Assembly: GCA_902620585.1 (NCBI GenBank)
Contig: CACNJC010000001.1
Span: 82,879 to 146,878 of the forward strand
From: an uncultured Pelagibacteraceae bacterium
GTDB taxonomy: Bacteria; Pseudomonadota; Alphaproteobacteria; Pelagibacterales; Pelagibacteraceae
Length of the DNA stretch: 64,000 nt
Direction: 5' to 3'
Shown: in pieces, positions 1 through 64,000 of the stretch
Numbering within the stretch: the first letter of the stretch is position 1
Layout of the letters: each line of letters begins with the position of its first letter
Position numbers and translations under genes: made by a program
Notes under the pieces: generated by a model
What the model saw: the letters and a program-made list of their open reading frames with translations, nothing else
The model's database searches: none
What the model was told of the DNA's origin: nothing

Positions 1-502
1 TTTTTGCTATTCTTGAAGCGTCTTTTTCTTCTCCTAAGATTTTGATGATAAGTTTTAAACTTTTTTCACTGAAATTATTAATTACTTCCTCTGCAGAGAT
101 ATCAGTAAGGCCCATAGTCATATCTAATTTTTCTTTCGAATTAAAGGAGAAACCTCTTTCAAGATTACTCAATTGAATTGAGGACAATCCTAAATCGAAA
201 ATGACTACATCTACTAATTGGTTTTTGACAACAGTTTCAATCTCACTAAATTTTTTTAGATAAAAAGAAAATCTTTCTGGGTATTTTTCCTCTAATTTTC
301 TTGCAATTTCTAATATGAATTGATCCCTATCAAGCGCTATAACATTTGTATTTGAAAATTTTAATAATTTACTTGAGTAGCCTCCTCCTCCAAAAGTACA
401 ATCAACGTAAACACCGCCTTTGTCAGGAGAGCAAATCTTAGTTATTTCGTCCAACATCACAGGAAAATGTTTGAGTTCCAGTGATGATGTGGGGTTGTTC
501 AT
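1..502 (-). CDS. rsmH: 16S rRNA (cytosine-1402-N4)-methyltransferase, 3' part beyond window edge
   Basis: This reading frame is absent from the ORF track because it runs off the window. I translated it from the ATG at 502. It begins MNNPTSSLELKHFPVML and continues with the SAM-binding loop DCTFGGGGYS, then DLGLSSIQL and a GFSF/LDMTMG segment, all typical of RsmH (MraW). RsmH N4-methylates C1402 in the decoding centre of 16S rRNA. About 167 codons are visible, roughly half of the usual 300-residue protein. It lies 18 bp downstream of ftsZ on the same strand, so it is probably co-transcribed with mraZ and ftsZ. In most bacteria rsmH directly follows mraZ; here ftsZ stands between them. Confidence 0.93.
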   Translation of the reverse strand, partial: MNNPTSSLELKHFPVMLDEITKICSPDKGGVYVDCTFGGGGYSSKLLKFSNTNVIALDRDQFILEIARKLEEKYPERFSFYLKKFSEIETVVKNQLVDVVIFDLGLSSIQLSNLERGFSFNSKEKLDMTMGLTDISAEEVINNFSEKSLKLIIKILGEEKDASRIAK

Positions 503-520
503 AATGATTATGCAATATCA

Positions 521-2014
521 TTAAAACTTTTGTTTTCTTAAGAAAGCAGGAATTTCAAAATCTTCCTCTTCATCAGAGTCTTGATCAAAAAGCTTATCCA
601 TATGGGTTTCATTATCCTCATTTGTGTCGCTTTCAGTTTCAAGTTTAATCTCATCTGAAAAAAGTTTAGGTGTGTACTCCTCTTGATCTTCAGTCTCTGG
701 TTTGACGCTATCTGTCAATTCCGGATGAGTAGAGTTTTCAGTATTATTCTCTATATATGATGCGCTCTCAATAGAAACTCCTGTGGGAACGTTTTCTGAA
801 TCTTGTTGATTTATAAGATTTTGATTTTCTGGTTCAGAAATGCTTTGTTCTAAATTGCTAATTGCAGAATGTTCATTCTCTTCATTTACTTCAAATTTTT
901 CATCTAGTTTTAGTGCAGTAGCTCCATCAATTGAACCATAAGTATTATTTTCTACTTTAGTATTAGTTGAAAATAAACCTTCAGAATAACCATTATTCCT
1001 ATTTTGTATTCTAGAAACCATATTTAAAACTGTATTGCTCTCTGGTTTGTGTCCATCTAAAGAAGTAGCAACTATTGACACTCTTATTTTGCCAGCCATA
1101 TTTTCATCTTTTATTGCACCGAATATAAATTCTGCTTCAGGATCAACTTCAGCTGTTACTTTTTGAACTATTTGATCAACCTCAAAAAGAGTTAAATCTT
1201 TTCCACCTGTAATATTGATTAAAAGACCCTTTGCGCCTTTCAGAGAATATTCATCAATTAGAGGATTGTTTAATGCCATTTCTGTTGCAACTGTAGATCT
1301 ATTATCACCTTCGGCTTCGCCAGTTCCCATCATTGCTTTTCCCATAGAGCTCATTACAGTTTCTACATCAGCGAAATCTAAATTTATCATACCTGGTCTT
1401 ACCATTAAATCAGTTACACTTTGCACTCCTTGTTTTAAAACGTTATTTGAAAGATGAAACGATTCTTCAAATGTAGTTGTCTCACTTGCAATTTTGAATA
1501 AATTTTGATTTGGTACGACTATTGTAGTATCTAAATGTTTTTTTAGAGCTTCTAAACCTTCAAGCGCTCTTCTCATTCTCTTTGGACCTTCGTAAGAAAA
1601 AGGTAAAGTAGTTACACCAACAGTTAAGATATTTAATTCTTTTGCAGCTTTAGCGATTACATGCGAAGCTCCTGTTCCTGTGCCTCCGCCCATTCCAGCT
1701 GCAATGAAAACCATGTTGCTTCCTTGAATATAATTTACAATCTCCCCTAAAGACTCATCTGCAGCAGCTTGACCAATATTATGTTTTGCTCCAGCGCCTA
1801 ATCCTTTAGTTAGATTCATGCCTATTTGAATTTTTGCGTGTGCTTTATTAACTTTTAGATCCTGAGCATCAGTATTAATTGCTACAAACTCTACGCCTTC
1901 CATGCCTGCTTCAATCATTGCATTAATTGCATTACCACCTGCACCACCAACTCCTAAAACTAAAATTCTAGGTTTTAATTCTTTAAGCTCGCCTCCTCCA
2001 ATATTTATACTCAT
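521..2014 (-). CDS. ftsZ: Cell division GTPase FtsZ
   Basis: Tubulin-like GTPase that polymerises into the cytokinetic Z ring. The GTP-binding signature GGGTGTG is at about residues 109-115 and the N-terminal GVGGAGGNA loop at 21-29. The globular domain ends near residue 330. An acidic, low-complexity linker of about 150 residues follows, and the extreme C-terminus EIPAFLRKQ (487-495) is the conserved peptide that binds FtsA-type membrane anchors. The long linker is usual for alphaproteobacteria. The ATG overlaps the mraZ stop as ATGA, with GGGGAG just upstream as ribosome-binding site, so translation is probably coupled to mraZ. Its position directly after mraZ, not behind ftsA at the far end of the dcw cluster, is unusual. 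Confidence 0.98.
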   Translation of the reverse strand: MSINIGGGELKELKPRILVLGVGGAGGNAINAMIEAGMEGVEFVAINTDAQDLKVNKAHAKIQIGMNLTKGLGAGAKHNIGQAAADESLGEIVNYIQGSNMVFIAAGMGGGTGTGASHVIAKAAKELNILTVGVTTLPFSYEGPKRMRRALEGLEALKKHLDTTIVVPNQNLFKIASETTTFEESFHLSNNVLKQGVQSVTDLMVRPGMINLDFADVETVMSSMGKAMMGTGEAEGDNRSTVATEMALNNPLIDEYSLKGAKGLLINITGGKDLTLFEVDQIVQKVTAEVDPEAEFIFGAIKDENMAGKIRVSIVATSLDGHKPESNTVLNMVSRIQNRNNGYSEGLFSTNTKVENNTYGSIDGATALKLDEKFEVNEENEHSAISNLEQSISEPENQNLINQQDSENVPTGVSIESASYIENNTENSTHPELTDSVKPETEDQEEYTPKLFSDEIKLETESDTNEDNETHMDKLFDQDSDEEEDFEIPAFLRKQKF

Positions 2015-2475
2015 ACTATCTCCCCTTTCTTTTTATTTTCCCATTTTAAATTAGACCTATTTTGAAAGGCTTTTTTTCTTGCAACAATACTAAATTTTTC
2101 AAAATTTTTTGGGTCCCATATTTGGAAAGTTTTTCCAAGTCCAACAAATAAAATGTTATTATTTATTTTAGCATGACTTAATAATTTTTCTGTAAAAGAG
2201 ACTCTGCCTTCAGTGTCAAATTGTAGATTTATACTTTTGGATAATATTGAAGTTGCAAAAAAATCTCTTTTTTCCTCAAATGGATTTAAAGAGTCTATTG
2301 TGTCGGATAGTTTTTCTATTCTATCTTGAGAACATGCCTCTAGTGCATTGTGATTGAAAGACGGGTAAGTAATAAATCCATTATAGCCCATAGAATTTAA
2401 ATGAGATCTAAAAGTTGCAGGCACAGATACTCTCCCTTTCTTGTCCAATTTGTTTTCGTAACTTGATAAAAACAT
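2011..2475 (-). CDS. mraZ: Transcriptional regulator MraZ
   Basis: 154-residue protein with two SpoVT/AbrB-like halves. It opens with MFLSSYENKLDKKGRVSVPA, the typical MraZ start, and the second half carries the partner motif DTEGRVSF near residue 88. MraZ forms ring-shaped oligomers and represses the division/cell-wall cluster it heads by binding TGGGN direct repeats. A matching triple repeat lies just upstream. It is the first gene of a minus-strand unit with ftsZ and rsmH. Length and both halves look normal, so it should be functional. Confidence 0.96.
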   Translation of the reverse strand: MFLSSYENKLDKKGRVSVPATFRSHLNSMGYNGFITYPSFNHNALEACSQDRIEKLSDTIDSLNPFEEKRDFFATSILSKSINLQFDTEGRVSFTEKLLSHAKINNNILFVGLGKTFQIWDPKNFEKFSIVARKKAFQNRSNLKWENKKKGEIV

Positions 2476-2526
2476 TGTTATTTAAAACCTCTAAAATATT
2501 TAACTTTTTCAAATCACCCTCCATTA

Positions 2527-2551
2527 TGGGATTATTTGGGATAGTATGGGT
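2527..2551. promoter_or_regulatory. Probable MraZ operator: three TGGG repeats at exact 10-bp spacing
   Basis: The plus strand carries TGGGA-N5-TGGGA-N5-TGGGT, with TGGG at 2527, 2537 and 2547. The known MraZ site is TGGGN repeated with 5-nt spacers, so the match in sequence and period is exact. The repeats lie 52-76 bp upstream of the mraZ start, on the strand opposite to mraZ coding. They flank the proposed -10 element, which fits autorepression. The family rule is established; use of this site here is inferred. Confidence 0.85.
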
Positions 2552-2568
2552 TTTAATAAAATAGTCAA
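2541..2568 (-). promoter_or_regulatory. Candidate sigma-70 promoter of mraZ-ftsZ-rsmH
   Basis: On the minus strand TTGACT (2568-2563) is followed after 16 bp by TACTAT (2546-2541). This predicts a start near 2534 and a leader of about 60 nt before the mraZ ATG. The -10 lies between the first two CCCA (TGGG) repeats. The -35 is good and the -10 is a 4/6 match, so the call rests partly on position. Confidence 0.5.
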
Positions 2569-2621
2569 TACAATACTTTTTAAGTGTTAAGTACAAATAG
2601 TGAACATTATTAAGAGATTAT

Positions 2622-2984
2622 TTGCCAGATAATCTGTAAGCCGGGTTCTGTCATTGAAGATATCATTTCTCTAGGCTTGAATTCGCACTCAAGCTCAAGC
2701 GGTTAACCCAGAAGACTAATTAAAGACTATTTTTAGCAAATAAATGCAATGTCTTCTCTATTTAACCTTGCTCCCAGTGGGGTTTGCCGTGCGTTTTTTG
2801 TTACCAAAAAACCGGTGAGCTCTTACCTCGCCGTTTCACCCTTGCCTTGATTAGGCGGTTTGATTTCTGTGGCACTATCCCTGAGGTCACCCTCGCCAGC
2901 CATTAACTGGCACTGTGTCCTTATGGAGCCCGGACTTTCCTCTATTAATAAAATTAACAGCGAATATCCAACTATCTGGCTCAA
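2622..2984 (-). ncRNA. rnpB: RNase P RNA, bacterial class A
   Basis: Read on the minus strand, the segment contains the near-universal 5' core GAGGAAAGTCCGGGCTCC, the internal GAGGGTGACC, AAGGGTGAAACGG and GTAAGAGCTCACCGG blocks, and the 3' core ACAGAACCCGGCTTA. The ends pair as P1: GCCAGATA near 2980 with TATCTGGC at 2624-2631, which sets the boundaries to within a few bases. The RNA is the catalytic subunit of the enzyme that matures tRNA 5' ends. A weak promoter (TTGATT, 17 bp, TACATA) lies just upstream on the minus strand and would start transcription at the predicted 5' end. Confidence 0.96.
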
Positions 2985-3022
2985 TCTATGTAAAGTTTAA
3001 AGGGTCAAAAATCAAGTAAAAT

Positions 3023-3745
3023 CTACTGTTTTTTAGCTAAATTAGAACTTATTTTTAAACATTCTATGTCTATTATTCCGTCAATTTTTCTTTGTCTAAA
3101 TCTTCTTTGAAAAGCTTTTATAATCATAGTATCGTTTTTAGATGGTCTATTAATACTAAAATATCTGTAGCCTATTTTATGGATGTTTTTAAAAAACATT
3201 TTTCGTAAATTCTCTCTTTTAAAATTCTTAGATAATAATTTTTTTTTACTTGAAGAATGCCATATTCCTATTTTTTTATTTTTTAATTTGAGCCAAGGAA
3301 ATTTTTCACCGGGGTCAGATTTTCTTAATGGAGCTATATCGGAATGACCTAAAAAAAGATTTTTATTAATTTTATATTTATTTTTAAGTTTAGTACAAAG
3401 TCGTATTAATGCATTAATTTGTTTTTTTGGAAACTTTTGATAACCAAATTTATGCCCTTTGTTTACCAGTTCAATTCCTATTGATTTTTTATTAAGATTT
3501 TCTAGTTTCCCCCACTTTGATTTACCTGCATGCCAAGCAATTCTATTATCTGCCACTATTTGAGATATCTCTCCATTTCGATCGATAAAATAGTGGCAAC
3601 TTACCTTGTGTTTATCATTTGTTAATCTTTTAAGGGCTACACGTGTAGATTGCATTCCGGTATAATGGATAATTATAACCTTTATTTCTTTAAAATTTCT
3701 CTTTTTTTTTGAAAAACTGCTTGTTTTTAATGATTTAATTTTCAT
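3023..3745 (-). CDS. N-acetylmuramoyl-L-alanine amidase (Amidase_2 family, AmpD-like)
   Basis: 240 residues. The Amidase_2 zinc hydrolase core is visible: IIHYTGM supplies the first zinc His near residue 27, CHYFIDRNG follows, WHAGKSKWG marks the active site, and GHSDIAPLRKSDPGEKFPW supplies the second His and the Asp. The C-terminal 35-40 residues (MIIKAFQRRFRQ, DGIID) resemble a short peptidoglycan-binding repeat. It cleaves the lactyl bond between MurNAc and the stem peptide. No signal peptide is evident, which favours a cytosolic AmpD-like recycling role over an exported AmiD-like one. The C-terminus is rich in Lys and Arg. It is divergent from mlaA across about 106 bp. Confidence 0.88.
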   Translation of the reverse strand: MKIKSLKTSSFSKKKRNFKEIKVIIIHYTGMQSTRVALKRLTNDKHKVSCHYFIDRNGEISQIVADNRIAWHAGKSKWGKLENLNKKSIGIELVNKGHKFGYQKFPKKQINALIRLCTKLKNKYKINKNLFLGHSDIAPLRKSDPGEKFPWLKLKNKKIGIWHSSSKKKLLSKNFKRENLRKMFFKNIHKIGYRYFSINRPSKNDTMIIKAFQRRFRQRKIDGIIDIECLKISSNLAKKQ

Positions 3746-3851
3746 TTTTTGGCAAATTTAAATAGAAATATAAACAAAATTTGGACTAAAATCTCATAAA
3801 TAAAAGTATGAATTATGTGCAAAATCTATTTAATTTCTATATATAGCGATT

Positions 3852-4595
3852 ATGAGTTATAAAAAATTATACTTATTAGTTTGCTCTTTTTTGATGGTGT
3901 TTGCTTATAGTGCAAGCGCTGAAACAGATAAAGAATGTTTTGAAAAAGTAAGTAGAGGAATTTTTAAGTTCAATCAGGGGTTTGATAATATAATTTTAGA
4001 ACCTGTTGCAAAAGTTTATAATAAGCTTCCTGAACCGGTAAGAAAAGGGACAGGCAATTTTACTTCAAATATCGCCACTCTGCTTTCTATTCCTAATCAT
4101 ATTTTGCAAGGAGAGGTAAGATTAGCAGGTCATGCTACAGGTAGTTTTTTAATTAATTCAACAATCGGAGTTCTTGGTTTTGGTAATCCAGCAAGTCTTA
4201 TGGGTCTTGAAAATCAAAAAGAAGATTTGGGCCAGACACTCGGATCTTACGGAGTTAAAGGAGGATGTTATTTTGTTATGCCAATTTTAGGTCCTACTAC
4301 TGTAAGAGATACTTTGGGCATGATTGCTGATACAAATTATTTAGATCCTTTTGCAAGAGTTACCTGGCACGAAAAAGAAGTAAAAAACATTTCAGGTACA
4401 AAAATTGACTATGTAGGAGTTAAAGCTGCTACTGCCGTAGACTTTAGAGGTGATAATATGACGAATTTCGAAAGTTTAGAAAAAAACTCAATAGATTTAT
4501 ACGCAGCTACAAAAAGTTTGTATCTGCAAGATAGGAAAAATAAAATTAATAACTCCAGTGATAATGAAGATGACTGGGGAAATCTAGACAACTAA
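3852..4595 (+). CDS. mlaA: MlaA/VacJ family outer-membrane lipid asymmetry protein
   Basis: 247 residues. A signal sequence ends near SASA-ETDK, followed by the MlaA domain: FNQGFDNIILEPVAKVYNKLP, then NFTSNIATLLSIPNHILQG, FLINSTIGVLGFGNPA and the conserved QTLGSYGVKGGCYFVMPILGP. MlaA sits in the outer membrane and removes misplaced phospholipids, handing them to periplasmic MlaC. MlaC is encoded 12 bp downstream. Enterobacterial MlaA is a lipoprotein, but no lipobox is visible here: the Cys at residue 11 lacks a small residue at -1 and the next Cys follows the apparent signal peptidase I site. The C-terminus is a short hydrophilic tail. mlaFED are not nearby. Confidence 0.93.
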   Translation: MSYKKLYLLVCSFLMVFAYSASAETDKECFEKVSRGIFKFNQGFDNIILEPVAKVYNKLPEPVRKGTGNFTSNIATLLSIPNHILQGEVRLAGHATGSFLINSTIGVLGFGNPASLMGLENQKEDLGQTLGSYGVKGGCYFVMPILGPTTVRDTLGMIADTNYLDPFARVTWHEKEVKNISGTKIDYVGVKAATAVDFRGDNMTNFESLEKNSIDLYAATKSLYLQDRKNKINNSSDNEDDWGNLDN

Positions 4596-4607
4596 GATTA
4601 AGATTAA

Positions 4608-5207
4608 ATGAAAAAGTTAATTCTAATTTTAGTTTCATGTATTTTCATAGTAAAGATATCCTACGCTACCACTTATAGTTCTGATCCAAAAATGTTTGTT
4701 TCTGAATTAGTTTATGATGCTACAAGTAAATTATCAGATAAAAATTTAAGTACAGAAGAAAAGCATTCTTTAATAGAAAGTATTGCAATAGATAATGTTG
4801 ATATTAACGCATTGGGATTATATACGCTTGGAGAGCTAAGAAAAACAGCCGATGAAGATAGCTTGAGAAATTACCAAAAATCTTTTCAGAAATATTTTTT
4901 AAAAACTCTCACTTCTAGATTATCAGATTATTCATCAAATAAATTTGAAATAATTGAGGCTGAGAAAAAAAGTGCAAACTATACAATCGTTAAATCAAAA
5001 ATTTCCGGGAATGAAAATCAACCAGAAATAAAGATTGATTGGAGAATTTATACTAAAGATCCTCAAAAACCACTTGTGAGAGATTTAATTGTTGAGGGCT
5101 TAAGTTTAGCTAGAGCTCAAAAGGAAGAGTTTAATTCTATTTTGACCTCTAACAACAATGACATAAATATTTTGATTTCAAAGCTTGATGAGTTTATAAA
5201 AAAATAA
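4608..5207 (+). CDS. mlaC: Periplasmic phospholipid-binding protein MlaC (Ttg2D family)
   Basis: 199 residues with an N-terminal signal peptide (hydrophobic residues 3-18, likely cleavage after SYA). The MlaC fold is recognisable from KSFQKYFLKTLTSRLSDY, a mid-protein strand region ending in IDWRIYT, and the family-typical VRDLIVEGLSLARAQKEEF near the C-terminus. MlaC ferries phospholipids between MlaA in the outer membrane and the inner-membrane MlaFED ABC transporter. It follows mlaA with a 12-bp gap and its stop is only 3 bp from the 3' end of the convergent tRNA gene, leaving no room for a separate terminator. Confidence 0.92.
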   Translation: MKKLILILVSCIFIVKISYATTYSSDPKMFVSELVYDATSKLSDKNLSTEEKHSLIESIAIDNVDINALGLYTLGELRKTADEDSLRNYQKSFQKYFLKTLTSRLSDYSSNKFEIIEAEKKSANYTIVKSKISGNENQPEIKIDWRIYTKDPQKPLVRDLIVEGLSLARAQKEEFNSILTSNNNDINILISKLDEFIKK

Positions 5208-5210
5208 TTT

Positions 5211-5287
5211 TGGTGGGCCCGCCAGGACTCGAACCTGGGACCAATACATTATGAGTGTACTGCTCTAACCAACTGAGCTACAGGCCC
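5211..5287 (-). tRNA. tRNA with CAU anticodon, probably tRNA-Ile2 (lysidine)
   Basis: A 77-nt cloverleaf on the minus strand. Acceptor GGGCCTG pairs with CGGGCCC (one G-U), the D arm contains AGCTCAGTTGGTTAGAGC, the anticodon loop is CTCATAA (anticodon CAT), and the T arm contains GGTTCGAGTCC. The discriminator is A73 and CCA is encoded. The variable segment TTGGTC and the GGGCC acceptor resemble tRNA-Ile2 more than elongator tRNA-Met. If so, C34 must be changed to lysidine by TilS to read AUA. Elongator Met is the alternative. It lies 29 bp downstream of rpoD on the same strand. Confidence 0.93.
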
Positions 5288-5316
5288 TTGATTACTATCT
5301 TTTACATCAGAAAAAA

Positions 5317-7179
5317 TTACTTTTCTAGAAAACTTTTCAATTGCTTTGATCTGCTTGGGTGCTTTAATTTTCTTAATGCTTTGGCTTCAATTTGTCTTAT
5401 TCTTTCTCTAGTTACCGAAAATTGTAACCCAACTTCTTCTAAGGTGTGATCTGTGTTCATCCCAATTCCAAAACGCATTCTTAAAACTCTTTCTTCTCTT
5501 GGTGTTAGAGAGGCTAAAATTTTAGTAGTAGACTCACTTAAATTTGATTGAATAGCCGTGTCTAAAGGTTGTAAAGCATTCTTATCTTCAATAAAATCTC
5601 CTAAACTACTATCTTCCTCATCACCAACTGGAGTTTCAAGTGACACTGGCTCTTTTGCTATTTTCAAAACTTTTCTTACTTTTTCAAGAGGCATTGCAAG
5701 TTTTTTTGCCAGTTCCTCTGGTGTTGGTTCTCTTCCAAACTCACTCATAATTTGTCTTTGAGTTCTTACAATTTTATTAATTGTCTCTATCATATGCACA
5801 GGAATTCGAATTGTTCTTGCTTGATCAGCTATTGATCTCGTAATAGCTTGTCTGATCCACCACGTAGCATATGTTGAAAACTTATAACCTCTTCTGTATT
5901 CAAATTTATCTACTGCTTTCATTAATCCAATATTACCCTCTTGAATTAAATCTAAAAATTGAAGACCTCTATTAGTATATTTTTTTGCTATTGAAATAAC
6001 TAATCTTAAATTAGCCTCAACCATTTCTTTTTTTGCTATTCTGGACTCTCTCTCCCCTTTTTGAATTCTACTTACTAATTTTTTAAATTCACCAACTGAT
6101 AAACCAATCTTTTTACTAAAATCTACTAACCTTTCTCTAATTTCTGAAAAATCTTTTTTAAATTTTTTAAAGAAATTTTTCCAAGTTTGATTTTCTTTTA
6201 AAAAAGTTTCAAATTTAGGATTAATTTCATTGCCAATATAATATTTTAAAAATTCCTCTCTTGAAATCTTGTTATCCATAGCTAATCTTAATAGCACACC
6301 TTCTAAAGAAACTATCTTTTTGTTTTCTTTATAATGTGATTGAACTAATTCTTCTACAACATGTGGGGCCAATTGGAGATTTTTAAAATTATCAACTAAT
6401 ACACTTTGTATCTTTTTAAAATTTTTATTTTTTGATACTGAAAGTTCTTTTGAAGCTAATAAACAATCTAATTTTTCTTTTTGATATTTTTGAAGTTTTG
6501 AATAATTTTTATTTAAGGAATCAAGAATGTTAATTATTTTTGGCTTGATTTCCTCTTCCATTTTTGCCAATGAAACGTTGAACTCATCATCTTCTGTATT
6601 ATTATCTTCTTCCTTTTTTTCATCATCCTTATCTTTTTTCTCATCTTTGCTTTTTAATTTTTTTTCAATTTTAAGTTCGTCCTCTTCTTCTTGGGATTCA
6701 AAATCTTCATAGGTTGAGTCTATGTCGATAATATCTCTTACAAGTAGTTGTTGATTTTCAATTTGTTCTTTCCATTCAAATATTTTTTTTCCCACCAAAG
6801 GGCTTTGAGTTAAAGCGTTAATCATTACATCTTTTCCTGCTTCAATTCTTTTTGCAATAGCGATTTCACCTTCTCTTGATAGAAGTTCAACTCCACCCAT
6901 TTCTCTAAGATACATTCTAATTGGATCGTCACTCTTATCTGAAGATTTTTCTTCAGTTGTGTTGGTAGTTTCCTTTTTTTTATTTGATTGATATTGGGAT
7001 TTCTTTTCTACTAATGTTATTTTTTCATCAACGATAATTATAAAGGCTTTTTCAATATTCTCTACTGTTCCGTTTCTTTTGCCTAATGATTTTCCAAGCT
7101 CTTCGTAGGTAATAAATCCTCTATGCTTACCCTTGTCTAGAAGTCTTTCGAATGATTTTGTAATTATTTTTTCAGCCAT
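5317..7179 (-). CDS. rpoD: RNA polymerase primary sigma factor RpoD (sigma-70)
   Basis: 620 residues, normal for a primary sigma. Region 1.1 is N-terminal; region 1.2 reads [23 protein letters not shown] near residue 85. A non-conserved insert follows with a Lys/Asp/Glu-rich tract at about residues 165-205. Regions 2.1-2.4 include [37 protein letters not shown] and the -10 recognition helix [16 protein letters not shown]. Region 4.2 has the helix-turn-helix [23 protein letters not shown]. It directs core RNA polymerase to housekeeping promoters. It is the last protein gene of a yqeY-dnaG-rpoD unit, the alphaproteobacterial form of the macromolecular synthesis operon. A 61-bp gap from dnaG could hold an extra promoter. 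Confidence 0.98.
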
Positions 7180-7240
7180 TAAAATTTTGTTAGAGCAGTG
7201 CAGTATATATAATCACTACTCTGCAAAAATCTATCTTTTT

Positions 7241-9037
7241 TTATTCCCTATTTAGTTGATTTTTAAGCTTAATTAACTCTGAATAGGAGTTTTCGTCCAA
7301 GTTATTGATCAATTCTTTTTCAAGAGATTCTATTTTTTTTAGATTACTAAGCTCTCTAAGCTCAACTAATAACTCGTTCATTAATTCTAATATCGATTGA
7401 TCGTCTTTTGAATTTAAAATTATTTGAATACTAGAGAATTCTTGAATTTCTTTAATTAATTTTTCGTAATCAAATGCTATTTTCGATTTAATTAAATCTT
7501 TATCATCTCCATTTGATAGAGAGGAGATAATTAATCTTTTTAAACTTTCATTTTCTTTTGATAAAAAAGTTATTTCAGAGAGTTCTTCAATTTTTTTTGA
7601 GGCTATATCAAGATAATTCAACATTAAATATAATAATGAATACTCTTTTATTTCAATTTTTGAAAAATGATTTTTTTTCATGTGTAGCGACTTTGTCTCA
7701 TTTAACAATTTTAGATTTGACTGTTGGTTATATTTTTTAAATCTAGAGAATGATTGTCTATTGCTTTGAAGTGGAGTCAGCTTTTTAATTTCATCTAAAA
7801 ACTCTTCTAAAACATATTTTCTAAGTGTCTCATCCTTAATTGAGTAACATAATTTTTTTATTTCCTTCTCAAATTTTGATATTTCAAAAGGATTTTTTCT
7901 GTTTATCTTGCTCAGGTAGTAGTCCCATATATATGTTTGAATAATCTTTTTTTTATTTAAAAGAGACAAAAAATTATCCTTGCCATTTTTAATTATGAAT
8001 TCATCTGGATCATTGCCATCAGGCATCTGGGAAAAAAAAATTTTATTGTCTTCACTAATTATTGGTAAAAGTTTTTCCGCTATTCTAAGAGCAGCACTTT
8101 GGCCACTTTGGTCGCCATCTAAACATATAATTGGATTTGAAAAAAATTTCCAAATAACATTTATTTGTTTTTCAGTTAATGCTGTTCCTGAGTTTGCGAT
8201 TACATTTTTAATTCCAGCTGAATAAACACTTACCACATCGATGTAACCTTCAACTATTATTACTTCATTGGTTGTTGCTCTAGAATTTTTTGCTTTATCT
8301 AAATTGTAAATCATACTCCCCTTTTTATAAAACTCAGTTTCAGGTGAATTAATGTACTTTGCTAATTTACTTTCTTTTATTATCCTTCCACCAAAAGCAA
8401 TTGTGTCACCAGCAATATTGTTAACAGGAAAAATTATTCTTGAATTAAATCTATCGATAAATTTTTCACTTGTATCATGTTTAAAATATAAACCAGTTAA
8501 ATTAATATTTTCCTCAGAATAATTTTTTAATAATGATTCATAAAAATCATTTTTCCAAGGAACATAACCTAATTTAAATTCTTCAATTATATCCTTTTTT
8601 AAACCTCTCTTTAATAAATATTCTAGAGCTTCTTTGTTTTTTGGATTAAATAGTTCTTTATGGAAATAATCTTTATAGTCGTTATAAATTTTTTTGTAGC
8701 TTTCAAAACGTAAATCTTTTTTTTTATCAAAATTTGAAAACCTATAAGGTTGCATTCCTGCCTCTGCCGCTAAAATCTTTACGGCTTCTCCGAATCCTAT
8801 TGATTTTGTTTTCATTAAAAAATCAAAAATATTTCCATGTTCTCCACTACTAAAACAATGATAAAATTCCTTTTCATCATTTACAGTAAATGATGGACTT
8901 TTTTCATTTTTAAACGGAGAAAGACCTATGAATTCTTTTCCTCTTTTTTTTAATTGAACTGATTTTCCAACAACTTGTGATACTTTCAGTCTCATCTTTA
9001 TTTCATCTAAATAGTCTTTTGGATATTTCATAATCAT
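7241..9037 (-). CDS. dnaG: DNA primase DnaG
   Basis: 598 residues. The order is an N-terminal CHC2-type domain (about 1-100), then a TOPRIM catalytic core with IIVEGYIDVVSVYSAGIKN near residue 260 and the acidic CLDGDQSGQ motif near 310. A divergent C-terminal helicase-binding region follows, without clear sequence similarity. DnaG makes RNA primers for the replication fork. The zinc-ribbon ligands are mostly replaced: the usual C-x2-H...C-x2-C becomes S40, K43, C61, S64 (LSPFKNEK and HCFSSG). The ATG overlaps the yqeY stop as ATGA, so translation is likely coupled. An alternative start at Met3 would shorten it by two residues. Confidence 0.97.
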   Translation of the reverse strand: MIMKYPKDYLDEIKMRLKVSQVVGKSVQLKKRGKEFIGLSPFKNEKSPSFTVNDEKEFYHCFSSGEHGNIFDFLMKTKSIGFGEAVKILAAEAGMQPYRFSNFDKKKDLRFESYKKIYNDYKDYFHKELFNPKNKEALEYLLKRGLKKDIIEEFKLGYVPWKNDFYESLLKNYSEENINLTGLYFKHDTSEKFIDRFNSRIIFPVNNIAGDTIAFGGRIIKESKLAKYINSPETEFYKKGSMIYNLDKAKNSRATTNEVIIVEGYIDVVSVYSAGIKNVIANSGTALTEKQINVIWKFFSNPIICLDGDQSGQSAALRIAEKLLPIISEDNKIFFSQMPDGNDPDEFIIKNGKDNFLSLLNKKKIIQTYIWDYYLSKINRKNPFEISKFEKEIKKLCYSIKDETLRKYVLEEFLDEIKKLTPLQSNRQSFSRFKKYNQQSNLKLLNETKSLHMKKNHFSKIEIKEYSLLYLMLNYLDIASKKIEELSEITFLSKENESLKRLIISSLSNGDDKDLIKSKIAFDYEKLIKEIQEFSSIQIILNSKDDQSILELMNELLVELRELSNLKKIESLEKELINNLDENSYSELIKLKNQLNRE

Positions 9038-9489
9038 TTTAACAAGTCTTTTATTAACAAACTTACTTTGGAAAAATCCAATGAGTCTGCGTGCTTAGAC
9101 TTTAAAACACTCATAACCTTTCCCATATCTTTAATTGATTCAGCCCCTGAGGATTTTATTACATCTTCACAAATTTTTTTTGTTTCCTCGTCGCTTAGTT
9201 GTTTTGGAAGAAATGTCTGAATGATTCCTATTTCCTTGAGTTCATTATCAAGAAGTTCTTTTCTTCCTGCTTTTTTATATACTTCACATGACTCATTTCT
9301 TTGTTTAACCATTTTTTTTAAAATTGCAGTTATATCACTATCTGAGATACCCTTTTTCTCTTTGGTTCTGTTTGCTATCTCTGCGTCTTTAATTGCCGAG
9401 ACTATTAGTCTCAACGTAGGGTATGTATTTTTATCTTTTCCTTTAAGAGCTTGATTTAGCTTTTCTTCTATTTGAGTTTTTATGGACAT
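9034..9489 (-). CDS. GatB/YqeY domain protein
   Basis: 151 residues covering the whole YqeY family: an N-terminal helical bundle beginning SIKTQIEEKLNQALKGKDKN, the family motif YPTLRLIVSAIKDAEIANR, then MVKQRNESCEVYKKAGR and a C-terminal QTFLPKQLSDEE segment. It resembles the tRNA-binding tail of the amidotransferase subunit GatB, and may interact with tRNA or aminoacyl-tRNA synthetases, but the exact role is not settled. It begins the yqeY-dnaG-rpoD unit, which is typical for alphaproteobacteria, and is divergent from carA. Confidence 0.92.
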   Translation of the reverse strand: MSIKTQIEEKLNQALKGKDKNTYPTLRLIVSAIKDAEIANRTKEKKGISDSDITAILKKMVKQRNESCEVYKKAGRKELLDNELKEIGIIQTFLPKQLSDEETKKICEDVIKSSGAESIKDMGKVMSVLKSKHADSLDFSKVSLLIKDLLK

Positions 9490-9544
9490 AAATTTTGTTC
9501 TTTTACTTTAATCACAATTCTTGTCTAAAATAAAAAAAACTTTC

Positions 9545-9573
9545 TTGACGATTATATTTCTATTTCATATGTT
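9545..9573 (+). promoter_or_regulatory. Candidate sigma-70 promoter of carAB
   Basis: TTGACG at 9545-9550 and TATGTT at 9568-9573 are separated by exactly 17 bp, giving a predicted start near 9580 and a leader of about 35 nt before carA. The -35 is a 5/6 match and the -10 a 4/6 match. No arginine or pyrimidine operator or attenuator hairpin could be recognised in the 126-bp intergenic region. Confidence 0.5.
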
Positions 9574-9615
9574 TCGCAAAATCATGTTTATAAGTTTTTT
9601 ACTTTAACTTATGAG

Positions 9616-10824
9616 TTGTATTTGAAGAAAGTTGCTAAAAATATAAACTCAAACAAAAATCTTAAAAAGATCGATTCCAACGCTATTTTAGTTTTACAAA
9701 ACGGTCAATTTTTTAAAGGTATAGGTTTAGGCTACCAAGGGACTGCTACTGGAGAGGTTTGTTTCAATACATCTATTACTGGTTATCAAGAAATTATATC
9801 CGACCCGTCATATGCAGAACAGATTATTAATTTTACTTTTCCCCACATTGGTAATGTTGGGTCTAATAGAGAAGATCACGAGTCTGATAAAATTTGGACT
9901 AAAGGTGTAATTATTAACAGCGAAATTACCGATCCATCAAATTACAGATCGTTAAATCATTTAAATAAATGGTTAAAAAAAAATAGGATAGTTGGAATTA
10001 CAGGTATTGATACAAGAAGTTTAACAAATTTTATAAGGGATAAAGGAGCTCCTAAAGGAACAATATCTTTTTCTAAGCATGCAAAATTCAATATCAAAAA
10101 GCTGCTTAAAATTACTCAGAGCTGGGGGGGTCTTAAAAATCTTGATTTAGCAAAACAAGTTACAACTAAAAAAAATTATGTTTGGCAAGATTTTAAAACG
10201 TGGAAAAAGGGAAACGGATATATTAAAAATAAAAAAAAAGTATTCCATGTAATTGCTATTGACTATGGAATTAAAAAAAATATTTTAAGATACTTTTCAG
10301 ATTTCAATTGTAAAGTAACGATTGTTTCTTGTAAAACTAGTGCGGAAGATATTTACAAATTAGATCCAGACGGAATCTTTTTATCGAATGGTCCTGGTGA
10401 TCCAGCTGCAACAGGGAAATATGCTATTCCAATAATAAAAAAACTTATCAAAAATAATTTACCTGTATTTGGTATTTGTTTAGGTCATCAATTACTTGGT
10501 TTGACATTAGGAGCAAAAACAAAAAAAATGAACTTAGGTCATAGAGGAGCTAATCATCCGGTTAAAAACTTAGTTAAAGGTAACGTAGAAATAACAAGTC
10601 AAAATCACGGTTTTGAAATAGTAAAAAAAGGTTTGCCAAAGAATATTCAAGTTACTCATCAGTCACTATTTGACTCTAGCATTGAAGGAATTAAACTTAA
10701 GTCTAAACCCATTTTTTCAGTTCAATATCATCCTGAGTCCAATCCAGGACCACAAGATAGTGTTTATTTATTTGAAAATTTTGTAAATAGTATGAAAAAA
10801 AATGCCAAAAAGAAAAGATATTAA
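9616..10824 (+). CDS. carA: Carbamoyl-phosphate synthase small (glutaminase) subunit
   Basis: 402 residues. The N-terminal CarA domain starts near residue 23 ([14 protein letters not shown]) with [21 protein letters not shown]. The class I glutamine amidotransferase domain has the nucleophile in [10 protein letters not shown], and QYHPE supplies the His and Glu of the triad. CarA hydrolyses glutamine and channels ammonia to CarB for carbamoyl phosphate, feeding arginine and pyrimidine synthesis. There is no in-frame ATG ahead of the conserved domain. The only plausible starts are TTG at 9616 or 9622. A 4-codon ATG frame (9611-9625, M-S-C-I-stop) overlaps them in another frame. The end overlaps carB by 23 bp. 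Confidence 0.97.
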
Positions 10825-13800
10825 AAAAATTTTAGTTGTTGGTGCTGGTCCGATTATAATTGGTCAAGCATGTGAGTTTGACTATTCAGGCACACAAGCC
10901 TGTAAAGCATTAAAGGATGAAGGTTATAAAGTAGTTTTAATTAATTCCAATCCAGCAACAATTATGACTGACCCTGATGTAGCTGATAAAACATATATAG
11001 AGCCTATAACTGTAGAGGTTCTTGAAAAAATTTTAATTAAAGAAAAACCCAATGCAATTCTTCCCACTATGGGCGGACAGACTGCTTTAAACTTAGCTAT
11101 GGATGCAGAAAAAAAAGGAATACTTAAAAAATATAAAATTGAACTTATTGGTGCAAATTCCAAGGCAATTTCAAATGCAGAAGACAGAAAAAAGTTTAGA
11201 AAAAATATGCTCGATATCGGTTTAGATCTACCTAAATCAAAAATTGTAAATAACTTTAGTAAAGCTTCGAAAGTTTTAAAAGAAATAGGTCTACCGGCCA
11301 TAATCAGACCTGCATTCACACTTGGAGGTCTTGGCGGTGGTATAGCAAAAAATAAAAAAGATTTTTTTAGAATAATTAAAGATGGTTTACATGAATCTCC
11401 AGTAAGCCAGGTTTTAGTTGAGGAGTGTTTAGAGGGATGGAAAGAGTTTGAGATGGAAGTTGTTAGAGATAAAAAAGATAATTGTATAATTATTTGCTCT
11501 ATTGAAAATGTCGATCCTATGGGAATACACACGGGAGACTCCATTACTATTGCTCCAGCGCTAACTCTTACAGATAAAGAATATCAAGTGATGAGAAATG
11601 CCTCAATAGCATGTTTAAGAAAGATTGGAGTAGAAACTGGAGGTTCAAATGTTCAATTTGCAATAAACCCGAAGAATGGGAGAATGGTTATAATAGAGAT
11701 GAACCCAAGGGTTTCTAGATCTTCAGCGCTTGCATCAAAAGCTACTGGCTTTCCAATAGCCAAAGTTGCCGCAAAACTTGCTGTTGGTTACACGTTGGAT
11801 GAATTAAAAAATGAAATAACAAAAGTTACACCAGCTTCTTTTGAACCAACAATTGACTACGTTGTAACTAAAATTCCTAGATTTACATTTGAAAAATTTT
11901 CAACATCTGAGGCTGTTTTGGGAACATCTATGAAGTCAGTTGGTGAAGCTATGGCAATTGGAAGAAATTTTAAGGAGTCATTTCAAAAAGCCTTGGTTTC
12001 TCTAGAAACCGGATTTTCAGGTGTTGATCAAATATTTGACTTATCGTCAACACAAATAAAAAAAAAACTTAAAGAAAACATCCCAAATAAAATATTACTT
12101 ATTGGTGAGGCTTTTAGAAAAAGAATTAACTTTCATAAAATACAAAAGCTTTCAAAAATTGATCCTTGGTTTTTGTGTCAAATTAGAGATATTATAGATA
12201 ATGAAAGTAAAATAAAAAAATTTGGCTTACCAAAAACATATAATGGTTTCAATTACATAAAATCTATAGGTTTCACAGATAAAAAATTATCTGAACTTAC
12301 AAGTATCCCTGAATATATTGTTAGAAAAAAAAGAACTGCTCTAAAAGTTATGCCTGTATATAAAAAAGTTGATACCTGTGCCTCAGAATTCAAATCATTT
12401 ACTCCATACATGTATTCAACTTATCAAAGAAACTATAGCGTTAATACTGAGTGTGAAGCAGTTCCATCTAATAAGAAAAAAATTATAATTCTTGGTGGTG
12501 GTCCTAATAGGATTGGTCAAGGAATTGAGTTCGACTACTGTTGCTGTCAAGCAAGTTTCGCTTTGAAAAAAGCTGGATTTGAAACAATCATGGTAAATTG
12601 TAATCCTGAAACTGTATCAACTGATTATGATACAAGTGATAGATTGTATTTCGAACCCTTAAAAGAGGAATTTGTTTTTAATATTATTAAGAAAGAAAAA
12701 ACCAAAGGTAGTTTAGTAGGAGTTATAACTCAATTTGGAGGTCAAACTCCAATTAAATTAGCAAAGTTTTTACACACTAACAAGATACCAATTTTGGGTA
12801 CACAGTATACTTCGATAGATTTAGCCGAAGATAGAGATAGATTTAGAAATCTTTTAAATAAATTAAAATTAAAACAGGCTGAGAGTGGAATAGCTAAAAC
12901 TATTCCTCAAGCCTTAAAAATAGCAGAAAAGATTGGTTTACCTTTAATGGTTAGACCATCTTATGTTTTAGGTGGTCGTGCTATGGAGATTGTATATGAA
13001 AAAAAACAACTTAAAAATTTTATCAAAGAGGCTTTTAAAGTTGCTGAAAAAAATCCAATTTTAATTGATAAATTTATTGATAATGCCATGGAGGTGGACG
13101 TAGATGCTATCTCTGATGGTAAAAAAGTTTTTGTCGCAGGTATTATGCAACATATAGAAGAAGCTGGGATTCACTCTGGTGACTCGGCATGTAGCTTACC
13201 ACCTGTGTCTATTAAGCCCTTTTTAATAAAAGAAATTGAAGAACAAACTAGAAAGTTAGCTTTAGCTTTGAAAGTTAAAGGATTTATGAATGTACAGTAT
13301 GCAATTAAAAAAGATAAAATTTTTGTTATAGAAGTTAATCCCAGAGCGAGCAGGACAGTGCCTTTTGTTTCTAAAGCTAAAAATTTGCCTTTAGCTAAAG
13401 TCGCATCAAGAATTATGGCTGGAGAAAAGTTATCTAGTTTTAATTTAAAAAGTAAGACCAAAAATATGTTTGCAGTAAAAGAGGCAGTATTCCCTTTCAA
13501 TAAATTTCCTAATAGCGATTTATTGCTTGGTCCAGAAATGAAATCTACGGGAGAAGTAATGGGATTTGACAAAAATTTTGGGATGGCTTTCGCTAAAAGT
13601 CAAATAGCTGCATCTAATTCCCTTCCAAAAGGGGGCTTAGCTTTTATATCTTTGAAGAATAGTCATAAAGAAGAAGGGGTTCATTTAGCTAGACAGTTAG
13701 TGAAATTAAATTTCAAACTATGTGCAACAATTGGAACTGCAAAATTTATAAACCAACATGGGATTAAATGTAAGAAAATAAATAAAGTTAATCAAGGCTC

Positions 13801-14026
13801 GCCACATATTGTTGACGTTCTTAATGCTAAAAAAATTGCTTTAGTTATTAATACTGGAGGAGGAAATAGCGAGTCACAATTAAGCGATGCGTTAGCTTTA
13901 AGAAGAGCTACATTAGCCAACAAAGTCCCTTATTGTACAAATATGTCCACTGCTAAAGTATGTATTGAGGGAATAAAATCACTTAATTTAAGGGATATCA
14001 CAGTTACTTCTCTGCAAGATATTTAA
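10802..14026 (+). CDS. carB: Carbamoyl-phosphate synthase large subunit
   Basis: 1074 residues, essentially the length of the E. coli enzyme. Two homologous ATP-grasp halves are visible. The first starts [21 protein letters not shown] and contains [12 protein letters not shown]. The second starts [22 protein letters not shown] near residue 560 and contains [14 protein letters not shown]-terminal MGS-like allosteric domain (about 940-1074) has [20 protein letters not shown]. It forms carbamoyl phosphate from bicarbonate, two ATP and ammonia from CarA. The 23-bp overlap with carA implies translational coupling. The stop overlaps the stop of the convergent oxygenase gene in a TTAA. Confidence 0.98.
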
Positions 14027-14688
14027 TCTTTAACTCTCCAATCGGTCTTGAAAGTCACATAATTAATTTGAATACATCTTCTCTCTTTTTTAATTTCTTT
14101 TTTTTCCATACCGTGCCAAGTATTTGGTCCGCTAGTAAAAAAATATCCGTAATTATGTTTATATGGGACTGTTTTTACTTTATTTAATTTACTATCATAA
14201 AAATCTGTTCCTAAATTTTCAGACTCTCCATATGGATTAACAAAAACTATTGATGACATTAATTTCTCTTTAATATCGCAATGTGGTTTAAGCCAAAAAC
14301 CCTCTCTATCACAAATTACTTCTAATCTTACAAATGAGTTACTCAAATCTCGACCAATTAAGGAGCCTATTTTTTTATAAACCTGAGAAGATCTAAGTTC
14401 TTCGATGAAATTAGTTAAATGAGGATATATATTTGAGTTTTCCTTCGTGACATAACATCTAATTTTTTTTGCTTTGCCACCATCTTTTATGCCTTCACGG
14501 AACGCTCCACCTCCTCCGTCTAAAGCCCTTGTGCCATCATAAGTAAGGTTTTCTTTTCTTGGATCTTTAATATCAGCTTCACAAATTTCTTTAATTGCCT
14601 CACTAGATAATGGTTCATTGAACTCAAAATGTTTAAAAGGGTCATCGTATAATTTTGTTCTATCTTGCAATGATTTAAATAATGCCAT
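14023..14688 (-). CDS. 2OG-Fe(II) oxygenase family protein
   Basis: 221 residues. The double-stranded beta-helix iron site is visible: [13 protein letters not shown] gives the HxD pair near residue 134, and TWHGMEK gives the distal His near 193. RRCIQINYV supplies the Arg expected to bind 2-oxoglutarate. These enzymes couple oxidative decarboxylation of 2-oxoglutarate to hydroxylation of a substrate. The substrate cannot be deduced. The N-terminal half contains a Gly-rich loop ([12 protein letters not shown]) of unknown role. The start overlaps the end of the ELM1-family gene by 14 bp, so the two are probably one transcript. The stop overlaps the carB stop. Confidence 0.8.
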
Positions 14689-15625
14689 TTGATTTCATCT
14701 TTTGTTTAATAATTGGAACTATTCTATTAATCTCATCTAACTTATCATAACTCCAGTTGTCAACACTTTCACCCAACTCTCTTGTAATACCTAATTTATT
14801 AAATTGTTTAAAGAAATTTTTAAATCTTCCACTAGGCCTTTTTGACTTCATCATTCCAACATAAACGGGTTTTCCGGTTATTGCGGCTTCTGAGATCATT
14901 GAAGTGGAATCACAGGTCACTATTATAAAATCAGCAATTGCTAGGGAGCTTAAATAGGCTTTTTTATTTATTTCTTTAATAACATGGTGATTAAAACTAA
15001 AAGTATTAAAAGCTTTTTTTATTACAAGCTCAGGGGTCCTGTAAGAGGGAATAACAACAATCTTATACTTATCTGGAGTAAATAAAGCTTTTATTTTGTT
15101 AAAAAGAAAATGAACTTGCTCTTCTGAATAGTTATAATATTTATTTGGTCCACCAATAATAAAAGCAACAATTTTTTTCTTTTGTTTATTAAAACGTAGA
15201 TATTTTGAGTTTTCTGTAATTTCTTTTTTTGTTAAATAATGTATTGATCCCTTAGTTCTTACAACATTATCTCCAGATAAATTATCATGTTCAGGACAAA
15301 TTATTAGATCAAAATGCTTTAAAGAAACTTTCGGATCTTGAATATGAATATTAAATATTTCTTTCCCAAATCTTTTTTTTAGAGCTATAGAAGGAATCAC
15401 GCTTTTTCTTCCACAAGAAATAATAATCTTAGAGTCGCATATAAATTTTTCTGTTAATAAATTTTCTGAAATAGGAGTTAATTTAGGTGGAACGAAATCC
15501 CAAAAAGGTTTTAATTTCACTTTTTGGTGTTTAAATCTTAATTTTAAACCATTAGCTATCCCTTCTACTTGGCTTACCATGCCATGCATTCCTTGCGTTA
15601 AAAGAAGAGCTTTTAATTTCAACAT
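14675..15625 (-). CDS. ELM1-family (DUF1022) protein, glycosyltransferase-like fold
   Basis: 316 residues. Recognised from the N-terminal LLLTQGMHGMVSQVEGIANGL, the middle CGRKSVIPSIALKKRFG and IHIQDPKVSLKHFDLIICPEHD, AFIIGGPNKYYNYSEE, and the C-terminal VTCDSTSMISEAAITGKPVYV that resembles a GT-B nucleotide-sugar site. The family is named after plant ELM1, which recruits dynamin-related protein to mitochondria. Most alphaproteobacteria carry a homologue of unknown function, possibly in envelope glycan metabolism. It pairs with a 2OG oxygenase by a 14-bp overlap and is divergent from trxB across only 24 bp. Confidence 0.82.
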   Translation of the reverse strand: MLKLKALLLTQGMHGMVSQVEGIANGLKLRFKHQKVKLKPFWDFVPPKLTPISENLLTEKFICDSKIIISCGRKSVIPSIALKKRFGKEIFNIHIQDPKVSLKHFDLIICPEHDNLSGDNVVRTKGSIHYLTKKEITENSKYLRFNKQKKKIVAFIIGGPNKYYNYSEEQVHFLFNKIKALFTPDKYKIVVIPSYRTPELVIKKAFNTFSFNHHVIKEINKKAYLSSLAIADFIIVTCDSTSMISEAAITGKPVYVGMMKSKRPSGRFKNFFKQFNKLGITRELGESVDNWSYDKLDEINRIVPIIKQKMKSNGII

Positions 15626-15649
15626 TAGTTACTATATAAACATATCATT

Positions 15650-16597
15650 ATGAATAATAAATCATCTAAACACACAAAAGTGTTAATACTTGGGTCAGGT
15701 CCTGCTGGATATACGGCAGCAATTTATGCCTCTAGAGCAATGTTAAAGCCAATTTTAGTTTACGGCTCACAACCAGGGGGCCAATTATCAACAACAACAG
15801 ATGTAGAAAATTATCCTGGTTACTCAAAGGCAATTCAAGGCCCATGGTTAATGGAAGAAATGAAGAGACAAGCAGAGACAGTTGGAACTGAAATGATACA
15901 AGATCATATTAATAAAGTCGATTTATCTTCAAAACCTTTTAAGGCTACAGGAGATAGTGGAAATACTTATACGGCCGATACATTGATAATTTCCACTGGA
16001 GCGCAAGCCAGATGGTTAAACTTAGAATCGGAGCAAAATTACCGAGGATTTGGTGTTTCAGCATGTGCGACTTGTGATGGTTTCTTCTTTAAAGATAAAG
16101 AAGTTGCAGTAGTTGGAGGTGGTAATGCGGCTGTAGAGGAAGCAATGTTCTTAACTAAATTCGCATCAAAAGTTAAGTTAGTTCACAGAAGAAATAAACT
16201 TAGAGCAGAAAAATTACTTCAAGAGAAATTAAAAGAAAATAAAAAAATTGAAATAATTTGGGATAGTGTAGTCGAAGAAGTTGTAGGCACATCAGATCCA
16301 AAAAATGTAAAAGCTATAAAAATTAAAAATACTAAAGATAATAAAACAAATGAATTAAAAGTTGACGGTCTATTTATTGCTATAGGTCACGATCCTGCAA
16401 CCTCGCTTTTTAAAAATCAACTTGAGATGGATAAAGAAGGTTATTTGATAACAAAACCTGACTCAACTATCACAAACATACCTGGCGTATTTGCGGCCGG
16501 AGATGTTAAAGATAAAATTTTTAGACAAGCAGTTACTGCTGCCGGTATGGGTTGCATGGCAGCTCTTGAAGCAGAAAAACACTTATCGGAAAATTAA
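15650..16597 (+). CDS. trxB: Thioredoxin-disulfide reductase
   Basis: 315 residues, standard length. FAD-binding GSGPAGYTAAIYA is at the N-terminus, the redox-active CATC sits in SACATCDGFFF near residue 145, NADPH-binding GGGNAAVEEA follows, and the FAD-contact motif PGVFAAGDVKD is near 285. It transfers electrons from NADPH through FAD to thioredoxin, maintaining cytosolic thiols. It is divergent from the ELM1-family gene and is followed 1 bp later by an ADP-ribosylglycohydrolase homologue on the same strand. Confidence 0.97.
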   Translation: MNNKSSKHTKVLILGSGPAGYTAAIYASRAMLKPILVYGSQPGGQLSTTTDVENYPGYSKAIQGPWLMEEMKRQAETVGTEMIQDHINKVDLSSKPFKATGDSGNTYTADTLIISTGAQARWLNLESEQNYRGFGVSACATCDGFFFKDKEVAVVGGGNAAVEEAMFLTKFASKVKLVHRRNKLRAEKLLQEKLKENKKIEIIWDSVVEEVVGTSDPKNVKAIKIKNTKDNKTNELKVDGLFIAIGHDPATSLFKNQLEMDKEGYLITKPDSTITNIPGVFAAGDVKDKIFRQAVTAAGMGCMAALEAEKHLSEN

Positions 16598-16598
16598 A

Positions 16599-17540
16599 GT
16601 GAAGAATAATCTTCATGTATTTTTAGGTGCAACAGTTGCTGACGCTGCTGCAAGACCTTTGCACTGGATTTATAATCAAAAAAAGTTAAGCCAGTATATT
16701 AAAGGGAGAAAGGATTATACATTTTTAGATAAAAATAAAAGTCCTTTTTATAATATCAAAACAGGTAAAGTCTCAGGTTACAATGATATAGGTCAAGTTA
16801 TGTTTAAAACATTAATTGAAGGTCAGAAAAATATTGATATAAGATTTAAAAAAAATATTCTCAAAAATTTTGGGCCTGGAAGTATTTATTGGAGAAATTT
16901 AAAGTTGAGATCAAAGTATAAAAAGGTCAAAGATTGGAGAGGAATAATAAAAGGGCCTTGGATACATCAAAATATTATTGAGACTGTTCAAAATATTAAA
17001 AAAAATAAAAGAGTTACAGGTGGGATAAAAGTAAATGAGTCTGATGGTTATTGTGCTTCACTACCTTACTTCTTATTTTATGGCTTTAAAGATATAAAAA
17101 AAATTATTTCATTAGTTACTATCTCAAAAATTAGCATTAAGTATGCACTTGCGAAATTTTATTTAATTGATTTCGCGTTGAAGGGTTACGAAGATCCATT
17201 AAATGAATTTATTGAAAATTTTAAAAAAAATTTTTATTTTAAAAAAATTGTTAGAGATATTAAGAAAATAAGAAAAATAAAATTACCACATGCTGAAGTA
17301 ATTAAAAAACTTGGTATGGCTTGTAGTTATCCAGGAACATTTAACAGTTCAATCCATGTAATTGTAAACTCAACAAACTATAAACAAGCTATACTTAAAA
17401 CTATTAAAGCTGGAGGTTGTAACTGTTCAAGAGTAAATTTTATTGGAGCTTATTATGCTGCTCTCAAAGGCTTCAACTCAATTCCTTCAAAATGGATTAA
17501 AAAAACCTTAGCAGCAAAAAAAATATTACAACAAAAGTAA
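16599..17540 (+). CDS. ADP-ribosylglycohydrolase superfamily protein (SelJ/crystallin-J1-like)
   Basis: I chose GTG at 16599, immediately after the trxB stop, giving 313 residues. The tracked ATG at 16491 would bury 107 bases in trxB and adds residues that are only out-of-frame trxB. The protein begins LHVFLGATVADAAARPLHWIYN, the signature of the crystallin J1 / SelJ branch. It has NESDGYCASLPYFLF in the middle and GGCNCSR (272-278) near the C-terminus, where hydrolytic members carry an Asp-containing GGDxD-type metal motif. The Asp is replaced by Cys, so catalysis is doubtful. It is Lys/Ile-rich like its neighbours. Role unknown. Confidence 0.75.
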   Translation: MKNNLHVFLGATVADAAARPLHWIYNQKKLSQYIKGRKDYTFLDKNKSPFYNIKTGKVSGYNDIGQVMFKTLIEGQKNIDIRFKKNILKNFGPGSIYWRNLKLRSKYKKVKDWRGIIKGPWIHQNIIETVQNIKKNKRVTGGIKVNESDGYCASLPYFLFYGFKDIKKIISLVTISKISIKYALAKFYLIDFALKGYEDPLNEFIENFKKNFYFKKIVRDIKKIRKIKLPHAEVIKKLGMACSYPGTFNSSIHVIVNSTNYKQAILKTIKAGGCNCSRVNFIGAYYAALKGFNSIPSKWIKKTLAAKKILQQK

Positions 17541-17557
17541 TAAATAATTTATTTTAA

Positions 17558-18763
<1,206 letters not shown>

Positions 18764-18795
18764 TTATAATATAATTAAACTATTATTAACACAAA

Positions 18796-20967
18796 ATGCA
18801 AAATACTTATCAGGAAAAAATAGCCGATTTAGAAGTGAATAACTCTAAAGATATCAAGAAACTTGAGGGTGGTATTAGTTTTAAAATTAAAAGTGATTTT
18901 CAACCTAGCGGCGACCAACCAGAAGCCATTAAAAAGTTATTAAAAAATTTAAAAGATAATAAACATGAGCAAGTTTTATTGGGTGTTACCGGTTCAGGTA
19001 AAACTTTCACAATGGCAAAAGTTATAGAAAAAGCGAACAGGCCGGCGCTAATACTGGCTCCAAATAAAACTCTAGCAGCTCAGTTATACGGTGAATTTAA
19101 AAGTTTTTTTCCTAATAATGCAGTAGAATATTTTGTTTCTTACTACGATTATTATACACCTGAAGCTTACGTTCCTAGGTCGGACACATATATAGAAAAA
19201 GAAGCCTCTATTAATGAGCAAATAGATCGAATGAGGCACTCAGCTACTAGATCTTTGCTTGAAAGAGATGATGTCATAATTGTAGCAAGTGTCTCCTGTA
19301 TCTATGGCTTAGGCTCAGTTGAAGCTTATTCAAAAATGACAATTACTTTAAAAAAAAATTATGAGTATGAACGCGATCAGTTAATAAGAGCTTTTATAAA
19401 TTTACAATATAAAAGAAATGATCAAAATTTTTTTAGAGGAACTTTTAGAGTAAGAGGAGAAAACTTAGAGATATTTCCATCTCATCTTGAGGATAGAGCG
19501 TGGCGAATAAGCTTCAATTTAAATAAATTAGAAAAAATCGAAGAATTTGATCCTCTTACTGGAGACAAGACTAATGACTTTTCTATTATAAAGATTTATG
19601 CCAATAGTCATTACATAACTCCCAGGCCAACCATTGATCAGGCAATTAAACAAATAAAATCTGAGCTTGCAGAGACATTAAAAAAACATCGTGCAGATAA
19701 TAAATTATTAGAAGAGCAAAGATTAAGAGAGAGAACTAAATTTGACCTTGAAATGATTCAAGCAACTGGAACATGTGCAGGGATTGAAAATTATTCCAGG
19801 TTTTTATCTGGAAGAAAACCAGGAGAACCGCCTCCAACATTATTTGAATATTTTCCTGATAATGCAATAATTTTTGTGGATGAAAGTCACGTAACTGTAC
19901 CCCAGTTAAATGGAATGTATAAGGGAGATCATACGAGAAAAAAAACCTTAGCAGAGTACGGGTTTCGACTCCCATCTTGTATGGATAATAGACCTCTAAA
20001 ATTTGAAGAATGGGATTTGATGAGAACTCAAACAGTATTCGTTTCAGCCACGCCCGGTCCATGGGAATTAAAACAAACAAAAAATGAATACATCGATCAA
20101 ATAATAAGACCAACGGGTTTGATCGATCCACCTGTTGAGATAAGACCGGCAAAAACTCAAGTAGATGATTTAATGCATGAAGCTTCAGAGATAGTTAAAA
20201 AAGGTTTTAGAGTTTTAGCAACGACTTTAACAAAAAAAATGGCTGAAGATTTAACTGAATATCTTCATGAAAATGGTCTCAAAGTTAGATATATGCATTC
20301 TGATATCGATACTTTAGAGCGAATTGAAATAATTAGAGACTTGAGAATGGGAGTGTTTGATATTTTGGTAGGAATAAACTTATTAAGAGAAGGTTTAGAT
20401 ATTCCTGAGTGTGCTTTGGTAGCAATTTTGGATGCTGATAAAGAAGGTTTTTTAAGGTCGGAAACTTCACTAATTCAAACTATTGGTAGAGCAGCTAGAA
20501 ATATTGATGGAAAGGTAATCTTATACGCAGATAAAGTAACTAAAAGTATCGATAAAGCTATTAAAGAAACAGATAGGAGAAGAGATAAACAATTAGCATA
20601 TAACAAAAAAAATAAGATCACAGCTGAAACTGTTAAAAAAGGTATAAACGATATTTTAGAATCAGTTTATGAAAAAGATTATGTTAAAATTTCTGAAGGC
20701 TCAAATGTTGGTGGTAATTTAAAAAAACACCTGAAAGCACTTAATAGAAAAATGAAAGAAGCAGCATCAAATCTTGAATTTGAGGAAGCTGCCAAAATAA
20801 GAGATGAAATAAGAAAATTAGAGGCAAGTGAGTTAGAAATTACATTAAACCCCAAAATTACTCAATACAAACTTAAGAATAAAGTATACCCTAAAGGAAG
20901 ATCAACAATGGGTATGCCTGGTACAAAACCAAGGAAAGCAATCAAAAAATGGAAACCAAAAAAATAA
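18796..20967 (+). CDS. uvrB: UvrABC excinuclease subunit B
   Basis: 723 residues. Walker A GVTGSGKT is near residue 64, the damage-sensing beta-hairpin region [20 protein letters not shown] near 115, the DEAD-like box FVDESH near 360, helicase motif [11 protein letters not shown] near 575, and a C-terminal UVR domain ([18 protein letters not shown]) that contacts UvrC. UvrB verifies damage loaded by UvrA and forms the pre-incision complex. The first 30 residues precede the usual start ([11 protein letters not shown]) and are slightly longer than in many homologues. uvrC lies three genes downstream. The end overlaps folM by 19 bp. Confidence 0.98.
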
Positions 20968-21704
20968 TCATAACTGGTGGAGCAACTCGTATAGGTAGGT
21001 CTATAGCATTAGAACTTGCAGAATATGATACACAAATTGTAATTCATTATTCAAAATCTTTTTTAGCAGCGAAAAAACTTAAGTTAGAGTTAGAAAATTT
21101 AGGTTCGACCGTTTATCTTATTAAAGCAGATCTAAACAATTCAAAACAAACACAAAAAATAATTTCTTTTGCTCGCAAAAAAATGAAAGGTTTAAATTGT
21201 TTAATAAATAATGCATCTATTTTTGAAAATGATAACTTGATAAATTTTACAGATAAAAGTTTCTTAAATCATGTTAATATAAATCTCAAAGCCCCTGCTA
21301 TCTTGACAAGGGATTTTGCTAAATCATTTAGAGGGGAGAATGGAAACATAATCAATATAATTGATCAAAGAGTTGAAAAATTAACACCCTTCTTTTTTTC
21401 ATACACTTTAAGTAAATCTAATTTAGTTACTTTGACAAAAACTTCAGCAATGAAACTCGCGCCTCATATACGAGTAAATGCTGTTTCACCTGGACCTACT
21501 CTTAAAAACAAACGTCAATCCGAGAAACATTTCAGAAAACAATGGGAATCAACGATTTTGAAAAAAAAAGTTGATACAAAAAATATTAGTTCTGCAGTAA
21601 AGTTTTTAATTAATAATGATAATGTTACTGGACAAATAATCAATGTTGATAGTGGCCAAAGATTAGCTTGGAAAACGCCAGATATAATAAATTCAAATGA
21701 ATGA
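20949..21704 (+). CDS. folM: FolM/pteridine-reductase-like short-chain dehydrogenase
   Basis: 251 residues. Classical [15 protein letters not shown] is the cofactor loop, NNASIF the NAG-equivalent, and the active-site tyrosine lies in [10 protein letters not shown] with the YxxxK lysine. The C-terminal [11 protein letters not shown] is characteristic of FolM / pteridine reductase members (usually VDGGRSLAW). TGGATRIG, with Arg in the nucleotide loop, also suggests NADPH use. FolM reduces dihydromonapterin and has dihydrofolate reductase activity. The next gene, overlapping by 4 bp, is folB-like, which supports a pterin/folate role. The general SDR call is certain; the FolM assignment is inferred. 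Confidence 0.82.
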
Positions 21705-22087
21705 AAATATTAAAATTTAAAGATAAACAAAAATTTAAGTATAGTAAAAAAATCATTATAAAAGATTTGTTATTACTTATTTCAGTTGGAATTCATAAAT
21801 TCGAAAAATTGAAAAGACAAAGAGTTAAATTTAATTTAGAAATAACTACAGACCCAAATCTTAAACCTGATATCAAAACAATCTTAAATTATGAAAATGT
21901 GATTAACAATATTAAGAAACTAACAGAGAAAAAACATTTTGAGCTTCTTGAAAGCTTATCTGAAGCAATATTTGATGAAATGTTTAAAAGTAAAAAGATA
22001 AAGAAAGTAAAACTTAAAATTGAAAAACTAGATATAATTAAAGAAACAAACTCGGTAGGAATAGAAATCGTCAAAACAAAATTATAA
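21701..22087 (+). CDS. folB: Dihydroneopterin aldolase family protein
   Basis: 128 residues. FolB-fold features: [31 protein letters not shown] matches the start of dihydroneopterin aldolases (normally GxxGVxxxEr...Q), [13 protein letters not shown] the substrate pocket helix, and [17 protein letters not shown] contains the family ELLE-type motif. [11 protein letters not shown] is the C-terminal strand. It would convert dihydroneopterin to 6-hydroxymethyl-dihydropterin in folate synthesis. The sequence is divergent and Lys-rich. It overlaps folM and uvrC by 4 bp and 1 bp. Confidence 0.85.
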
Positions 22088-23922
22088 TGAACAGTTTAGA
22101 ACAAGGCAAAAAAGTAATCAAAGATAAGATACCTTTAATAACAAAAAATCCTGGAGTTTACAAAATGTTAAGCTCTTCAGGTGAAATATTGTACATAGGT
22201 AAAGCAAAAAATATACCTAACAGACTTAAAAGTTACATCACTGACTCTAACTTGCCTATAAGAACAGAGAGAATGTTATCTTTAACACATGATCTTGAAA
22301 CAACTACTACAAACAATGAAAGTGAAGCTCTTCTTCTAGAAGCAAACTTAATAAAAAAACATAAGCCTAGATATAATATTCTTTTAAGAGACGATAAGTC
22401 ATTTCCTTACATCTATATTGGTAATAAAGATAGATGGCCTCAATTAACAAAGCTAAGAGGAAAAAAATCAAAATCAGGATATTACTTTGGACCTTTTGCT
22501 TCCATTGGTTCAGCAAATTGGACAATTAAGATATTGCAAAAAATTTTTCAATTAAGAGTTTGTGATGATACAGTTTTTAAAAATAGAGAAAGGCCGTGTA
22601 TACTTTATCAAATAAAAAGATGTTCAGCTCCTTGTGTACAACATATTTCAGAAGAAGAATATTTATCAACCGTTAATGATGCTATTGATTTTATCTCAGG
22701 CAAATCTCGAAGAATTCAAAAAAATTTATCTAAAGAAATGGAAAAAGCAAGTAAAGAACTTGATTATGAAAAAGCAGCGATAGCGAGAGACAGAATAAAA
22801 GCTTTAACTCAAATACAAACTTCACAAAAGATAAATCAAACTAATTTAAATGAAGCAGATGTAATAAGTATTTATAAAGAAACAGGAAAAACTTGCATTC
22901 AAGTTTTTTTTTTTAGATCTAAGCAAAACTGGGGTAACCAGGCCTTTTATCCTAAACATGATCCAGAGGATACAGTAAAAGATATTCTTTCTTCTTTTAT
23001 ATCTCAATTCTACGAAAACAAAACAATTCCAATACTAATTATAACAAATTTTGAAGTTAGTGAAAAAAATTTGCTAGAAAAAACATTCTCAAATAAAGAA
23101 AATAAACAAATCGTAATTAAAAAAGCTAAATCTAAAAATGAACTCAACATTTCTAAACTCGCAGAAAAAAATGCTAAGCAAGCCTTAACACAGAAACTAA
23201 TTCAGTCCGATACAAATAATAGTTTAGTTGAAAACTTAGCAAAAAAATTTCAACTAAATAACAATATTGATTTAATTGAAGTGTATGACAATAGCCATAT
23301 TCAAGGATCAGATTCTATTGGTGCTTTAATTTGTTTTGGTAATGAAGGTTTTGTTAAAAAAAGATATAGAAAATTTAATATAAAAAACGACAAGGTTAAA
23401 GGTGATGATTATGGGATGATGAAAGAGGTTTTGTTCAGAAGATTTTCAAAAGCTATAAAAGAAAAAACTGGATCGCTTTCTCTACCTGATCTAATAATGA
23501 TTGATGGTGGAAAAGGCCAATACTCAGTATCTAGAGAAATTTTAAACGAACTTGGTTTACATGATTTACCAATTTTAGCAATTGCTAAGGGTAAGAGAAG
23601 AAACGCTGGTGAAGAAAAAATTTACTATAAAAATAAAGAGTTTATTCTTAATAAAAACGATCCACTTCTGTTTTTTATTCAAAGATTGAGAGATGAAGCG
23701 CATAGATTCGCTATAAGCACTCATAGGGCTAAAAGAAAGAAAAACTTAAGTAAATCCTTACTTGATCAAATCCAAGGTATTGGTCGTCAACGTAAAAGGG
23801 CTCTTCTAAATCATTTTGGGTCAGCAAGGGCAGTCGAGTCAGCTAGTCTTGAAGACTTAAAATCAGTGGAAGGAATAGAAGACAGCATCGCAAAGAAAAT
23901 ATATAATTATTTTCACGAATAA
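22087..23922 (+). CDS. uvrC: UvrABC excinuclease subunit C
   Basis: 611 residues. An N-terminal GIY-YIG nuclease ([21 protein letters not shown]) makes the 3' incision. A Cys-containing segment [15 protein letters not shown] follows, then a UVR domain ([18 protein letters not shown]) for UvrB contact and an RNase H-like nuclease with [15 protein letters not shown] and [10 protein letters not shown] for the 5' incision. It ends in tandem helix-hairpin-helix motifs ([19 protein letters not shown]). It cuts on both sides of the lesion bound by UvrB. It precedes pgsA by 2 bp, a common alphaproteobacterial neighbourhood. Confidence 0.98.
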
Positions 23923-23924
23923 AG

Positions 23925-24509
23925 ATGAAAATACCAAATATTTTAACTATAGGAAGAATAATAATCGTACCAATATTTGTACTGACGTTTTTTATTCCAG
24001 GGCTTTTTGGAGATTTAATTCCCTTTTTTTTATTTATCTTAGCAAGTTTTACTGATTATCTAGATGGACTTTTAGCACGCTTTTTTAAAGAAGAGTCTAA
24101 ATTAGGAGAGTTACTTGATCCAATAGCGGATAAGATCATTGTATCTACTGCATTAATTTTATTGGTGATGAATAACACAATAAAAAATTACGAAGTAATT
24201 GCAGCAATTATTATTCTTACAAGAGAAATTCTTATTTCAGGCTTAAGAGAGTTTTTGGCTAAAGCTAGTGTTTCTATGGAAGTGACAAGTTTGTCTAAAT
24301 TAAAAACTTTTTTACAAATGTTATCAATTGCACTTCTCTTAACAGGAGAAAGTGGAAACAAATTAATTAATTTCCAAGATTATAACGCTCAAACTATTGG
24401 GATTATCCTGCTTTGGTTATCAGCCATTTTAACGTTATATACTGGTTATGATTATGTAAGAAAAGGAATTGATCACGTCATAAGTGAAGATAACAAGGAT
24501 ATTAAATGA
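23925..24509 (+). CDS. pgsA: CDP-diacylglycerol-glycerol-3-phosphate 3-phosphatidyltransferase
   Basis: 194 residues. The CDP-alcohol phosphotransferase signature is complete: DYLDGLLARFFKEESKLGELLDPIADK matches D-G-x2-A-R-x8-G-x3-D-x3-D. There are about five hydrophobic membrane segments. The N-terminal KIPNILTIGRIIIVP is typical of PgsA. It makes phosphatidylglycerol phosphate, the committed step to phosphatidylglycerol and cardiolipin. It follows uvrC by 2 bp and overlaps the next methyltransferase start by 4 bp (ATGA). Confidence 0.95.
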   Translation: MKIPNILTIGRIIIVPIFVLTFFIPGLFGDLIPFFLFILASFTDYLDGLLARFFKEESKLGELLDPIADKIIVSTALILLVMNNTIKNYEVIAAIIILTREILISGLREFLAKASVSMEVTSLSKLKTFLQMLSIALLLTGESGNKLINFQDYNAQTIGIILLWLSAILTLYTGYDYVRKGIDHVISEDNKDIK

Positions 24510-25249
24510 ATTTAACAGAGATTAACATTAGAGAGAGAAAATTTCATGATAATCTTCAGTCTAAAAAAAGTGAGAGATTTGAAAATATTTTTTATAAAGC
24601 AATACACAATATTACAGAAGATTTTTTCAATTATTTAAAAGAAAATACAAAAAACTCTGATGTCTTAGATTATGGTTGTGGAACGGGCGCCTCAATCGAG
24701 AAGGTAATAAAATTTAACCCCAAGAAAATTTTTGGAATTGATATTTCTGAGGTATCGGTAAAGAAAGCAAAAAAAAAGGCTGAAGAATTAAAGATTTCAG
24801 CAAATTATAGTGTAGATAATTGCGAAAAAACTAAATTTGAAAATAATAGCTTTGATTTGGTTTATGGGGCTGGAATACTTCATCATTTGAAATTAGAAAA
24901 ATGTTTGGATGAGATATGCAGAATTTTAAAATCAAAAGGTAAGTTAGTGTTCATAGAGCCTCTTGGCACTAACCCGATAATTAATTTCTATCGAAAATTA
25001 ACACCAAACTCTAGATCTAAAGACGAACATCCTTTAGTTAATAAAGATTTCGTATACATAAAAAGTAAATTTACTGATATAAGTATAAAATACTATGGTT
25101 TTTTAACTTTAGTATTTTTTCCTTTTTACAAATCACCTGAAAACTCAAAGTTATTTAGATTATTGGTTGATTTGGATCAATTTCTTTTCAAATTTAAATT
25201 TTTTCAAATATTCGCTTGGTCAGTTTTGATTAAAGCAAAAAAAATTTAG
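24506..25249 (+). CDS. Class I SAM-dependent methyltransferase (UbiE-like domain)
   Basis: 247 residues. The SAM-binding Rossmann core is clear: VLDYGCGTGASIEKV near residue 52, GIDISEVSVKKAKKKA for the acidic loop, FDLVYGAGILHHL near 118, then a post-core ILKSKGKLVFIEPLGTN. The substrate cannot be read from the sequence. The C-terminal third is hydrophobic and aromatic (FLTLVFFPFY), which may fit a lipid or quinone substrate. Coupling to pgsA by ATGA makes a lipid substrate possible, but this is only context. The stop overlaps the ilvE stop by 4 bp. Confidence 0.82.
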   Translation: MNLTEINIRERKFHDNLQSKKSERFENIFYKAIHNITEDFFNYLKENTKNSDVLDYGCGTGASIEKVIKFNPKKIFGIDISEVSVKKAKKKAEELKISANYSVDNCEKTKFENNSFDLVYGAGILHHLKLEKCLDEICRILKSKGKLVFIEPLGTNPIINFYRKLTPNSRSKDEHPLVNKDFVYIKSKFTDISIKYYGFLTLVFFPFYKSPENSKLFRLLVDLDQFLFKFKFFQIFAWSVLIKAKKI

Positions 25250-26133
25250 GCAGCAGTTTTTTTTCTAACAAGAGCCTGATAGCTGTCATTTAGATCAGAG
25301 ATGATATCACAAATTTTAAAATTATATTTATCAATTTGTGATACTGGGGTTATCTCTGCAGCAGTTCCAGTCAAAAAACAACCTACAAAATTAGCCATTT
25401 CTTCTGGCTTGATTTTTCTTTCAATTATTTTAATACCTTTAGACTTTGCAATTTTAATTACTTCCCTTCTAGTAATTCCATCTAAAAATGAGTCTGGTGT
25501 AGGTGTATGCAACTCTCCTGATTTATCTTTAAAAAATATATTTGCTCCAGTAGCTTCAGCAATGTTGCCTTCATGATCTAACATTAATGAGTCTGTAAAT
25601 CCTTTACTCTCTGCCTCATGCTTGGACAAAGTACAGATCATATATAATCCTGAGGCTTTGGTGTCCCAAGGAACAGAGTTTGGATTTGGCCTTCTCCATG
25701 CAGAAATATTTAATTTAATTCCTTTTAATTTAAGTTCGGGATCAAAATAAGATCCCCACTCCCATGTTGCAATTGCAACATGAATTTTATTTTTTTGTGC
25801 AGATATAGCCATCATTTCACTGCCTCTCCAAATCACTGGTCTTACATAACCATTACGAACTTTTTGAATATTAATTATGTTTTTACAAGCTTCGTTAATT
25901 TCTTTTTGACTATAAGGAACATCTATACCCATTCTCTCGGCAGAGTAAAATAATCTTTCAGTATGTTCTTCCAGTTTAAATATTTCACCATCATAAACAC
26001 GCTCACCTTCAAAAACACAACTAGCGTAATGGAGGCCATGATTTAAAATATGAATATTTGCATCTTCCCAATTAACGTTTTTACCGTTAAACCAAATTTT
26101 TCCAGTTCTCTTATCGTATGGTATGCTTTCCAT
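25246..26133 (-). CDS. ilvE: Branched-chain amino acid aminotransferase
   Basis: 295 residues, class IV PLP aminotransferase. GKIWFNGKNVNWEDANIHILNHGLHYAS starts the fold, VFEGERVYDG follows, the PLP lysine is in WDTKASGLYM near residue 160, and NIAEATGANIFF and FLTGTAAEITPVSQID shape the cofactor and substrate sites. It transaminates leucine, isoleucine and valine with 2-oxoglutarate. It is monocistronic on the minus strand. About 77 bp separate it from the divergent MarR-type regulator. Confidence 0.95.
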   Translation of the reverse strand: MESIPYDKRTGKIWFNGKNVNWEDANIHILNHGLHYASCVFEGERVYDGEIFKLEEHTERLFYSAERMGIDVPYSQKEINEACKNIINIQKVRNGYVRPVIWRGSEMMAISAQKNKIHVAIATWEWGSYFDPELKLKGIKLNISAWRRPNPNSVPWDTKASGLYMICTLSKHEAESKGFTDSLMLDHEGNIAEATGANIFFKDKSGELHTPTPDSFLDGITRREVIKIAKSKGIKIIERKIKPEEMANFVGCFLTGTAAEITPVSQIDKYNFKICDIISDLNDSYQALVRKKTAA

Positions 26134-26210
26134 TAAGATGTAAATATATAGATTTTTTTGTTACAAAAAAGTATAATTCTTAATAAGATAAGTCAATATA
26201 ACTTACCGGT

Positions 26211-26651
26211 ATGAAAGATTTACTTTACCTTAAAGATGAACAAATAAAAGATTTTATACAGCTTCTGTTCTATGCTTATCGAGAAACTTTTGCAGATCCA
26301 AAAGAAATTCTCTCAAAAAAATATTTCGGCCCAGCCCATTTAAGATCTTTAAACCTAATCGAAAGATATCCTGGAATTAGTCTTGGTGAGTTGATGTTTA
26401 AGTTAAAAGTCACGAAACAAAGTCTTAACAGAGTATTACGAGATTTAATAAAATCAAAAATGATTAAACAACTCAAAGATAAAAACGATACGAGAAAGAA
26501 AAATTTGTTTTTAGATAAGGAGGGGAAAATTTTTTTTGAAGAAGTTTATAATAAACAAAGAAAAAGAATATTTAATGCTTTAAAAAATTCTAGCTCCGAC
26601 TCAGTAATAAAATTCAAAGAAGTTTTAAAAAGAATTATCAATGAAAAATAA
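26211..26651 (+). CDS. MarR-family transcriptional regulator (PetP-like position)
   Basis: 146 residues with a winged helix-turn-helix: SLNLIERYPGISLGELMFKLKVTKQSLNRVLRDLIKSKMIKQLKDKNDTRKKNLFLDKEGK. The recognition helix and a DxR-type wing (DKNDTRKK) are typical of MarR dimers. It overlaps an OmpR-type response regulator by 11 bp, followed by an EnvZ-type kinase. In Rhodobacter a MarR/OmpR pair (petP-petR) stands before the bc1 genes, and this gene matches that arrangement at its 5' part. Ligand and targets are unknown. Confidence 0.87.
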   Translation: MKDLLYLKDEQIKDFIQLLFYAYRETFADPKEILSKKYFGPAHLRSLNLIERYPGISLGELMFKLKVTKQSLNRVLRDLIKSKMIKQLKDKNDTRKKNLFLDKEGKIFFEEVYNKQRKRIFNALKNSSSDSVIKFKEVLKRIINEK

Positions 26652-27318
26652 TAATCTACATATCTTAGTTGTTGACGATGATAATCGAATAAGGAGTCTT
26701 TTAAAAGAGTATTTGAGTGAGAAAAAATTTATTGTTTCTACGTCAAATGATGCTGAAGATGCAAAGATTAAGATAACACTATTTAAATTTGATTTGATTG
26801 TTTTAGATGTAATGATGCCTGGAAAAAACGGCTACGAGCTCACTAAAGAAATAAAAAAAGAATTAAAAATTCCAATTATTTTACTCACTGCAAAAAGTGA
26901 AGTTGAAAATAGAATTAAAGGGTTAGAGCTAGGAGCAGATGATTATATTAGCAAACCTTTTGAGCCAAAAGAGCTATTGCTAAGAATTAAAAACATAATT
27001 AATAAAAATAGTAAAGTAGATTTGAATATAAAACATTTTGTAGGTAATGCTCAAATCGACTTAAACAAAATGAGTATAAATTTAAGCGGAAAAAATAAAA
27101 AGATAAATTCATCTGAAAAGAAAGTTTTAACTGAAATGTTAACAAATCCAGGAAGGACCTTCTCACGCGAAGAAATAGGGAAAATATCGGGAATTATTCA
27201 AGAGCGCTCGATTGATGTAATGATAACAAGGCTAAGACAAAAAATTGAAATCGATCCAAAAAATCCAAAATATTTGCAAACGATTAGGGGGTCTGGTTAT
27301 GTTCTATGGATTGAATAG
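26641..27318 (+). CDS. ompR: OmpR-family two-component response regulator
   Basis: 225 residues. The receiver domain has acidic VVDDDNRIR, the phospho-acceptor in LIVLDVMMPGKNGYE near residue 56, T/S in ILLTAKS and K in ISKPFEPKELL. The C-terminal winged helix (about 125-225) ends GYVLWIE, with RTFSREEIGKISGI and SIDVMITRLRQKIE for DNA binding. It receives phosphate from the kinase encoded immediately downstream (20-bp overlap). OmpR is the closest named type; PetR and ChvI are alternatives. In this lineage the regulon could concern membrane or osmotic homeostasis, but that is not shown by the sequence. Confidence 0.9.
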   Translation: MKNNNLHILVVDDDNRIRSLLKEYLSEKKFIVSTSNDAEDAKIKITLFKFDLIVLDVMMPGKNGYELTKEIKKELKIPIILLTAKSEVENRIKGLELGADDYISKPFEPKELLLRIKNIINKNSKVDLNIKHFVGNAQIDLNKMSINLSGKNKKINSSEKKVLTEMLTNPGRTFSREEIGKISGIIQERSIDVMITRLRQKIEIDPKNPKYLQTIRGSGYVLWIE

Positions 27319-28615
27319 ATTAATAAAAATAATCTTGCCAAAAAGATTATTTTATAGAGCGCTTATAATTGTTGCTGCACCAACAATCATATTGCAACTA
27401 ATTATTACAATTGTTTTCTTTGATAGCATATGGATCAAAGCTAACAAAAATGTAACTCGTTCTTTAGTTAGCCAATTAAAAACAATTCAAAACATGTATT
27501 TAAATAATAAAAATAATTTAGATTTTTTTACAGATAGTTATAAAAATAATTTTAATTTTGAGATCGATATAAATAATGATGTTTTCCCTACTGCAACTGG
27601 GGAAAGAAAATTTAGTCCTATGGACAGGTCTTTAAGACGTGAATTAAAGTCAGCTTTTGGAAATAATAATTACTGGTTTAATACTACAAAATTTAAAAAA
27701 GCTGTTGAAATAAAGATAAAATCTGAGAATGAAACTATAGAGTTTTTGATACCTAAAGAAATGATTTCTACTTCATCTGTCAGATTATTTGTATTATGGA
27801 CAACACTTCCCTCAATAGTTTTGATTTTGATAGCTTTAGTTTTTTTAAAAAATCAAACAAAACCTTTAGTAAGACTTGCAAAAGCAGCTGAAAGATTCGG
27901 CAAAGGTGATTATATAAACGATTTTAGGCCCTCAGGAGCCTCTGAGATAAGAAAAGCTGCATATGAATTTGACAGGATGGCAAAAAGAATAAATCGTCAT
28001 TTGAACCAAAGATCTGAAATGCTCTCTGGAATAAGTCATGATTTAAGGACGCCACTTACTAGACTCAAATTGCAATTAGCTATGATTAAAGATGAAGATA
28101 TATCAAAAAAAATGTCCAGTGATATTGATGAAATGGAAGGTATGTTAAATGATTATTTGCAATTTGCAAAGACACAAGCTAAAGAGAATACTTCCTCAAT
28201 TAATCTAGCAAACTTGTTCAAAGAAATTAAAAAGAATTTGAAAGATGAAAACCTTAACTTAGTAAATTTAAGTGATATAATTATAAAAGGTAGAGGGTCG
28301 TCTTTGAGGAGATGTTTTGAAAACGTAATTAACAATGGGTTAACTTATGGAAAAAAAGTGTATGTAGATCTACATAAAGGCTCTAATAGAGTAATAATCA
28401 ATATAGAAGATGACGGACCAGGTATATCTGAAGATCAGTATAGAAATGTTTTTAAACCTTTTTTTAGACTGGATAAGAGTAGAAGCCTTAATAAATCGGG
28501 TGTCGGATTAGGTTTAGCAATAGTTGAGGATATCATTAATTCACATGGTGGAAATATACAGCTAGGGAAAAGCCAATATAAAGGGCTCCAAGTTAAGATT
28601 TCTTTACCTTTTTAG
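27299..28615 (+). CDS. envZ: EnvZ-type sensor histidine kinase
   Basis: I chose ATG at 27299, preceded by a G-run (TAGGGGG) at good spacing. The tracked start at 27245 would overlap the regulator by 74 bp. This gives 438 residues: TM1 at about 20-42, a short periplasmic loop of about 115 residues, TM2, then HAMP with RPSGASEIRKAAYEFDRMAKRI. The His-phosphorylation box is SGISHDLRTPLTRLKLQLAM, as in EnvZ, followed by HATPase motifs NVINNGLTYG, EDDGPGIS and GVGLGLAIV. It pairs with the upstream OmpR-type regulator. The 3' end overlaps convergent ubiK by 23 bp. Confidence 0.92.
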   Translation: MFYGLNRLIKIILPKRLFYRALIIVAAPTIILQLIITIVFFDSIWIKANKNVTRSLVSQLKTIQNMYLNNKNNLDFFTDSYKNNFNFEIDINNDVFPTATGERKFSPMDRSLRRELKSAFGNNNYWFNTTKFKKAVEIKIKSENETIEFLIPKEMISTSSVRLFVLWTTLPSIVLILIALVFLKNQTKPLVRLAKAAERFGKGDYINDFRPSGASEIRKAAYEFDRMAKRINRHLNQRSEMLSGISHDLRTPLTRLKLQLAMIKDEDISKKMSSDIDEMEGMLNDYLQFAKTQAKENTSSINLANLFKEIKKNLKDENLNLVNLSDIIIKGRGSSLRRCFENVINNGLTYGKKVYVDLHKGSNRVIINIEDDGPGISEDQYRNVFKPFFRLDKSRSLNKSGVGLGLAIVEDIINSHGGNIQLGKSQYKGLQVKISLPF

Positions 28616-28838
28616 ATTTTTTTTTCTTTGACAATTTTTTTATAGCTAGCTCCTGTTTTTGTACAATCTTTTTTAAAATCTCGAATTCTTCTCTGGAAAC
28701 TAGCTCTAGTTTATTAATTAATTTATCTCTTCTAAATTTAAAATCAGTTGATATCTCTTTTTGAATGTCTTTTGATGTCAAAATTCCATTCTCAATTAGG
28801 CTAGACAAAGTCTTTAACAATTTTTCAGAATTACTCAT
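28593..28838 (-). CDS. ubiK: UbiK / BMFP-domain accessory factor
   Basis: 81 residues. An N-terminal helix SNSEKLLKTLSSLIENGILTSKDIQKEI is followed by a coiled coil with the family-typical LELVSREEFEILKKIVQKQ, then a Lys-rich tail. This matches the BMFP (YqiC/UbiK) family, homotrimeric membrane-associated proteins that assist ubiquinone biosynthesis. It is one of the few short ORFs here that is real: family match, separate orientation and a start lying in the 51-bp gap before lgt. The last 23 bp overlap the end of envZ. Confidence 0.85.
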   Translation of the reverse strand: MSNSEKLLKTLSSLIENGILTSKDIQKEISTDFKFRRDKLINKLELVSREEFEILKKIVQKQELAIKKLSKKKKSKKVKKS

Positions 28839-28889
28839 AATTAATCATATTTGATAGAAATGTTAATTTCAAATATGTTATAAGAAATA

Positions 28890-29669
28890 ATGTATACACA
28901 TAATTTAGACCCAATCTTATTCAATTTAGGGTTTATAGAAATCAGATGGTATTCTCTTGCTTATATTTCTGGAATTTTAATAGGTTGGTGGCTAGGCAAA
29001 GTAATTATTTCGAAAAAATTTCGAAATCTTAATTTCAATTTTGATATTAAAGAATTTGATAATTTAATAACCTATATAATCATATCTATTTTATTGGGGG
29101 GTAGAATTGGTTATGTTTTGTTTTATAATCTTGGATATTACATATCAAATCCATTCGATACCCTAAAAATTTGGGAAGGTGGTATGTCTTTTCATGGGGC
29201 TCTGGCAGGAGTAATTCTTGGCACTTACTGGTTTTCAATTAAAAAGAATATACCAAGCCTCTTCTTGTTAGATATAATTTCATATGTTGCTCCGATAGGA
29301 ATATTTTTTGGACGTATAGCTAATTTTATAAACGGAGAATTAGTGGGTAAAACAACAGATGTTATTTGGGGTGTTATTTTTCCAAAAATTGATAATAATA
29401 TTAGACATCCGTCACAATTATATGAAGCTTTTTTGGAGGGAATAGTTTTATTTATAATTATGAATTTAACTTTATTTAGAAACAATTATAAGATAGGAGC
29501 CTGTTCTTATATTTTTTTAATTTTTTATGGTATTTTTAGAATATTTTCTGAGTTCTATAGAGAACCAGATTTACAAATTGGATATTTTTTTAATTTAGTA
29601 AGTATGGGAATGATTTTAAGTATTATGATGATACTAGCTGGTGTAATTATTTTTTTTAAAAAAAGATGA
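28890..29669 (+). CDS. lgt: Prolipoprotein diacylglyceryl transferase
   Basis: 259 residues with about seven hydrophobic segments. Lgt hallmarks: an N-terminal DPILFNLGFIEIRWYSLAYI, GRIGYVLFYN near residue 72, the central GGMSFHGALAG near 98, the signature GRIANFINGELVGK near 142, and HPSQLYEAFLEG near 172. It transfers diacylglycerol from phosphatidylglycerol to the lipobox cysteine of lipoproteins in the inner membrane. It starts a tight unit lgt-midA-pgeF (4-bp and 1-bp overlaps), a conserved alphaproteobacterial order. A short divergent promoter region (51 bp) separates it from ubiK. Confidence 0.96.
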   Translation: MYTHNLDPILFNLGFIEIRWYSLAYISGILIGWWLGKVIISKKFRNLNFNFDIKEFDNLITYIIISILLGGRIGYVLFYNLGYYISNPFDTLKIWEGGMSFHGALAGVILGTYWFSIKKNIPSLFLLDIISYVAPIGIFFGRIANFINGELVGKTTDVIWGVIFPKIDNNIRHPSQLYEAFLEGIVLFIIMNLTLFRNNYKIGACSYIFLIFYGIFRIFSEFYREPDLQIGYFFNLVSMGMILSIMMILAGVIIFFKKR

Positions 29670-30730
29670 TTTCAAATAAAAATTTTTTTAATAATTCTAA
29701 AATACTTCCTGTTGATAAATTTATCGAAAATGTTCTTTATAATAAAAAATCAAGTTATTATTCTTCAAAAATTCCTTTTGGGAAATCTGGTGATTTTATA
29801 ACTGCTCCAGGAATTTCTAATATATTCTCTGAAATAATTGGTATTTGGCTTATTACAACTTGGAACACCTTGGGAAAACCAAAAAGATTTAATATTGTTG
29901 AACTTGGTCCTGGAGACGGAAGTTTAACTAAAATTTTACTTAAAACATTTAAACATTTTCCTTTATTTAATAAAGCCACTAATATTTTTTTATATGAAAA
30001 AAGTAATTTATTAGCAAAACTTCAAAAAAAAAATATAAATAATCCAAAAGTTAAATGGATAAATAATTTTAATAGTTTAAAAAAAGGGCCTGTTATTTTT
30101 TTTGGTAACGAGTTTTTTGACGCAATACCAGTTAAACAATTTGCTCGAAAGAAAAATATTTTGATGGAAAAATATTTTTTACTCAATAAAAAAAATAAGA
30201 TCGACGAAATATATAAAAAAGCCTCAAACAAAGATGTCTTACAGATTAAAAGATTCAAAACTTTAAAAAATCTTAAATTTCTTGAATTTCCAAAGTTAGG
30301 ACTTAATGAACTAAAAAAAATAATTAAAAAGATATCTAGACTAGAAGGTGGTATTTTATTAATAGATTATGGATATTTAGTAGCAAAAAATAAAAACACA
30401 TTACAATCTCTTATAAACCACAAAAAAAATAATTTATTACACAATTTAGGTAAAGCAGATATAACTTCATTGGTGAATTTCAACCTTTTAAATGAGTTTT
30501 TTATCAAGAATAATTTAAAAGTGAAAAAAGTTGTTTCTCAAAAGTTTTTTTTGGAAAGAATGGGAATTATAGAGAGAGCCAATAATTTAAGTCAAAAAAT
30601 GAATTTCAAAGAACAATCTAATTTGTATTTAAGACTGAAAAGACTATTAGATAAAAAATTGATGGGCGATTTATTTAAGGTAATTTTTACATACAAATTT
30701 AAAAAAGATAATTTTTTAGGATTTGAATAA
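29666..30730 (+). CDS. SAM-dependent methyltransferase of the MidA/NDUFAF7 family
   Basis: 354 residues. Family features: YSSKIPFGKSGDFITAPGISNIFSEIIGIWL near the N-terminus, the SAM loop VELGPGDGSLTKILL, VIFFGNEFFDAIPVKQF in the middle, and GGILLIDYGYLVAKNKNTLQS. The mitochondrial member NDUFAF7 dimethylates an arginine of a complex I subunit and is needed for complex I assembly. A similar role here is inferred from family membership only. It overlaps lgt by 4 bp and abuts pgeF. Confidence 0.9.
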   Translation: MISNKNFFNNSKILPVDKFIENVLYNKKSSYYSSKIPFGKSGDFITAPGISNIFSEIIGIWLITTWNTLGKPKRFNIVELGPGDGSLTKILLKTFKHFPLFNKATNIFLYEKSNLLAKLQKKNINNPKVKWINNFNSLKKGPVIFFGNEFFDAIPVKQFARKKNILMEKYFLLNKKNKIDEIYKKASNKDVLQIKRFKTLKNLKFLEFPKLGLNELKKIIKKISRLEGGILLIDYGYLVAKNKNTLQSLINHKKNNLLHNLGKADITSLVNFNLLNEFFIKNNLKVKKVVSQKFFLERMGIIERANNLSQKMNFKEQSNLYLRLKRLLDKKLMGDLFKVIFTYKFKKDNFLGFE

Positions 30731-31488
30731 TGTTCTACTCAAAGAAATTTAAAAAATTTAAAAACATTAAGCATTGTTTTTTTTCTAGAAAAGGAGGATT
30801 TTCAAAGGGAATTTATCAGGGTCTTAATTGCGGCAAAGGATCTAGAGACAAGAAAAAAATTGTTTATAAGAATTTATCTTTTGTATCAAAAAAAATGAAA
30901 ATAAATTTGAATAAATTATTCTTAATGCATCAAACACATAGCAATAAAGCGATGATAATCAATAAAAGAAATAAAAATTTAAAAAAATTTAACTCAGATG
31001 CTTTAATTACTAAGGAGAAAAATATTTCTTTGGGAGTTGTAACTGCAGACTGTGTCCCGATAATTCTTTATGATAACAAGAACCAAACTATTGGGTGTAT
31101 TCATGCTGGATGGAAAGGAGCTTTATCTGGAATAATAGAAAATACAGTAAAAAAATTTAAAAAGCTTAATTCAAAAAATAAAATCTTTGCAAGTATAGGG
31201 CCATGTATTGGTAAAAAAAGTTATGAAGTGGAAGGCAATTTCTATAAAAAATTTATATCAAAATCAAAAAGAAATAGGATTTATTTTTCAAAAAAAAACA
31301 ATGTTAAGAAATTATTTGATTTAAGAAAATACGTAAATGACAAGCTCATAAAACTTAATATTAAAGTTGATCATGTTAATCATGATACCTTTAAAGAAAA
31401 GAGTAATTTTTTTAGCTATAGAAGATCTCAAATATTACGAGAAAAAGATTATGGTAGATGTATCTCTGTAATAAGTCTAATTTCTTAA
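30730..31488 (+). CDS. pgeF: PgeF/YfiH family multicopper-oxidase-like (laccase domain) protein
   Basis: 252 residues. The zinc-binding CNF1/YfiH fold is evident: FFSRKGGFSKGIYQGLNCG at the N-terminus, MHQTHSN near residue 74, GVVTADCVPIILYD near 105 with the conserved Cys, GCIHAGWKGALSGI near 123, and ASIGPCIGKKSYEV near 160. Family members hydrolyse mis-incorporated L-Ser in UDP-MurNAc peptide or act as purine nucleoside phosphorylases. It is the last gene of lgt-midA-pgeF. A 146-bp gap follows before prs. Confidence 0.92.
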   Translation: MFYSKKFKKFKNIKHCFFSRKGGFSKGIYQGLNCGKGSRDKKKIVYKNLSFVSKKMKINLNKLFLMHQTHSNKAMIINKRNKNLKKFNSDALITKEKNISLGVVTADCVPIILYDNKNQTIGCIHAGWKGALSGIIENTVKKFKKLNSKNKIFASIGPCIGKKSYEVEGNFYKKFISKSKRNRIYFSKKNNVKKLFDLRKYVNDKLIKLNIKVDHVNHDTFKEKSNFFSYRRSQILREKDYGRCISVISLIS

Positions 31489-31542
31489 ATAATTGGAAAA
31501 ACTGTCAAAGTTTAGCCAAAATTAATTATTATATTAAAAATT

Positions 31543-31558
31543 GTTAAAGCTCTTTAAC
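31543..31558. repeat. Perfect inverted repeat GTTAAAG-CT-CTTTAAC upstream of prs
   Basis: The 7-bp arms at 31543-31549 and 31552-31558 are perfectly complementary with a 2-bp centre. This suits a dimeric repressor site better than a hairpin. The right half, AGCTCTTTAACG, also resembles the boxA antitermination element of rRNA leaders (GCTCTTTAACA). It lies about 36-51 bp upstream of the proposed prs -35. No regulator can be named. Confidence 0.55.
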
Positions 31559-31593
31559 GTATAAACCTTCAACAACATAAAACTGGATTTGGT

Positions 31594-31622
31594 TTGAAAA
31601 CATTTAAAAATAACTGTATAAA
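31594..31622 (+). promoter_or_regulatory. Strong sigma-70 promoter of prs, implying a nearly leaderless mRNA
   Basis: TTGAAA (31594-31599), a 17-bp spacer, and TATAAA (31617-31622) are the best promoter match I saw in the window. The expected start at about 31628-31630 is only 5-7 nt before the prs ATG at 31635, so the transcript would have almost no leader and no Shine-Dalgarno. Seen: elements and spacing. Inferred: start site. Confidence 0.65.
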
Positions 31623-31634
31623 TTATTACATCCA

Positions 31635-32567
31635 ATGAAAATTTTATCTGGAACCAGCAACCTTAAACTAAGTAAAGATATTTCTAAAAAATTAAAACTT
31701 AAATTAGTTAATACTAATATAAGAAGATTCGCTGATGGTGAAATCTATATAGAAATAAATGAAAATATTAGAGGTAATAGTGTTTTTGTAATTCAATCTA
31801 CATCTAATCCCGCTAATGATAATTTGATGGAACTTTTACTTGTTATAGATGCTTTAAAAAGATCCTCAGCAAAAAATGTTACCGCCGTTATTCCATATTT
31901 TGGTTACGCCAGACAAGATAGAAAGGTTGCACCGAGAACATCTATTTCTGCTAAAGTTGTTGCTAATTTAATTTCAAATGCTGGAGCAAGCAGAGTTGTT
32001 ACAGTTGACTTGCACGCTGGACAAATTCAAGGGTTTTTTGATATGCCTGTAGATAACCTATTTACTACTCCTTTATTTGCAAAATATATTAAAAGAAAAT
32101 TTAATAATAAAAAATTAATCTGTGTTTCGCCCGATGTTGGAGGGGTTCAAAGAACAAGAGGATTAGCAACAAGAATAAAAGCGGACTTAGCAATTATAGA
32201 TAAAAGGAGACCAGCTCCAGGAAAATCCCAAGTCATGAATATTATTGGAGATGTCAAAAATAAAACTTGTATTATTGTTGATGATATAATTGATAGTGGA
32301 GGAACCATTGTTAATGCAGTTGACGCATTAAAAAAGAATGGAGCTGATGAAGTTTATGTTTTTATAACTCATGCTGTTTTGAGTGGAGATGCAGTAAAAA
32401 AAATTAAAAATTCAAAAATTAAAAAACTTATAATTACCGATACTATTGATAATTCTCTAAAAATTAAGAATAACAATAAAATTGAGGTCTTATCTATATC
32501 TTCGCTAATGTCTGAAGCAATAAAAAGAATAGCTAACTCTAATTCAGTATCAGATTTATTTAATTAA
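31635..32567 (+). CDS. prs: Ribose-phosphate pyrophosphokinase
   Basis: 310 residues, standard length. The N-terminal ILSGTSNLKLS is followed by FADGEIYIEINENIRG. The ATP loop is PYFGYARQDRK, the ribose-phosphate region VDLHAGQIQGFFD near residue 127, and the PRPP loop VDDIIDSGGTIVNA near 216. It makes PRPP from ribose 5-phosphate and ATP for purine, pyrimidine, histidine and tryptophan synthesis. It heads prs-rplY-pth-ychF, an order common in bacteria. Confidence 0.98.
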   Translation: MKILSGTSNLKLSKDISKKLKLKLVNTNIRRFADGEIYIEINENIRGNSVFVIQSTSNPANDNLMELLLVIDALKRSSAKNVTAVIPYFGYARQDRKVAPRTSISAKVVANLISNAGASRVVTVDLHAGQIQGFFDMPVDNLFTTPLFAKYIKRKFNNKKLICVSPDVGGVQRTRGLATRIKADLAIIDKRRPAPGKSQVMNIIGDVKNKTCIIVDDIIDSGGTIVNAVDALKKNGADEVYVFITHAVLSGDAVKKIKNSKIKKLIITDTIDNSLKIKNNNKIEVLSISSLMSEAIKRIANSNSVSDLFN

Positions 32568-32621
32568 TACTTGTTTTATTAAATAAGTTGAGTTATATAA
32601 CTTTTCCAACAAAAAAATTAA

Positions 32622-33410
32622 ATGAGCGACTTAAAAGCAATTAAAAGAGATAGTACTTCTACCGGTTCTGCAAACAAACTGAGAGCAACTGGGTTTATAC
32701 CTGCAATTTTATATGGAGGAAAAAATCCAAACCAAAAAATTTCTATTGAAAAAAAAGCAGTGAGAGACATTGTAAATTCTGATAATTTTCTCTCGAAGGT
32801 CTTAGAATTAGATATCGAAGGAAAAAAAGAAAAAGTTTTACCACGAGATGTTGCTTACCATGTGTTGTCAGAGGAACCAATTCATATTGACTTTATGAGA
32901 GTTGTTGCTGGTAAAAAAATAATTCTAGAAATTCCAGTTAAATTTATTAATCATCCTGATTCTCCAGGTTTAAAAAAAGGTGGAGTTTTAAATATAGTAA
33001 GGAGGGCAGTAGCACTAAAGTGTCCGGCTGAAAATATTCCTGGCGAAATAGTAGTTGATTTAAAAGGTACTGACATAGGAACAAGTTTGAAAATTTCATC
33101 TGTAAATTTACCAGAAAATGTAAACCCGACAATTGTAGATAGAGATTTCGTAATAGCTACTGTTGCGGCTCCGACAATCATAAAAGAGCCAGAGAAACCT
33201 GCCGCAGAAACTGCTGAAGGCGCTGAAGGAGAAGCTCCAGTAGAAGGTGCAGATGCAACAGCTAAAGATGCTGATCCGGCTAAAAAAGATGAAAAAGGAA
33301 AAGAGGCTGCTGCTGGAGATAAAAAAGCTGCTGGTGATAAAAAAGCTGCTGGTGATAAAAAAGCAGATGATAAAAAATCTGTTGAAAAAAAACCTGCTGA
33401 AAAGAAATAA
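32622..33410 (+). CDS. rplY: 50S ribosomal protein L25, long CTC/TL5 form
   Basis: 262 residues. The N-terminal L25 domain (about 1-95) shows RATGFIPAILYGGKNPN and the 5S rRNA-binding beta-barrel. The CTC/TL5 domain (about 96-188) has HPDSPGLKKGGVLNIVRR. The final 70 residues are low-complexity Ala/Lys/Glu/Asp with three tandem AAGDKK units. L25 binds 5S rRNA in the central protuberance. The Ala/Lys tail is unusually long and GC-richer than its surroundings because of the Ala codons. It is followed 5 bp later by pth, a frequent bacterial gene pair. Confidence 0.96.
   Translation: MSDLKAIKRDSTSTGSANKLRATGFIPAILYGGKNPNQKISIEKKAVRDIVNSDNFLSKVLELDIEGKKEKVLPRDVAYHVLSEEPIHIDFMRVVAGKKIILEIPVKFINHPDSPGLKKGGVLNIVRRAVALKCPAENIPGEIVVDLKGTDIGTSLKISSVNLPENVNPTIVDRDFVIATVAAPTIIKEPEKPAAETAEGAEGEAPVEGADATAKDADPAKKDEKGKEAAAGDKKAAGDKKAAGDKKADDKKSVEKKPAEKK
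33309..33362 (+). repeat. Three tandem 18-bp units in the rplY tail (AAGDKK)
   Basis: Codons GCT GCT GGW GAT AAA AAA occur three times in a row (33309-33326, 33327-33344, 33345-33362), with one A/T difference in the first unit. A shortened relative follows (GCA GAT GAT AAA AAA). Near-identical units suggest recent slippage expansion, so copy number may vary between strains. Confidence 0.9.
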
Positions 33411-33415
33411 TTAAT

Positions 33416-33988
33416 ATGCTTTTACTTGTTGGATTAGGAAATCCAGGTTCCAATTACACTAATACAAGACACAACATTGGTTTTAAGATAATTGATGCAA
33501 TTAATTCACATTTTAAATTATCTAAACAAAAACCAAAGTTTAAAGGATTATTAACAACTGGAAATATTGAGTCAAAAAAAATTTACGCAATTAAACCTTT
33601 AACATTTATGAATAATTCAGGCACTGCGATTAAAGAATTAATAGATTACTTCAAAATTGATGCTAAAGATGTTTTTGTTTTTCATGATGATATGGACATT
33701 GATTTTGGGAAAATCAAAGCAAAATTTGGTGGAGGTAGCGCAGGTCATAATGGTATCGACTCAATTGATAAATTTATTGGAAAGGATTATTCGAGAGTTA
33801 GGATTGGTATTGGTCACCCTAAACAAAAAAAGAAAGTTAATAATCATGTTTTAGAGGATTTTAAAGAGGACGAAGAAGAAAAAATAAAAGAGATTACTGA
33901 AAACATTGTTAAGTTAATTCCAACCCTAATCGATAAAAAGATGGATCTTTTCTCAAGCAAAGTTAATCAAAATCTTAATGGGATTTAA
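33416..33988 (+). CDS. pth: Peptidyl-tRNA hydrolase
   Basis: 190 residues. The N-terminal LLVGLGNPGSNYTNTRHNIGF contains the Asn and the catalytic His (residue 20). PLTFMNNSG and VFHDDMDIDFGKIKAKFGGGSAGHNGIDSI contain the remaining substrate-binding residues. It releases tRNA from peptidyl-tRNA dropped by ribosomes. It overlaps ychF by 11 bp; this pair follows rplY as in many bacteria. Confidence 0.97.
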   Translation: MLLLVGLGNPGSNYTNTRHNIGFKIIDAINSHFKLSKQKPKFKGLLTTGNIESKKIYAIKPLTFMNNSGTAIKELIDYFKIDAKDVFVFHDDMDIDFGKIKAKFGGGSAGHNGIDSIDKFIGKDYSRVRIGIGHPKQKKKVNNHVLEDFKEDEEEKIKEITENIVKLIPTLIDKKMDLFSSKVNQNLNGI

Positions 33989-35048
33989 ATGTGGAATTGT
34001 CGGACTTCCTAATGTAGGAAAATCCACTTTATTTAATGCGCTAACTGCTTCTAAAAATGCTGAAGCTGCAAACTTTCCTTTTTGTACTATAGACCCAAAT
34101 ATAGGAATTGTAGATGTAATAGATGAAAGATTAGATCAATTATCTAAATTATCAAATTCAAGAAAAAAAATTTATACAAATATTACTTTCGTCGATATTG
34201 CTGGACTAGTTAAGGGGGCCTCAAAGGGAGAAGGATTAGGTAATAAATTTCTATCCCACATTAGGGAAGTTGACGCAATTATACATTTGGTTCGATGTTT
34301 TGAATCTGACAAAATAACTCATGTAAATTCAGAAATAAATCCAGTTAACGACTTAGAGACAATAAAAACAGAAATTATACTCTCCGATATTGATATTATT
34401 CAAAAAAAATTAGAAAAAGGTAAAAAAAAACTTCTTAGTGAAAAAGAGATATCTATATTAAAAAAAAAACTTGAACAATTAAATCAAAACAAGGATGTTA
34501 CTATTGAAAATGATGAGGAAAGTAAATTTTTATCTATTATAGGCTTGCTAAGTATTAAACCAAAGATAATTGTGTGTAATGTTGATGAAAAAAGTTTAGC
34601 AACAGGAAATAAATATACAGAAAGTATTAAATCAAAATATTCTGATGAAAAAGTTGTGAATATTTGTGCAGATATAGAAGATCAAATTATGAGTTTAGAC
34701 AAAAGTGAGAAAGAAGTCTTTATGAGAGAGATAGGACTTAATAAAACCGGCCTTAACAGATTGATAAAAGAAGGTTATGAACTTTTAACACTTGATACCT
34801 TTTTTACCTCAGGACCAGAAGAAAGCAGAGCTTGGACTGTAAAAAGAAATACTCTAGCACCAAAAGCAGCAAGTGTGATCCATACTGATTTTGAAAAAAA
34901 CTTTATAAGAGCTGAAGCGGTTACCTGTGAGGATTTCATCAAATTTGGTAGTGCAGAAAAATGTAAAGAAAATGGAAGGCTTAGAATAGAAGGCAAAGAC
35001 TATGTCGTAAAAGATGGAGACGTATTATATTTTAGGGTCAATCCTTGA
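33978..35048 (+). CDS. ychF: Ribosome-binding GTPase/ATPase YchF
   Basis: 356 residues. The Obg-family G domain starts with G1 [15 protein letters not shown]3 [17 protein letters not shown], and a divergent NVDE in place of NKxD, which explains why YchF proteins prefer ATP. A coiled-coil arm occupies about residues 125-175. The C-terminal TGS domain has [31 protein letters not shown]. It binds ribosomes and participates in stress responses. The last 24 bp overlap the end of convergent petC. Confidence 0.97.
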
Positions 35049-35810
35049 CCAAATTTTTTTCATACTCAAATAAACTAAAATAGTTAATAAAATTAAATAG
35101 ATCATAACTTTAATTCCTGTTTTATGCCTTGTTTCCAATTCAGGTTCTGCGGCCCAAGCTAAAAAAGTTGTTACATCTTTTGCCATTTGATTAACAGTGG
35201 ACTCGGTCCCGTCTGAGTATTCCACTAGTCCATCAATTAAATTGTTTGGCATCTTAATTTTATTACCGATCATATATTTATTGTAATAAACACCTTCATC
35301 CAGAGTTACTCCTGCTGGCGGATCTTCATAACCAACTAGGACGGAATATATGTAATTAGCTCCACCTTTTCTGGCTTTTACCAAAACCGACATGTCTGGA
35401 GGATATGCGCCACCATTCGCTGCTGTTGCTGCTTGTACATTTGGATAAGGATTTTTAAATTTATCTGAGGGCTTTCCAGGCCTAGTAAACATTTCACCCT
35501 GGTCATCAGGACCATCTTGAATCTCAAAACTTGACGCAATCGCCTTCACTTCTTCTTTCGAAAATTCTGGCCCCCCTGGTTCACCTAAATTTCTATAGCT
35601 CAGATATTGCATTGAATGACAAGAAGAACAAACTTCTTTATAAACCTGAAATCCTCTTTGAAGAGAGGCTCTGTCAAAAGTACCGGTTAGACCTTTAAAA
35701 CTCCAATCAACTTTAATTGGATCAATCATTTCTGCGCTATACAATGATTTTACTGGGAGAAAAGATAATAATACTAAGCTAAATAATCTAATAATTTTAG
35801 ACTTTATCAT
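35025..35810 (-). CDS. petC: Cytochrome c1 subunit of the bc1 complex
   Basis: 261 residues. A signal peptide (about 1-26, ending YSA) exports the protein. The heme c motif is CSSCH in [15 protein letters not shown] near residue 60, followed by [33 protein letters not shown] is typical of c1, and a C-terminal anchor ([18 protein letters not shown]) holds it in the inner membrane. It passes electrons from the Rieske centre to soluble or membrane cytochrome c. It is the last gene of petABC and overlaps petB by 14 bp and ychF tail-to-tail. Confidence 0.97.
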
Positions 35811-37056
35811 TTATCTTCCTAGCTAAAGATGGCTTCACACCTCCAGATAATACTGGCTCTGAAATGCTCATAGGAACAGGATCGGTCTTTTCCAAATAAC
35901 CAACTACTGGCATTACAACAATGAAATGTAGGAAATAGTAAACTGTTCCTACCCTTGCTAATACTAGATAAATTCCTTCAGCTGGCATAGCTCCGACATA
36001 ACCAAGCATAAGAACGTCTATGACTAAAATCCAAAAAAATTGTCTGTAAAGTGGTCTAAATACTGCTGACCTTACTTTTGAAGTGTCTAACCATGGTAAC
36101 ACAAACAAAATGAATATTGCGCTAAACATTAATATGACTCCGCCTAGTTTGTCAGGGACTGATCTTAAAATTGCGTAAAAAGGTAATAGGTACCACTCAG
36201 GAACAATATGTGCAGGAGTTACCATAGGATTGGCTGGTATATAATTATCTGAATGACCTAAAACATTTGGAACAAAAAATACGAATCCTGCGAAAATTAT
36301 CATAAACATTAATAAAGCAAATGCATCTTTAATAGTTATATACGGATGAAAAGGAACAGTATCTTTAGACGGCTTTTTGATATCTATTCCAACTGGATTG
36401 TTATTTCCTGGAACATGTAGTGCCCAAATGTGTAATACAACTAAACCTAAAATTAAAAATGGGATTAAATAATGCAAACTAAAAAATCTGTTTAATGTCG
36501 GATTGTCTACAGAGTATGCTCCCCACAACCAAGTTGTAATGCTATCACCAACAAGTGGAATTGCACTAAATAAATTTGTAATTACTGTTGCTCCCCAAAA
36601 ACTCATTTGACCCCATGGTAAAACATAGCCCATGAAAGCAGCGGCCATCATAAGTAAATAAATCAAAAGCCCAATAATCCAAATTACCTCTCTTGGAGAT
36701 TTATACGATCCATAAAATAAAGATCTAAATATATGAATGTATACAGCTAAAAAAAACATTGAGGCACCGTTACTATGAATGTATCTAATCAACCATCCAT
36801 AATTTACATCTCTCATTATATGTTCTATGCTCGCAAAAGCTAAATCAGCATGAGCTACATAATGCATTGCTAAAATAATTCCGGTTACAATTTGAGTCAT
36901 TAAGCAAAAAGTTAAAATCCCACCGAATGTCCACCAATAGTTTAGGTTTTTAGGAGTTGGGTAGTCTGTTAAATGCGCTCCAAGGGTAAGTAATGGTAAA
37001 CGATCATTAAACCATTTTCCTGCTTTTGATTTTGGTGTGTATTCGTGATCACTCAT
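35797..37056 (-). CDS. petB: Cytochrome b of the bc1 complex
   Basis: 419 residues with eight predicted membrane helices. The heme b ligands are visible: LAMHYVAH and YIHSNGAS in helices II-III region, and [20 protein letters not shown] in helix IV. The Qo-site PEWY is present in [19 protein letters not shown] near residue 285. It oxidises ubiquinol at Qo and reduces quinone at Qi, driving the Q cycle. It sits 5 bp after petA and overlaps petC. Confidence 0.98.
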
Positions 37057-37061
37057 TTTTT

Positions 37062-37583
37062 TTATCCAATCTTTATAGTGTTACTGTCAACAAATTCAAA
37101 TTTAGGTATTTCCATATTAGTTGGTGCCGGTCCTTTTCTTATTCTTCCCGAAACATCATAGTGCGATCCGTGACAAGGGCAGAACCAACCATTAAAATCA
37201 CCTTTATCTTTAAGAGGCACGCAACCCAAGTGTGTACAAACACCTAACATTACTAGCCACTCATCTTTTCCCTCTTTTACTCTGTCCTCATCTTTTTGTG
37301 GATCAGGCAAATCGTCCAGATTTACAGCTCTTGCTTCTGCTATCTCATCTTGTGTTCTTCTTTTCAAAAAAACCGGTTTTCCTCTCCATAAAACTGTTAT
37401 GGATTTTCCTGGCTCGATATTGCTGATGTCTACCTCAGTAGTAGCTAAAGCTTTTTGAGCCTTATCAGGATTCATCTGATCAATCATCGGCCAAATAACT
37501 GCTCCGACTCCAACTGCTCCTACCGTATAAGTAGCTGTGAATAGGAAGTCTCTTCTATTAACTTTTTTTTCTTCTTTGCTCAT
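37062..37583 (-). CDS. petA: Rieske iron-sulfur subunit of the bc1 complex
   Basis: 173 residues. A twin-arginine-like N-terminus ([20 protein letters not shown]) also serves as membrane anchor. The 2Fe-2S ligands are in [10 protein letters not shown] and [11 protein letters not shown], near residues 120 and 142, and include the disulfide Cys pair. [14 protein letters not shown] ends the domain. It moves electrons from ubiquinol at the Qo site to cytochrome c1. It is the first gene of petABC. About 92 bp separate it from the divergent trmL. Confidence 0.97.
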
Positions 37584-37675
37584 TTATTATGTATGTGCTT
37601 ATAATGTAATTATTAAATAAAACCATATTATTAAAATTTCTAGGGTCAGAATGACACATAAATTGAGCTAAAATA

Positions 37676-38125
37676 ATGCACATAGTACTATATAAACCTG
37701 ATATCCCTCAAAATACAGCAGCTATAATTAGACTAAGTGCATGTTTAAAATTAAAACTACACATTATAGAGCCTTGTGGCTTTAATTTAAGCGATACAAG
37801 ATTTAAAAGGGTCGTTATGGATTATATGGGAATGAGTAAAATTTTTAGATACGATGGTTATGACACTTTTTTAAAAAAACACAAAAATTCAAGAATTGTT
37901 TTGATGACAACTAAAGCCAAAAAATTATATCATAAGTTTAAATTTAAAAAAAATGATATGCTTTTTTTTGGAAGGGAAAGTGAAGGAGTTCCAGAAATAT
38001 TACATCAAAGAATTAAAAATAAAATTAAAGTTCCTATGAATAAAAAAACTAGATCGTTGAATGTTGCAATGAGTGTAGCAATTATTTCCTCAGAAGCATT
38101 AAGACAGAATAATTTGTTAAAATAG
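37676..38125 (+). CDS. trmL: tRNA (cytidine(34)-2'-O)-methyltransferase TrmL
   Basis: 149 residues, the size of minimal SPOUT methyltransferases. Motifs: IVLYKPDIPQNTAAIIRLSACLKLKLHIIEP at the N-terminus, MLFFGRESEGVPEILH near residue 103, and KIKVPMNKKTRSLNVAMSVAII, which forms the knotted SAM site. TrmL methylates the wobble nucleoside of tRNA-Leu isoacceptors. It starts trmL-hemF-greA with gaps of 3 and 2 bp. Confidence 0.93.
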   Translation: MHIVLYKPDIPQNTAAIIRLSACLKLKLHIIEPCGFNLSDTRFKRVVMDYMGMSKIFRYDGYDTFLKKHKNSRIVLMTTKAKKLYHKFKFKKNDMLFFGRESEGVPEILHQRIKNKIKVPMNKKTRSLNVAMSVAIISSEALRQNNLLK

Positions 38126-38128
38126 TTT

Positions 38129-38956
38129 ATGACAATCACTCCTTACTTTAAAAAGAAAATGACTGATAGTTGGTTTTCTTATTTACAAGTTCAAATTTGT
38201 AAAGAATTTGAACATTTAGAAAATAATAGAATTAGATTTTATAAAAGAGAATGGAATAAAAAGAAAAAAAATGAGGGTGGTGGAACTTCATTTCTTTTAA
38301 CTGGAGGAAAGGTATTTGAAAAGGTAGGTGTTAATAAATCAACTGTATCAGGAGTCTTTGCAAAAAAATTTAGATCAAAAATTTTAGGTGCGAGTAAAAA
38401 TGGAAAATATTGGGCTTCAGGAGTTTCGGTAGTCGCACATATGAAAAATCCAAAAATACCTGCTATTCACTTTAATACTAGATTCATAGTAACTTCAAAA
38501 GAGTGGTTTGGGGGTGGAATGGATGTTACCCCAAGTCATAAAGACGAAAAAGAAAAAAATATTGTTCATGATCAATTAAAAAAAATTTGTAAACAAAATA
38601 AAAAAAACTACAAAAAATATAAAAAATGGTGCGATGATTATTTCTTTTTACCGCATAGAAATGAAGCTCGAGGAATTGGAGGAATATTTTTTGACTATGA
38701 GACTAAAAATTGGGTGAAAAATTTTAAATTTATAAGAGATCTTGGTTTTGCTTTTATAGATATTTCTAAGTTAATTGTTAATAGAAAAAAAAAATTAAAA
38801 TGGACAAAAGCAGATAAAGAAAAACAGTATTTAAAAAGAGGAAGATATGTTGAGTTTAACTTACTTTACGACAGAGGGACAAGATTTGGTTTAAACTCGG
38901 GTGGAAATATTAATTCAATTTTGATGTCACTTCCCCCTAAAGCTAAGTGGAAATAA
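38129..38956 (+). CDS. hemF: Oxygen-dependent coproporphyrinogen III oxidase
   Basis: 275 residues. Family signatures: GGGTSFLLTGGKVFEKVGVN near residue 50, VVAHMKNPKIPAIHFNTRF, WFGGGMDVTP near 130, HRNEARGIGGIFFDYE near 175, and YVEFNLLYDRGTRFGLNSGGNINSILMSLPP near the C-terminus. It decarboxylates two propionates of coproporphyrinogen III with O2 to give protoporphyrinogen IX for heme. Presence of HemF fits an aerobic organism. Confidence 0.97.
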   Translation: MTITPYFKKKMTDSWFSYLQVQICKEFEHLENNRIRFYKREWNKKKKNEGGGTSFLLTGGKVFEKVGVNKSTVSGVFAKKFRSKILGASKNGKYWASGVSVVAHMKNPKIPAIHFNTRFIVTSKEWFGGGMDVTPSHKDEKEKNIVHDQLKKICKQNKKNYKKYKKWCDDYFFLPHRNEARGIGGIFFDYETKNWVKNFKFIRDLGFAFIDISKLIVNRKKKLKWTKADKEKQYLKRGRYVEFNLLYDRGTRFGLNSGGNINSILMSLPPKAKWK

Positions 38957-38958
38957 TT

Positions 38959-39435
38959 ATGGATAAAGAACCAATTACAGTAAATGGTCTTAAAATTTTA
39001 AAATCTGAATTAGAAGATTTAAAAAATGTACAAAGACCAAAAGTTGTTGAGGCAATTGCTGAAGCTAGATCGCATGGGGATTTGAAAGAAAATGCTGAAT
39101 ACCATGCTGCTAAAGAACAACAGGCTTTAATAGAAAGTCGTGTGATAGCAATCAATGATTTAATTGCAAGAGCAAATGTTATTGACGTAACAAAAATAGA
39201 AAATAACGGAAAAGTAATTTTCGGTTCAACAGTTAGAGCACAAGATCTAGAAACTAGTAAAAAAATTTCTTATAGACTCGTCGGTCAAGATGAGGCTGAT
39301 ATTAAAAAAAATTTGATATTTTTTAAGAGTCCAATAGGTAAAGCATTAATAGGTAAGAATAAAGGTGAAATGGTAAGCGTAAACACACCGTCAGGAGAAA
39401 GAAATTTTGAAATTCTTGATGTTGAGTATATCTAA
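38959..39435 (+). CDS. greA: Transcription elongation factor GreA
   Basis: I chose ATG at 38959, 2 bp after hemF, giving 158 residues, exactly the E. coli length. The tracked GTG at 38947 lies inside hemF. The coiled-coil finger (about 1-75) has VEAIAEARSHGDLKENAEYHAAKEQQ, with the acidic tip that reaches into the polymerase secondary channel. A C-terminal FKBP-like domain has ISYRLVGQDEAD and SPIGKALIGKNKGEMVSV. GreA stimulates transcript cleavage by backtracked RNA polymerase. The stop overlaps the stop of the convergent nucleotidyltransferase gene. Confidence 0.97.
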   Translation: MDKEPITVNGLKILKSELEDLKNVQRPKVVEAIAEARSHGDLKENAEYHAAKEQQALIESRVIAINDLIARANVIDVTKIENNGKVIFGSTVRAQDLETSKKISYRLVGQDEADIKKNLIFFKSPIGKALIGKNKGEMVSVNTPSGERNFEILDVEYI

Positions 39436-40694
39436 TTTAAGTTAATTTTTATAAGTTCTTTTATTTTTTCATCAGATATTTTAAAACCATTCTTTATCCA
39501 CTCTTCTTCGATAGTCTTTAAAACTTTTCCCAATGATTCGCCTTCATTCATTCCATTTTTCTTAAGATATTCTCCGTCTATATGAAACTTTGGAACTTTT
39601 AACTTCGTTATCCTTTTCAAAGTTTCAGAAAAATCTTGTAATTTAATTTTGGAGTTTTTAGCGAAATGTATAAAATTTAAAGAAATTAAGTTACTCTTTC
39701 CATAAATATAAATATTTTTTAACAAATCCTTATAAAAAAAATTCTTGTTTTTTTGTATTTCACTTAAGTTTAAAGCTAAATTTTCTAAATTATTTTTAAG
39801 CTTATTTGAAACATTATATTTATGAGCAAAATATTCATGATTATCCTTTTCGTCTATTAATATTGTAGCAAGTATTATTTCTTTATTTAGTTGGTTGTTA
39901 TTATAGACTTTTTTTAATCGTTCTAATCTATCAAGATAAAAAAATTCAGGAAATATCATATTGAATATCTCTTTTAAATTCTTATTCTCATTAATCCTGA
40001 AAAAATTTTTTAAGCTTAATATCTTAAATAATTCTACTAAAATCCTTTCTTTAGAGATTATTTTAATCCCATTTAAATTTTCTTTTATTATATCGCTAGT
40101 TGAGGTTTCAACGTTAATGTCATACATAATTTTAAATCTTAGAAATCTAATTATTCTTAGATAATCTTCCTCTATTCTTTTTTGTGGATTGCCAATAAAT
40201 TTGACGTTTTTATTTTCAAGATCTGTCGTTCCCATTTGAGGATCAAAAATTTTACCGTTTATATCTAGATAAATTGCATTGATGGTAAAATCTCTTCTTT
40301 CTGAGTCTAATTGCCAATTATCTGTATATTCAATTATAGCATGTCTGCCGTCAGTTATTTTATCTTTTCTTAACGTTGTTATTTCAACTTTATGATTTTT
40401 AGATTTTAAAGTGATAGTTCCATGTTTTAACCCTGTATCTATAATCTTTAAATTTGTGCCTTTAAACCTCTCTTTAATTTCATCTACAGTCAATATAGTG
40501 GAAACATCGATATCATCAATGGCTTCACCTAAAAGGTGCTTTCTTACACAACCGCCAACAAATCTAGCTACAGTTTTGTCTTTTGAAAAATTCTTATGAA
40601 GGGTTTTAAAAATAAATTTCAATTCTTTATGTTTATAAAAAGGAAAAAAAATTCTTTTTAATTTCTGTATGAAGTTTAAACTTAGATTAAGCAT
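39432..40694 (-). CDS. CCA tRNA nucleotidyltransferase / poly(A) polymerase family protein
   Basis: 420 residues. A class II nucleotidyltransferase head (about 35-165) has GGCVRKHLLGEAIDDIDVS (the G-G-x-V-R and D-x-D metal motif) and RRDFTINAIYLD. FIGNPQKRIEEDYLRIIRFLRF follows, then a helical neck and body. It adds CCA to tRNA 3' ends or, in the PcnB branch, poly(A) to RNA; sequence alone does not separate these. Both tRNAs in this window already encode CCA, so a repair role would be sufficient. tRNA-Gln ends only 7 bp upstream of its ATG on the same strand. Confidence 0.9.
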   Translation of the reverse strand: MLNLSLNFIQKLKRIFFPFYKHKELKFIFKTLHKNFSKDKTVARFVGGCVRKHLLGEAIDDIDVSTILTVDEIKERFKGTNLKIIDTGLKHGTITLKSKNHKVEITTLRKDKITDGRHAIIEYTDNWQLDSERRDFTINAIYLDINGKIFDPQMGTTDLENKNVKFIGNPQKRIEEDYLRIIRFLRFKIMYDINVETSTSDIIKENLNGIKIISKERILVELFKILSLKNFFRINENKNLKEIFNMIFPEFFYLDRLERLKKVYNNNQLNKEIILATILIDEKDNHEYFAHKYNVSNKLKNNLENLALNLSEIQKNKNFFYKDLLKNIYIYGKSNLISLNFIHFAKNSKIKLQDFSETLKRITKLKVPKFHIDGEYLKKNGMNEGESLGKVLKTIEEEWIKNGFKISDEKIKELIKINLN

Positions 40695-40701
40695 AAATCT
40701 T

Positions 40702-40775
40702 TGGCTGGGGCACTAGGATTCGAACCTAGGATGGCGGTATCAAAAACCGCTGCCTTACCGCTTGGCTATGCCCCA
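40702..40775 (-). tRNA. tRNA-Gln (UUG anticodon)
   Basis: A 74-nt cloverleaf on the minus strand. Acceptor TGGGGCA pairs with TGCCCCA, the D arm reads AGCCAAGCGGTAAGGC, and the anticodon stem GCGGT / ACCGC closes loop TTTTGAT with anticodon TTG. The T arm has TAGGTTCGAATCCTA, the discriminator is G73 and CCA is encoded. The U1-A72 start is typical of tRNA-Gln. It lies 7 bp before the nucleotidyltransferase start codon. Confidence 0.97.
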
Positions 40776-40810
40776 ATGTTAAGTTTTTGATATATCATAA
40801 ATTTGTAAAT

Positions 40811-41653
40811 TTAAATAGTTTTTGCAACTGATAACCAGTAGTTGGGATATTTTGACCTTATACTATTTAAGGCAGCTTTAGCTGACTTTTTACTTTTAAA
40901 TACACCGTAACATACTGACCCAGAGCCTGTCATTCTAGAGAAATAGCATCCTTTTCTTTTTGAAATATCATTTATAATCTTTTTAATAATCGGATATTTG
41001 TTCTCCACAATAGATTGTAAATCATTATGTTTACTAGTTAAAAGTTTAACAAATTTACTTGTAGTTTTGAGTTTTTTTAAATTGTATTTAGATTTTGGGG
41101 AATAGATCTTAACCTTCGAATAGATATATTTAGTCGAACATTTAATGTTTGGATAAACCAATAAAAAATGTAGCTTATGTTTTTTTGGAAGAGTATTAAT
41201 CGTATTAAGATTGCTTAAAAAACCTTGCTTATAAAAAAATAGTTTTAAGTCAGATCCTATTTTACTACCTAAATACTTTAGTAAAAGTTTATTATTTTTT
41301 TTCTTTGCTAAATATTTGATTAAAAATGCTGAATTACTTGTTCCACCTCCCATGCCTGCGAATACAGGTATTCGTTTGTTAATTAAAATCATATATTGAT
41401 CAGAAATTATATTTTTTTTTCTTAGTAAGTTTAAAACACTTACAATTGAATTATCTTTTTTATTTATAAGTTTTCCAAATTTTCCATGGAATTTAATAAT
41501 ATCCTTTTTACCAGTTATTTTTTTTATTTTAATTTTATCAAATAAGTCAATTAAACAAAAATAAGATTGTATGTTATGTAGTTTATTCTTGCCTTTTAAT
41601 CTTTTATTTACAGTTAATGATAGATTAATTTTTGAAAAAGATTTTAATATCAT
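40811..41653 (-). CDS. ispE: 4-diphosphocytidyl-2-C-methyl-D-erythritol kinase
   Basis: 280 residues, GHMP kinase. The N-terminal KSFSKINLSLTVNKR binds substrate, the ATP loop is PVFAGMGGGTSNSAFLI near residue 95, and the third motif MTGSGSVCYGVFKS is near 242. It phosphorylates CDP-methylerythritol in the MEP pathway to IPP and DMAPP. ispH, which catalyses the last step of the same pathway, lies at 58 kb. The gene is 1 bp after the TPR gene on the same strand, a pairing seen in other alphaproteobacteria. Confidence 0.95.
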   Translation of the reverse strand: MILKSFSKINLSLTVNKRLKGKNKLHNIQSYFCLIDLFDKIKIKKITGKKDIIKFHGKFGKLINKKDNSIVSVLNLLRKKNIISDQYMILINKRIPVFAGMGGGTSNSAFLIKYLAKKKNNKLLLKYLGSKIGSDLKLFFYKQGFLSNLNTINTLPKKHKLHFLLVYPNIKCSTKYIYSKVKIYSPKSKYNLKKLKTTSKFVKLLTSKHNDLQSIVENKYPIIKKIINDISKRKGCYFSRMTGSGSVCYGVFKSKKSAKAALNSIRSKYPNYWLSVAKTI

Positions 41654-41654
41654 G

Positions 41655-43349
41655 TTAAAGACCTGATATTAGTTTAATCTTTATACTTTCTTTTAAATCC
41701 TTCTCTGTGTCTTCAAGATTTAAAACATATTTCCAATAGTATCTTGCCTGTATCTTGTTTCCATTCATCCATAGAGCATCTCCATAATGATCATTAACAG
41801 TTGGGTCTGCTGGTAATAATTTAACTGCTGACTGAAGATATTTTTTTGACTCATTATATTTTTTTAATTTAAAATACGCCCATCCTAATGAGTCTATAAT
41901 ATAAGGATCATTAGACCTTAACTCATTTGCTTTTTGGAGCATTTCCAAAGATTTTTTAATCTTTACTCCTTGTTCAATCCAAGAATAAGCTAAATAATTA
42001 ATAACGTAAGCTTGATCTGGACTTGCATGTAATGAGGACAACAAATCTTTCTCAGCTTTGTCCCACTCTCCAATTCTTTCGTAGGCAACTCCCCTTCCGT
42101 CAGTAGCTTTTGGATACAAGGTATGATTTATGTCTATATTTTCGATTATATCAGAATATAATTTTATTGACTCCTCAAAACGCTCATTGCTTTTCAAAAA
42201 TTTTGCATAATCGTATTTTTCATAAATATTTTTTTCAGGTATTTTATTATACGCCCTCTTTAATATCTTTAGGGCTTGCTTTTCTTTTTTTTCTTGTATT
42301 AGAATGTTTGCGCTTTGCTTAGCTGCATACCAATGATAAGCCGAACCTTTATTACTAACTGCGCTATAAATTTTTTTAGCTTGGCCTAAATTATCAATGT
42401 TATAAAAATTTTCAGCTAACAAAGTATCAAATGAATGAAAATTATCATTTAAAAATTTTGAAATATTCAAATAAAAGTTTGAAAGAGAATAAATTTGTTG
42501 TGATGCTAAAGCATTAGCTGTTATGTAAAATATCTCTGCAATAACATGAGATAAATTCTGGCAATTAAAATTTTTAACAGGCTTATTATTATCAAGATCT
42601 AGTTTATATTGATTTAGTAATAGATTTCTTGGGTATTGTTTAATTGCTTTTTTTAAGATTTTTTTTTCTTTATCAAATTTACCTATACTGGATAAATATA
42701 ATGCATAAAAATAATTATATCTTGAAAAGTTTGAATTTTTGTCAGCAAAAAGGTTTTCGAAAAAAAACTCTGTTTTTTTACTTTTATAAAAACAGTGTAA
42801 AAAAACGTTCTGAATAGCTTTTAAATTTTCAAATTTTGGATTAATACCATTAATTTTTTTCTGAGCTGAGTTAAGATCTAAACTTTTAAAACTATTCCAA
42901 TTTAAAAGTGAGATTGATACAAAATCATTAAGAAAAAAATTAGATTTTCTTTTTTTAAGTTTTGAAAAATATCGATGTGCTAATTCATGTTTCCCGTTTT
43001 TAAGATAATAAATTCCTATTATTAAATCACTTTCGAAATTAGCAGATTTTCTAATTTCTAATTTTCTTGAATAATTATAAGCCTCGTTAAATTTACCTGA
43101 ATTTATAAGCGAAAATAAATATCTTGATGAATAATTAGAATGTTTATTTTCTAAACCATCTAATTTTTTTAAAAACTTATAAGACTCACCGTATTTGTTA
43201 TCGTTAAAAAGTAATATTCCTGTGAAATAATTTGCAACATTTTCACCATTTTCAAATTTGTCTACATTTCTAGCATGAAGTGTAGAAAAAAAAATGGTGA
43301 CAAAAAACAATTGTAAGATAAGTTTAAAAATGACTTTAAATATAATCAT
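41655..43349 (-). CDS. Tetratricopeptide-repeat protein
   Basis: 564 residues with an N-terminal signal or anchor (hydrophobic residues 3-24, ending LHA). TPR-like helix pairs cover most of the length; the clearest are near the C-terminus (AYVINYLAYSWIEQG, PYIIDSLGWAYFKLKKYNESKKYLQSAVKLLP, DPTVNDHYGDALWMNGN). The family, usually 550-600 residues, stands upstream of ispE in many alphaproteobacteria and is probably periplasmic or membrane-attached. The partner is unknown; a scaffold role in envelope assembly is only a guess. It is divergent from the uracil-DNA glycosylase gene with 8 bp between start codons. Confidence 0.85.
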   Translation of the reverse strand: MIIFKVIFKLILQLFFVTIFFSTLHARNVDKFENGENVANYFTGILLFNDNKYGESYKFLKKLDGLENKHSNYSSRYLFSLINSGKFNEAYNYSRKLEIRKSANFESDLIIGIYYLKNGKHELAHRYFSKLKKRKSNFFLNDFVSISLLNWNSFKSLDLNSAQKKINGINPKFENLKAIQNVFLHCFYKSKKTEFFFENLFADKNSNFSRYNYFYALYLSSIGKFDKEKKILKKAIKQYPRNLLLNQYKLDLDNNKPVKNFNCQNLSHVIAEIFYITANALASQQIYSLSNFYLNISKFLNDNFHSFDTLLAENFYNIDNLGQAKKIYSAVSNKGSAYHWYAAKQSANILIQEKKEKQALKILKRAYNKIPEKNIYEKYDYAKFLKSNERFEESIKLYSDIIENIDINHTLYPKATDGRGVAYERIGEWDKAEKDLLSSLHASPDQAYVINYLAYSWIEQGVKIKKSLEMLQKANELRSNDPYIIDSLGWAYFKLKKYNESKKYLQSAVKLLPADPTVNDHYGDALWMNGNKIQARYYWKYVLNLEDTEKDLKESIKIKLISGL

Positions 43350-43357
43350 AAATTCTC

Positions 43358-44059
43358 ATGATAAAAAAAATTAACACTAAAACCATAAAATTAATAAAAT
43401 TTTATAATCTAATTAACTACAATTTAATTTATAACAATAAGGCAATAAATCGCTATAGAAAAGAAAATTTTGAAGCATCAGAGGATAAGATTAAAAGGTT
43501 AGAGTTGCTAAAAAGATCAATTTTAAATTTAAAAAATTGTGATTTAAAAAAACAAGCTAAAAATATTGTGTTTAGCGACGGAAATCCAAAATCAAAGATA
43601 ATGCTTATAGGAGAGGCTCCTGGTGCAAATGAGGATCAGGAAGGATTACCTTTTGTTGGTAGAGCCGGACAATTGTTGGATAAGATGTTATCTGCGATCG
43701 ATTTAAATAGAGAAAAAGTCTATATTTCAAATATCATTAATTATCGTCCCCCTGAAAATAGAAGACCTTCTGAGGAAGAGATGAAAAGATATTTGCCATT
43801 TATAAAAAAGCATATTGAGATAATTAACCCAAAAATATTAGTATTACTTGGAAGCACTGCTATGAATGCACTTATTGGAAATGAAGTTGTGATTTCTAAG
43901 ATGCGAGGTAAGTGGATAGAAAAACAATTTGGAAATTGTAGCACTTCAGTAATTATCACATTTCATCCTGCTTTTTTAATGAGACAGCCAGGTCAAAAAA
44001 AAATGGCGTGGGTTGACCTTAAAATGATTAGAGATAAAAAAATAAAACTTAAGATATAA
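43358..44059 (+). CDS. Uracil-DNA glycosylase, family 4-like
   Basis: 233 residues. The UDG fold is clear: IMLIGEAPGANEDQEGLPFVGRAGQLLDKML (motif 1, GEAPGxxEDxxGxPFVG), YISNIINYRPPENRRPSEEE, LVLLGSTAMNALIG, and motif 3 ITFHPAFLMRQP. It excises uracil formed by cytosine deamination. Family 4 enzymes normally hold a 4Fe-4S cluster with four Cys, but only two Cys exist here (C61 and C194), so the cluster is probably absent. The first 45 residues are Asn/Ile/Tyr-rich with no recognisable motif. Followed 12 bp later by rnhB. Confidence 0.88.
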   Translation: MIKKINTKTIKLIKFYNLINYNLIYNNKAINRYRKENFEASEDKIKRLELLKRSILNLKNCDLKKQAKNIVFSDGNPKSKIMLIGEAPGANEDQEGLPFVGRAGQLLDKMLSAIDLNREKVYISNIINYRPPENRRPSEEEMKRYLPFIKKHIEIINPKILVLLGSTAMNALIGNEVVISKMRGKWIEKQFGNCSTSVIITFHPAFLMRQPGQKKMAWVDLKMIRDKKIKLKI

Positions 44060-44071
44060 TTAAATAATTGT

Positions 44072-44632
44072 ATGGTTACAGCTGGTGTAGATGAGGTGGG
44101 AAGAGGATGTTTAGCTGGACCTGTGGTTTCAGCAGCTGTTATATTGAAAGAAACAATTAATCTAAAACTGTTAAAAGATTCTAAAAAAATTACTTTCAAA
44201 AAAAGAATTGAAATTGCAGACCACATTAAGCTTCATTCCATTTATGCTATTGGCGTTGCATCAGTTGAGGAAATTCATAAATTGAATATTCTTCAAGCAG
44301 CTCTACTCTCAATGAAACGAGCCATTGATAGATTATCAACTACTCCAGAGTTAGTTTTAATTGATGGAAATTTTGCGCCAAAAGGTTTGACAAATTTTAA
44401 AACCATAATTAATGGAGATGAAAAAATTAAATCTATAAGCGCAGCCTCAATAATAGCCAAAGTTTTTAGAGATCAATTAATGATAAAATTGTCCGAAAAA
44501 TTTAACTATTATGCTTGGGAGAGAAACTTTGGTTATGGAACTAAGGCACATATGGATGGTCTTAAAAAATTCGGAATAACATCTCATCACAGAAAAGGTT
44601 TTAAACCAATATACAAGATGTTGTCGAACTAA
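44072..44632 (+). CDS. rnhB: Ribonuclease HII
   Basis: 186 residues. The catalytic start AGVDEVGRGCLAGPVVSAAV contains the D-E-x-G-R-G motif, LVLIDGNFAPKG the second acidic residue, and INGDEKIKSISAASIIAKVFRDQLM the third conserved motif. It removes single ribonucleotides and RNA-DNA hybrids. A type 1 enzyme, rnhA, lies at 60 kb, so both are present. The family usually ends with YxWxxNxGYGTxxH, seen here as YYAWERNFGYGTKAH. Confidence 0.96.
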   Translation: MVTAGVDEVGRGCLAGPVVSAAVILKETINLKLLKDSKKITFKKRIEIADHIKLHSIYAIGVASVEEIHKLNILQAALLSMKRAIDRLSTTPELVLIDGNFAPKGLTNFKTIINGDEKIKSISAASIIAKVFRDQLMIKLSEKFNYYAWERNFGYGTKAHMDGLKKFGITSHHRKGFKPIYKMLSN

Positions 44633-44674
44633 GATACAATATCACTAAAAAACACTTTTTTTTTCTAAAATAGT

Positions 44675-44706
44675 TTGACCAAAGATTCAATTTAAGGTTG
44701 AATCTT
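44675..44706 (+). promoter_or_regulatory. ccrM control region: GANTC sites in a 9-bp inverted repeat within a possible promoter
   Basis: AAGATTCAA (44682-44690) and TTGAATCTT (44698-44706) are perfect complements around a 7-bp loop (TTTAAGG). Each arm holds one GANTC site: GATTC at 44684 and GAATC at 44700, the target of the enzyme encoded 4 bp downstream. TTGACC (44675-44680) and TTGAAT (44698-44703), spaced 17 bp, could be -35 and -10, giving a nearly leaderless mRNA. Alternatively the AAGG in the loop is a Shine-Dalgarno on a longer transcript. The pattern is seen; regulation is inferred by analogy with the Caulobacter ccrM leader. Confidence 0.6.
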
Positions 44707-44709
44707 CTA

Positions 44710-45783
44710 ATGTCAAAATTGTTTAACAAAATTATTAATGGAAATTGTCTCTCAGAAATAAAAAAAATTCCTGATAAATCTTTTAACTTAGTTTTTGCTG
44801 ATCCACCCTACTACATGCAAATCGGTGAAAGTTTAACAAGACCAGATGCAAGCAAAGTAAATGGTGTCAATGACGAGTGGGATCACTTTAACAGTTTTAA
44901 ACATTATGACGATTTTTGTAAGTCTTGGTTATTAGAATGTAAAAGAATTTTAAAAGACAATGGGAGCATTTGGGTAATAGGTTCATATCACAATATTTTT
45001 AGACTTGGATATCATTTACAAAATTTAAATTTTTGGCTTCTGAATGATGTTATTTGGAGAAAAAATAACCCTATGCCAAATTTTAGGGGCACTAGGTTTA
45101 CTAATGCCCATGAAACACTGATTTGGGCATCAAAAAATAAAAAATCTAAATACACTTTTAATTATCAATCCTTAAAATGTTTAAATGATGACTTGCAAAT
45201 GAGATCTGACTGGATACTTCCGATTTGTAATGGTAAAGAACGATTAAAGAAGAATGGTAAAAAAATTCATTCAACGCAAAAACCAGAAGCGCTTTTACAC
45301 CGTATTATTTTAGCCACAACAAATAAAGGAGACACTATCTTTGACCCTTTTTTAGGCACTGGAACAACAGCAGTGGTATCTAAAAAATTGGGTAGAAAAT
45401 ATTTTGGAATAGAAAAAGACAAAAAATATTTTAAGGCTGCTGTAGAACGAATAAATAAAACAAAAGCTATAGAAGAAAGCTATTTAGATACAATTCAAAA
45501 TAATAAATCTAAACCTAGAATACCTTTTGGTTCTCTTGTAGAACTTGGAATATTAAAACCTGGTACTAAGCTATTTGATCCGAAAAAAGAGATAAATGCT
45601 AAAATTATGGCTGATGGAAGCATCAAATATAAAGAGTCCGAAGGTTCTATCCATAAAGTAGCAGCAAAAATTATGGGAGCTGAAAGTTATAATGGCTGGA
45701 CATATTGGCATTGTGATATAAACGGATCTACAGTTGTTATTGACAGTTTGAGGCAGAAATTTATCTCAGAAACAAAAGCCTAA
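44710..45783 (+). CDS. ccrM: Cell-cycle DNA adenine methyltransferase CcrM (GANTC)
   Basis: I chose ATG at 44710 (357 residues). The tracked start is a TTG 12 bp upstream, inside the inverted repeat. It is a beta-class N6-adenine methyltransferase: DPPY catalytic motif in LVFADPPYYMQ, the SAM motif DPFLGTGTTAVVSKKLGRKYFGIE near residue 215, and HSTQKPEALLHRII. The C-terminal ~85 residues (FGSLVELGILKPGTKLF, YNGWTYWHCDINGSTVVIDSLR) are the CcrM-specific DNA-recognition domain. It methylates the A in GANTC and controls cell-cycle transcription in alphaproteobacteria. No restriction partner is encoded nearby. Confidence 0.96.
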   Translation: MSKLFNKIINGNCLSEIKKIPDKSFNLVFADPPYYMQIGESLTRPDASKVNGVNDEWDHFNSFKHYDDFCKSWLLECKRILKDNGSIWVIGSYHNIFRLGYHLQNLNFWLLNDVIWRKNNPMPNFRGTRFTNAHETLIWASKNKKSKYTFNYQSLKCLNDDLQMRSDWILPICNGKERLKKNGKKIHSTQKPEALLHRIILATTNKGDTIFDPFLGTGTTAVVSKKLGRKYFGIEKDKKYFKAAVERINKTKAIEESYLDTIQNNKSKPRIPFGSLVELGILKPGTKLFDPKKEINAKIMADGSIKYKESEGSIHKVAAKIMGAESYNGWTYWHCDINGSTVVIDSLRQKFISETKA

Positions 45784-46913
45784 TTTTTATAAACTTTGCC
45801 TAAATAATTTTTAACGAAGAATTTTCGCTTCACTAAAAACTTCAATAACAGATTCCTTATTTTTTGTAAAAACGAGCTCGAAAAGTGAAATGCAAAGAAA
45901 TTAAAATTTGATCTATTTTTCACAATTTTTGCTCTTTTTGATCTCACCTCAAAATAATTATTTTTTTTATCAAGCTTCTCATGTTTTAATAATTTAAATA
46001 TTTCAAAAGCACTTTCTATAGATTGACCGGCTCCTTGTGCAAGAGTTGGCAAAAAACCATTAAAAGCATCTCCAATATAAAATACTTTTTTATTTGTAGA
46101 GGGAAGAATCTTTGGGGTAAAATATAACGGCCATGTTTTAATTTCATTATCAAAAATATTTTTTAATTTAGGGTTTTGTTTTAAAACTGTTTCTTGAATT
46201 AGTTGTTTAGTGTTATTTGGTTCATATTTTTTACATCTAATTATACAAACCATATTAAGCTCTTTTTTCTTATTAATTGGATAAATAACAATATGGCTAT
46301 TGCTTCCAAGCATTAAACTAATGTTTTCTTCATAAATATTTAAATCAAATTTTGAATTTAATATCACTCTTGCTGCTATAGCTTTCTTAAATTTTGGTTC
46401 TACTTTTTTCTTCTCAAAGAAAGATTTGGTGTTTGAAAATATTCCGTCTGCAGCAATAACAAAATCTACTAGATCGTTTGTGTTATCATCGAATTTAATC
46501 AGAACTTTATCTTTAAGCTCAGAGACTTCTTTTATTTTTTTTCCAAATCTTAAATGTTGTGTATATATATCTTCCTTCAAAAATTCGATTAAGGTTGATC
46601 TTTGCAAAGTTGTGTACCTTGCTTCAATACTATTAAATTTAGATAAATTTAAATCACATATTTTTTCATTTCGAATATCGTAAAAATCTATTTTTTTTGG
46701 ATGAAATATCTTTTCATTATTAATTTTATTAAAATTAATTTCATTTAAGATTTTTATACTATTGGTTGCTAGCTGAATACCATAACCTTCTTCTAGAGAT
46801 AAGCTGTCATCTCTTTCGTAAACCATAAATTCATGATCAGTATATTTTTTTATTAAATTTGCTAGAGTTAGTCCAGCAATTCCAGCACCGATTATTGCAA
46901 TTTTTTTTTTCAT
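45780..46913 (-). CDS. FAD-dependent monooxygenase (UbiH/salicylate hydroxylase-like)
   Basis: 377 residues. A group A flavoprotein hydroxylase with GxGxxG in AIIGAGIAGLTLANLI, the DG motif FVIAADGIFSNT near residue 155, and the GD motif VFYIGDAFNGFLPTLAQGAGQSIESA near 285. These enzymes use NAD(P)H and O2 to hydroxylate aromatics. Ubiquinone ring hydroxylation is one possible job; the substrate is not determined. The C-terminus is basic. It follows mutY with a TAATG overlap, and its stop overlaps the ccrM stop. Confidence 0.85.
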   Translation of the reverse strand: MKKKIAIIGAGIAGLTLANLIKKYTDHEFMVYERDDSLSLEEGYGIQLATNSIKILNEINFNKINNEKIFHPKKIDFYDIRNEKICDLNLSKFNSIEARYTTLQRSTLIEFLKEDIYTQHLRFGKKIKEVSELKDKVLIKFDDNTNDLVDFVIAADGIFSNTKSFFEKKKVEPKFKKAIAARVILNSKFDLNIYEENISLMLGSNSHIVIYPINKKKELNMVCIIRCKKYEPNNTKQLIQETVLKQNPKLKNIFDNEIKTWPLYFTPKILPSTNKKVFYIGDAFNGFLPTLAQGAGQSIESAFEIFKLLKHEKLDKKNNYFEVRSKRAKIVKNRSNFNFFAFHFSSSFLQKIRNLLLKFLVKRKFFVKNYLGKVYKN

Positions 46914-47914
46914 TAAAATAAAATTGATACTTGTCTAAATATCTTTTTTGTAAAGGTTGGAATAAACTCCTCATTTTTTTCTAAAGAATACCAATTAAAA
47001 GAGGAAGGAATTTTATTTGAAAATTTATAGTATAAATTGATTTTAAGTTTTTTGTTTGAAATATTATTTCTATAACTTTTCAAAAATTTCCAACTATTAT
47101 TTTTTTTGTTTTTTTTTGTTTCGCGAATTTCAGGTAAGCTAAACTTACTTAAAAAACTAAGTTCATTATTTTTTTTTAATGCTATTTGTTTTTTTTTATT
47201 TATATAACAAAAAACATCATAATTTTTATTTTTTTTCATTCTAAATTTAACACTTTTAATTTTATTTGAAGATTTAAAATATTTACAATTATTATTCAAA
47301 TTGCAATCATTGCAAATTGGGTTTTTAGGTTTACAAATTATTGCACCAAACTCCATTAATCCCTCAACTAAATCTGAGTTTCTTTTTGAACTAAAGAGTT
47401 TTTCATTATTTACTTCCACAAATTTATTAAAATCGATTTTATTTTCTTGCATATTAATAATTCTTGATAATACCCGTTTAACATTGCCATCGATAGCTAT
47501 AACAGGTTTATTATGAACTAATCCTAATAATGCGTTAGCTGTATAATTTCCTACTCCAGGAAGATTTTTTATCTCCACAATTGATTTTGGTAATCTTGAA
47601 TTATATTTTTTAGTTAATATTTTTGAGGTTTTTAAAAGATTTCTAGCTCTTCTATAATAACCAAGCCCTTCCCACAATTTTAAAATTTCATTTTCAGTAC
47701 AATTTGAAAAAGATCTCAATGTTTTAAATCTTTTAGTCACTTTTAAAAAATACGGGATAACAGTTTTTACTTGAGTTTGTTGCAACATAAATTCACTTAA
47801 AACTCTATAATAGAGCTTTTTTGGTGAATTTTTGCTAACACGCCAAGGTAAACTGCGTTTATTATTATCGTACCAACTCAGAATTTTTTTTGATAAATTA
47901 AATTTTATATGCAT
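46913..47914 (-). CDS. mutY: Adenine DNA glycosylase MutY
   Basis: I chose ATG at 47914 (333 residues), because HIKFNLSKKILSWYDNNKRSLPWR aligns with the usual MutY N-terminus. The tracked start at 47950 adds 12 residues with no counterpart. The HhH and catalytic regions read MLQQTQVKTVIPYF, LPGVGNYTANALLG and PVIAIDGNVKRVLSRI. The 4Fe-4S ligands C-x6-C-x2-C-x5-C are intact (CKPKNPICNDCNLNNNC). A divergent C-terminal NUDIX-like domain recognises 8-oxoG. It removes adenine paired with 8-oxoguanine. Start codons of mutY and dciA share the palindrome ATGCAT. Confidence 0.95.
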   Translation of the reverse strand: MHIKFNLSKKILSWYDNNKRSLPWRVSKNSPKKLYYRVLSEFMLQQTQVKTVIPYFLKVTKRFKTLRSFSNCTENEILKLWEGLGYYRRARNLLKTSKILTKKYNSRLPKSIVEIKNLPGVGNYTANALLGLVHNKPVIAIDGNVKRVLSRIINMQENKIDFNKFVEVNNEKLFSSKRNSDLVEGLMEFGAIICKPKNPICNDCNLNNNCKYFKSSNKIKSVKFRMKKNKNYDVFCYINKKKQIALKKNNELSFLSKFSLPEIRETKKNKKNNSWKFLKSYRNNISNKKLKINLYYKFSNKIPSSFNWYSLEKNEEFIPTFTKKIFRQVSILF

Positions 47915-48394
47915 AACAAAGATAATAGTAAATATAAGAATTTCATACAAGGTTTGAGACCTTTTTCTGCCTCTATACCAAAAACTTTAAAAAAATATTT
48001 AAAAAAAGGTGGATATAACTATTCAAATATTATTGATAACTGGACCAAAATGGTAAGTAAGGAAATATCAAATTCCTGTTACCCTACTACTGTAAAAATG
48101 AATAAAGAAATGAAAGATGGAACTTTAGTCTTAAATGTTTTGCATGGAAAAGAATTAGAAATCGAATATGCAAAAAAAGAAATTATTGACAAAATCAATA
48201 GTTTTTTTGGATATAATTGTATTAGTCAAATTACTTTAAAAATTGTTCATGAAAAAATTATATCTAAAAAAAAGGAGCAAATAAAAATGAATGATTACAA
48301 AAAAATTAATGAAAAAATAAATAAAGTTGATAATAATCAACTAAGAAGTTCTTTGAATAATTTTTGGAAAGCGTTCAGTGAAAAAAATGATTAA
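47909..48394 (+). CDS. dciA: DUF721 / DciA-like replication protein
   Basis: 161 residues. The DUF721 fold is recognised from RPFSASIPKTLKKYLKKGGYNYSNIIDNWTKMVSKEISNSCYP and TLVLNVLHGKELEIEYAKKEIIDKINSFFGY, followed by a hydrophilic C-terminal tail of about 45 residues. DciA proteins bind the replicative helicase DnaB and help load it at oriC in bacteria without DnaC. Its place between mutY and a DsbA-like gene before smc is the usual alphaproteobacterial neighbourhood. The only in-frame ATG upstream of the domain is the one shared with mutY. Confidence 0.82.
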   Translation: MHNKDNSKYKNFIQGLRPFSASIPKTLKKYLKKGGYNYSNIIDNWTKMVSKEISNSCYPTTVKMNKEMKDGTLVLNVLHGKELEIEYAKKEIIDKINSFFGYNCISQITLKIVHEKIISKKKEQIKMNDYKKINEKINKVDNNQLRSSLNNFWKAFSEKND

Positions 48395-48971
48395 AACTTT
48401 TTTAAAAATAATTCTTTTTATTTCAATTTCTTTTTCAGTTAATGCTGAAGATAAAATTTTAAAAATTGGAAACGATAATGCAAAAGTGACTGTCAAAGTT
48501 TTTTCATCCCTAACATGTCCTCATTGTGCAAGTTTTCACAAAAATGTTTTTGAAAATTTAAAGAAAGAATATATTGATAAAAATTTAGTAAAATTTGAAC
48601 ACCATAGTTTTCCTTTAGATTTAGCTGCACTTAATGCAGAAATAATTATTAGATGTCACACAGACATGAATAAAGAATTTCAATTATTAGGTGAAATTTA
48701 TAAAAAACAAAATCAATGGGCTGTTGGATCTGATATAAATATTATCAACGAATCTATTAAAAAGATCGGTTTAAATTCTGGTTTAAGTGAAAGTAAAATG
48801 AGTGATTGTCTTAATGATGAAAATGCACAAAATCAAATTTTAAGTGAGAGGATTGAAGCGCAAAAAAAATATAAAATCCAATCAACGCCGACAATATTTA
48901 TCAATGATAAAAAATATGATGGCAAACATGAATTTAAAGCTTTTAAGAAAGTTATAGAGAAAAATTTATAA
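48378..48971 (+). CDS. DsbA-family periplasmic thiol oxidoreductase
   Basis: 197 residues from GTG at 48378, which has GGAAAG at ideal spacing; an ATG at 48387 is the alternative. A signal peptide (about 4-23, ending VNA) is followed by a DsbA-type thioredoxin fold with redox motif CPHC in SSLTCPHCASFHKNVF near residue 47. A helical insert and the cis-Pro loop STPTIFIN near 173 follow. It probably forms or shuffles disulfides in exported proteins. It overlaps dciA by 17 bp and precedes smc by 2 bp. Confidence 0.93.
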   Translation: MKKMIKTFLKIILFISISFSVNAEDKILKIGNDNAKVTVKVFSSLTCPHCASFHKNVFENLKKEYIDKNLVKFEHHSFPLDLAALNAEIIIRCHTDMNKEFQLLGEIYKKQNQWAVGSDINIINESIKKIGLNSGLSESKMSDCLNDENAQNQILSERIEAQKKYKIQSTPTIFINDKKYDGKHEFKAFKKVIEKNL

Positions 48972-48973
48972 AA

Positions 48974-51418
48974 ATGAGGTTTAAAAATCTAGAAATTAAT
49001 GGTTTCAAATCTTTTTCTGATAAAACAAATTTTTTAATCGAAAACGGCTTGACCGGAATAGTTGGTCCTAATGGTTGCGGTAAATCAAATATTGTGGAGG
49101 CTTTAAGATGGTGTATGGGTGAAAATTCACCTAAGAGCATGAGAGGCTCTGGGATGGAAGATGTAATATTTTCGGGCACATCAAACAGACCATCAAAAAA
49201 TATTTCTGAAGTTGCATTATTAATGGACAACAAAACCAAAGAGGGACCAACACAATATAGAGATTTTGACGAAATTGTAATAAGAAGAAAAATAGAAAAG
49301 GATAAAGGATCTAAATATTATATTAATGATAAAGAGGTAAGGGCTAGAGATGTTCAAACTTTTTTTGCTGATTTGTCTACTGGAGCTCATTCACCCTCTT
49401 TGATAAGCCAAGGAACAATTGGACAACTCGTAACAGCTAAACCAATTGAAAGAAAATCAATACTTGAAGAAGCGGCTGGTATTTCGGGAATTCACGCAAG
49501 AAGGCAAGAGGCCGAAACAAGGTTAAATGCTGCTGAAAATAATTTAAAAAGAGCTGATGAGCTTAAAAGACAACAGCAAAAACAACTTGATAATTTAAAA
49601 AAACAAGCTGAAGAGGCAACTAGATATAAAGAGATATCAAAAGAAATAAAAAAAATTGAGACAGGATTATATTATTTAAAAATTCAAGAAATACAAAAAG
49701 ACAAAAAACAAATAACAGAAAAATTAAGTGAATTAGAAGATGAAATAAGTGCTGTAAATATAGACTTTAACCATAACAGTAACTTGCTTGAAGAAGAAAG
49801 TAAAAAACTCTCTCCATTAAGGGATAAAAAAATTGAGAGTGTCGCAAAAATTCAGAAGCTCAATTTAGATATGACTGGTTTAGATGAAGAAGAGTCCAGA
49901 GTTAAATCATTAAAATTGAAACTTGAAAAATCTATTAAAACGGTTGAGTCAGATTTAGAACGTGAGAGAAGTATTTCTCTAGATGCAGATTTAAACGAAA
50001 AAAGAATACTACAAGAAAAAAATACATTATTAAAAACAGAAAACGAACTTATTGAAGTAGAATCTGCTTCATCAAAGGAATTAGGTAAATCAAAGGCTAA
50101 TTTAAATAATTTACAAACTGAACTTGATGAGTTGTTAAAAAAAATTGAAGCCTATATAGATGATGGAAAAAAGCTAACAAAAGATGTTTTTCGTGAATTA
50201 AAAGAATTAGTAAGAAAGATAACGCTTTCCCAAGAGGAATATGCTGAAAAGTTTGGTAAAAATAAATCTATCCAAAGTGACTCGATTAAAAGAAAAGAAA
50301 GAATAAAAAATATTGATATTGAGCTTGAAAATTGGAGAAACTTGAAGATTAATTCAGAAAAAATGATATCTGAGTTAAATGAAAGAAAAAATAAAATTCA
50401 ATTAGAACAGGAAGAAAATCAAAAAAATCCGGAAAGAATAGCTACCTCAAAGGGACAAAATTTACAAAACTTAGAAAATACAAAAAAAAGAAATGAAGAA
50501 ATAGAAAGTGAATTAATAGAAATTGAAAAAAAATATAATTTGATTAATCAAAATTTAAAAGAAATTCAATCTAGATTATCAAGTTTAAAAGAAAATAAAG
50601 CTAGAAATGAAGCAACAATCGAAGGAATCGATAATAGAAAAAAAGATTTAATGTACTCAGTAAAAAATGAATTAGGGATTGAAAACGAGTCTTCGTTGTT
50701 AGGACAGTCAGATTTGAGTAATATATCTCTAGAAGAGTTGCCAAGTATAGAAGATCAAACAAATAAAGTTGAAAAAATTAAAAAGCAAAGAGACTCTCTT
50801 GGATCTGTTAATCTGAAAGCTGACGAAGAAACAAAAAAATATGAGACGGAAATTAAAAAAATGGAAGATGATAGAGCTGACCTATACTCTGCAATAGTTA
50901 AACTAAAAAATGGTATAGATGAATTAAATCAAAAAGGTAGAGAAAGACTTATAGAGGCATTTACAAAAGTAAATAGAAAATTTAATGAAGTCTATACAAA
51001 ACTGTTTAGTGGAGGAACTGCTAAAATTGAATTGGTTGACTCAGATGATCCATTAGAAGCAGGATTAGAAATGTTTGCTTCTCCTCCTGGGAAAAGACTT
51101 CAATCAATTACTTTATTGTCAGGTGGAGAACAAGCTTTAACAGCATTGTCGCTTGTTTTTGCAGTTTTTTTAGTAAATCCCTCACCCATTTGTGTATTAG
51201 ATGAAGTTGATGCTCCATTAGATGATGCCAATGTAACAAGATTTTGTGGCTTGCTTGATGAACTTACAAAAATAACTAAAACAAAATTTATAATTATTAC
51301 TCACCATGCTCTGACTATGTCTAGGATGCATAGACTCTATGGTGTAACTATGGCTGAACAAGGCATTAGCCAACTAGTTTCGGTAGACCTACAAAAAGCT
51401 GAAGAGCTCGTAGCTTAA
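48974..51418 (+). CDS. smc: Short SMC-family chromosome segregation ATPase without recognisable hinge
   Basis: 814 residues; bacterial SMC proteins usually have about 1150-1200. Both ATPase halves are intact: Walker A GPNGCGKSN (31-39), R-loop-like SMRGSGMEDVIFSG, the Q-loop region SPSLISQGTIGQLV, then signature LSGGEQ (715-720) and Walker B VLDEVDAPLDD (741-751). Between about 170 and 650 the protein is almost entirely charged heptad-like coiled coil. I could not find the Gly-rich globular hinge that normally dimerises SMC, nor a Cys hook. Gene order (mutY, dciA, dsbA, smc) says it is the orthologous locus. scpA and scpB are not in the window. The reading frame shows no sign of damage. Confidence 0.93.
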   Translation: MRFKNLEINGFKSFSDKTNFLIENGLTGIVGPNGCGKSNIVEALRWCMGENSPKSMRGSGMEDVIFSGTSNRPSKNISEVALLMDNKTKEGPTQYRDFDEIVIRRKIEKDKGSKYYINDKEVRARDVQTFFADLSTGAHSPSLISQGTIGQLVTAKPIERKSILEEAAGISGIHARRQEAETRLNAAENNLKRADELKRQQQKQLDNLKKQAEEATRYKEISKEIKKIETGLYYLKIQEIQKDKKQITEKLSELEDEISAVNIDFNHNSNLLEEESKKLSPLRDKKIESVAKIQKLNLDMTGLDEEESRVKSLKLKLEKSIKTVESDLERERSISLDADLNEKRILQEKNTLLKTENELIEVESASSKELGKSKANLNNLQTELDELLKKIEAYIDDGKKLTKDVFRELKELVRKITLSQEEYAEKFGKNKSIQSDSIKRKERIKNIDIELENWRNLKINSEKMISELNERKNKIQLEQEENQKNPERIATSKGQNLQNLENTKKRNEEIESELIEIEKKYNLINQNLKEIQSRLSSLKENKARNEATIEGIDNRKKDLMYSVKNELGIENESSLLGQSDLSNISLEELPSIEDQTNKVEKIKKQRDSLGSVNLKADEETKKYETEIKKMEDDRADLYSAIVKLKNGIDELNQKGRERLIEAFTKVNRKFNEVYTKLFSGGTAKIELVDSDDPLEAGLEMFASPPGKRLQSITLLSGGEQALTALSLVFAVFLVNPSPICVLDEVDAPLDDANVTRFCGLLDELTKITKTKFIIITHHALTMSRMHRLYGVTMAEQGISQLVSVDLQKAEELVA

Positions 51419-51432
51419 AAAATATTAATATA

Positions 51433-51717
51433 ATGACAAATCCTGAAGATTTAAAAACTCGCCTAAAAATTGCAAGGTCAAAAATTAAAAATCAAATGCT
51501 TTCGGAAAGAGACAAAAAAGGCTCTTTTATGGGTAGTGCATTTAAATTAGGCACGGAATTGGTTGCTGCTGTGGGGGTTGGGACAATAATTGGGTTTATT
51601 TTGGATAGTTGGTTTGGTACTAAACCTTGGTTAATAATAATTTTCTTTTTTTTAGGGGCTGCCGCTGGAATGTTAAATGTAATCAAAGCAGCTAATAAGA
51701 TGCAAAAGGATGATTAA
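51433..51717 (+). CDS. atpI: ATP synthase protein I (AtpI/AtpZ-type)
   Basis: 94 residues. A charged N-terminus (about 1-35) is followed by FKLGTELVAAVGVGTIIGFILDSWFGTKPWLIIIFFFLGAAAGMLNVIKAA, two membrane helices with the family-typical G-x3-D-x-W-F-G-T-x-P turn. AtpI helps assembly of the c-ring and possibly Mg uptake. It opens the F0 genes, 14 bp after smc and 14 bp before atpB. Confidence 0.93.
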   Translation: MTNPEDLKTRLKIARSKIKNQMLSERDKKGSFMGSAFKLGTELVAAVGVGTIIGFILDSWFGTKPWLIIIFFFLGAAAGMLNVIKAANKMQKDD

Positions 51718-51731
51718 TTTATAGGATATTT

Positions 51732-52466
51732 ATGGCAAGTAATCCAATGCAACAATTTACAGTCTATAAAATTGGGCCTGAAATTAAAATTGCAGGTGTA
51801 GACCTGTCTTTTACTAATGCAAGTTTGTTTATGGTTGTAAGTACAACAATTATAATAGCTTTTTTGTATTTTGGGTCACGAGAGAGAAAAATAATTCCCA
51901 GCAAAATTCAATTAATTACAGAAATGCTCTATAATTTTGTTGCAAAAATGATTAGTGATACTGCTGGTTCGAAAGCAAAACCTTATTTTCCATTTATATT
52001 TAGTTTATTTTTGTTTGTGTTAATTTGTAACATGGTGGGAATGCTTCCTTACTCTTTCACTGTTACAAGTCACATTATAGTAACTTTAATTATGGCTTTA
52101 TTTATTTTTGTTGCGGTTACTATAATAGGTTTTGTAAAGCACGGATTTAAATATTTAAATATTTTTGTTCCTAGCGGTGTTCCAGCTGTTTTATTACCGC
52201 TAATTACTGTCATAGAAATAATTTCTTATTTAAGCAGGCCGGTAAGCTTATCGGTAAGGTTATTTGCTAATATGATGGCAGGACATACAATGTTAAAAGT
52301 TTTTGGAGGCTTTGTCGTAAGCCTTGGAATATTAGGCGGATGGTTACCGCTTAGTTTTTCAGTAGCACTAACTGGTTTGGAAATTTTAGTTGCATTTTTA
52401 CAAGCTTATGTTTTTGCAATATTAACCTGCATCTATTTAAATGATGCATTAAATTTACACCATTAA
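51732..52466 (+). CDS. atpB: ATP synthase F0 subunit a
   Basis: 244 residues with about five to six membrane helices. The proton-path signature SLSVRLFANMMAGH contains the essential Arg near residue 176. The N-terminus MASNPMQQFTVYKIGPEI and FIFSLFLFVLICNMVGMLPYSFTVTSH are typical. A C-terminal LEILVAFLQAYVFAILTCIYLNDAL also contacts the c-ring. It forms the proton half-channels. Lies 14 bp from both neighbours. Confidence 0.97.
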   Translation: MASNPMQQFTVYKIGPEIKIAGVDLSFTNASLFMVVSTTIIIAFLYFGSRERKIIPSKIQLITEMLYNFVAKMISDTAGSKAKPYFPFIFSLFLFVLICNMVGMLPYSFTVTSHIIVTLIMALFIFVAVTIIGFVKHGFKYLNIFVPSGVPAVLLPLITVIEIISYLSRPVSLSVRLFANMMAGHTMLKVFGGFVVSLGILGGWLPLSFSVALTGLEILVAFLQAYVFAILTCIYLNDALNLHH

Positions 52467-52470
52467 TAAA

Positions 52471-52476
52471 AGGAGG
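52471..52476 (+). promoter_or_regulatory. Consensus Shine-Dalgarno of atpE
   Basis: AGGAGG lies 4 bp before the atpE ATG, in an AAAAGGAGGAAAA context with little structure. Most genes here have weak or no Shine-Dalgarno. A strong site fits the need for many c subunits per ATP synthase, as in the enhanced atpE initiation region known from E. coli. Confidence 0.85.
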
Positions 52477-52480
52477 AAAA

Positions 52481-52708
52481 ATGGAGTTAGAAGCGGCAAA
52501 AATGATTGGGGCTGGTTTAGCTGCAATCGCATTAGCTGGAGCAGGTGTGGGTATCGGAATAATTTTTGGTAACTACCTATCTGGCGCAATGAGAAATCCG
52601 TCTGCAGCTCAAAAACAATTCCCTAATTTGCTTTTGGGATTTGCTTTAGCAGAGGCAACTGGTTTATTTGGTCTTGTAGTAGCTTTAATTATTTTATTTG
52701 CATTTTAA
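52481..52708 (+). CDS. atpE: ATP synthase F0 subunit c
   Basis: 75 residues, two membrane helices joined by the polar loop RNPSAA. The first helix has the glycine repeat AGAGVGIGIIFG that packs the ring, and the second has the ion-carrying carboxylate in GFALAEATGLFG (Glu58). Sequence points to a proton-type ring: there is no evident sodium-ligand set. It is preceded by a perfect AGGAGG and followed 11 bp later by atpF'. Confidence 0.98.
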   Translation: MELEAAKMIGAGLAAIALAGAGVGIGIIFGNYLSGAMRNPSAAQKQFPNLLLGFALAEATGLFGLVVALIILFAF

Positions 52709-52719
52709 TTAAGTTAGAT

Positions 52720-53295
52720 ATGAGAAATTTATTAGGAATCTTAATAATAGCTATTGCTATTAACACAAGTTTGTTTGCGGCTGAGGCAGGCATGCCTCAG
52801 CTGGATCCGAAGTATTGGGCATCACAGGCTTTTTGGTTAATTTTAGTTTTTACAGTTCTTTATATTTCGATATCAAAATTTTATTTACCCAAAATTAAAT
52901 ATAGCCTTAACAATAGGGAAAATAAGATTAAAGATGATCTAGAGGATGCTAATAAATTTAATGATCAGTCAGAAAAAAAAATTAAAGAGTATGAGACTAT
53001 CATGGAAAATGCAAAAAAAGATGTAGCAAAAATATATTTAGAGTCCAAAAATATTTTAGATAAAGATATTCAAACTAAAAAGATTAAAATTGAAAAAGAA
53101 ATTGAAAATGAGATTTTAAAGGCTCAGAAAGAAATAATTGAACTTAAAAAAAATTCCATATCTTCAATTCAAATTATTTCAAAAGATATCGCATCAAAAA
53201 TTATTGAAAATATATCTGGAGAAAGACTGAATGAGAGTAGCATTAAAGCTGCTGTAGAAGAAGTAAGCAAGAAAAATATTGGGAAATATCTATGA
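52720..53295 (+). CDS. atpF': ATP synthase F0 subunit b'
   Basis: 191 residues. An N-terminal hydrophobic segment may be a cleaved signal (to about residue 20). GMPQLDPKYWASQAFWLILVFTVLYI is the typical b' start, with a single membrane helix, followed by a long Lys/Glu coiled-coil stalk. b' and b form the heterodimeric peripheral stalk in alphaproteobacteria and phototrophs. It overlaps atpF by 4 bp (ATGA). Confidence 0.93.
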   Translation: MRNLLGILIIAIAINTSLFAAEAGMPQLDPKYWASQAFWLILVFTVLYISISKFYLPKIKYSLNNRENKIKDDLEDANKFNDQSEKKIKEYETIMENAKKDVAKIYLESKNILDKDIQTKKIKIEKEIENEILKAQKEIIELKKNSISSIQIISKDIASKIIENISGERLNESSIKAAVEEVSKKNIGKYL

Positions 53296-53789
53296 CATTA
53301 GATGCAACTTTTTGGGTCACAGTTTCTTTTTTTATATTTGTTGGAATTTTAATCTACTTCAAAATACCCCAAAAAATAAAAGTTTTGTTGGATGAAAATA
53401 TTTCGAATATTAAAAATCAAATAAATGAAGCTGAAAAATTGAAAGAAGATGCAAAAAATATTTTGACTGAGCATGAAAAAAAAATAAGTAATTCAAAAAA
53501 TGAGGTTAAAGCAATGATAAATAAAGCAAATGACCAAGCAGACAAAAATGTTATCAGAACAAATAAAGAATTTCATAATCTCATGGAAAATAGAAAAAAG
53601 AATGCTGAGGAGAGGATTAGACAGCTAAAAAACCAAGCCATTAAAGATATTAAAAACGCCTCTGTCAAAATAGGCATCGAGTCAGTTGAAAAACTCATAA
53701 AAAACTCACTTGACAAAAGCAAATTAGACAAAATTTATAGCTCTAGTATCGAGGAAACAAAATTAGCACTTAAGAAAAAATCCAGTTAG
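53292..53789 (+). CDS. atpF: ATP synthase F0 subunit b
   Basis: 165 residues. TLDATFWVTVSFFIFVGILIYFKIPQKI is a single membrane helix typical of subunit b, followed by the coiled-coil stalk (DENISNIKNQINEAEKLKEDAKNIL and later heptads) and a C-terminal segment binding the delta subunit. It completes the F0 gene set; the F1 genes (atpHAGDC) are not in this window, as expected for the split alphaproteobacterial operons. crtI follows after only 17 bp. Confidence 0.95.
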   Translation: MTLDATFWVTVSFFIFVGILIYFKIPQKIKVLLDENISNIKNQINEAEKLKEDAKNILTEHEKKISNSKNEVKAMINKANDQADKNVIRTNKEFHNLMENRKKNAEERIRQLKNQAIKDIKNASVKIGIESVEKLIKNSLDKSKLDKIYSSSIEETKLALKKKSS

Positions 53790-53806
53790 TATAGGCCATA
53801 AACTAT

Positions 53807-55273
53807 ATGGCAAAAAAAATAATAGTTATTGGCTCAGGCTTTGGTGGACTAGCGGCGTCGCTAAGATTAAAAGCCAAAGGTTATAGTGTAACTTTAATTG
53901 AAAAACATCCTGATTTGGGGGGTAGAGCAAGAGTATTTAAAAGGGGAAATTTTACCTACGATGGTGGTCCTACTGTAATCACTGCTCCATACCTATTAAA
54001 AGAATTATTTGATTTATTTAACAAAAAAATTTCAGATTATGTTGAAATAGTCCCTTTAAGTTTATGGTACAGATTTGTATTTAGTGATGGGCAAACTTTT
54101 GATTACTCTGGTGATGAGAAATCAATGGAGGAAGAAGTGAAAAAGTTTTCAGACAAAGACTTTAGAGGATATAATAACCTAGTAAAGTTTACTGAGAAAA
54201 TTTTCAATAAGGGTTTTACAGATCTTGCAGATAAACCTTTTAACAATCTTACTTTCATGCTTAAACAAGTTCCATCATTATTGCATTTAAAAAGTTATAA
54301 GTCTGTTTTTCAACTGGTTTCAAATTATATTTCTAATGAAAAATTAAGAAGGGTTTTCAGTATGCATCCTCTCTTAGTAGGTGGTAATCCTTTTACCACA
54401 ACCTCAATTTATACATTAATTTTATTTTTAGAAAAAAAATGGGGTATACACTATTCAATGGGAGGGACAGGCAACGTGGTAAAAGCATTAGAAAAATTAA
54501 TAAAGGAGGAAAATATTAAAATTATTAAAGATGCTGAAGTGACTGAGATCATTTCTACCAAAAACAAAGTTACGGGGGTGAAAACAAACAATTCTAAGAT
54601 TATTGATTGTGACTATGTTGTTTGTAACTCAGATCCACCAAACGTGTATCAAAATTTAATAAAGTCTAAAGATAATTATAGTTTTTTATTTAAACAAAAA
54701 ATGAAAAGGATGGATTACTCCATGGGCTTATTTGTTTATTATTTTGGATCTAAAAAACAATACAAGAATGTAGCTCATCATACAATCTACTTTGGAAATT
54801 CTTATGAAAAACACCTAGATAAAATATTTGAGAAAAAAACTCTTTCTGAAGATATTAGTTATTATTTGCATAGACCTTCAGCCACAGACCCCAATATGGC
54901 GCCAAATGGTCAAGATGCATTTTATGTTTTAGTCCCCGTACCAAATAATTTATCAAATATAAATTGGTCTAGTGAGGGTGAAAAATTCAAAAATCTAGTT
55001 TTAGATAAAATGAGTAAATCAGTATTGCCTGGAATAAAAGAAAATGTAATAAGCGATTTTTATCTGACTCCTGATTACTTTGAAAATGACTTAGCAACGC
55101 TTCATGGTTCGGGATTTTCAATTCAACCTAAATTTTCACAATCAGCATATTTTAGATTTCATAATCAGTCAGAGGTATTTGATAATTTGTATTTTGTGGG
55201 TGCTGGAACACATCCTGGTGCAGGAATGCCAGGTGTATTATCATCTGCTAAGATATTAGATAGATTGTTTTAA
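53807..55273 (+). CDS. crtI: Phytoene desaturase CrtI
   Basis: 488 residues. FAD-binding VIGSGFGGLAASLRLKAKGYSVTLIEK at the N-terminus, GGRARVFKRGNFTYDGGPTVI (bacterial CrtI signature), and the C-terminal FVGAGTHPGAGMPGVLSSAKI. It introduces double bonds into phytoene to yield lycopene. It opens the carotenoid genes, with crtB following in a TAATG overlap. It also starts only 17 bp after atpF, with no visible promoter in the gap, which suggests read-through from the ATP synthase genes. Confidence 0.96.
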   Translation: MAKKIIVIGSGFGGLAASLRLKAKGYSVTLIEKHPDLGGRARVFKRGNFTYDGGPTVITAPYLLKELFDLFNKKISDYVEIVPLSLWYRFVFSDGQTFDYSGDEKSMEEEVKKFSDKDFRGYNNLVKFTEKIFNKGFTDLADKPFNNLTFMLKQVPSLLHLKSYKSVFQLVSNYISNEKLRRVFSMHPLLVGGNPFTTTSIYTLILFLEKKWGIHYSMGGTGNVVKALEKLIKEENIKIIKDAEVTEIISTKNKVTGVKTNNSKIIDCDYVVCNSDPPNVYQNLIKSKDNYSFLFKQKMKRMDYSMGLFVYYFGSKKQYKNVAHHTIYFGNSYEKHLDKIFEKKTLSEDISYYLHRPSATDPNMAPNGQDAFYVLVPVPNNLSNINWSSEGEKFKNLVLDKMSKSVLPGIKENVISDFYLTPDYFENDLATLHGSGFSIQPKFSQSAYFRFHNQSEVFDNLYFVGAGTHPGAGMPGVLSSAKILDRLF

Positions 55274-56118
55274 TGACAGGCCTTATAAAAAAACATGCAA
55301 AATCATTTTACTGGGCAAGTTTTTTTTTATCAAAAGAAGTGTTTAAGAAATGTTCATTTTTATATAACTTTTGCAGAACCCTAGATGATATTGTTGATGA
55401 TAATAAGATGTTAGACGCAAAACAACAAGAATTTTTAAACTTCAAAAAAAATTTTACAGATAAAAATTTTAATAATCCAATAATAAGGGAAATGTGGTCA
55501 ATTATAGATAGTGAAAACATTTCTAAAAAAGTTGTGATTGACCTATTTGATGGTGTTGAAACAGATTTAAAGGAAAAAGTGCAAATTAATTCAAAAAAGG
55601 AATTATTGGTTTATTCTTATAGAGTTGCAGGTACAGTTGGTTTAATGATGTCAAAAATTCTTAAGGTAAATAGTAAAGAGGCTTTAAAAGGTGCAATAGA
55701 TCTTGGTATTGCGATGCAACTTACTAATATTGCCCGGGATGTTTGTGAAGATAAAATTCGTAATAGAAAATATATTGAACATGATTTTTCATCAATTCAG
55801 AAAATTATCGAAGAGTCACAAGTGTTTTATGAAAACTCGTTTAACTCTATGAGTTGCATACCAATTCAATCAAGATTTTCAGTTATTGTTGCAAGAAGAA
55901 TTTACAAAAAAATCAATGATTACATTCTTAAACAAAAAAATATTGAAAATTATAATAAAGCTGGAAAAATATATGTTCCAGTATTTGAAAAAATAATTCA
56001 AACTTTTTTATCTTTTTTTGACTTCATAAAGTTATTATTTATTCAAAATTTAAATTACGATAATCATATAAATCACAATATTTTGAAAGAGGAAATTAAC
56101 ATAAATGAAAGAATTTAA
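55273..56118 (+). CDS. crtB: Phytoene synthase CrtB
   Basis: 281 residues, trans-isoprenyl diphosphate synthase fold. First Asp-rich motif RTLDDIVDD near residue 38 and second QLTNIARDVCEDKIRNRKYI near 155, with SYRVAGTVGLMM in between. It condenses two geranylgeranyl diphosphates to phytoene. The substrate synthase crtE is not in the window. The 3' end overlaps crtY by 14 bp. Confidence 0.95.
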   Translation: MTGLIKKHAKSFYWASFFLSKEVFKKCSFLYNFCRTLDDIVDDNKMLDAKQQEFLNFKKNFTDKNFNNPIIREMWSIIDSENISKKVVIDLFDGVETDLKEKVQINSKKELLVYSYRVAGTVGLMMSKILKVNSKEALKGAIDLGIAMQLTNIARDVCEDKIRNRKYIEHDFSSIQKIIEESQVFYENSFNSMSCIPIQSRFSVIVARRIYKKINDYILKQKNIENYNKAGKIYVPVFEKIIQTFLSFFDFIKLLFIQNLNYDNHINHNILKEEININERI

Positions 56119-57172
56119 TTACGTTATTGTCGGCGGAGGTTGTGCGGGATTATCTTTAGCATATGAACTTGAGATTAATAATAAATTAAAAGATAAAACT
56201 CTTGCAATAATTGAAACACGTGGAGAATATAAAAGAGACAAAACATGGTCCTTCTGGAAAGTTTTTGATCATAGTTTTAATGACTGTGTCATTAAAAGTT
56301 GGGATAACTTTACAATTAACACCTCAGAGAATTCTCATGAATTAAGAAATAAAGATTTTCCATACCAAAGTATTGATAGTGGAAAATTTTATAAAAAAAT
56401 AAACTATAAACTTTCTGCTAATCAGAATGTAAGTTTTTTTAAAAATCTAGATGAAGTTAATTCAGAAAATTCAATTATCTTTAATAGTGTTATGAAAGAA
56501 AAACCTAATAAATCCAAGCTATGGCAGCACTTTCAAGGAATTGAGATAGAGACACCAAAAAATATTTTTGATGATGAGATAGTAAATTTGATGGATTTTA
56601 ATTGTGATCAGAGAAATGATGTGCATTTTTTTTATACATTGCCATTCAGTAAAAATAGAGCTTTGATTGAAACAACTTGGTTATCAAGTTTAGAAGACCA
56701 AAGTCTTATGGACTATGATATTCAACTAGAAAATTATATTAGAAATAATCTTGGAATAGAAAGTTATAAAGTTAATTTTACTGAGAAGGGAGCTATACCA
56801 TTATATTGTCCGCCATTTAAAAATGATAACAAAACTATAAATATTGGATCTGCTGGTGGAATGACTAGATTAAGCACAGGATATACTTTTTTAAATATTC
56901 AAGAACATAGTAAATATATTGTAAAAAATATTGATAAAATAAAAAAATTAAAAACATTCAATCTAGGAAAAAGATATCAATTTTTAGATAAAGTGTTTCT
57001 AAAAGTTTTAGAAAAACATCCAGAAAAAATGCCAAAAATATTCTTTAATATGTTTAAATCATCTTCAAAAACTGTTATTAAATTTTTATCAAACAAAAGT
57101 AACATTTTTGAAGACATAAAAATAATAGGCAAAATGCCAAAATTAGTTTTTCTAAAATCATTATTTAATTAA
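56105..57172 (+). CDS. crtY: Lycopene beta-cyclase CrtY
   Basis: 355 residues. The nucleotide loop VIVGGGCAGLSLAYEL is at the N-terminus. DKTWSFWKVFDHSFNDCV is the characteristic CrtY segment, FFYTLPFSKNRALIETTWLS the conserved middle, and NIGSAGGMTRLSTGYTFLNIQEHSKYI the C-terminal active-site region. It closes both ends of lycopene to give beta-carotene without net redox change. Neighbours crtB and blh overlap by 14 bp and 1 bp. Confidence 0.94.
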   Translation: MKEFNYVIVGGGCAGLSLAYELEINNKLKDKTLAIIETRGEYKRDKTWSFWKVFDHSFNDCVIKSWDNFTINTSENSHELRNKDFPYQSIDSGKFYKKINYKLSANQNVSFFKNLDEVNSENSIIFNSVMKEKPNKSKLWQHFQGIEIETPKNIFDDEIVNLMDFNCDQRNDVHFFYTLPFSKNRALIETTWLSSLEDQSLMDYDIQLENYIRNNLGIESYKVNFTEKGAIPLYCPPFKNDNKTINIGSAGGMTRLSTGYTFLNIQEHSKYIVKNIDKIKKLKTFNLGKRYQFLDKVFLKVLEKHPEKMPKIFFNMFKSSSKTVIKFLSNKSNIFEDIKIIGKMPKLVFLKSLFN

Positions 57173-58077
57173 TGGAAAGAATAAATTTCATACACTCCGT
57201 TATATTTTTTAACTTTTGCATTTTGCTTAGTCCGTTTTATCTCATGATTAGTTTTGATCCGATAATACTTTGTTTGTTTTTAATACTAGTTTTAGGAATT
57301 TCACACGGAGCATTAGATGATATTAAAGGAAAAAAGCTATTAAGAATATTTGGATTTAAATCTTCTATTTCTTTTTTTATTGCGTATATATTAATTTCTA
57401 TTTTGATAATAACTTCTTGGTTAATATTTCCTAATACTGTTTTATCTTTGTTTCTTATTGTTGCAGCTTATCATTTCGGCAAAGAAGATACGGTATTTTC
57501 TTTCCAAAGAAAATTTTGGATATCAGAAAGCTTATTTTTTTTAAAAGGATCATCGGTAATCTTAGTTCCATTATTATTGAAAAGAGAAGAGACGAACGAA
57601 ATATTTAGAATATTAAATTTTGAAGTTTTTGAATTTCAAATATTTAATGAAAAATTTTTAATATTTATGCTATGCCTAAGTTTTTTATCTTCTTTGTATA
57701 TTTCACACACAAAAAATAGCGATTTAAAAGGAATTATGATTATGGATTTTTTATCTTTAATTATATTAAATCTTTTTTTATCACCTATATTAGCCTTCAC
57801 AGTTTATTTTTGTTTTCTGCATTCAATTAGACATTCCATTACCCTAATTTTTGAACTTGATAAATCTTTCAAACCAGGATTGAAAAAATTTATTATAAAA
57901 GCAATTCCATTAACTTTTGCCACAGGAATAATATTTTTATTCGCGATTTATTTCTTGAACAATTTTTATAAGCTTGACGAAGCTATTTTTAAGGTGATTT
58001 TTATTGGTTTGGCGTCACTTACTTTTCCGCATATATTGTTAGAATATCTTTTAGAAAAAAATGAAAAAAAAACTTAA
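57172..58077 (+). CDS. blh: Beta-carotene 15,15'-dioxygenase (Brp/Blh family), retinal-forming
   Basis: 301 residues with about seven membrane segments. Conserved His motifs of Blh are present: ISHGALDD near residue 44, AAYHFGKED near 102, CFLHSIRHSI near 222 and FPHILLEYL near 288; these coordinate the iron centre. Blh cleaves beta-carotene into two retinals, the chromophore of rhodopsins. With crtI, crtB and crtY it makes a retinal pathway and implies a proteorhodopsin elsewhere in the genome. Its end overlaps ispH by 17 bp. Confidence 0.94.
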   Translation: MERINFIHSVIFFNFCILLSPFYLMISFDPIILCLFLILVLGISHGALDDIKGKKLLRIFGFKSSISFFIAYILISILIITSWLIFPNTVLSLFLIVAAYHFGKEDTVFSFQRKFWISESLFFLKGSSVILVPLLLKREETNEIFRILNFEVFEFQIFNEKFLIFMLCLSFLSSLYISHTKNSDLKGIMIMDFLSLIILNLFLSPILAFTVYFCFLHSIRHSITLIFELDKSFKPGLKKFIIKAIPLTFATGIIFLFAIYFLNNFYKLDEAIFKVIFIGLASLTFPHILLEYLLEKNEKKT

Positions 58078-59005
58078 AATTTATTTAGCTTCTCCTAGGG
58101 GGTTTTGTGCTGGAGTTAAAAGAGCAATTGAGATTGTTGAAAAGTCTATTAACAAATTTGGTGCTCCAGTATATGTGCGACATGAAATTGTACATAATAA
58201 ACAAGTTGTTGAGGAATTGAGAGAAAAAGGTGCAATTTTTGTTGATGAGTTATCTGATATAAAGGATGTAAGTAGACCCGTTATTTTCTCTGCTCACGGT
58301 GTACCTAAATCAGTTCCAGAAGAAGCAAAATTAAAAAATTTATCTTTTGTGGATGCTACTTGTCCTCTAGTTTCTAAAGTACATAGAGAATCAGAACAAT
58401 TAAATAAAAATGGATACAAAATATTATTAATTGGACATAAAAATCATCCAGAGGTAATTGGTACCATGGGTCAACTTCCTAAGGGATCAATTAGACTTAT
58501 TGAAACTAAGAAAGATGTAGAAAGCCTCAAAATTGATAATTTTAAAAATCCTTTAGCTTATATTACACAAACAACACTTTCTGTAGATGATACAGCTGAG
58601 ATAATTGAAACACTTAAAAAAAAATTTCCTACAATTAAAGGTCCGATAAAAGAAGATATTTGTTACGCAACTACTAACAGACAATCTGCGGTAAAGGAAA
58701 TTGCTTCAAAGTGTGATATGTTTTTTGTGGTAGGCAGTCGTAATTCATCTAACTCGGTAAGATTGGTTGAGGTCGCTAAAAAAGCAGGATGCAATAACTC
58801 TCACTTAATGCATTCTGAGAAAGAAATTCCTTACAATGAAATAAATAATTCAGATACTATTGGTATATCATCAGGGGCTTCAGCCCCTGATAAATTAGTT
58901 CAAGCATTACTAAACAACATAAAAAAAGATCGAAAAGTGTCTATAGAAGAGGTAGTAGTTGCTGAAGAAAAAGTTGTTTTTAAATTACCAAAAGAACTTA
59001 ATTAA
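58061..59005 (+). CDS. ispH: 4-hydroxy-3-methylbut-2-enyl diphosphate reductase
   Basis: 314 residues. The three cluster Cys lie in SPRGFCAGVKRAI, DATCPLVSKVH and EDICYATTNRQSAV. The substrate motif SAHGVP near residue 78 and SSGASAPD near the end are also intact. It performs the last step of the MEP pathway, yielding IPP and DMAPP. It overlaps blh by 17 bp, so isoprenoid supply is coupled to retinal synthesis, and abuts thrB (1-bp overlap). Confidence 0.97.
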   Translation: MKKKLKIYLASPRGFCAGVKRAIEIVEKSINKFGAPVYVRHEIVHNKQVVEELREKGAIFVDELSDIKDVSRPVIFSAHGVPKSVPEEAKLKNLSFVDATCPLVSKVHRESEQLNKNGYKILLIGHKNHPEVIGTMGQLPKGSIRLIETKKDVESLKIDNFKNPLAYITQTTLSVDDTAEIIETLKKKFPTIKGPIKEDICYATTNRQSAVKEIASKCDMFFVVGSRNSSNSVRLVEVAKKAGCNNSHLMHSEKEIPYNEINNSDTIGISSGASAPDKLVQALLNNIKKDRKVSIEEVVVAEEKVVFKLPKELN

Positions 59006-59973
59006 TGGCTGTCTATACAAAATTGAATCAAAATAAAGTTGAAGAAATTCTCTCTAAATATAATTTAGGTAAACTGGATACATTTAAAGGTATTGAAGAA
59101 GGTATAGAAAATACAAATTATTTTTTGTTGGTAAATAAAAAAAAATTTATACTTACGATTTATGAAAAAAGAATGAAATCAAAAGATCTTCCTTTTTTTT
59201 CAGAATTGATGTCTTTATTAAATAAGTCGAATTTTAAATGTCCTGCGCCAATCCCCAATAATAAAAATAAGACTATAACAGATTTTGAAGGAAAAAAATT
59301 AATGATTGTTTCTTTTCTTGAAGGAAAATCAAAAAAAAATTTATCACCAATCAATTGTAAATCGGTGGGAACTGAAATAGCAAAAATGCACGATCTTACA
59401 AAAAATTTTAAATTGAGTCGTAGTAATGATCTATCTATAAAATCATGGAGGAAGATATTTGACTCCGTCAAAGACAAGTGTACAAAAATACATAAGGATC
59501 TTCCAAAATTAATTGATGAGAATCTAAAAAATGTTGAAATAAACTGGCCTAAAAATTTACCAAAAGGAATTATTCATGCAGATTTATTTCATGACAATAT
59601 TTTTTTCGTTCAAGATAAATTTAGTGGTGTAATTGATTTTTATTTTTCTTGTGAAGATTTCTTAGCTTTTGAAATAGCTATTTGTTTTAATGCTCTCTGT
59701 TTCGATGGTTATAAAAGTAATTTGAGTTTTAATGTTACAAAGGCAAAAAATTTTATTGACGGATATACATCTGTAAGAAAGCTTAAAAATGAGGAATTAG
59801 ATAGTATTAAAGTGTTATCTCAAGGAGCCGCTTTAAGATTTTTGTTAACTAGAGTTTTTGATGCACTGAATCCAGTAAAAGGTTCGATAGTAAAAATTAA
59901 AGACCCCATAGAATATTTGAAAAGATTAGAATTTCATAAAGATTCAAAAAATCACGAAAATTATTTTTTTTAA
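59005..59973 (+). CDS. thrB: Homoserine kinase, APH/choline-kinase-like type
   Basis: 322 residues. Alphaproteobacterial ThrB fold: AVYTKLNQNKVEEILSKYNLG at the start, IEEGIENTNYFLLVNKKKFILTIYE, the phosphotransferase loop GIIHADLFHDNIFFVQDKFSGVIDFYFS near residue 190, and AALRFLLTRVFD near 275. It phosphorylates homoserine for threonine synthesis; thrC lies 0.9 kb downstream on the opposite strand. This is the aminoglycoside-phosphotransferase-like type, not the GHMP type. Confidence 0.94.
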   Translation: MAVYTKLNQNKVEEILSKYNLGKLDTFKGIEEGIENTNYFLLVNKKKFILTIYEKRMKSKDLPFFSELMSLLNKSNFKCPAPIPNNKNKTITDFEGKKLMIVSFLEGKSKKNLSPINCKSVGTEIAKMHDLTKNFKLSRSNDLSIKSWRKIFDSVKDKCTKIHKDLPKLIDENLKNVEINWPKNLPKGIIHADLFHDNIFFVQDKFSGVIDFYFSCEDFLAFEIAICFNALCFDGYKSNLSFNVTKAKNFIDGYTSVRKLKNEELDSIKVLSQGAALRFLLTRVFDALNPVKGSIVKIKDPIEYLKRLEFHKDSKNHENYFF

Positions 59974-60398
59974 TGAAGTTTAAAATTTACACTGATGGTG
60001 CTTGCTCAGGAAATCCTGGAAAAGGAGGTTGGGCAGCAATAATCTTAGATAGTGGTTTACATCAATCAAGTATTTCAGGAAGTGAAGATAATACCACTAA
60101 TAACAGAATGGAGTTAATAGCTCCAATCATGGCTCTAAAAAAAATTAAAAAAAAATCTGAAATTACCATCTATACGGACTCTAAATACGTAAAAGACGGG
60201 ATTACCGATTGGATTGAAAAGTGGAAATTAAATAATTGGAAAAATTCAAATAAGAAACCTGTTAAAAATAAAGATCTTTGGATTAAGTTAGATAACTCCT
60301 GTAAAAAACATAAGGTTAGTTGGAAATGGGTTAAAGCGCACGCAGGGAACAAATATAATAATCTTGCTGATGAGTTAGCAGTTTTAGAAACTAAATAG
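59973..60398 (+). CDS. rnhA: Ribonuclease HI
   Basis: 141 residues. The four acidic catalytic residues are visible: YTDGACSGNPGKGGWA (Asp), NRMELIAPIMAL (Glu), IYTDSKYVKDGI (Asp) and NNLADELAV (Asp), plus KAHAGN with the conserved His. It degrades RNA in RNA-DNA hybrids. It ends the 15-gene plus-strand run and overlaps the convergent peroxiredoxin by 8 bp. Confidence 0.97.
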   Translation: MKFKIYTDGACSGNPGKGGWAAIILDSGLHQSSISGSEDNTTNNRMELIAPIMALKKIKKKSEITIYTDSKYVKDGITDWIEKWKLNNWKNSNKKPVKNKDLWIKLDNSCKKHKVSWKWVKAHAGNKYNNLADELAVLETK

Positions 60399-60876
60399 AT
60401 CTTAAAAAGTTCTCAGCTGCTGATTGTTCACAAATAGCTGTTTCTTTCTCTTCCTCTAATTTTTTAACTTCACCATTCTCCACTAGCATAGTGTATCTAT
60501 TTGATCTAATTCCTAATCCTTTTTCAGATTTATCTACTTCTGCTCCAATCGCTTTTGTAAATTTAAGAAAAGGGTCGCCAACCATTAAAATTTTGCTTCC
60601 AACATTTTGATTTTCTCCCCAAGCCTTCATAACGTTAGGATCGTTTACAGCAATACACACAATTTTTGAAATTCCTTTTTTCGTGGCTAGTTCATAATTT
60701 TTTATGTAACCAGGCAGATGAAAAGTCGAACAAGTTTTAGTAAAAGCACCTGGCATACCTAAAATAATAGTCTTGCCTTTGCAAATATCTAAGATATCGA
60801 TTTTTTTTACATCATTATTTTTATCAAGATAAAATAATTCTGAGCCTGGTAATTTATCTCCTATTTTTATTTTCAT
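60391..60876 (-). CDS. Peroxiredoxin, Prx5 type
   Basis: 161 residues, thioredoxin fold. The peroxidatic Cys is in GMPGAFTKTCSTFHLPGY near residue 49, the Prx5-family signature, with VCIAVNDPNVMKAWGENQNV following. A second Cys at TAICEQSAAENFL near the C-terminus could resolve the disulfide. It reduces hydrogen peroxide or organic peroxides in the cytosol. It is the last gene of the minus-strand group ctaG-ctaE-surf1-thrC-prx and abuts thrC. Confidence 0.92.
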   Translation of the reverse strand: MKIKIGDKLPGSELFYLDKNNDVKKIDILDICKGKTIILGMPGAFTKTCSTFHLPGYIKNYELATKKGISKIVCIAVNDPNVMKAWGENQNVGSKILMVGDPFLKFTKAIGAEVDKSEKGLGIRSNRYTMLVENGEVKKLEEEKETAICEQSAAENFLRSI

Positions 60877-62249
60877 TATATTTTGCTTAAAATATATTTT
60901 TTAACTTCTAAACTTGAATTATTGATAATATCAAATGTTTCTTTTTTATCTATATTCAATTTTAGATGCTCAGGGGAATCTAAATTTTTCCCAATTGCTT
61001 TTTTAATTGTGTCACTGAATTTGTAAGGATGAGCTGTTCCAAGAACAACTATATCTCCTAAATTTTTAAAACTTTTTGCTGCTCCTACTCCTGTAGCAGT
61101 GTGGGGATCAATTATAAATTTATGCTCTTTATACATCTCATTTATAATATTTAATGTTTCTTCATCTGTTACTTTTGCTGCTTTAAAATCTTCTTTTATT
61201 TTATCGATTTCTTTTTTTTCTAGATTAAATAAATTTTTTGATGATAAGTCATTCATTAGTGATCCTACCTTAGTATCATTTTCATCTAATATATAATACA
61301 GAAGCCTTTCAAAATTACTGGCAACTTGAATATCCATGCTAGGCGTGATGGTTGGTTTCACAGTATCAGGTTTATACTCACCTGTATTAATTACTCTTTG
61401 CAAGATATCATTTTTATTAGTAGCGACTATAAGCTTGTTAATTGGCAAACCCATTTTTTTTGCTACGTATCCAGCATAAATATCTCCAAAATTTCCAGTT
61501 GGCACAGAGAAACTGATGTTTTTTTTTTTAAGTTTAAAGAAAGAGTAAAAATAATAAACAATCTGACAAACAATTCTTGCCCAGTTGATTGAATTTACAC
61601 CTGACATATTAATTCTTGCTCTAAAACTATCCTCATTGAAAAGCTCTTTTACAATTTTTTGACAATCATCAAATGATCCCTCTATAGCCATATTGAAAAT
61701 ATTGGCACCGCCTATTGTTGTCATAATTTTTCTTTGAATATTAGAAATCTTGTTATGTGGATGCAGTACAAAAAGATTTATATTTTTTCTATTGCTTAAC
61801 GCTGCTATAGCTGCCGAACCAGTGTCTCCTGATGTAGCAACAACGATATTTACAGTCTTATTTTTAGCAACCTGTAAGTGATCATACATATTTCCAATCA
61901 CCTGCATTGCAATATCTTTAAAAGCTAAAGTAGGTCCATGATAAAGTTCAAGAAGATTAATATCTCCAATCTTTTTTAAATTAACAACTTCTTTATTCTT
62001 AAAACAGTTATAGGATTTTTGTATCAGTGAGCTTAGTTCATTTTTTTTAATTTCATTTGGACAGAAATTAAATATTATTTCTGATGCAAGTTCGTTGTAA
62101 TTAAGGTGGCTTAAAATATTAAGATCTTCTTTATTATATTTCTTTATTTTAGTGGGTAAAAACAACCCTCCTCCTGGAGCAAGGCCTCTTAAAAAAATAT
62201 CTTTAAAACTAAATTTTAAAGATTTGTTTCTAGTGCTAAAATAATTCAT
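60876..62249 (-). CDS. thrC: Threonine synthase
   Basis: 457 residues, the longer ThrC type. The N-terminus YFSTRNKSLKFSFKDIFLRGLAPGGGLFLP is typical. The PLP lysine is in GPTLAFKDIAMQ near residue 112, VATSGDTGSAAIAAL binds phosphate, and SVPTGNFGDIYAGYVAKKMGLP follows. It converts O-phosphohomoserine to threonine. The kinase thrB is close by on the other strand. It overlaps surf1 by 4 bp (ATGA). Confidence 0.96.
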   Translation of the reverse strand: MNYFSTRNKSLKFSFKDIFLRGLAPGGGLFLPTKIKKYNKEDLNILSHLNYNELASEIIFNFCPNEIKKNELSSLIQKSYNCFKNKEVVNLKKIGDINLLELYHGPTLAFKDIAMQVIGNMYDHLQVAKNKTVNIVVATSGDTGSAAIAALSNRKNINLFVLHPHNKISNIQRKIMTTIGGANIFNMAIEGSFDDCQKIVKELFNEDSFRARINMSGVNSINWARIVCQIVYYFYSFFKLKKKNISFSVPTGNFGDIYAGYVAKKMGLPINKLIVATNKNDILQRVINTGEYKPDTVKPTITPSMDIQVASNFERLLYYILDENDTKVGSLMNDLSSKNLFNLEKKEIDKIKEDFKAAKVTDEETLNIINEMYKEHKFIIDPHTATGVGAAKSFKNLGDIVVLGTAHPYKFSDTIKKAIGKNLDSPEHLKLNIDKKETFDIINNSSLEVKKYILSKI

Positions 62250-62965
62250 TTTTTTCTTCTAAAATATAAATAATAAAAAATTATAGAAACTGATATTGCA
62301 TACCATGTTATAGCATATTTGAGGTGATTATTTGGCACATCAATACTAATCTTTTTAGGAAGTGGTATCTTAACTTGATTATCCTCTAAAAAAATAACGA
62401 ATTCATTAAATTGTTCTCCTGTAGCATCTCTCAGATCTTCTAAATCAATCGAAAACCAAATATTATTTTTAAGATCATTATCTGGTTTAAACATATTTGG
62501 CTTATATATCTCTCTTAAAAGTCCAACTATTTTTTTCTCATTTGCTACTTCAAAATTTATGCTAGGATTATCTTTAAGTTCTTTAATAATCCATCCTCTA
62601 TTAACTAAAACATTTTCACCTTTATTAGTCCTAAAAGGAGTAATAACATCATATCCAGGTTTACCACTATCATTTAAACTATACAGAAATATTTGTTTAT
62701 CAAAATCAAATTTTCCTAAAGTATTAACTCGTTGATAATTTTTTTTAATTGAGTTTGAGTATTCTATAGTACTAGAATTCAATCCAGAAGATATTTCGTT
62801 AATGAGTTCTAGCTTCCATTGCAATCTATAAAGTTGCCAAGTACCTAGTGCACAAAATACTGTTATAAAAAAAATTACAAATAGTTGAAATAAAAATGCC
62901 TTTTTCAATTTGAGTTTAACTTCCCCAAATGTATATTGCAGCAAATAAGAATAACCATACGACAT
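62246..62965 (-). CDS. SURF1-family cytochrome oxidase assembly protein
   Basis: 239 residues in the tracked frame. Two membrane helices flank a periplasmic domain: AFLFQLFVIFFITVFCALGTWQLYRLQWK (GTWQLYRLQWK is the SURF1 hallmark) and HLKYAITWYAISVSIIFYYLYFRRK. GYDVITPFRTNKGENVLVNRGWI is the conserved middle. It assists heme insertion into cytochrome oxidase subunit I. The tracked ATG overlaps ctaE by 50 bp; a TTG at 62908, just after the ctaE stop and behind GGGGAAG, is a likelier start (220 residues). The gene lies directly after ctaE, the usual order. Confidence 0.92.
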   Translation of the reverse strand: MSYGYSYLLQYTFGEVKLKLKKAFLFQLFVIFFITVFCALGTWQLYRLQWKLELINEISSGLNSSTIEYSNSIKKNYQRVNTLGKFDFDKQIFLYSLNDSGKPGYDVITPFRTNKGENVLVNRGWIIKELKDNPSINFEVANEKKIVGLLREIYKPNMFKPDNDLKNNIWFSIDLEDLRDATGEQFNEFVIFLEDNQVKIPLPKKISIDVPNNHLKYAITWYAISVSIIFYYLYFRRKK

Positions 62966-63707
62966 CTACGAAGTGCCAGTACCAAGCAGCAGCTTCAAAC
63001 CCAAAATGATGCTCTGGATTAGAATGTCCTCTCATACATCTAAACAAACATACAGCTAAAAAGATTGTACCAACAATAACATGAAAACCATGAAATCCTG
63101 TTGCCATATAAAAAGTTGATCCATAAATATTTCCATCTATTGTAAATGTTGCGTGATGATATTCGTAGGCCTGAAAACAAGTGAATATAAATCCTAAAAA
63201 CACCGTAAGAACTAAACCGTTAACAAGAGCTTTTCTATCATTTTCTAACATTGCATGATGGGCCCAAGTTACTGTAGTTCCAGACAGTAGCAGTATTAAA
63301 GTATTTATTAATGGAATGTCCCAGGGATCAAATGTTTTTATGTCTGGTGGAGGCCATGTAGCACCAACTGCCTCGGTTGGAAATAAACTTGCATTAAAAT
63401 ATGCCCAGAACCAAGCAACAAAAAACATTACCTCTGAAGCAATAAAAAGTACCATTCCATATCTATGGCCTATCTGAACTACCGGAGTGTGATGCCCTTG
63501 AAATTCAGCTTCTTCAATTACGTCTCTCCACCACATAAATGCACCATAAATGACTAGAGCAAAGCCTACGAGTAAGAGCCATAAAGCTTTTGAATGAAAG
63601 TAATAAACTGCCCCAAAGGCTAAAATTAAAGTAGCAAAAGATACGTAAATTGGCCATGGGCTTGGGTCTACAAGATGAAATCCATGTTTTTTTTCTTTAG
63701 ATGACAT
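62916..63707 (-). CDS. ctaE: Cytochrome c oxidase subunit III
   Basis: 263 residues with seven membrane helices. It starts [22 protein letters not shown], then [58 protein letters not shown], and ends [32 protein letters not shown], all conserved in aa3-type oxidases. Subunit III stabilises the proton-pumping core. It follows ctaG by 2 bp on the minus strand. Confidence 0.97.
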   Translation of the reverse strand: [263 protein letters not shown]

Positions 63708-63709
63708 AA

Positions 63710-64000
63710 TTATACTTCTTTTTCCTTTTTAAAATAATCTGATGAAAAAAATGTAAAAGATAAAGTAACATCAGATATATTTTTAGTTTTATTATCATCA
63801 ACAACTTTTGGATCCAAGAAAAATGTTAATACAAACTCTCTTTTCTCACCTCCTTTAAGAGTTTGCTTTTCAAAACAAAAACATCCTATTTTATTAAGAT
63901 AGATACCAAATGGAGCAGGTGAAACATTAAAAGACGCTGATCCAGAAGAAGTTTGAGTGTTAGGATTTTCTACGTAAAATTTTACAGTATGAACCTCTCC
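63710..64000 (-). CDS. ctaG: Cytochrome c oxidase assembly protein CtaG/Cox11, C-terminal part
   Basis: Not in the ORF track because the start lies beyond the window. I translated 96 codons ending at the TAA at 63710. The segment includes NVSPAPFGIYLNKIGCFCFEKQTL, with the copper-binding CFCF motif, and FFLDPKVVDD, both hallmarks of Cox11. The protein delivers copper to the CuB site of subunit I. It precedes ctaE by 2 bp, the usual alphaproteobacterial order. Confidence 0.92.
   Translation of the reverse strand, partial: GEVHTVKFYVENPNTQTSSGSASFNVSPAPFGIYLNKIGCFCFEKQTLKGGEKREFVLTFFLDPKVVDDNKTKNISDVTLSFTFFSSDYFKKEKEV

Follow-up and report, generated by a model that had tools for sequence, protein, structure and literature searches.

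The ccrM promoter of a SAR11 genus carries a conserved dyad with two GANTC sites, a candidate for methylation-sensitive autoregulation

SAR11 bacteria have CcrM and GcrA and lack CtrA, which raises the question of how ccrM is timed in this group. In a stretch of 64,000 nucleotides from an uncultured Pelagibacteraceae bacterium (the whole stretch is referred to here as the window), an inverted repeat with one GANTC site in each arm ends 3 nt before the ATG of ccrM (44710-44712). Does this repeat control ccrM, and, if so, at which level? Its conservation in 70 congeners indicates that the two-site dyad is the core of the ccrM promoter, an exact and short promoter that is amenable to testing.

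The ccrM gene and the repeat at its start

The gene (44710-45783, forward strand) encodes a protein of 357 aa that matches the solved Caulobacter CcrM, 6PBD, over nearly its full length (residues 7-349, 444 bits) and scores above the cut-off for PF01555 (N6 methylase) and PF18755 (C-terminal RAMA). The equivalog model NF050803 was matched over its full length at 561 bits, short of its cut-off of 830 bits; this model appears to be tuned to the Caulobacter-type protein. On these matches the product is assigned to CcrM, a beta-class enzyme with predicted GANTC methylation activity. GANTC sites are methylated in SAR11/Pelagibacter relatives (PMC9516812). The relatives of the window comprise strain HIMB058 along with single-cell genomes of Pelagibacteraceae (SAR11), and ccrM homologues were found in 121 of 150 relatives. 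The gene upstream of ccrM is rnhB (44072-44632, forward strand), encoding ribonuclease HII (NCBIfam NF000595, above cut-off). Extension of the ccrM reading frame upstream as coding sequence was rejected: the spacing from GAATC to ATG shifts by single bases, and the frame is broken in relatives.

The letters of the window confirm the repeat as first described, with both arms, one GANTC per arm and the 3-nt gap to the ATG. It consists of AAGATTCAA (44682-44690), TTTAAGG (44691-44697) and TTGAATCTT (44698-44706), giving 9-bp arms and a 7-nt gap, and a GANTC search of the window placed GATTC at 44684-44688 and GAATC at 44700-44704. The pattern GATTCAA-N5..9-TTGAATC was observed once in the 64-kb window against an expectation of 0.01, and the complete element occurs a single time in its own genome. 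The inverted repeat is real, and chance is ruled out. The close pair of GANTC sites is unremarkable on its own; over the 64 kb, GANTC is depleted (109 sites observed, 177 expected).

A conserved promoter core with a predicted leaderless start

Conservation was assessed in ccrM upstream sequences of 70 congeneric SAR11 species, with changes counted on the tree of ccrM coding sequences. All 70 share the consensus TTGACC-N3-gATTCAATTT-N3-GTTGAATc, in which TTGAC and GTTGAAT are present in 70/70, ATTCAATTT in 69-70/70, the G of site 1 in 62/70 and the C of site 2 in 65/70; both GANTC sites are intact in 58/70. No change was found on the tree in 20 of the 24 fixed columns, the others being C5 (3 changes), G9 (6), T12 (1) and C29 (5). 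The columns of the N3 spacers show 12-18 changes each, and third codon positions show a mean of 11.7. An invariant core between spacers that evolve at the neutral rate is evidence that the element is under strong selection. The core was found again in 77 of 80 named SAR11 records, whose genomes are partly those of the 70-congener set. Thus, conservation in SAR11 relatives, on which the preliminary description had staked its proposal, was upheld. The perfect 9-bp arms fared less well: they are present in the window and retained in only 17/70 congeners, and the outermost AA/TT is not conserved. By this comparison, the 9-bp arms are partly incidental, and the conserved symmetry spans 19 bp (44685-44703), with GANTC at the edges. 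The outer letters specific to GANTC are constrained, yet they are not the strictest part of the element.

A promoter overlapping both sites, with GAATC inside the -10, had also been proposed, and it is present and conserved in 70/70 congeners. On the forward strand, the -35 element TTGACC lies at 44675-44680; its TTGAC shows zero changes on the tree and is the ccrM -35 in other genera and across the class as well. The -10 element TTGAAT (44698-44703) is found in 70/70, always 17 nt from TTGACC, and is without A at -11. Site 1 (GATTC, 44684-44688) lies in the spacer between the two, at +9 from the start of TTGAC, while site 2 (GAATC, 44700-44704) falls within the -10 and its 3' neighbour. Just 5' of the -35 are A/T tracts, TTTTT followed by AAAA (44657-44670, forward strand), which may function as an UP element; their columns are nearly invariant (0-5 changes) among variable columns in the 70 congeners. 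A promoter scan of the window did not list TTGACC-17-TTGAAT, because the -10 has no A at its second position, and the case for this promoter is therefore one of conservation rather than consensus score. All sampled Pelagibacteraceae genera have TTGAC followed, at the offset of the window's own genus, by a T-rich hexamer (TCTAAT, TCTATT, TTTATT, TTATTT or TTGAAT, with TCTACT once). The absence of A at -11 in these hexamers suggests a weak -10.

The distance from TTGAAT to the ATG is 6 or 7 nt in 68/70 congeners and in 77/77 core-bearing named records. Together with the fixed 17-bp spacing, this implies that transcription should begin with the A of the ATG (44710, forward strand) or immediately beside it, predicting a leaderless mRNA. 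No Shine-Dalgarno sequence was seen upstream of the ccrM ATG in the window.

The predicted start bears directly on the level of control. The repeat could instead act in RNA: a longer leader of ccrM, transcribed from rnhB or an upstream promoter, would contain it as a hairpin that governs translation. The region folds better than shuffled sequences (z -3.4), and TAAAAT just upstream is a possible second -10. However, the hairpin lies 5' of the predicted start, in TAAAAT the T at -7 is found in just 32/70 congeners, and losses at site 1 break the closing pair. This explanation was rejected despite the good fold and is considered very improbable. Of the original suggestion that the repeat regulates ccrM at transcription, translation or both, the regulatory element itself is supported, while control at translation is made less likely by the predicted leaderless start.

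The 19-bp dyad and the class-wide form of the promoter

The conserved dyad, ATTCAATTT-N-RRG-TTGAAT (44685-44703, forward strand), is a candidate operator. Of its 16 strictly fixed columns, 15 show no change on the tree. Columns 20 and 21 have 17 and 13 changes, respectively, all of them A<->G except one T; of 57 fourfold-degenerate columns that evolve at a similar rate, none is held to purines in this way. The left half, ATTCAATTT, mirrors the right half, RRGTTGAAT, around column 19. Pairing in a hairpin would account for column 21 and not for the purine conservation of column 20, since the loop would be too small. The symmetry of the dyad is the pattern expected from a dimeric DNA-binding protein.

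The dyad is more widespread than the GANTC sites. Of 14 Pelagibacteraceae genera, 13 have the form ATTC(A/T)A-N6-GTTGA or one close to it, and its location varies between three places: on the -35, across the spacer and -10, or 3' of the -10. It starts at -13 in four genera (g13, g284, g288 and g290), where its right half is the -35 itself, at +10 in g1, g281 and g287, where it adjoins the start codon, and at +26/27 in g12, g282, g285, g286 and g289, where it likewise adjoins the start codon. In g12 and part of g289, the dyad is present with zero GANTC between TTGAC and the ATG, and in g281 and g287 site 1 is intact in all sampled members while site 2 reads GAATT. Genera that have the dyad without GANTC indicate that the dyad is independent of GANTC. 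The description of the repeat as a palindrome of a GANTC pair thus needs revision: the repeat is real, but its inner 19 bp are more strictly conserved than the GANTC letters at its edges, and the dyad occurs in sister genera with one GANTC site or none. The inverted repeat is best described, on this comparison, as a dyad that acquired edge GANTC sites in the lineage of the window. Genus g12 (L096, L099, L378 and L379), which has kept ccrM, gcrA and the promoter, offers a natural loss-of-site comparison. A separate observation concerns a complete g289 genome (G564:C1:621780-622828), where the ccrM match is split and its second piece has many in-frame stops; this ccrM is possibly frameshifted or decaying.

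These features raise the main rival to methylation-sensitive autoregulation, in which the dyad would be the site of a dedicated dimeric regulator of ccrM, either an unknown protein or CcrM itself, with GANTC incidental or modulating. The dyad is stricter than GANTC, its symmetry at columns 20-21 fits such a protein, and it persists in genera without promoter GANTC. With zero mismatches, it occurs at ccrM only in 25 congeneric genomes, which is also compatible with a dedicated site. However, a single-target regulator would be unusual in a streamlined genome, and none was identified. Moreover, the G of site 1 is kept in 62/70 congeners though the next outward base is free, which points to some selection specific to GANTC. 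A dedicated operator is a possible explanation, and on balance a doubtful one. A wider regulon of the dyad was rejected, given the zero-mismatch matches at ccrM only; at up to 3 mismatches, matches were 1.2-1.8 fold over control, and none of the contexts examined offered a convincing second target.

A survey of 109 ccrM upstream sequences from across the Alphaproteobacteria places the two sites in a broader setting. In 51/109, the distance from the start of TTGAC to a GANTC is exactly 19 nt, compared to 0.09 per offset in shuffles; the 51 genomes are related and do not represent 51 independent events, and many families are spanned. In 51/51 of these promoters, +24 is occupied by A and +28 by T, and neither was used for selection. 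These positions correspond to A -11 and T -7, which puts GANTC onto the -10 box, whose first base is the C that ends GANTC. Most of the 51 have a further GANTC at +7 to +10. In the class loci (L091-L119 and L238-L317), the resulting grammar is TTGAC-N2..5-GANTC-N4..7-GANTC-A-NNN-T, and the ATG often falls between +35 and +38. An in-frame ATG is about five times commoner at +35 to +38 than further downstream in the class survey. Among 17 genomes of family f2, from the order of the window, 15 have ATG at +35/36, a further one has GTG at +36, and the remaining genome departs from this pattern. A ccrM promoter with GANTC on the -10, often leaderless, appears from this distribution to be ancestral. 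The class geometry, with GANTC 19 nt from TTGAC, a C-A-NNN-T -10 and the ATG often at the predicted start of transcription, amounts to a concrete rule for ccrM control.

The genus of the window fits this form in part. Its site 1, at +9, agrees with the class-wide position of +7 to +10, and the combination of GANTC at +19/20 with A -11 and T -7 was not found; the second site is at +25, within TTGAAT. A possible alternative -10, CAATTT (44688-44693), starts at the last base of GATTC and has the class-form composition GANTC-A-NNN-T, with no -35 at the proper distance. The promoter of this genus is, by comparison, a derived version, with site 1 in its ancestral place and site 2 apparently moved into the -10. 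In these surveys, the element, its spacing, the selection on it, the dyad symmetry and the class-wide geometry are established computationally.

Further variation surrounds this promoter form. In those members of family f11 that lack TTGAC (L093, L102 and L103), a CtrA-like box, TTAA-N7-TTAA, takes its place upstream of ccrM, as though the -35 had given way to control by CtrA. A third GANTC recurs about 20-24 nt 5' of TTGACC in relatives, often as GACTC after ACACAAGA, and about 10-15 nt upstream in class members, with the GATTC form in f2 and the class; in the window itself, no third GANTC is present 5' of the -35. A genome-wide set of TTGAC-GANTC promoters was considered and rejected, such promoters being no commoner in SAR11 genomes than a reversed control.

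Proposed methylation-sensitive control and known systems

The favoured reading, held with middling confidence, is that the ccrM promoter-operator forms a compact, CtrA-independent, methylation-sensitive autoregulatory element. CtrA is an unlikely activator, since no CtrA box (TTAA-N7-TTAA) was seen in 44600-44710 and Pelagibacter is reported to be without ctrA (PMC2877005). We infer a mechanism in which sigma-70 RNA polymerase would read TTGACC-17-TTGAAT and start on or beside the A of the ATG, producing the leaderless mRNA. CcrM would methylate both the spacer GATTC, at its class-wide position, and the GAATC inside the -10, a putative lineage-specific relocation of the ancestral site overlapping the -10. 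The methylated adenines of site 2, the top-strand A at -9 and the template A opposite -7, would lie in the melted region. Methylation at the sites and dyad edges may then alter use of the promoter by polymerase, GcrA or a dyad-binding protein. Most likely, full methylation would damp the promoter, and hemimethylation after passage of the fork would reopen it, once per cycle. For the Caulobacter ccrM promoter, which bears two GANTC sites, higher activity in the hemimethylated state is reported (PMC10073500); this difference, and the location of the site 2 adenines in the melted region, are the reasons for favouring damping.

Some findings weigh against methylation-sensitive autoregulation. The GANTC letters are the least strict, with site 1 lost in 8/70 congeners and site 2 in 5/70. 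The lack of site 2 in g281 and g287, and of any GANTC in g12 and part of g289, indicates that the promoter does not require methylation at both sites. In addition, TTGAAT is missing the A at -11 that is present in 51/51 promoters of the class form. CtrA is an unlikely activator, since no CtrA box (TTAA-N7-TTAA) was seen in 44600-44710 and Pelagibacter is reported to be without ctrA (PMC2877005).

The direction of the effect could be the opposite. In a positive loop, the methylated spacer GANTC would recruit GcrA-bound sigma-70 polymerase, so that CcrM would activate the promoter of its own gene. In Caulobacter, promoters whose GANTC lies between the -35 and -10, as site 1 does in the predicted sigma-70 promoter, are activated in S phase (PMC4287350), and GcrA promotes formation of the open complex when the promoter is methylated (PMC7403470). 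The weak -10 would fit an activator, and gcrA is found in 92/121 relatives and in 71 of 80 genomes sampled across the family and class. However, neither site matches the extended motif YGAKTCG (they read AGATTCA and TGAATCT), and gcrA was not found in the genome of the window, which is 85% complete. Lineages without GANTC sites retain gcrA, and co-occurrence of gcrA with promoter GANTC was rejected as there is no association (29/34 without GANTC, 32/36 with; Fisher p 0.73 for hand-tallied groups). The positive GcrA loop is considered unlikely.

Promoters that respond to methylation are already known, as is a pair of GANTC sites at ccrM. The open-access literature yielded no description of the locked geometry, of the leaderless start or of the dyad variant in SAR11; a previous comparative study tallied GANTC over stretches of 500 bp at these promoters and judged such counts insufficient to derive any control (PMC2877005). 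A broader and more speculative scenario, to which we give little credence, would combine autoregulation with a dedicated operator. An ancestral alphaproteobacterial ccrM promoter, self-methylating, often leaderless and with GANTC joined to the -10 box, would survive as the CtrA-free core of cell-cycle methylation control. In SAR11 it would have fused with a dyad specific to the family and recognised by a dedicated regulator of ccrM; this regulator might be CcrM, acting as a sequence-specific repressor whose binding depends on its own methylation of the dyad edges.

The closest known system is the ccrM promoter of Caulobacter crescentus, which involves the same gene, two GANTC sites near the start and feedback from the methylation state (PMC10073500), the last of these being predicted here. 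The Caulobacter promoter is activated by CtrA, whereas here there is no CtrA box, and no ctrA in Pelagibacter (PMC2877005). The promoter described here also differs in having one site inside the -10, a 19-bp dyad and a predicted leaderless start. It shares a GANTC in the promoter core with the GcrA-dependent, methylated sigma-70 promoters of Caulobacter (ctrA P1, mipZ and ftsZ), but it has two sites, one of them in the -10, does not have the extended motif, and drives the methyltransferase itself, with GcrA as a candidate participant. In the Dam-controlled IS10 transposase promoter, agn43 with OxyR and pap with Lrp, adenine methylation over the -10 or operator sets activity after replication. 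The ccrM promoter resembles these systems in the placement of an adenine methylation site over a -10 or operator, and a similar effect on activity may be expected. The differences are that the enzyme and site are CcrM and GANTC rather than Dam and GATC, that nothing suggests phase variation, and that the predicted control is autoregulatory.
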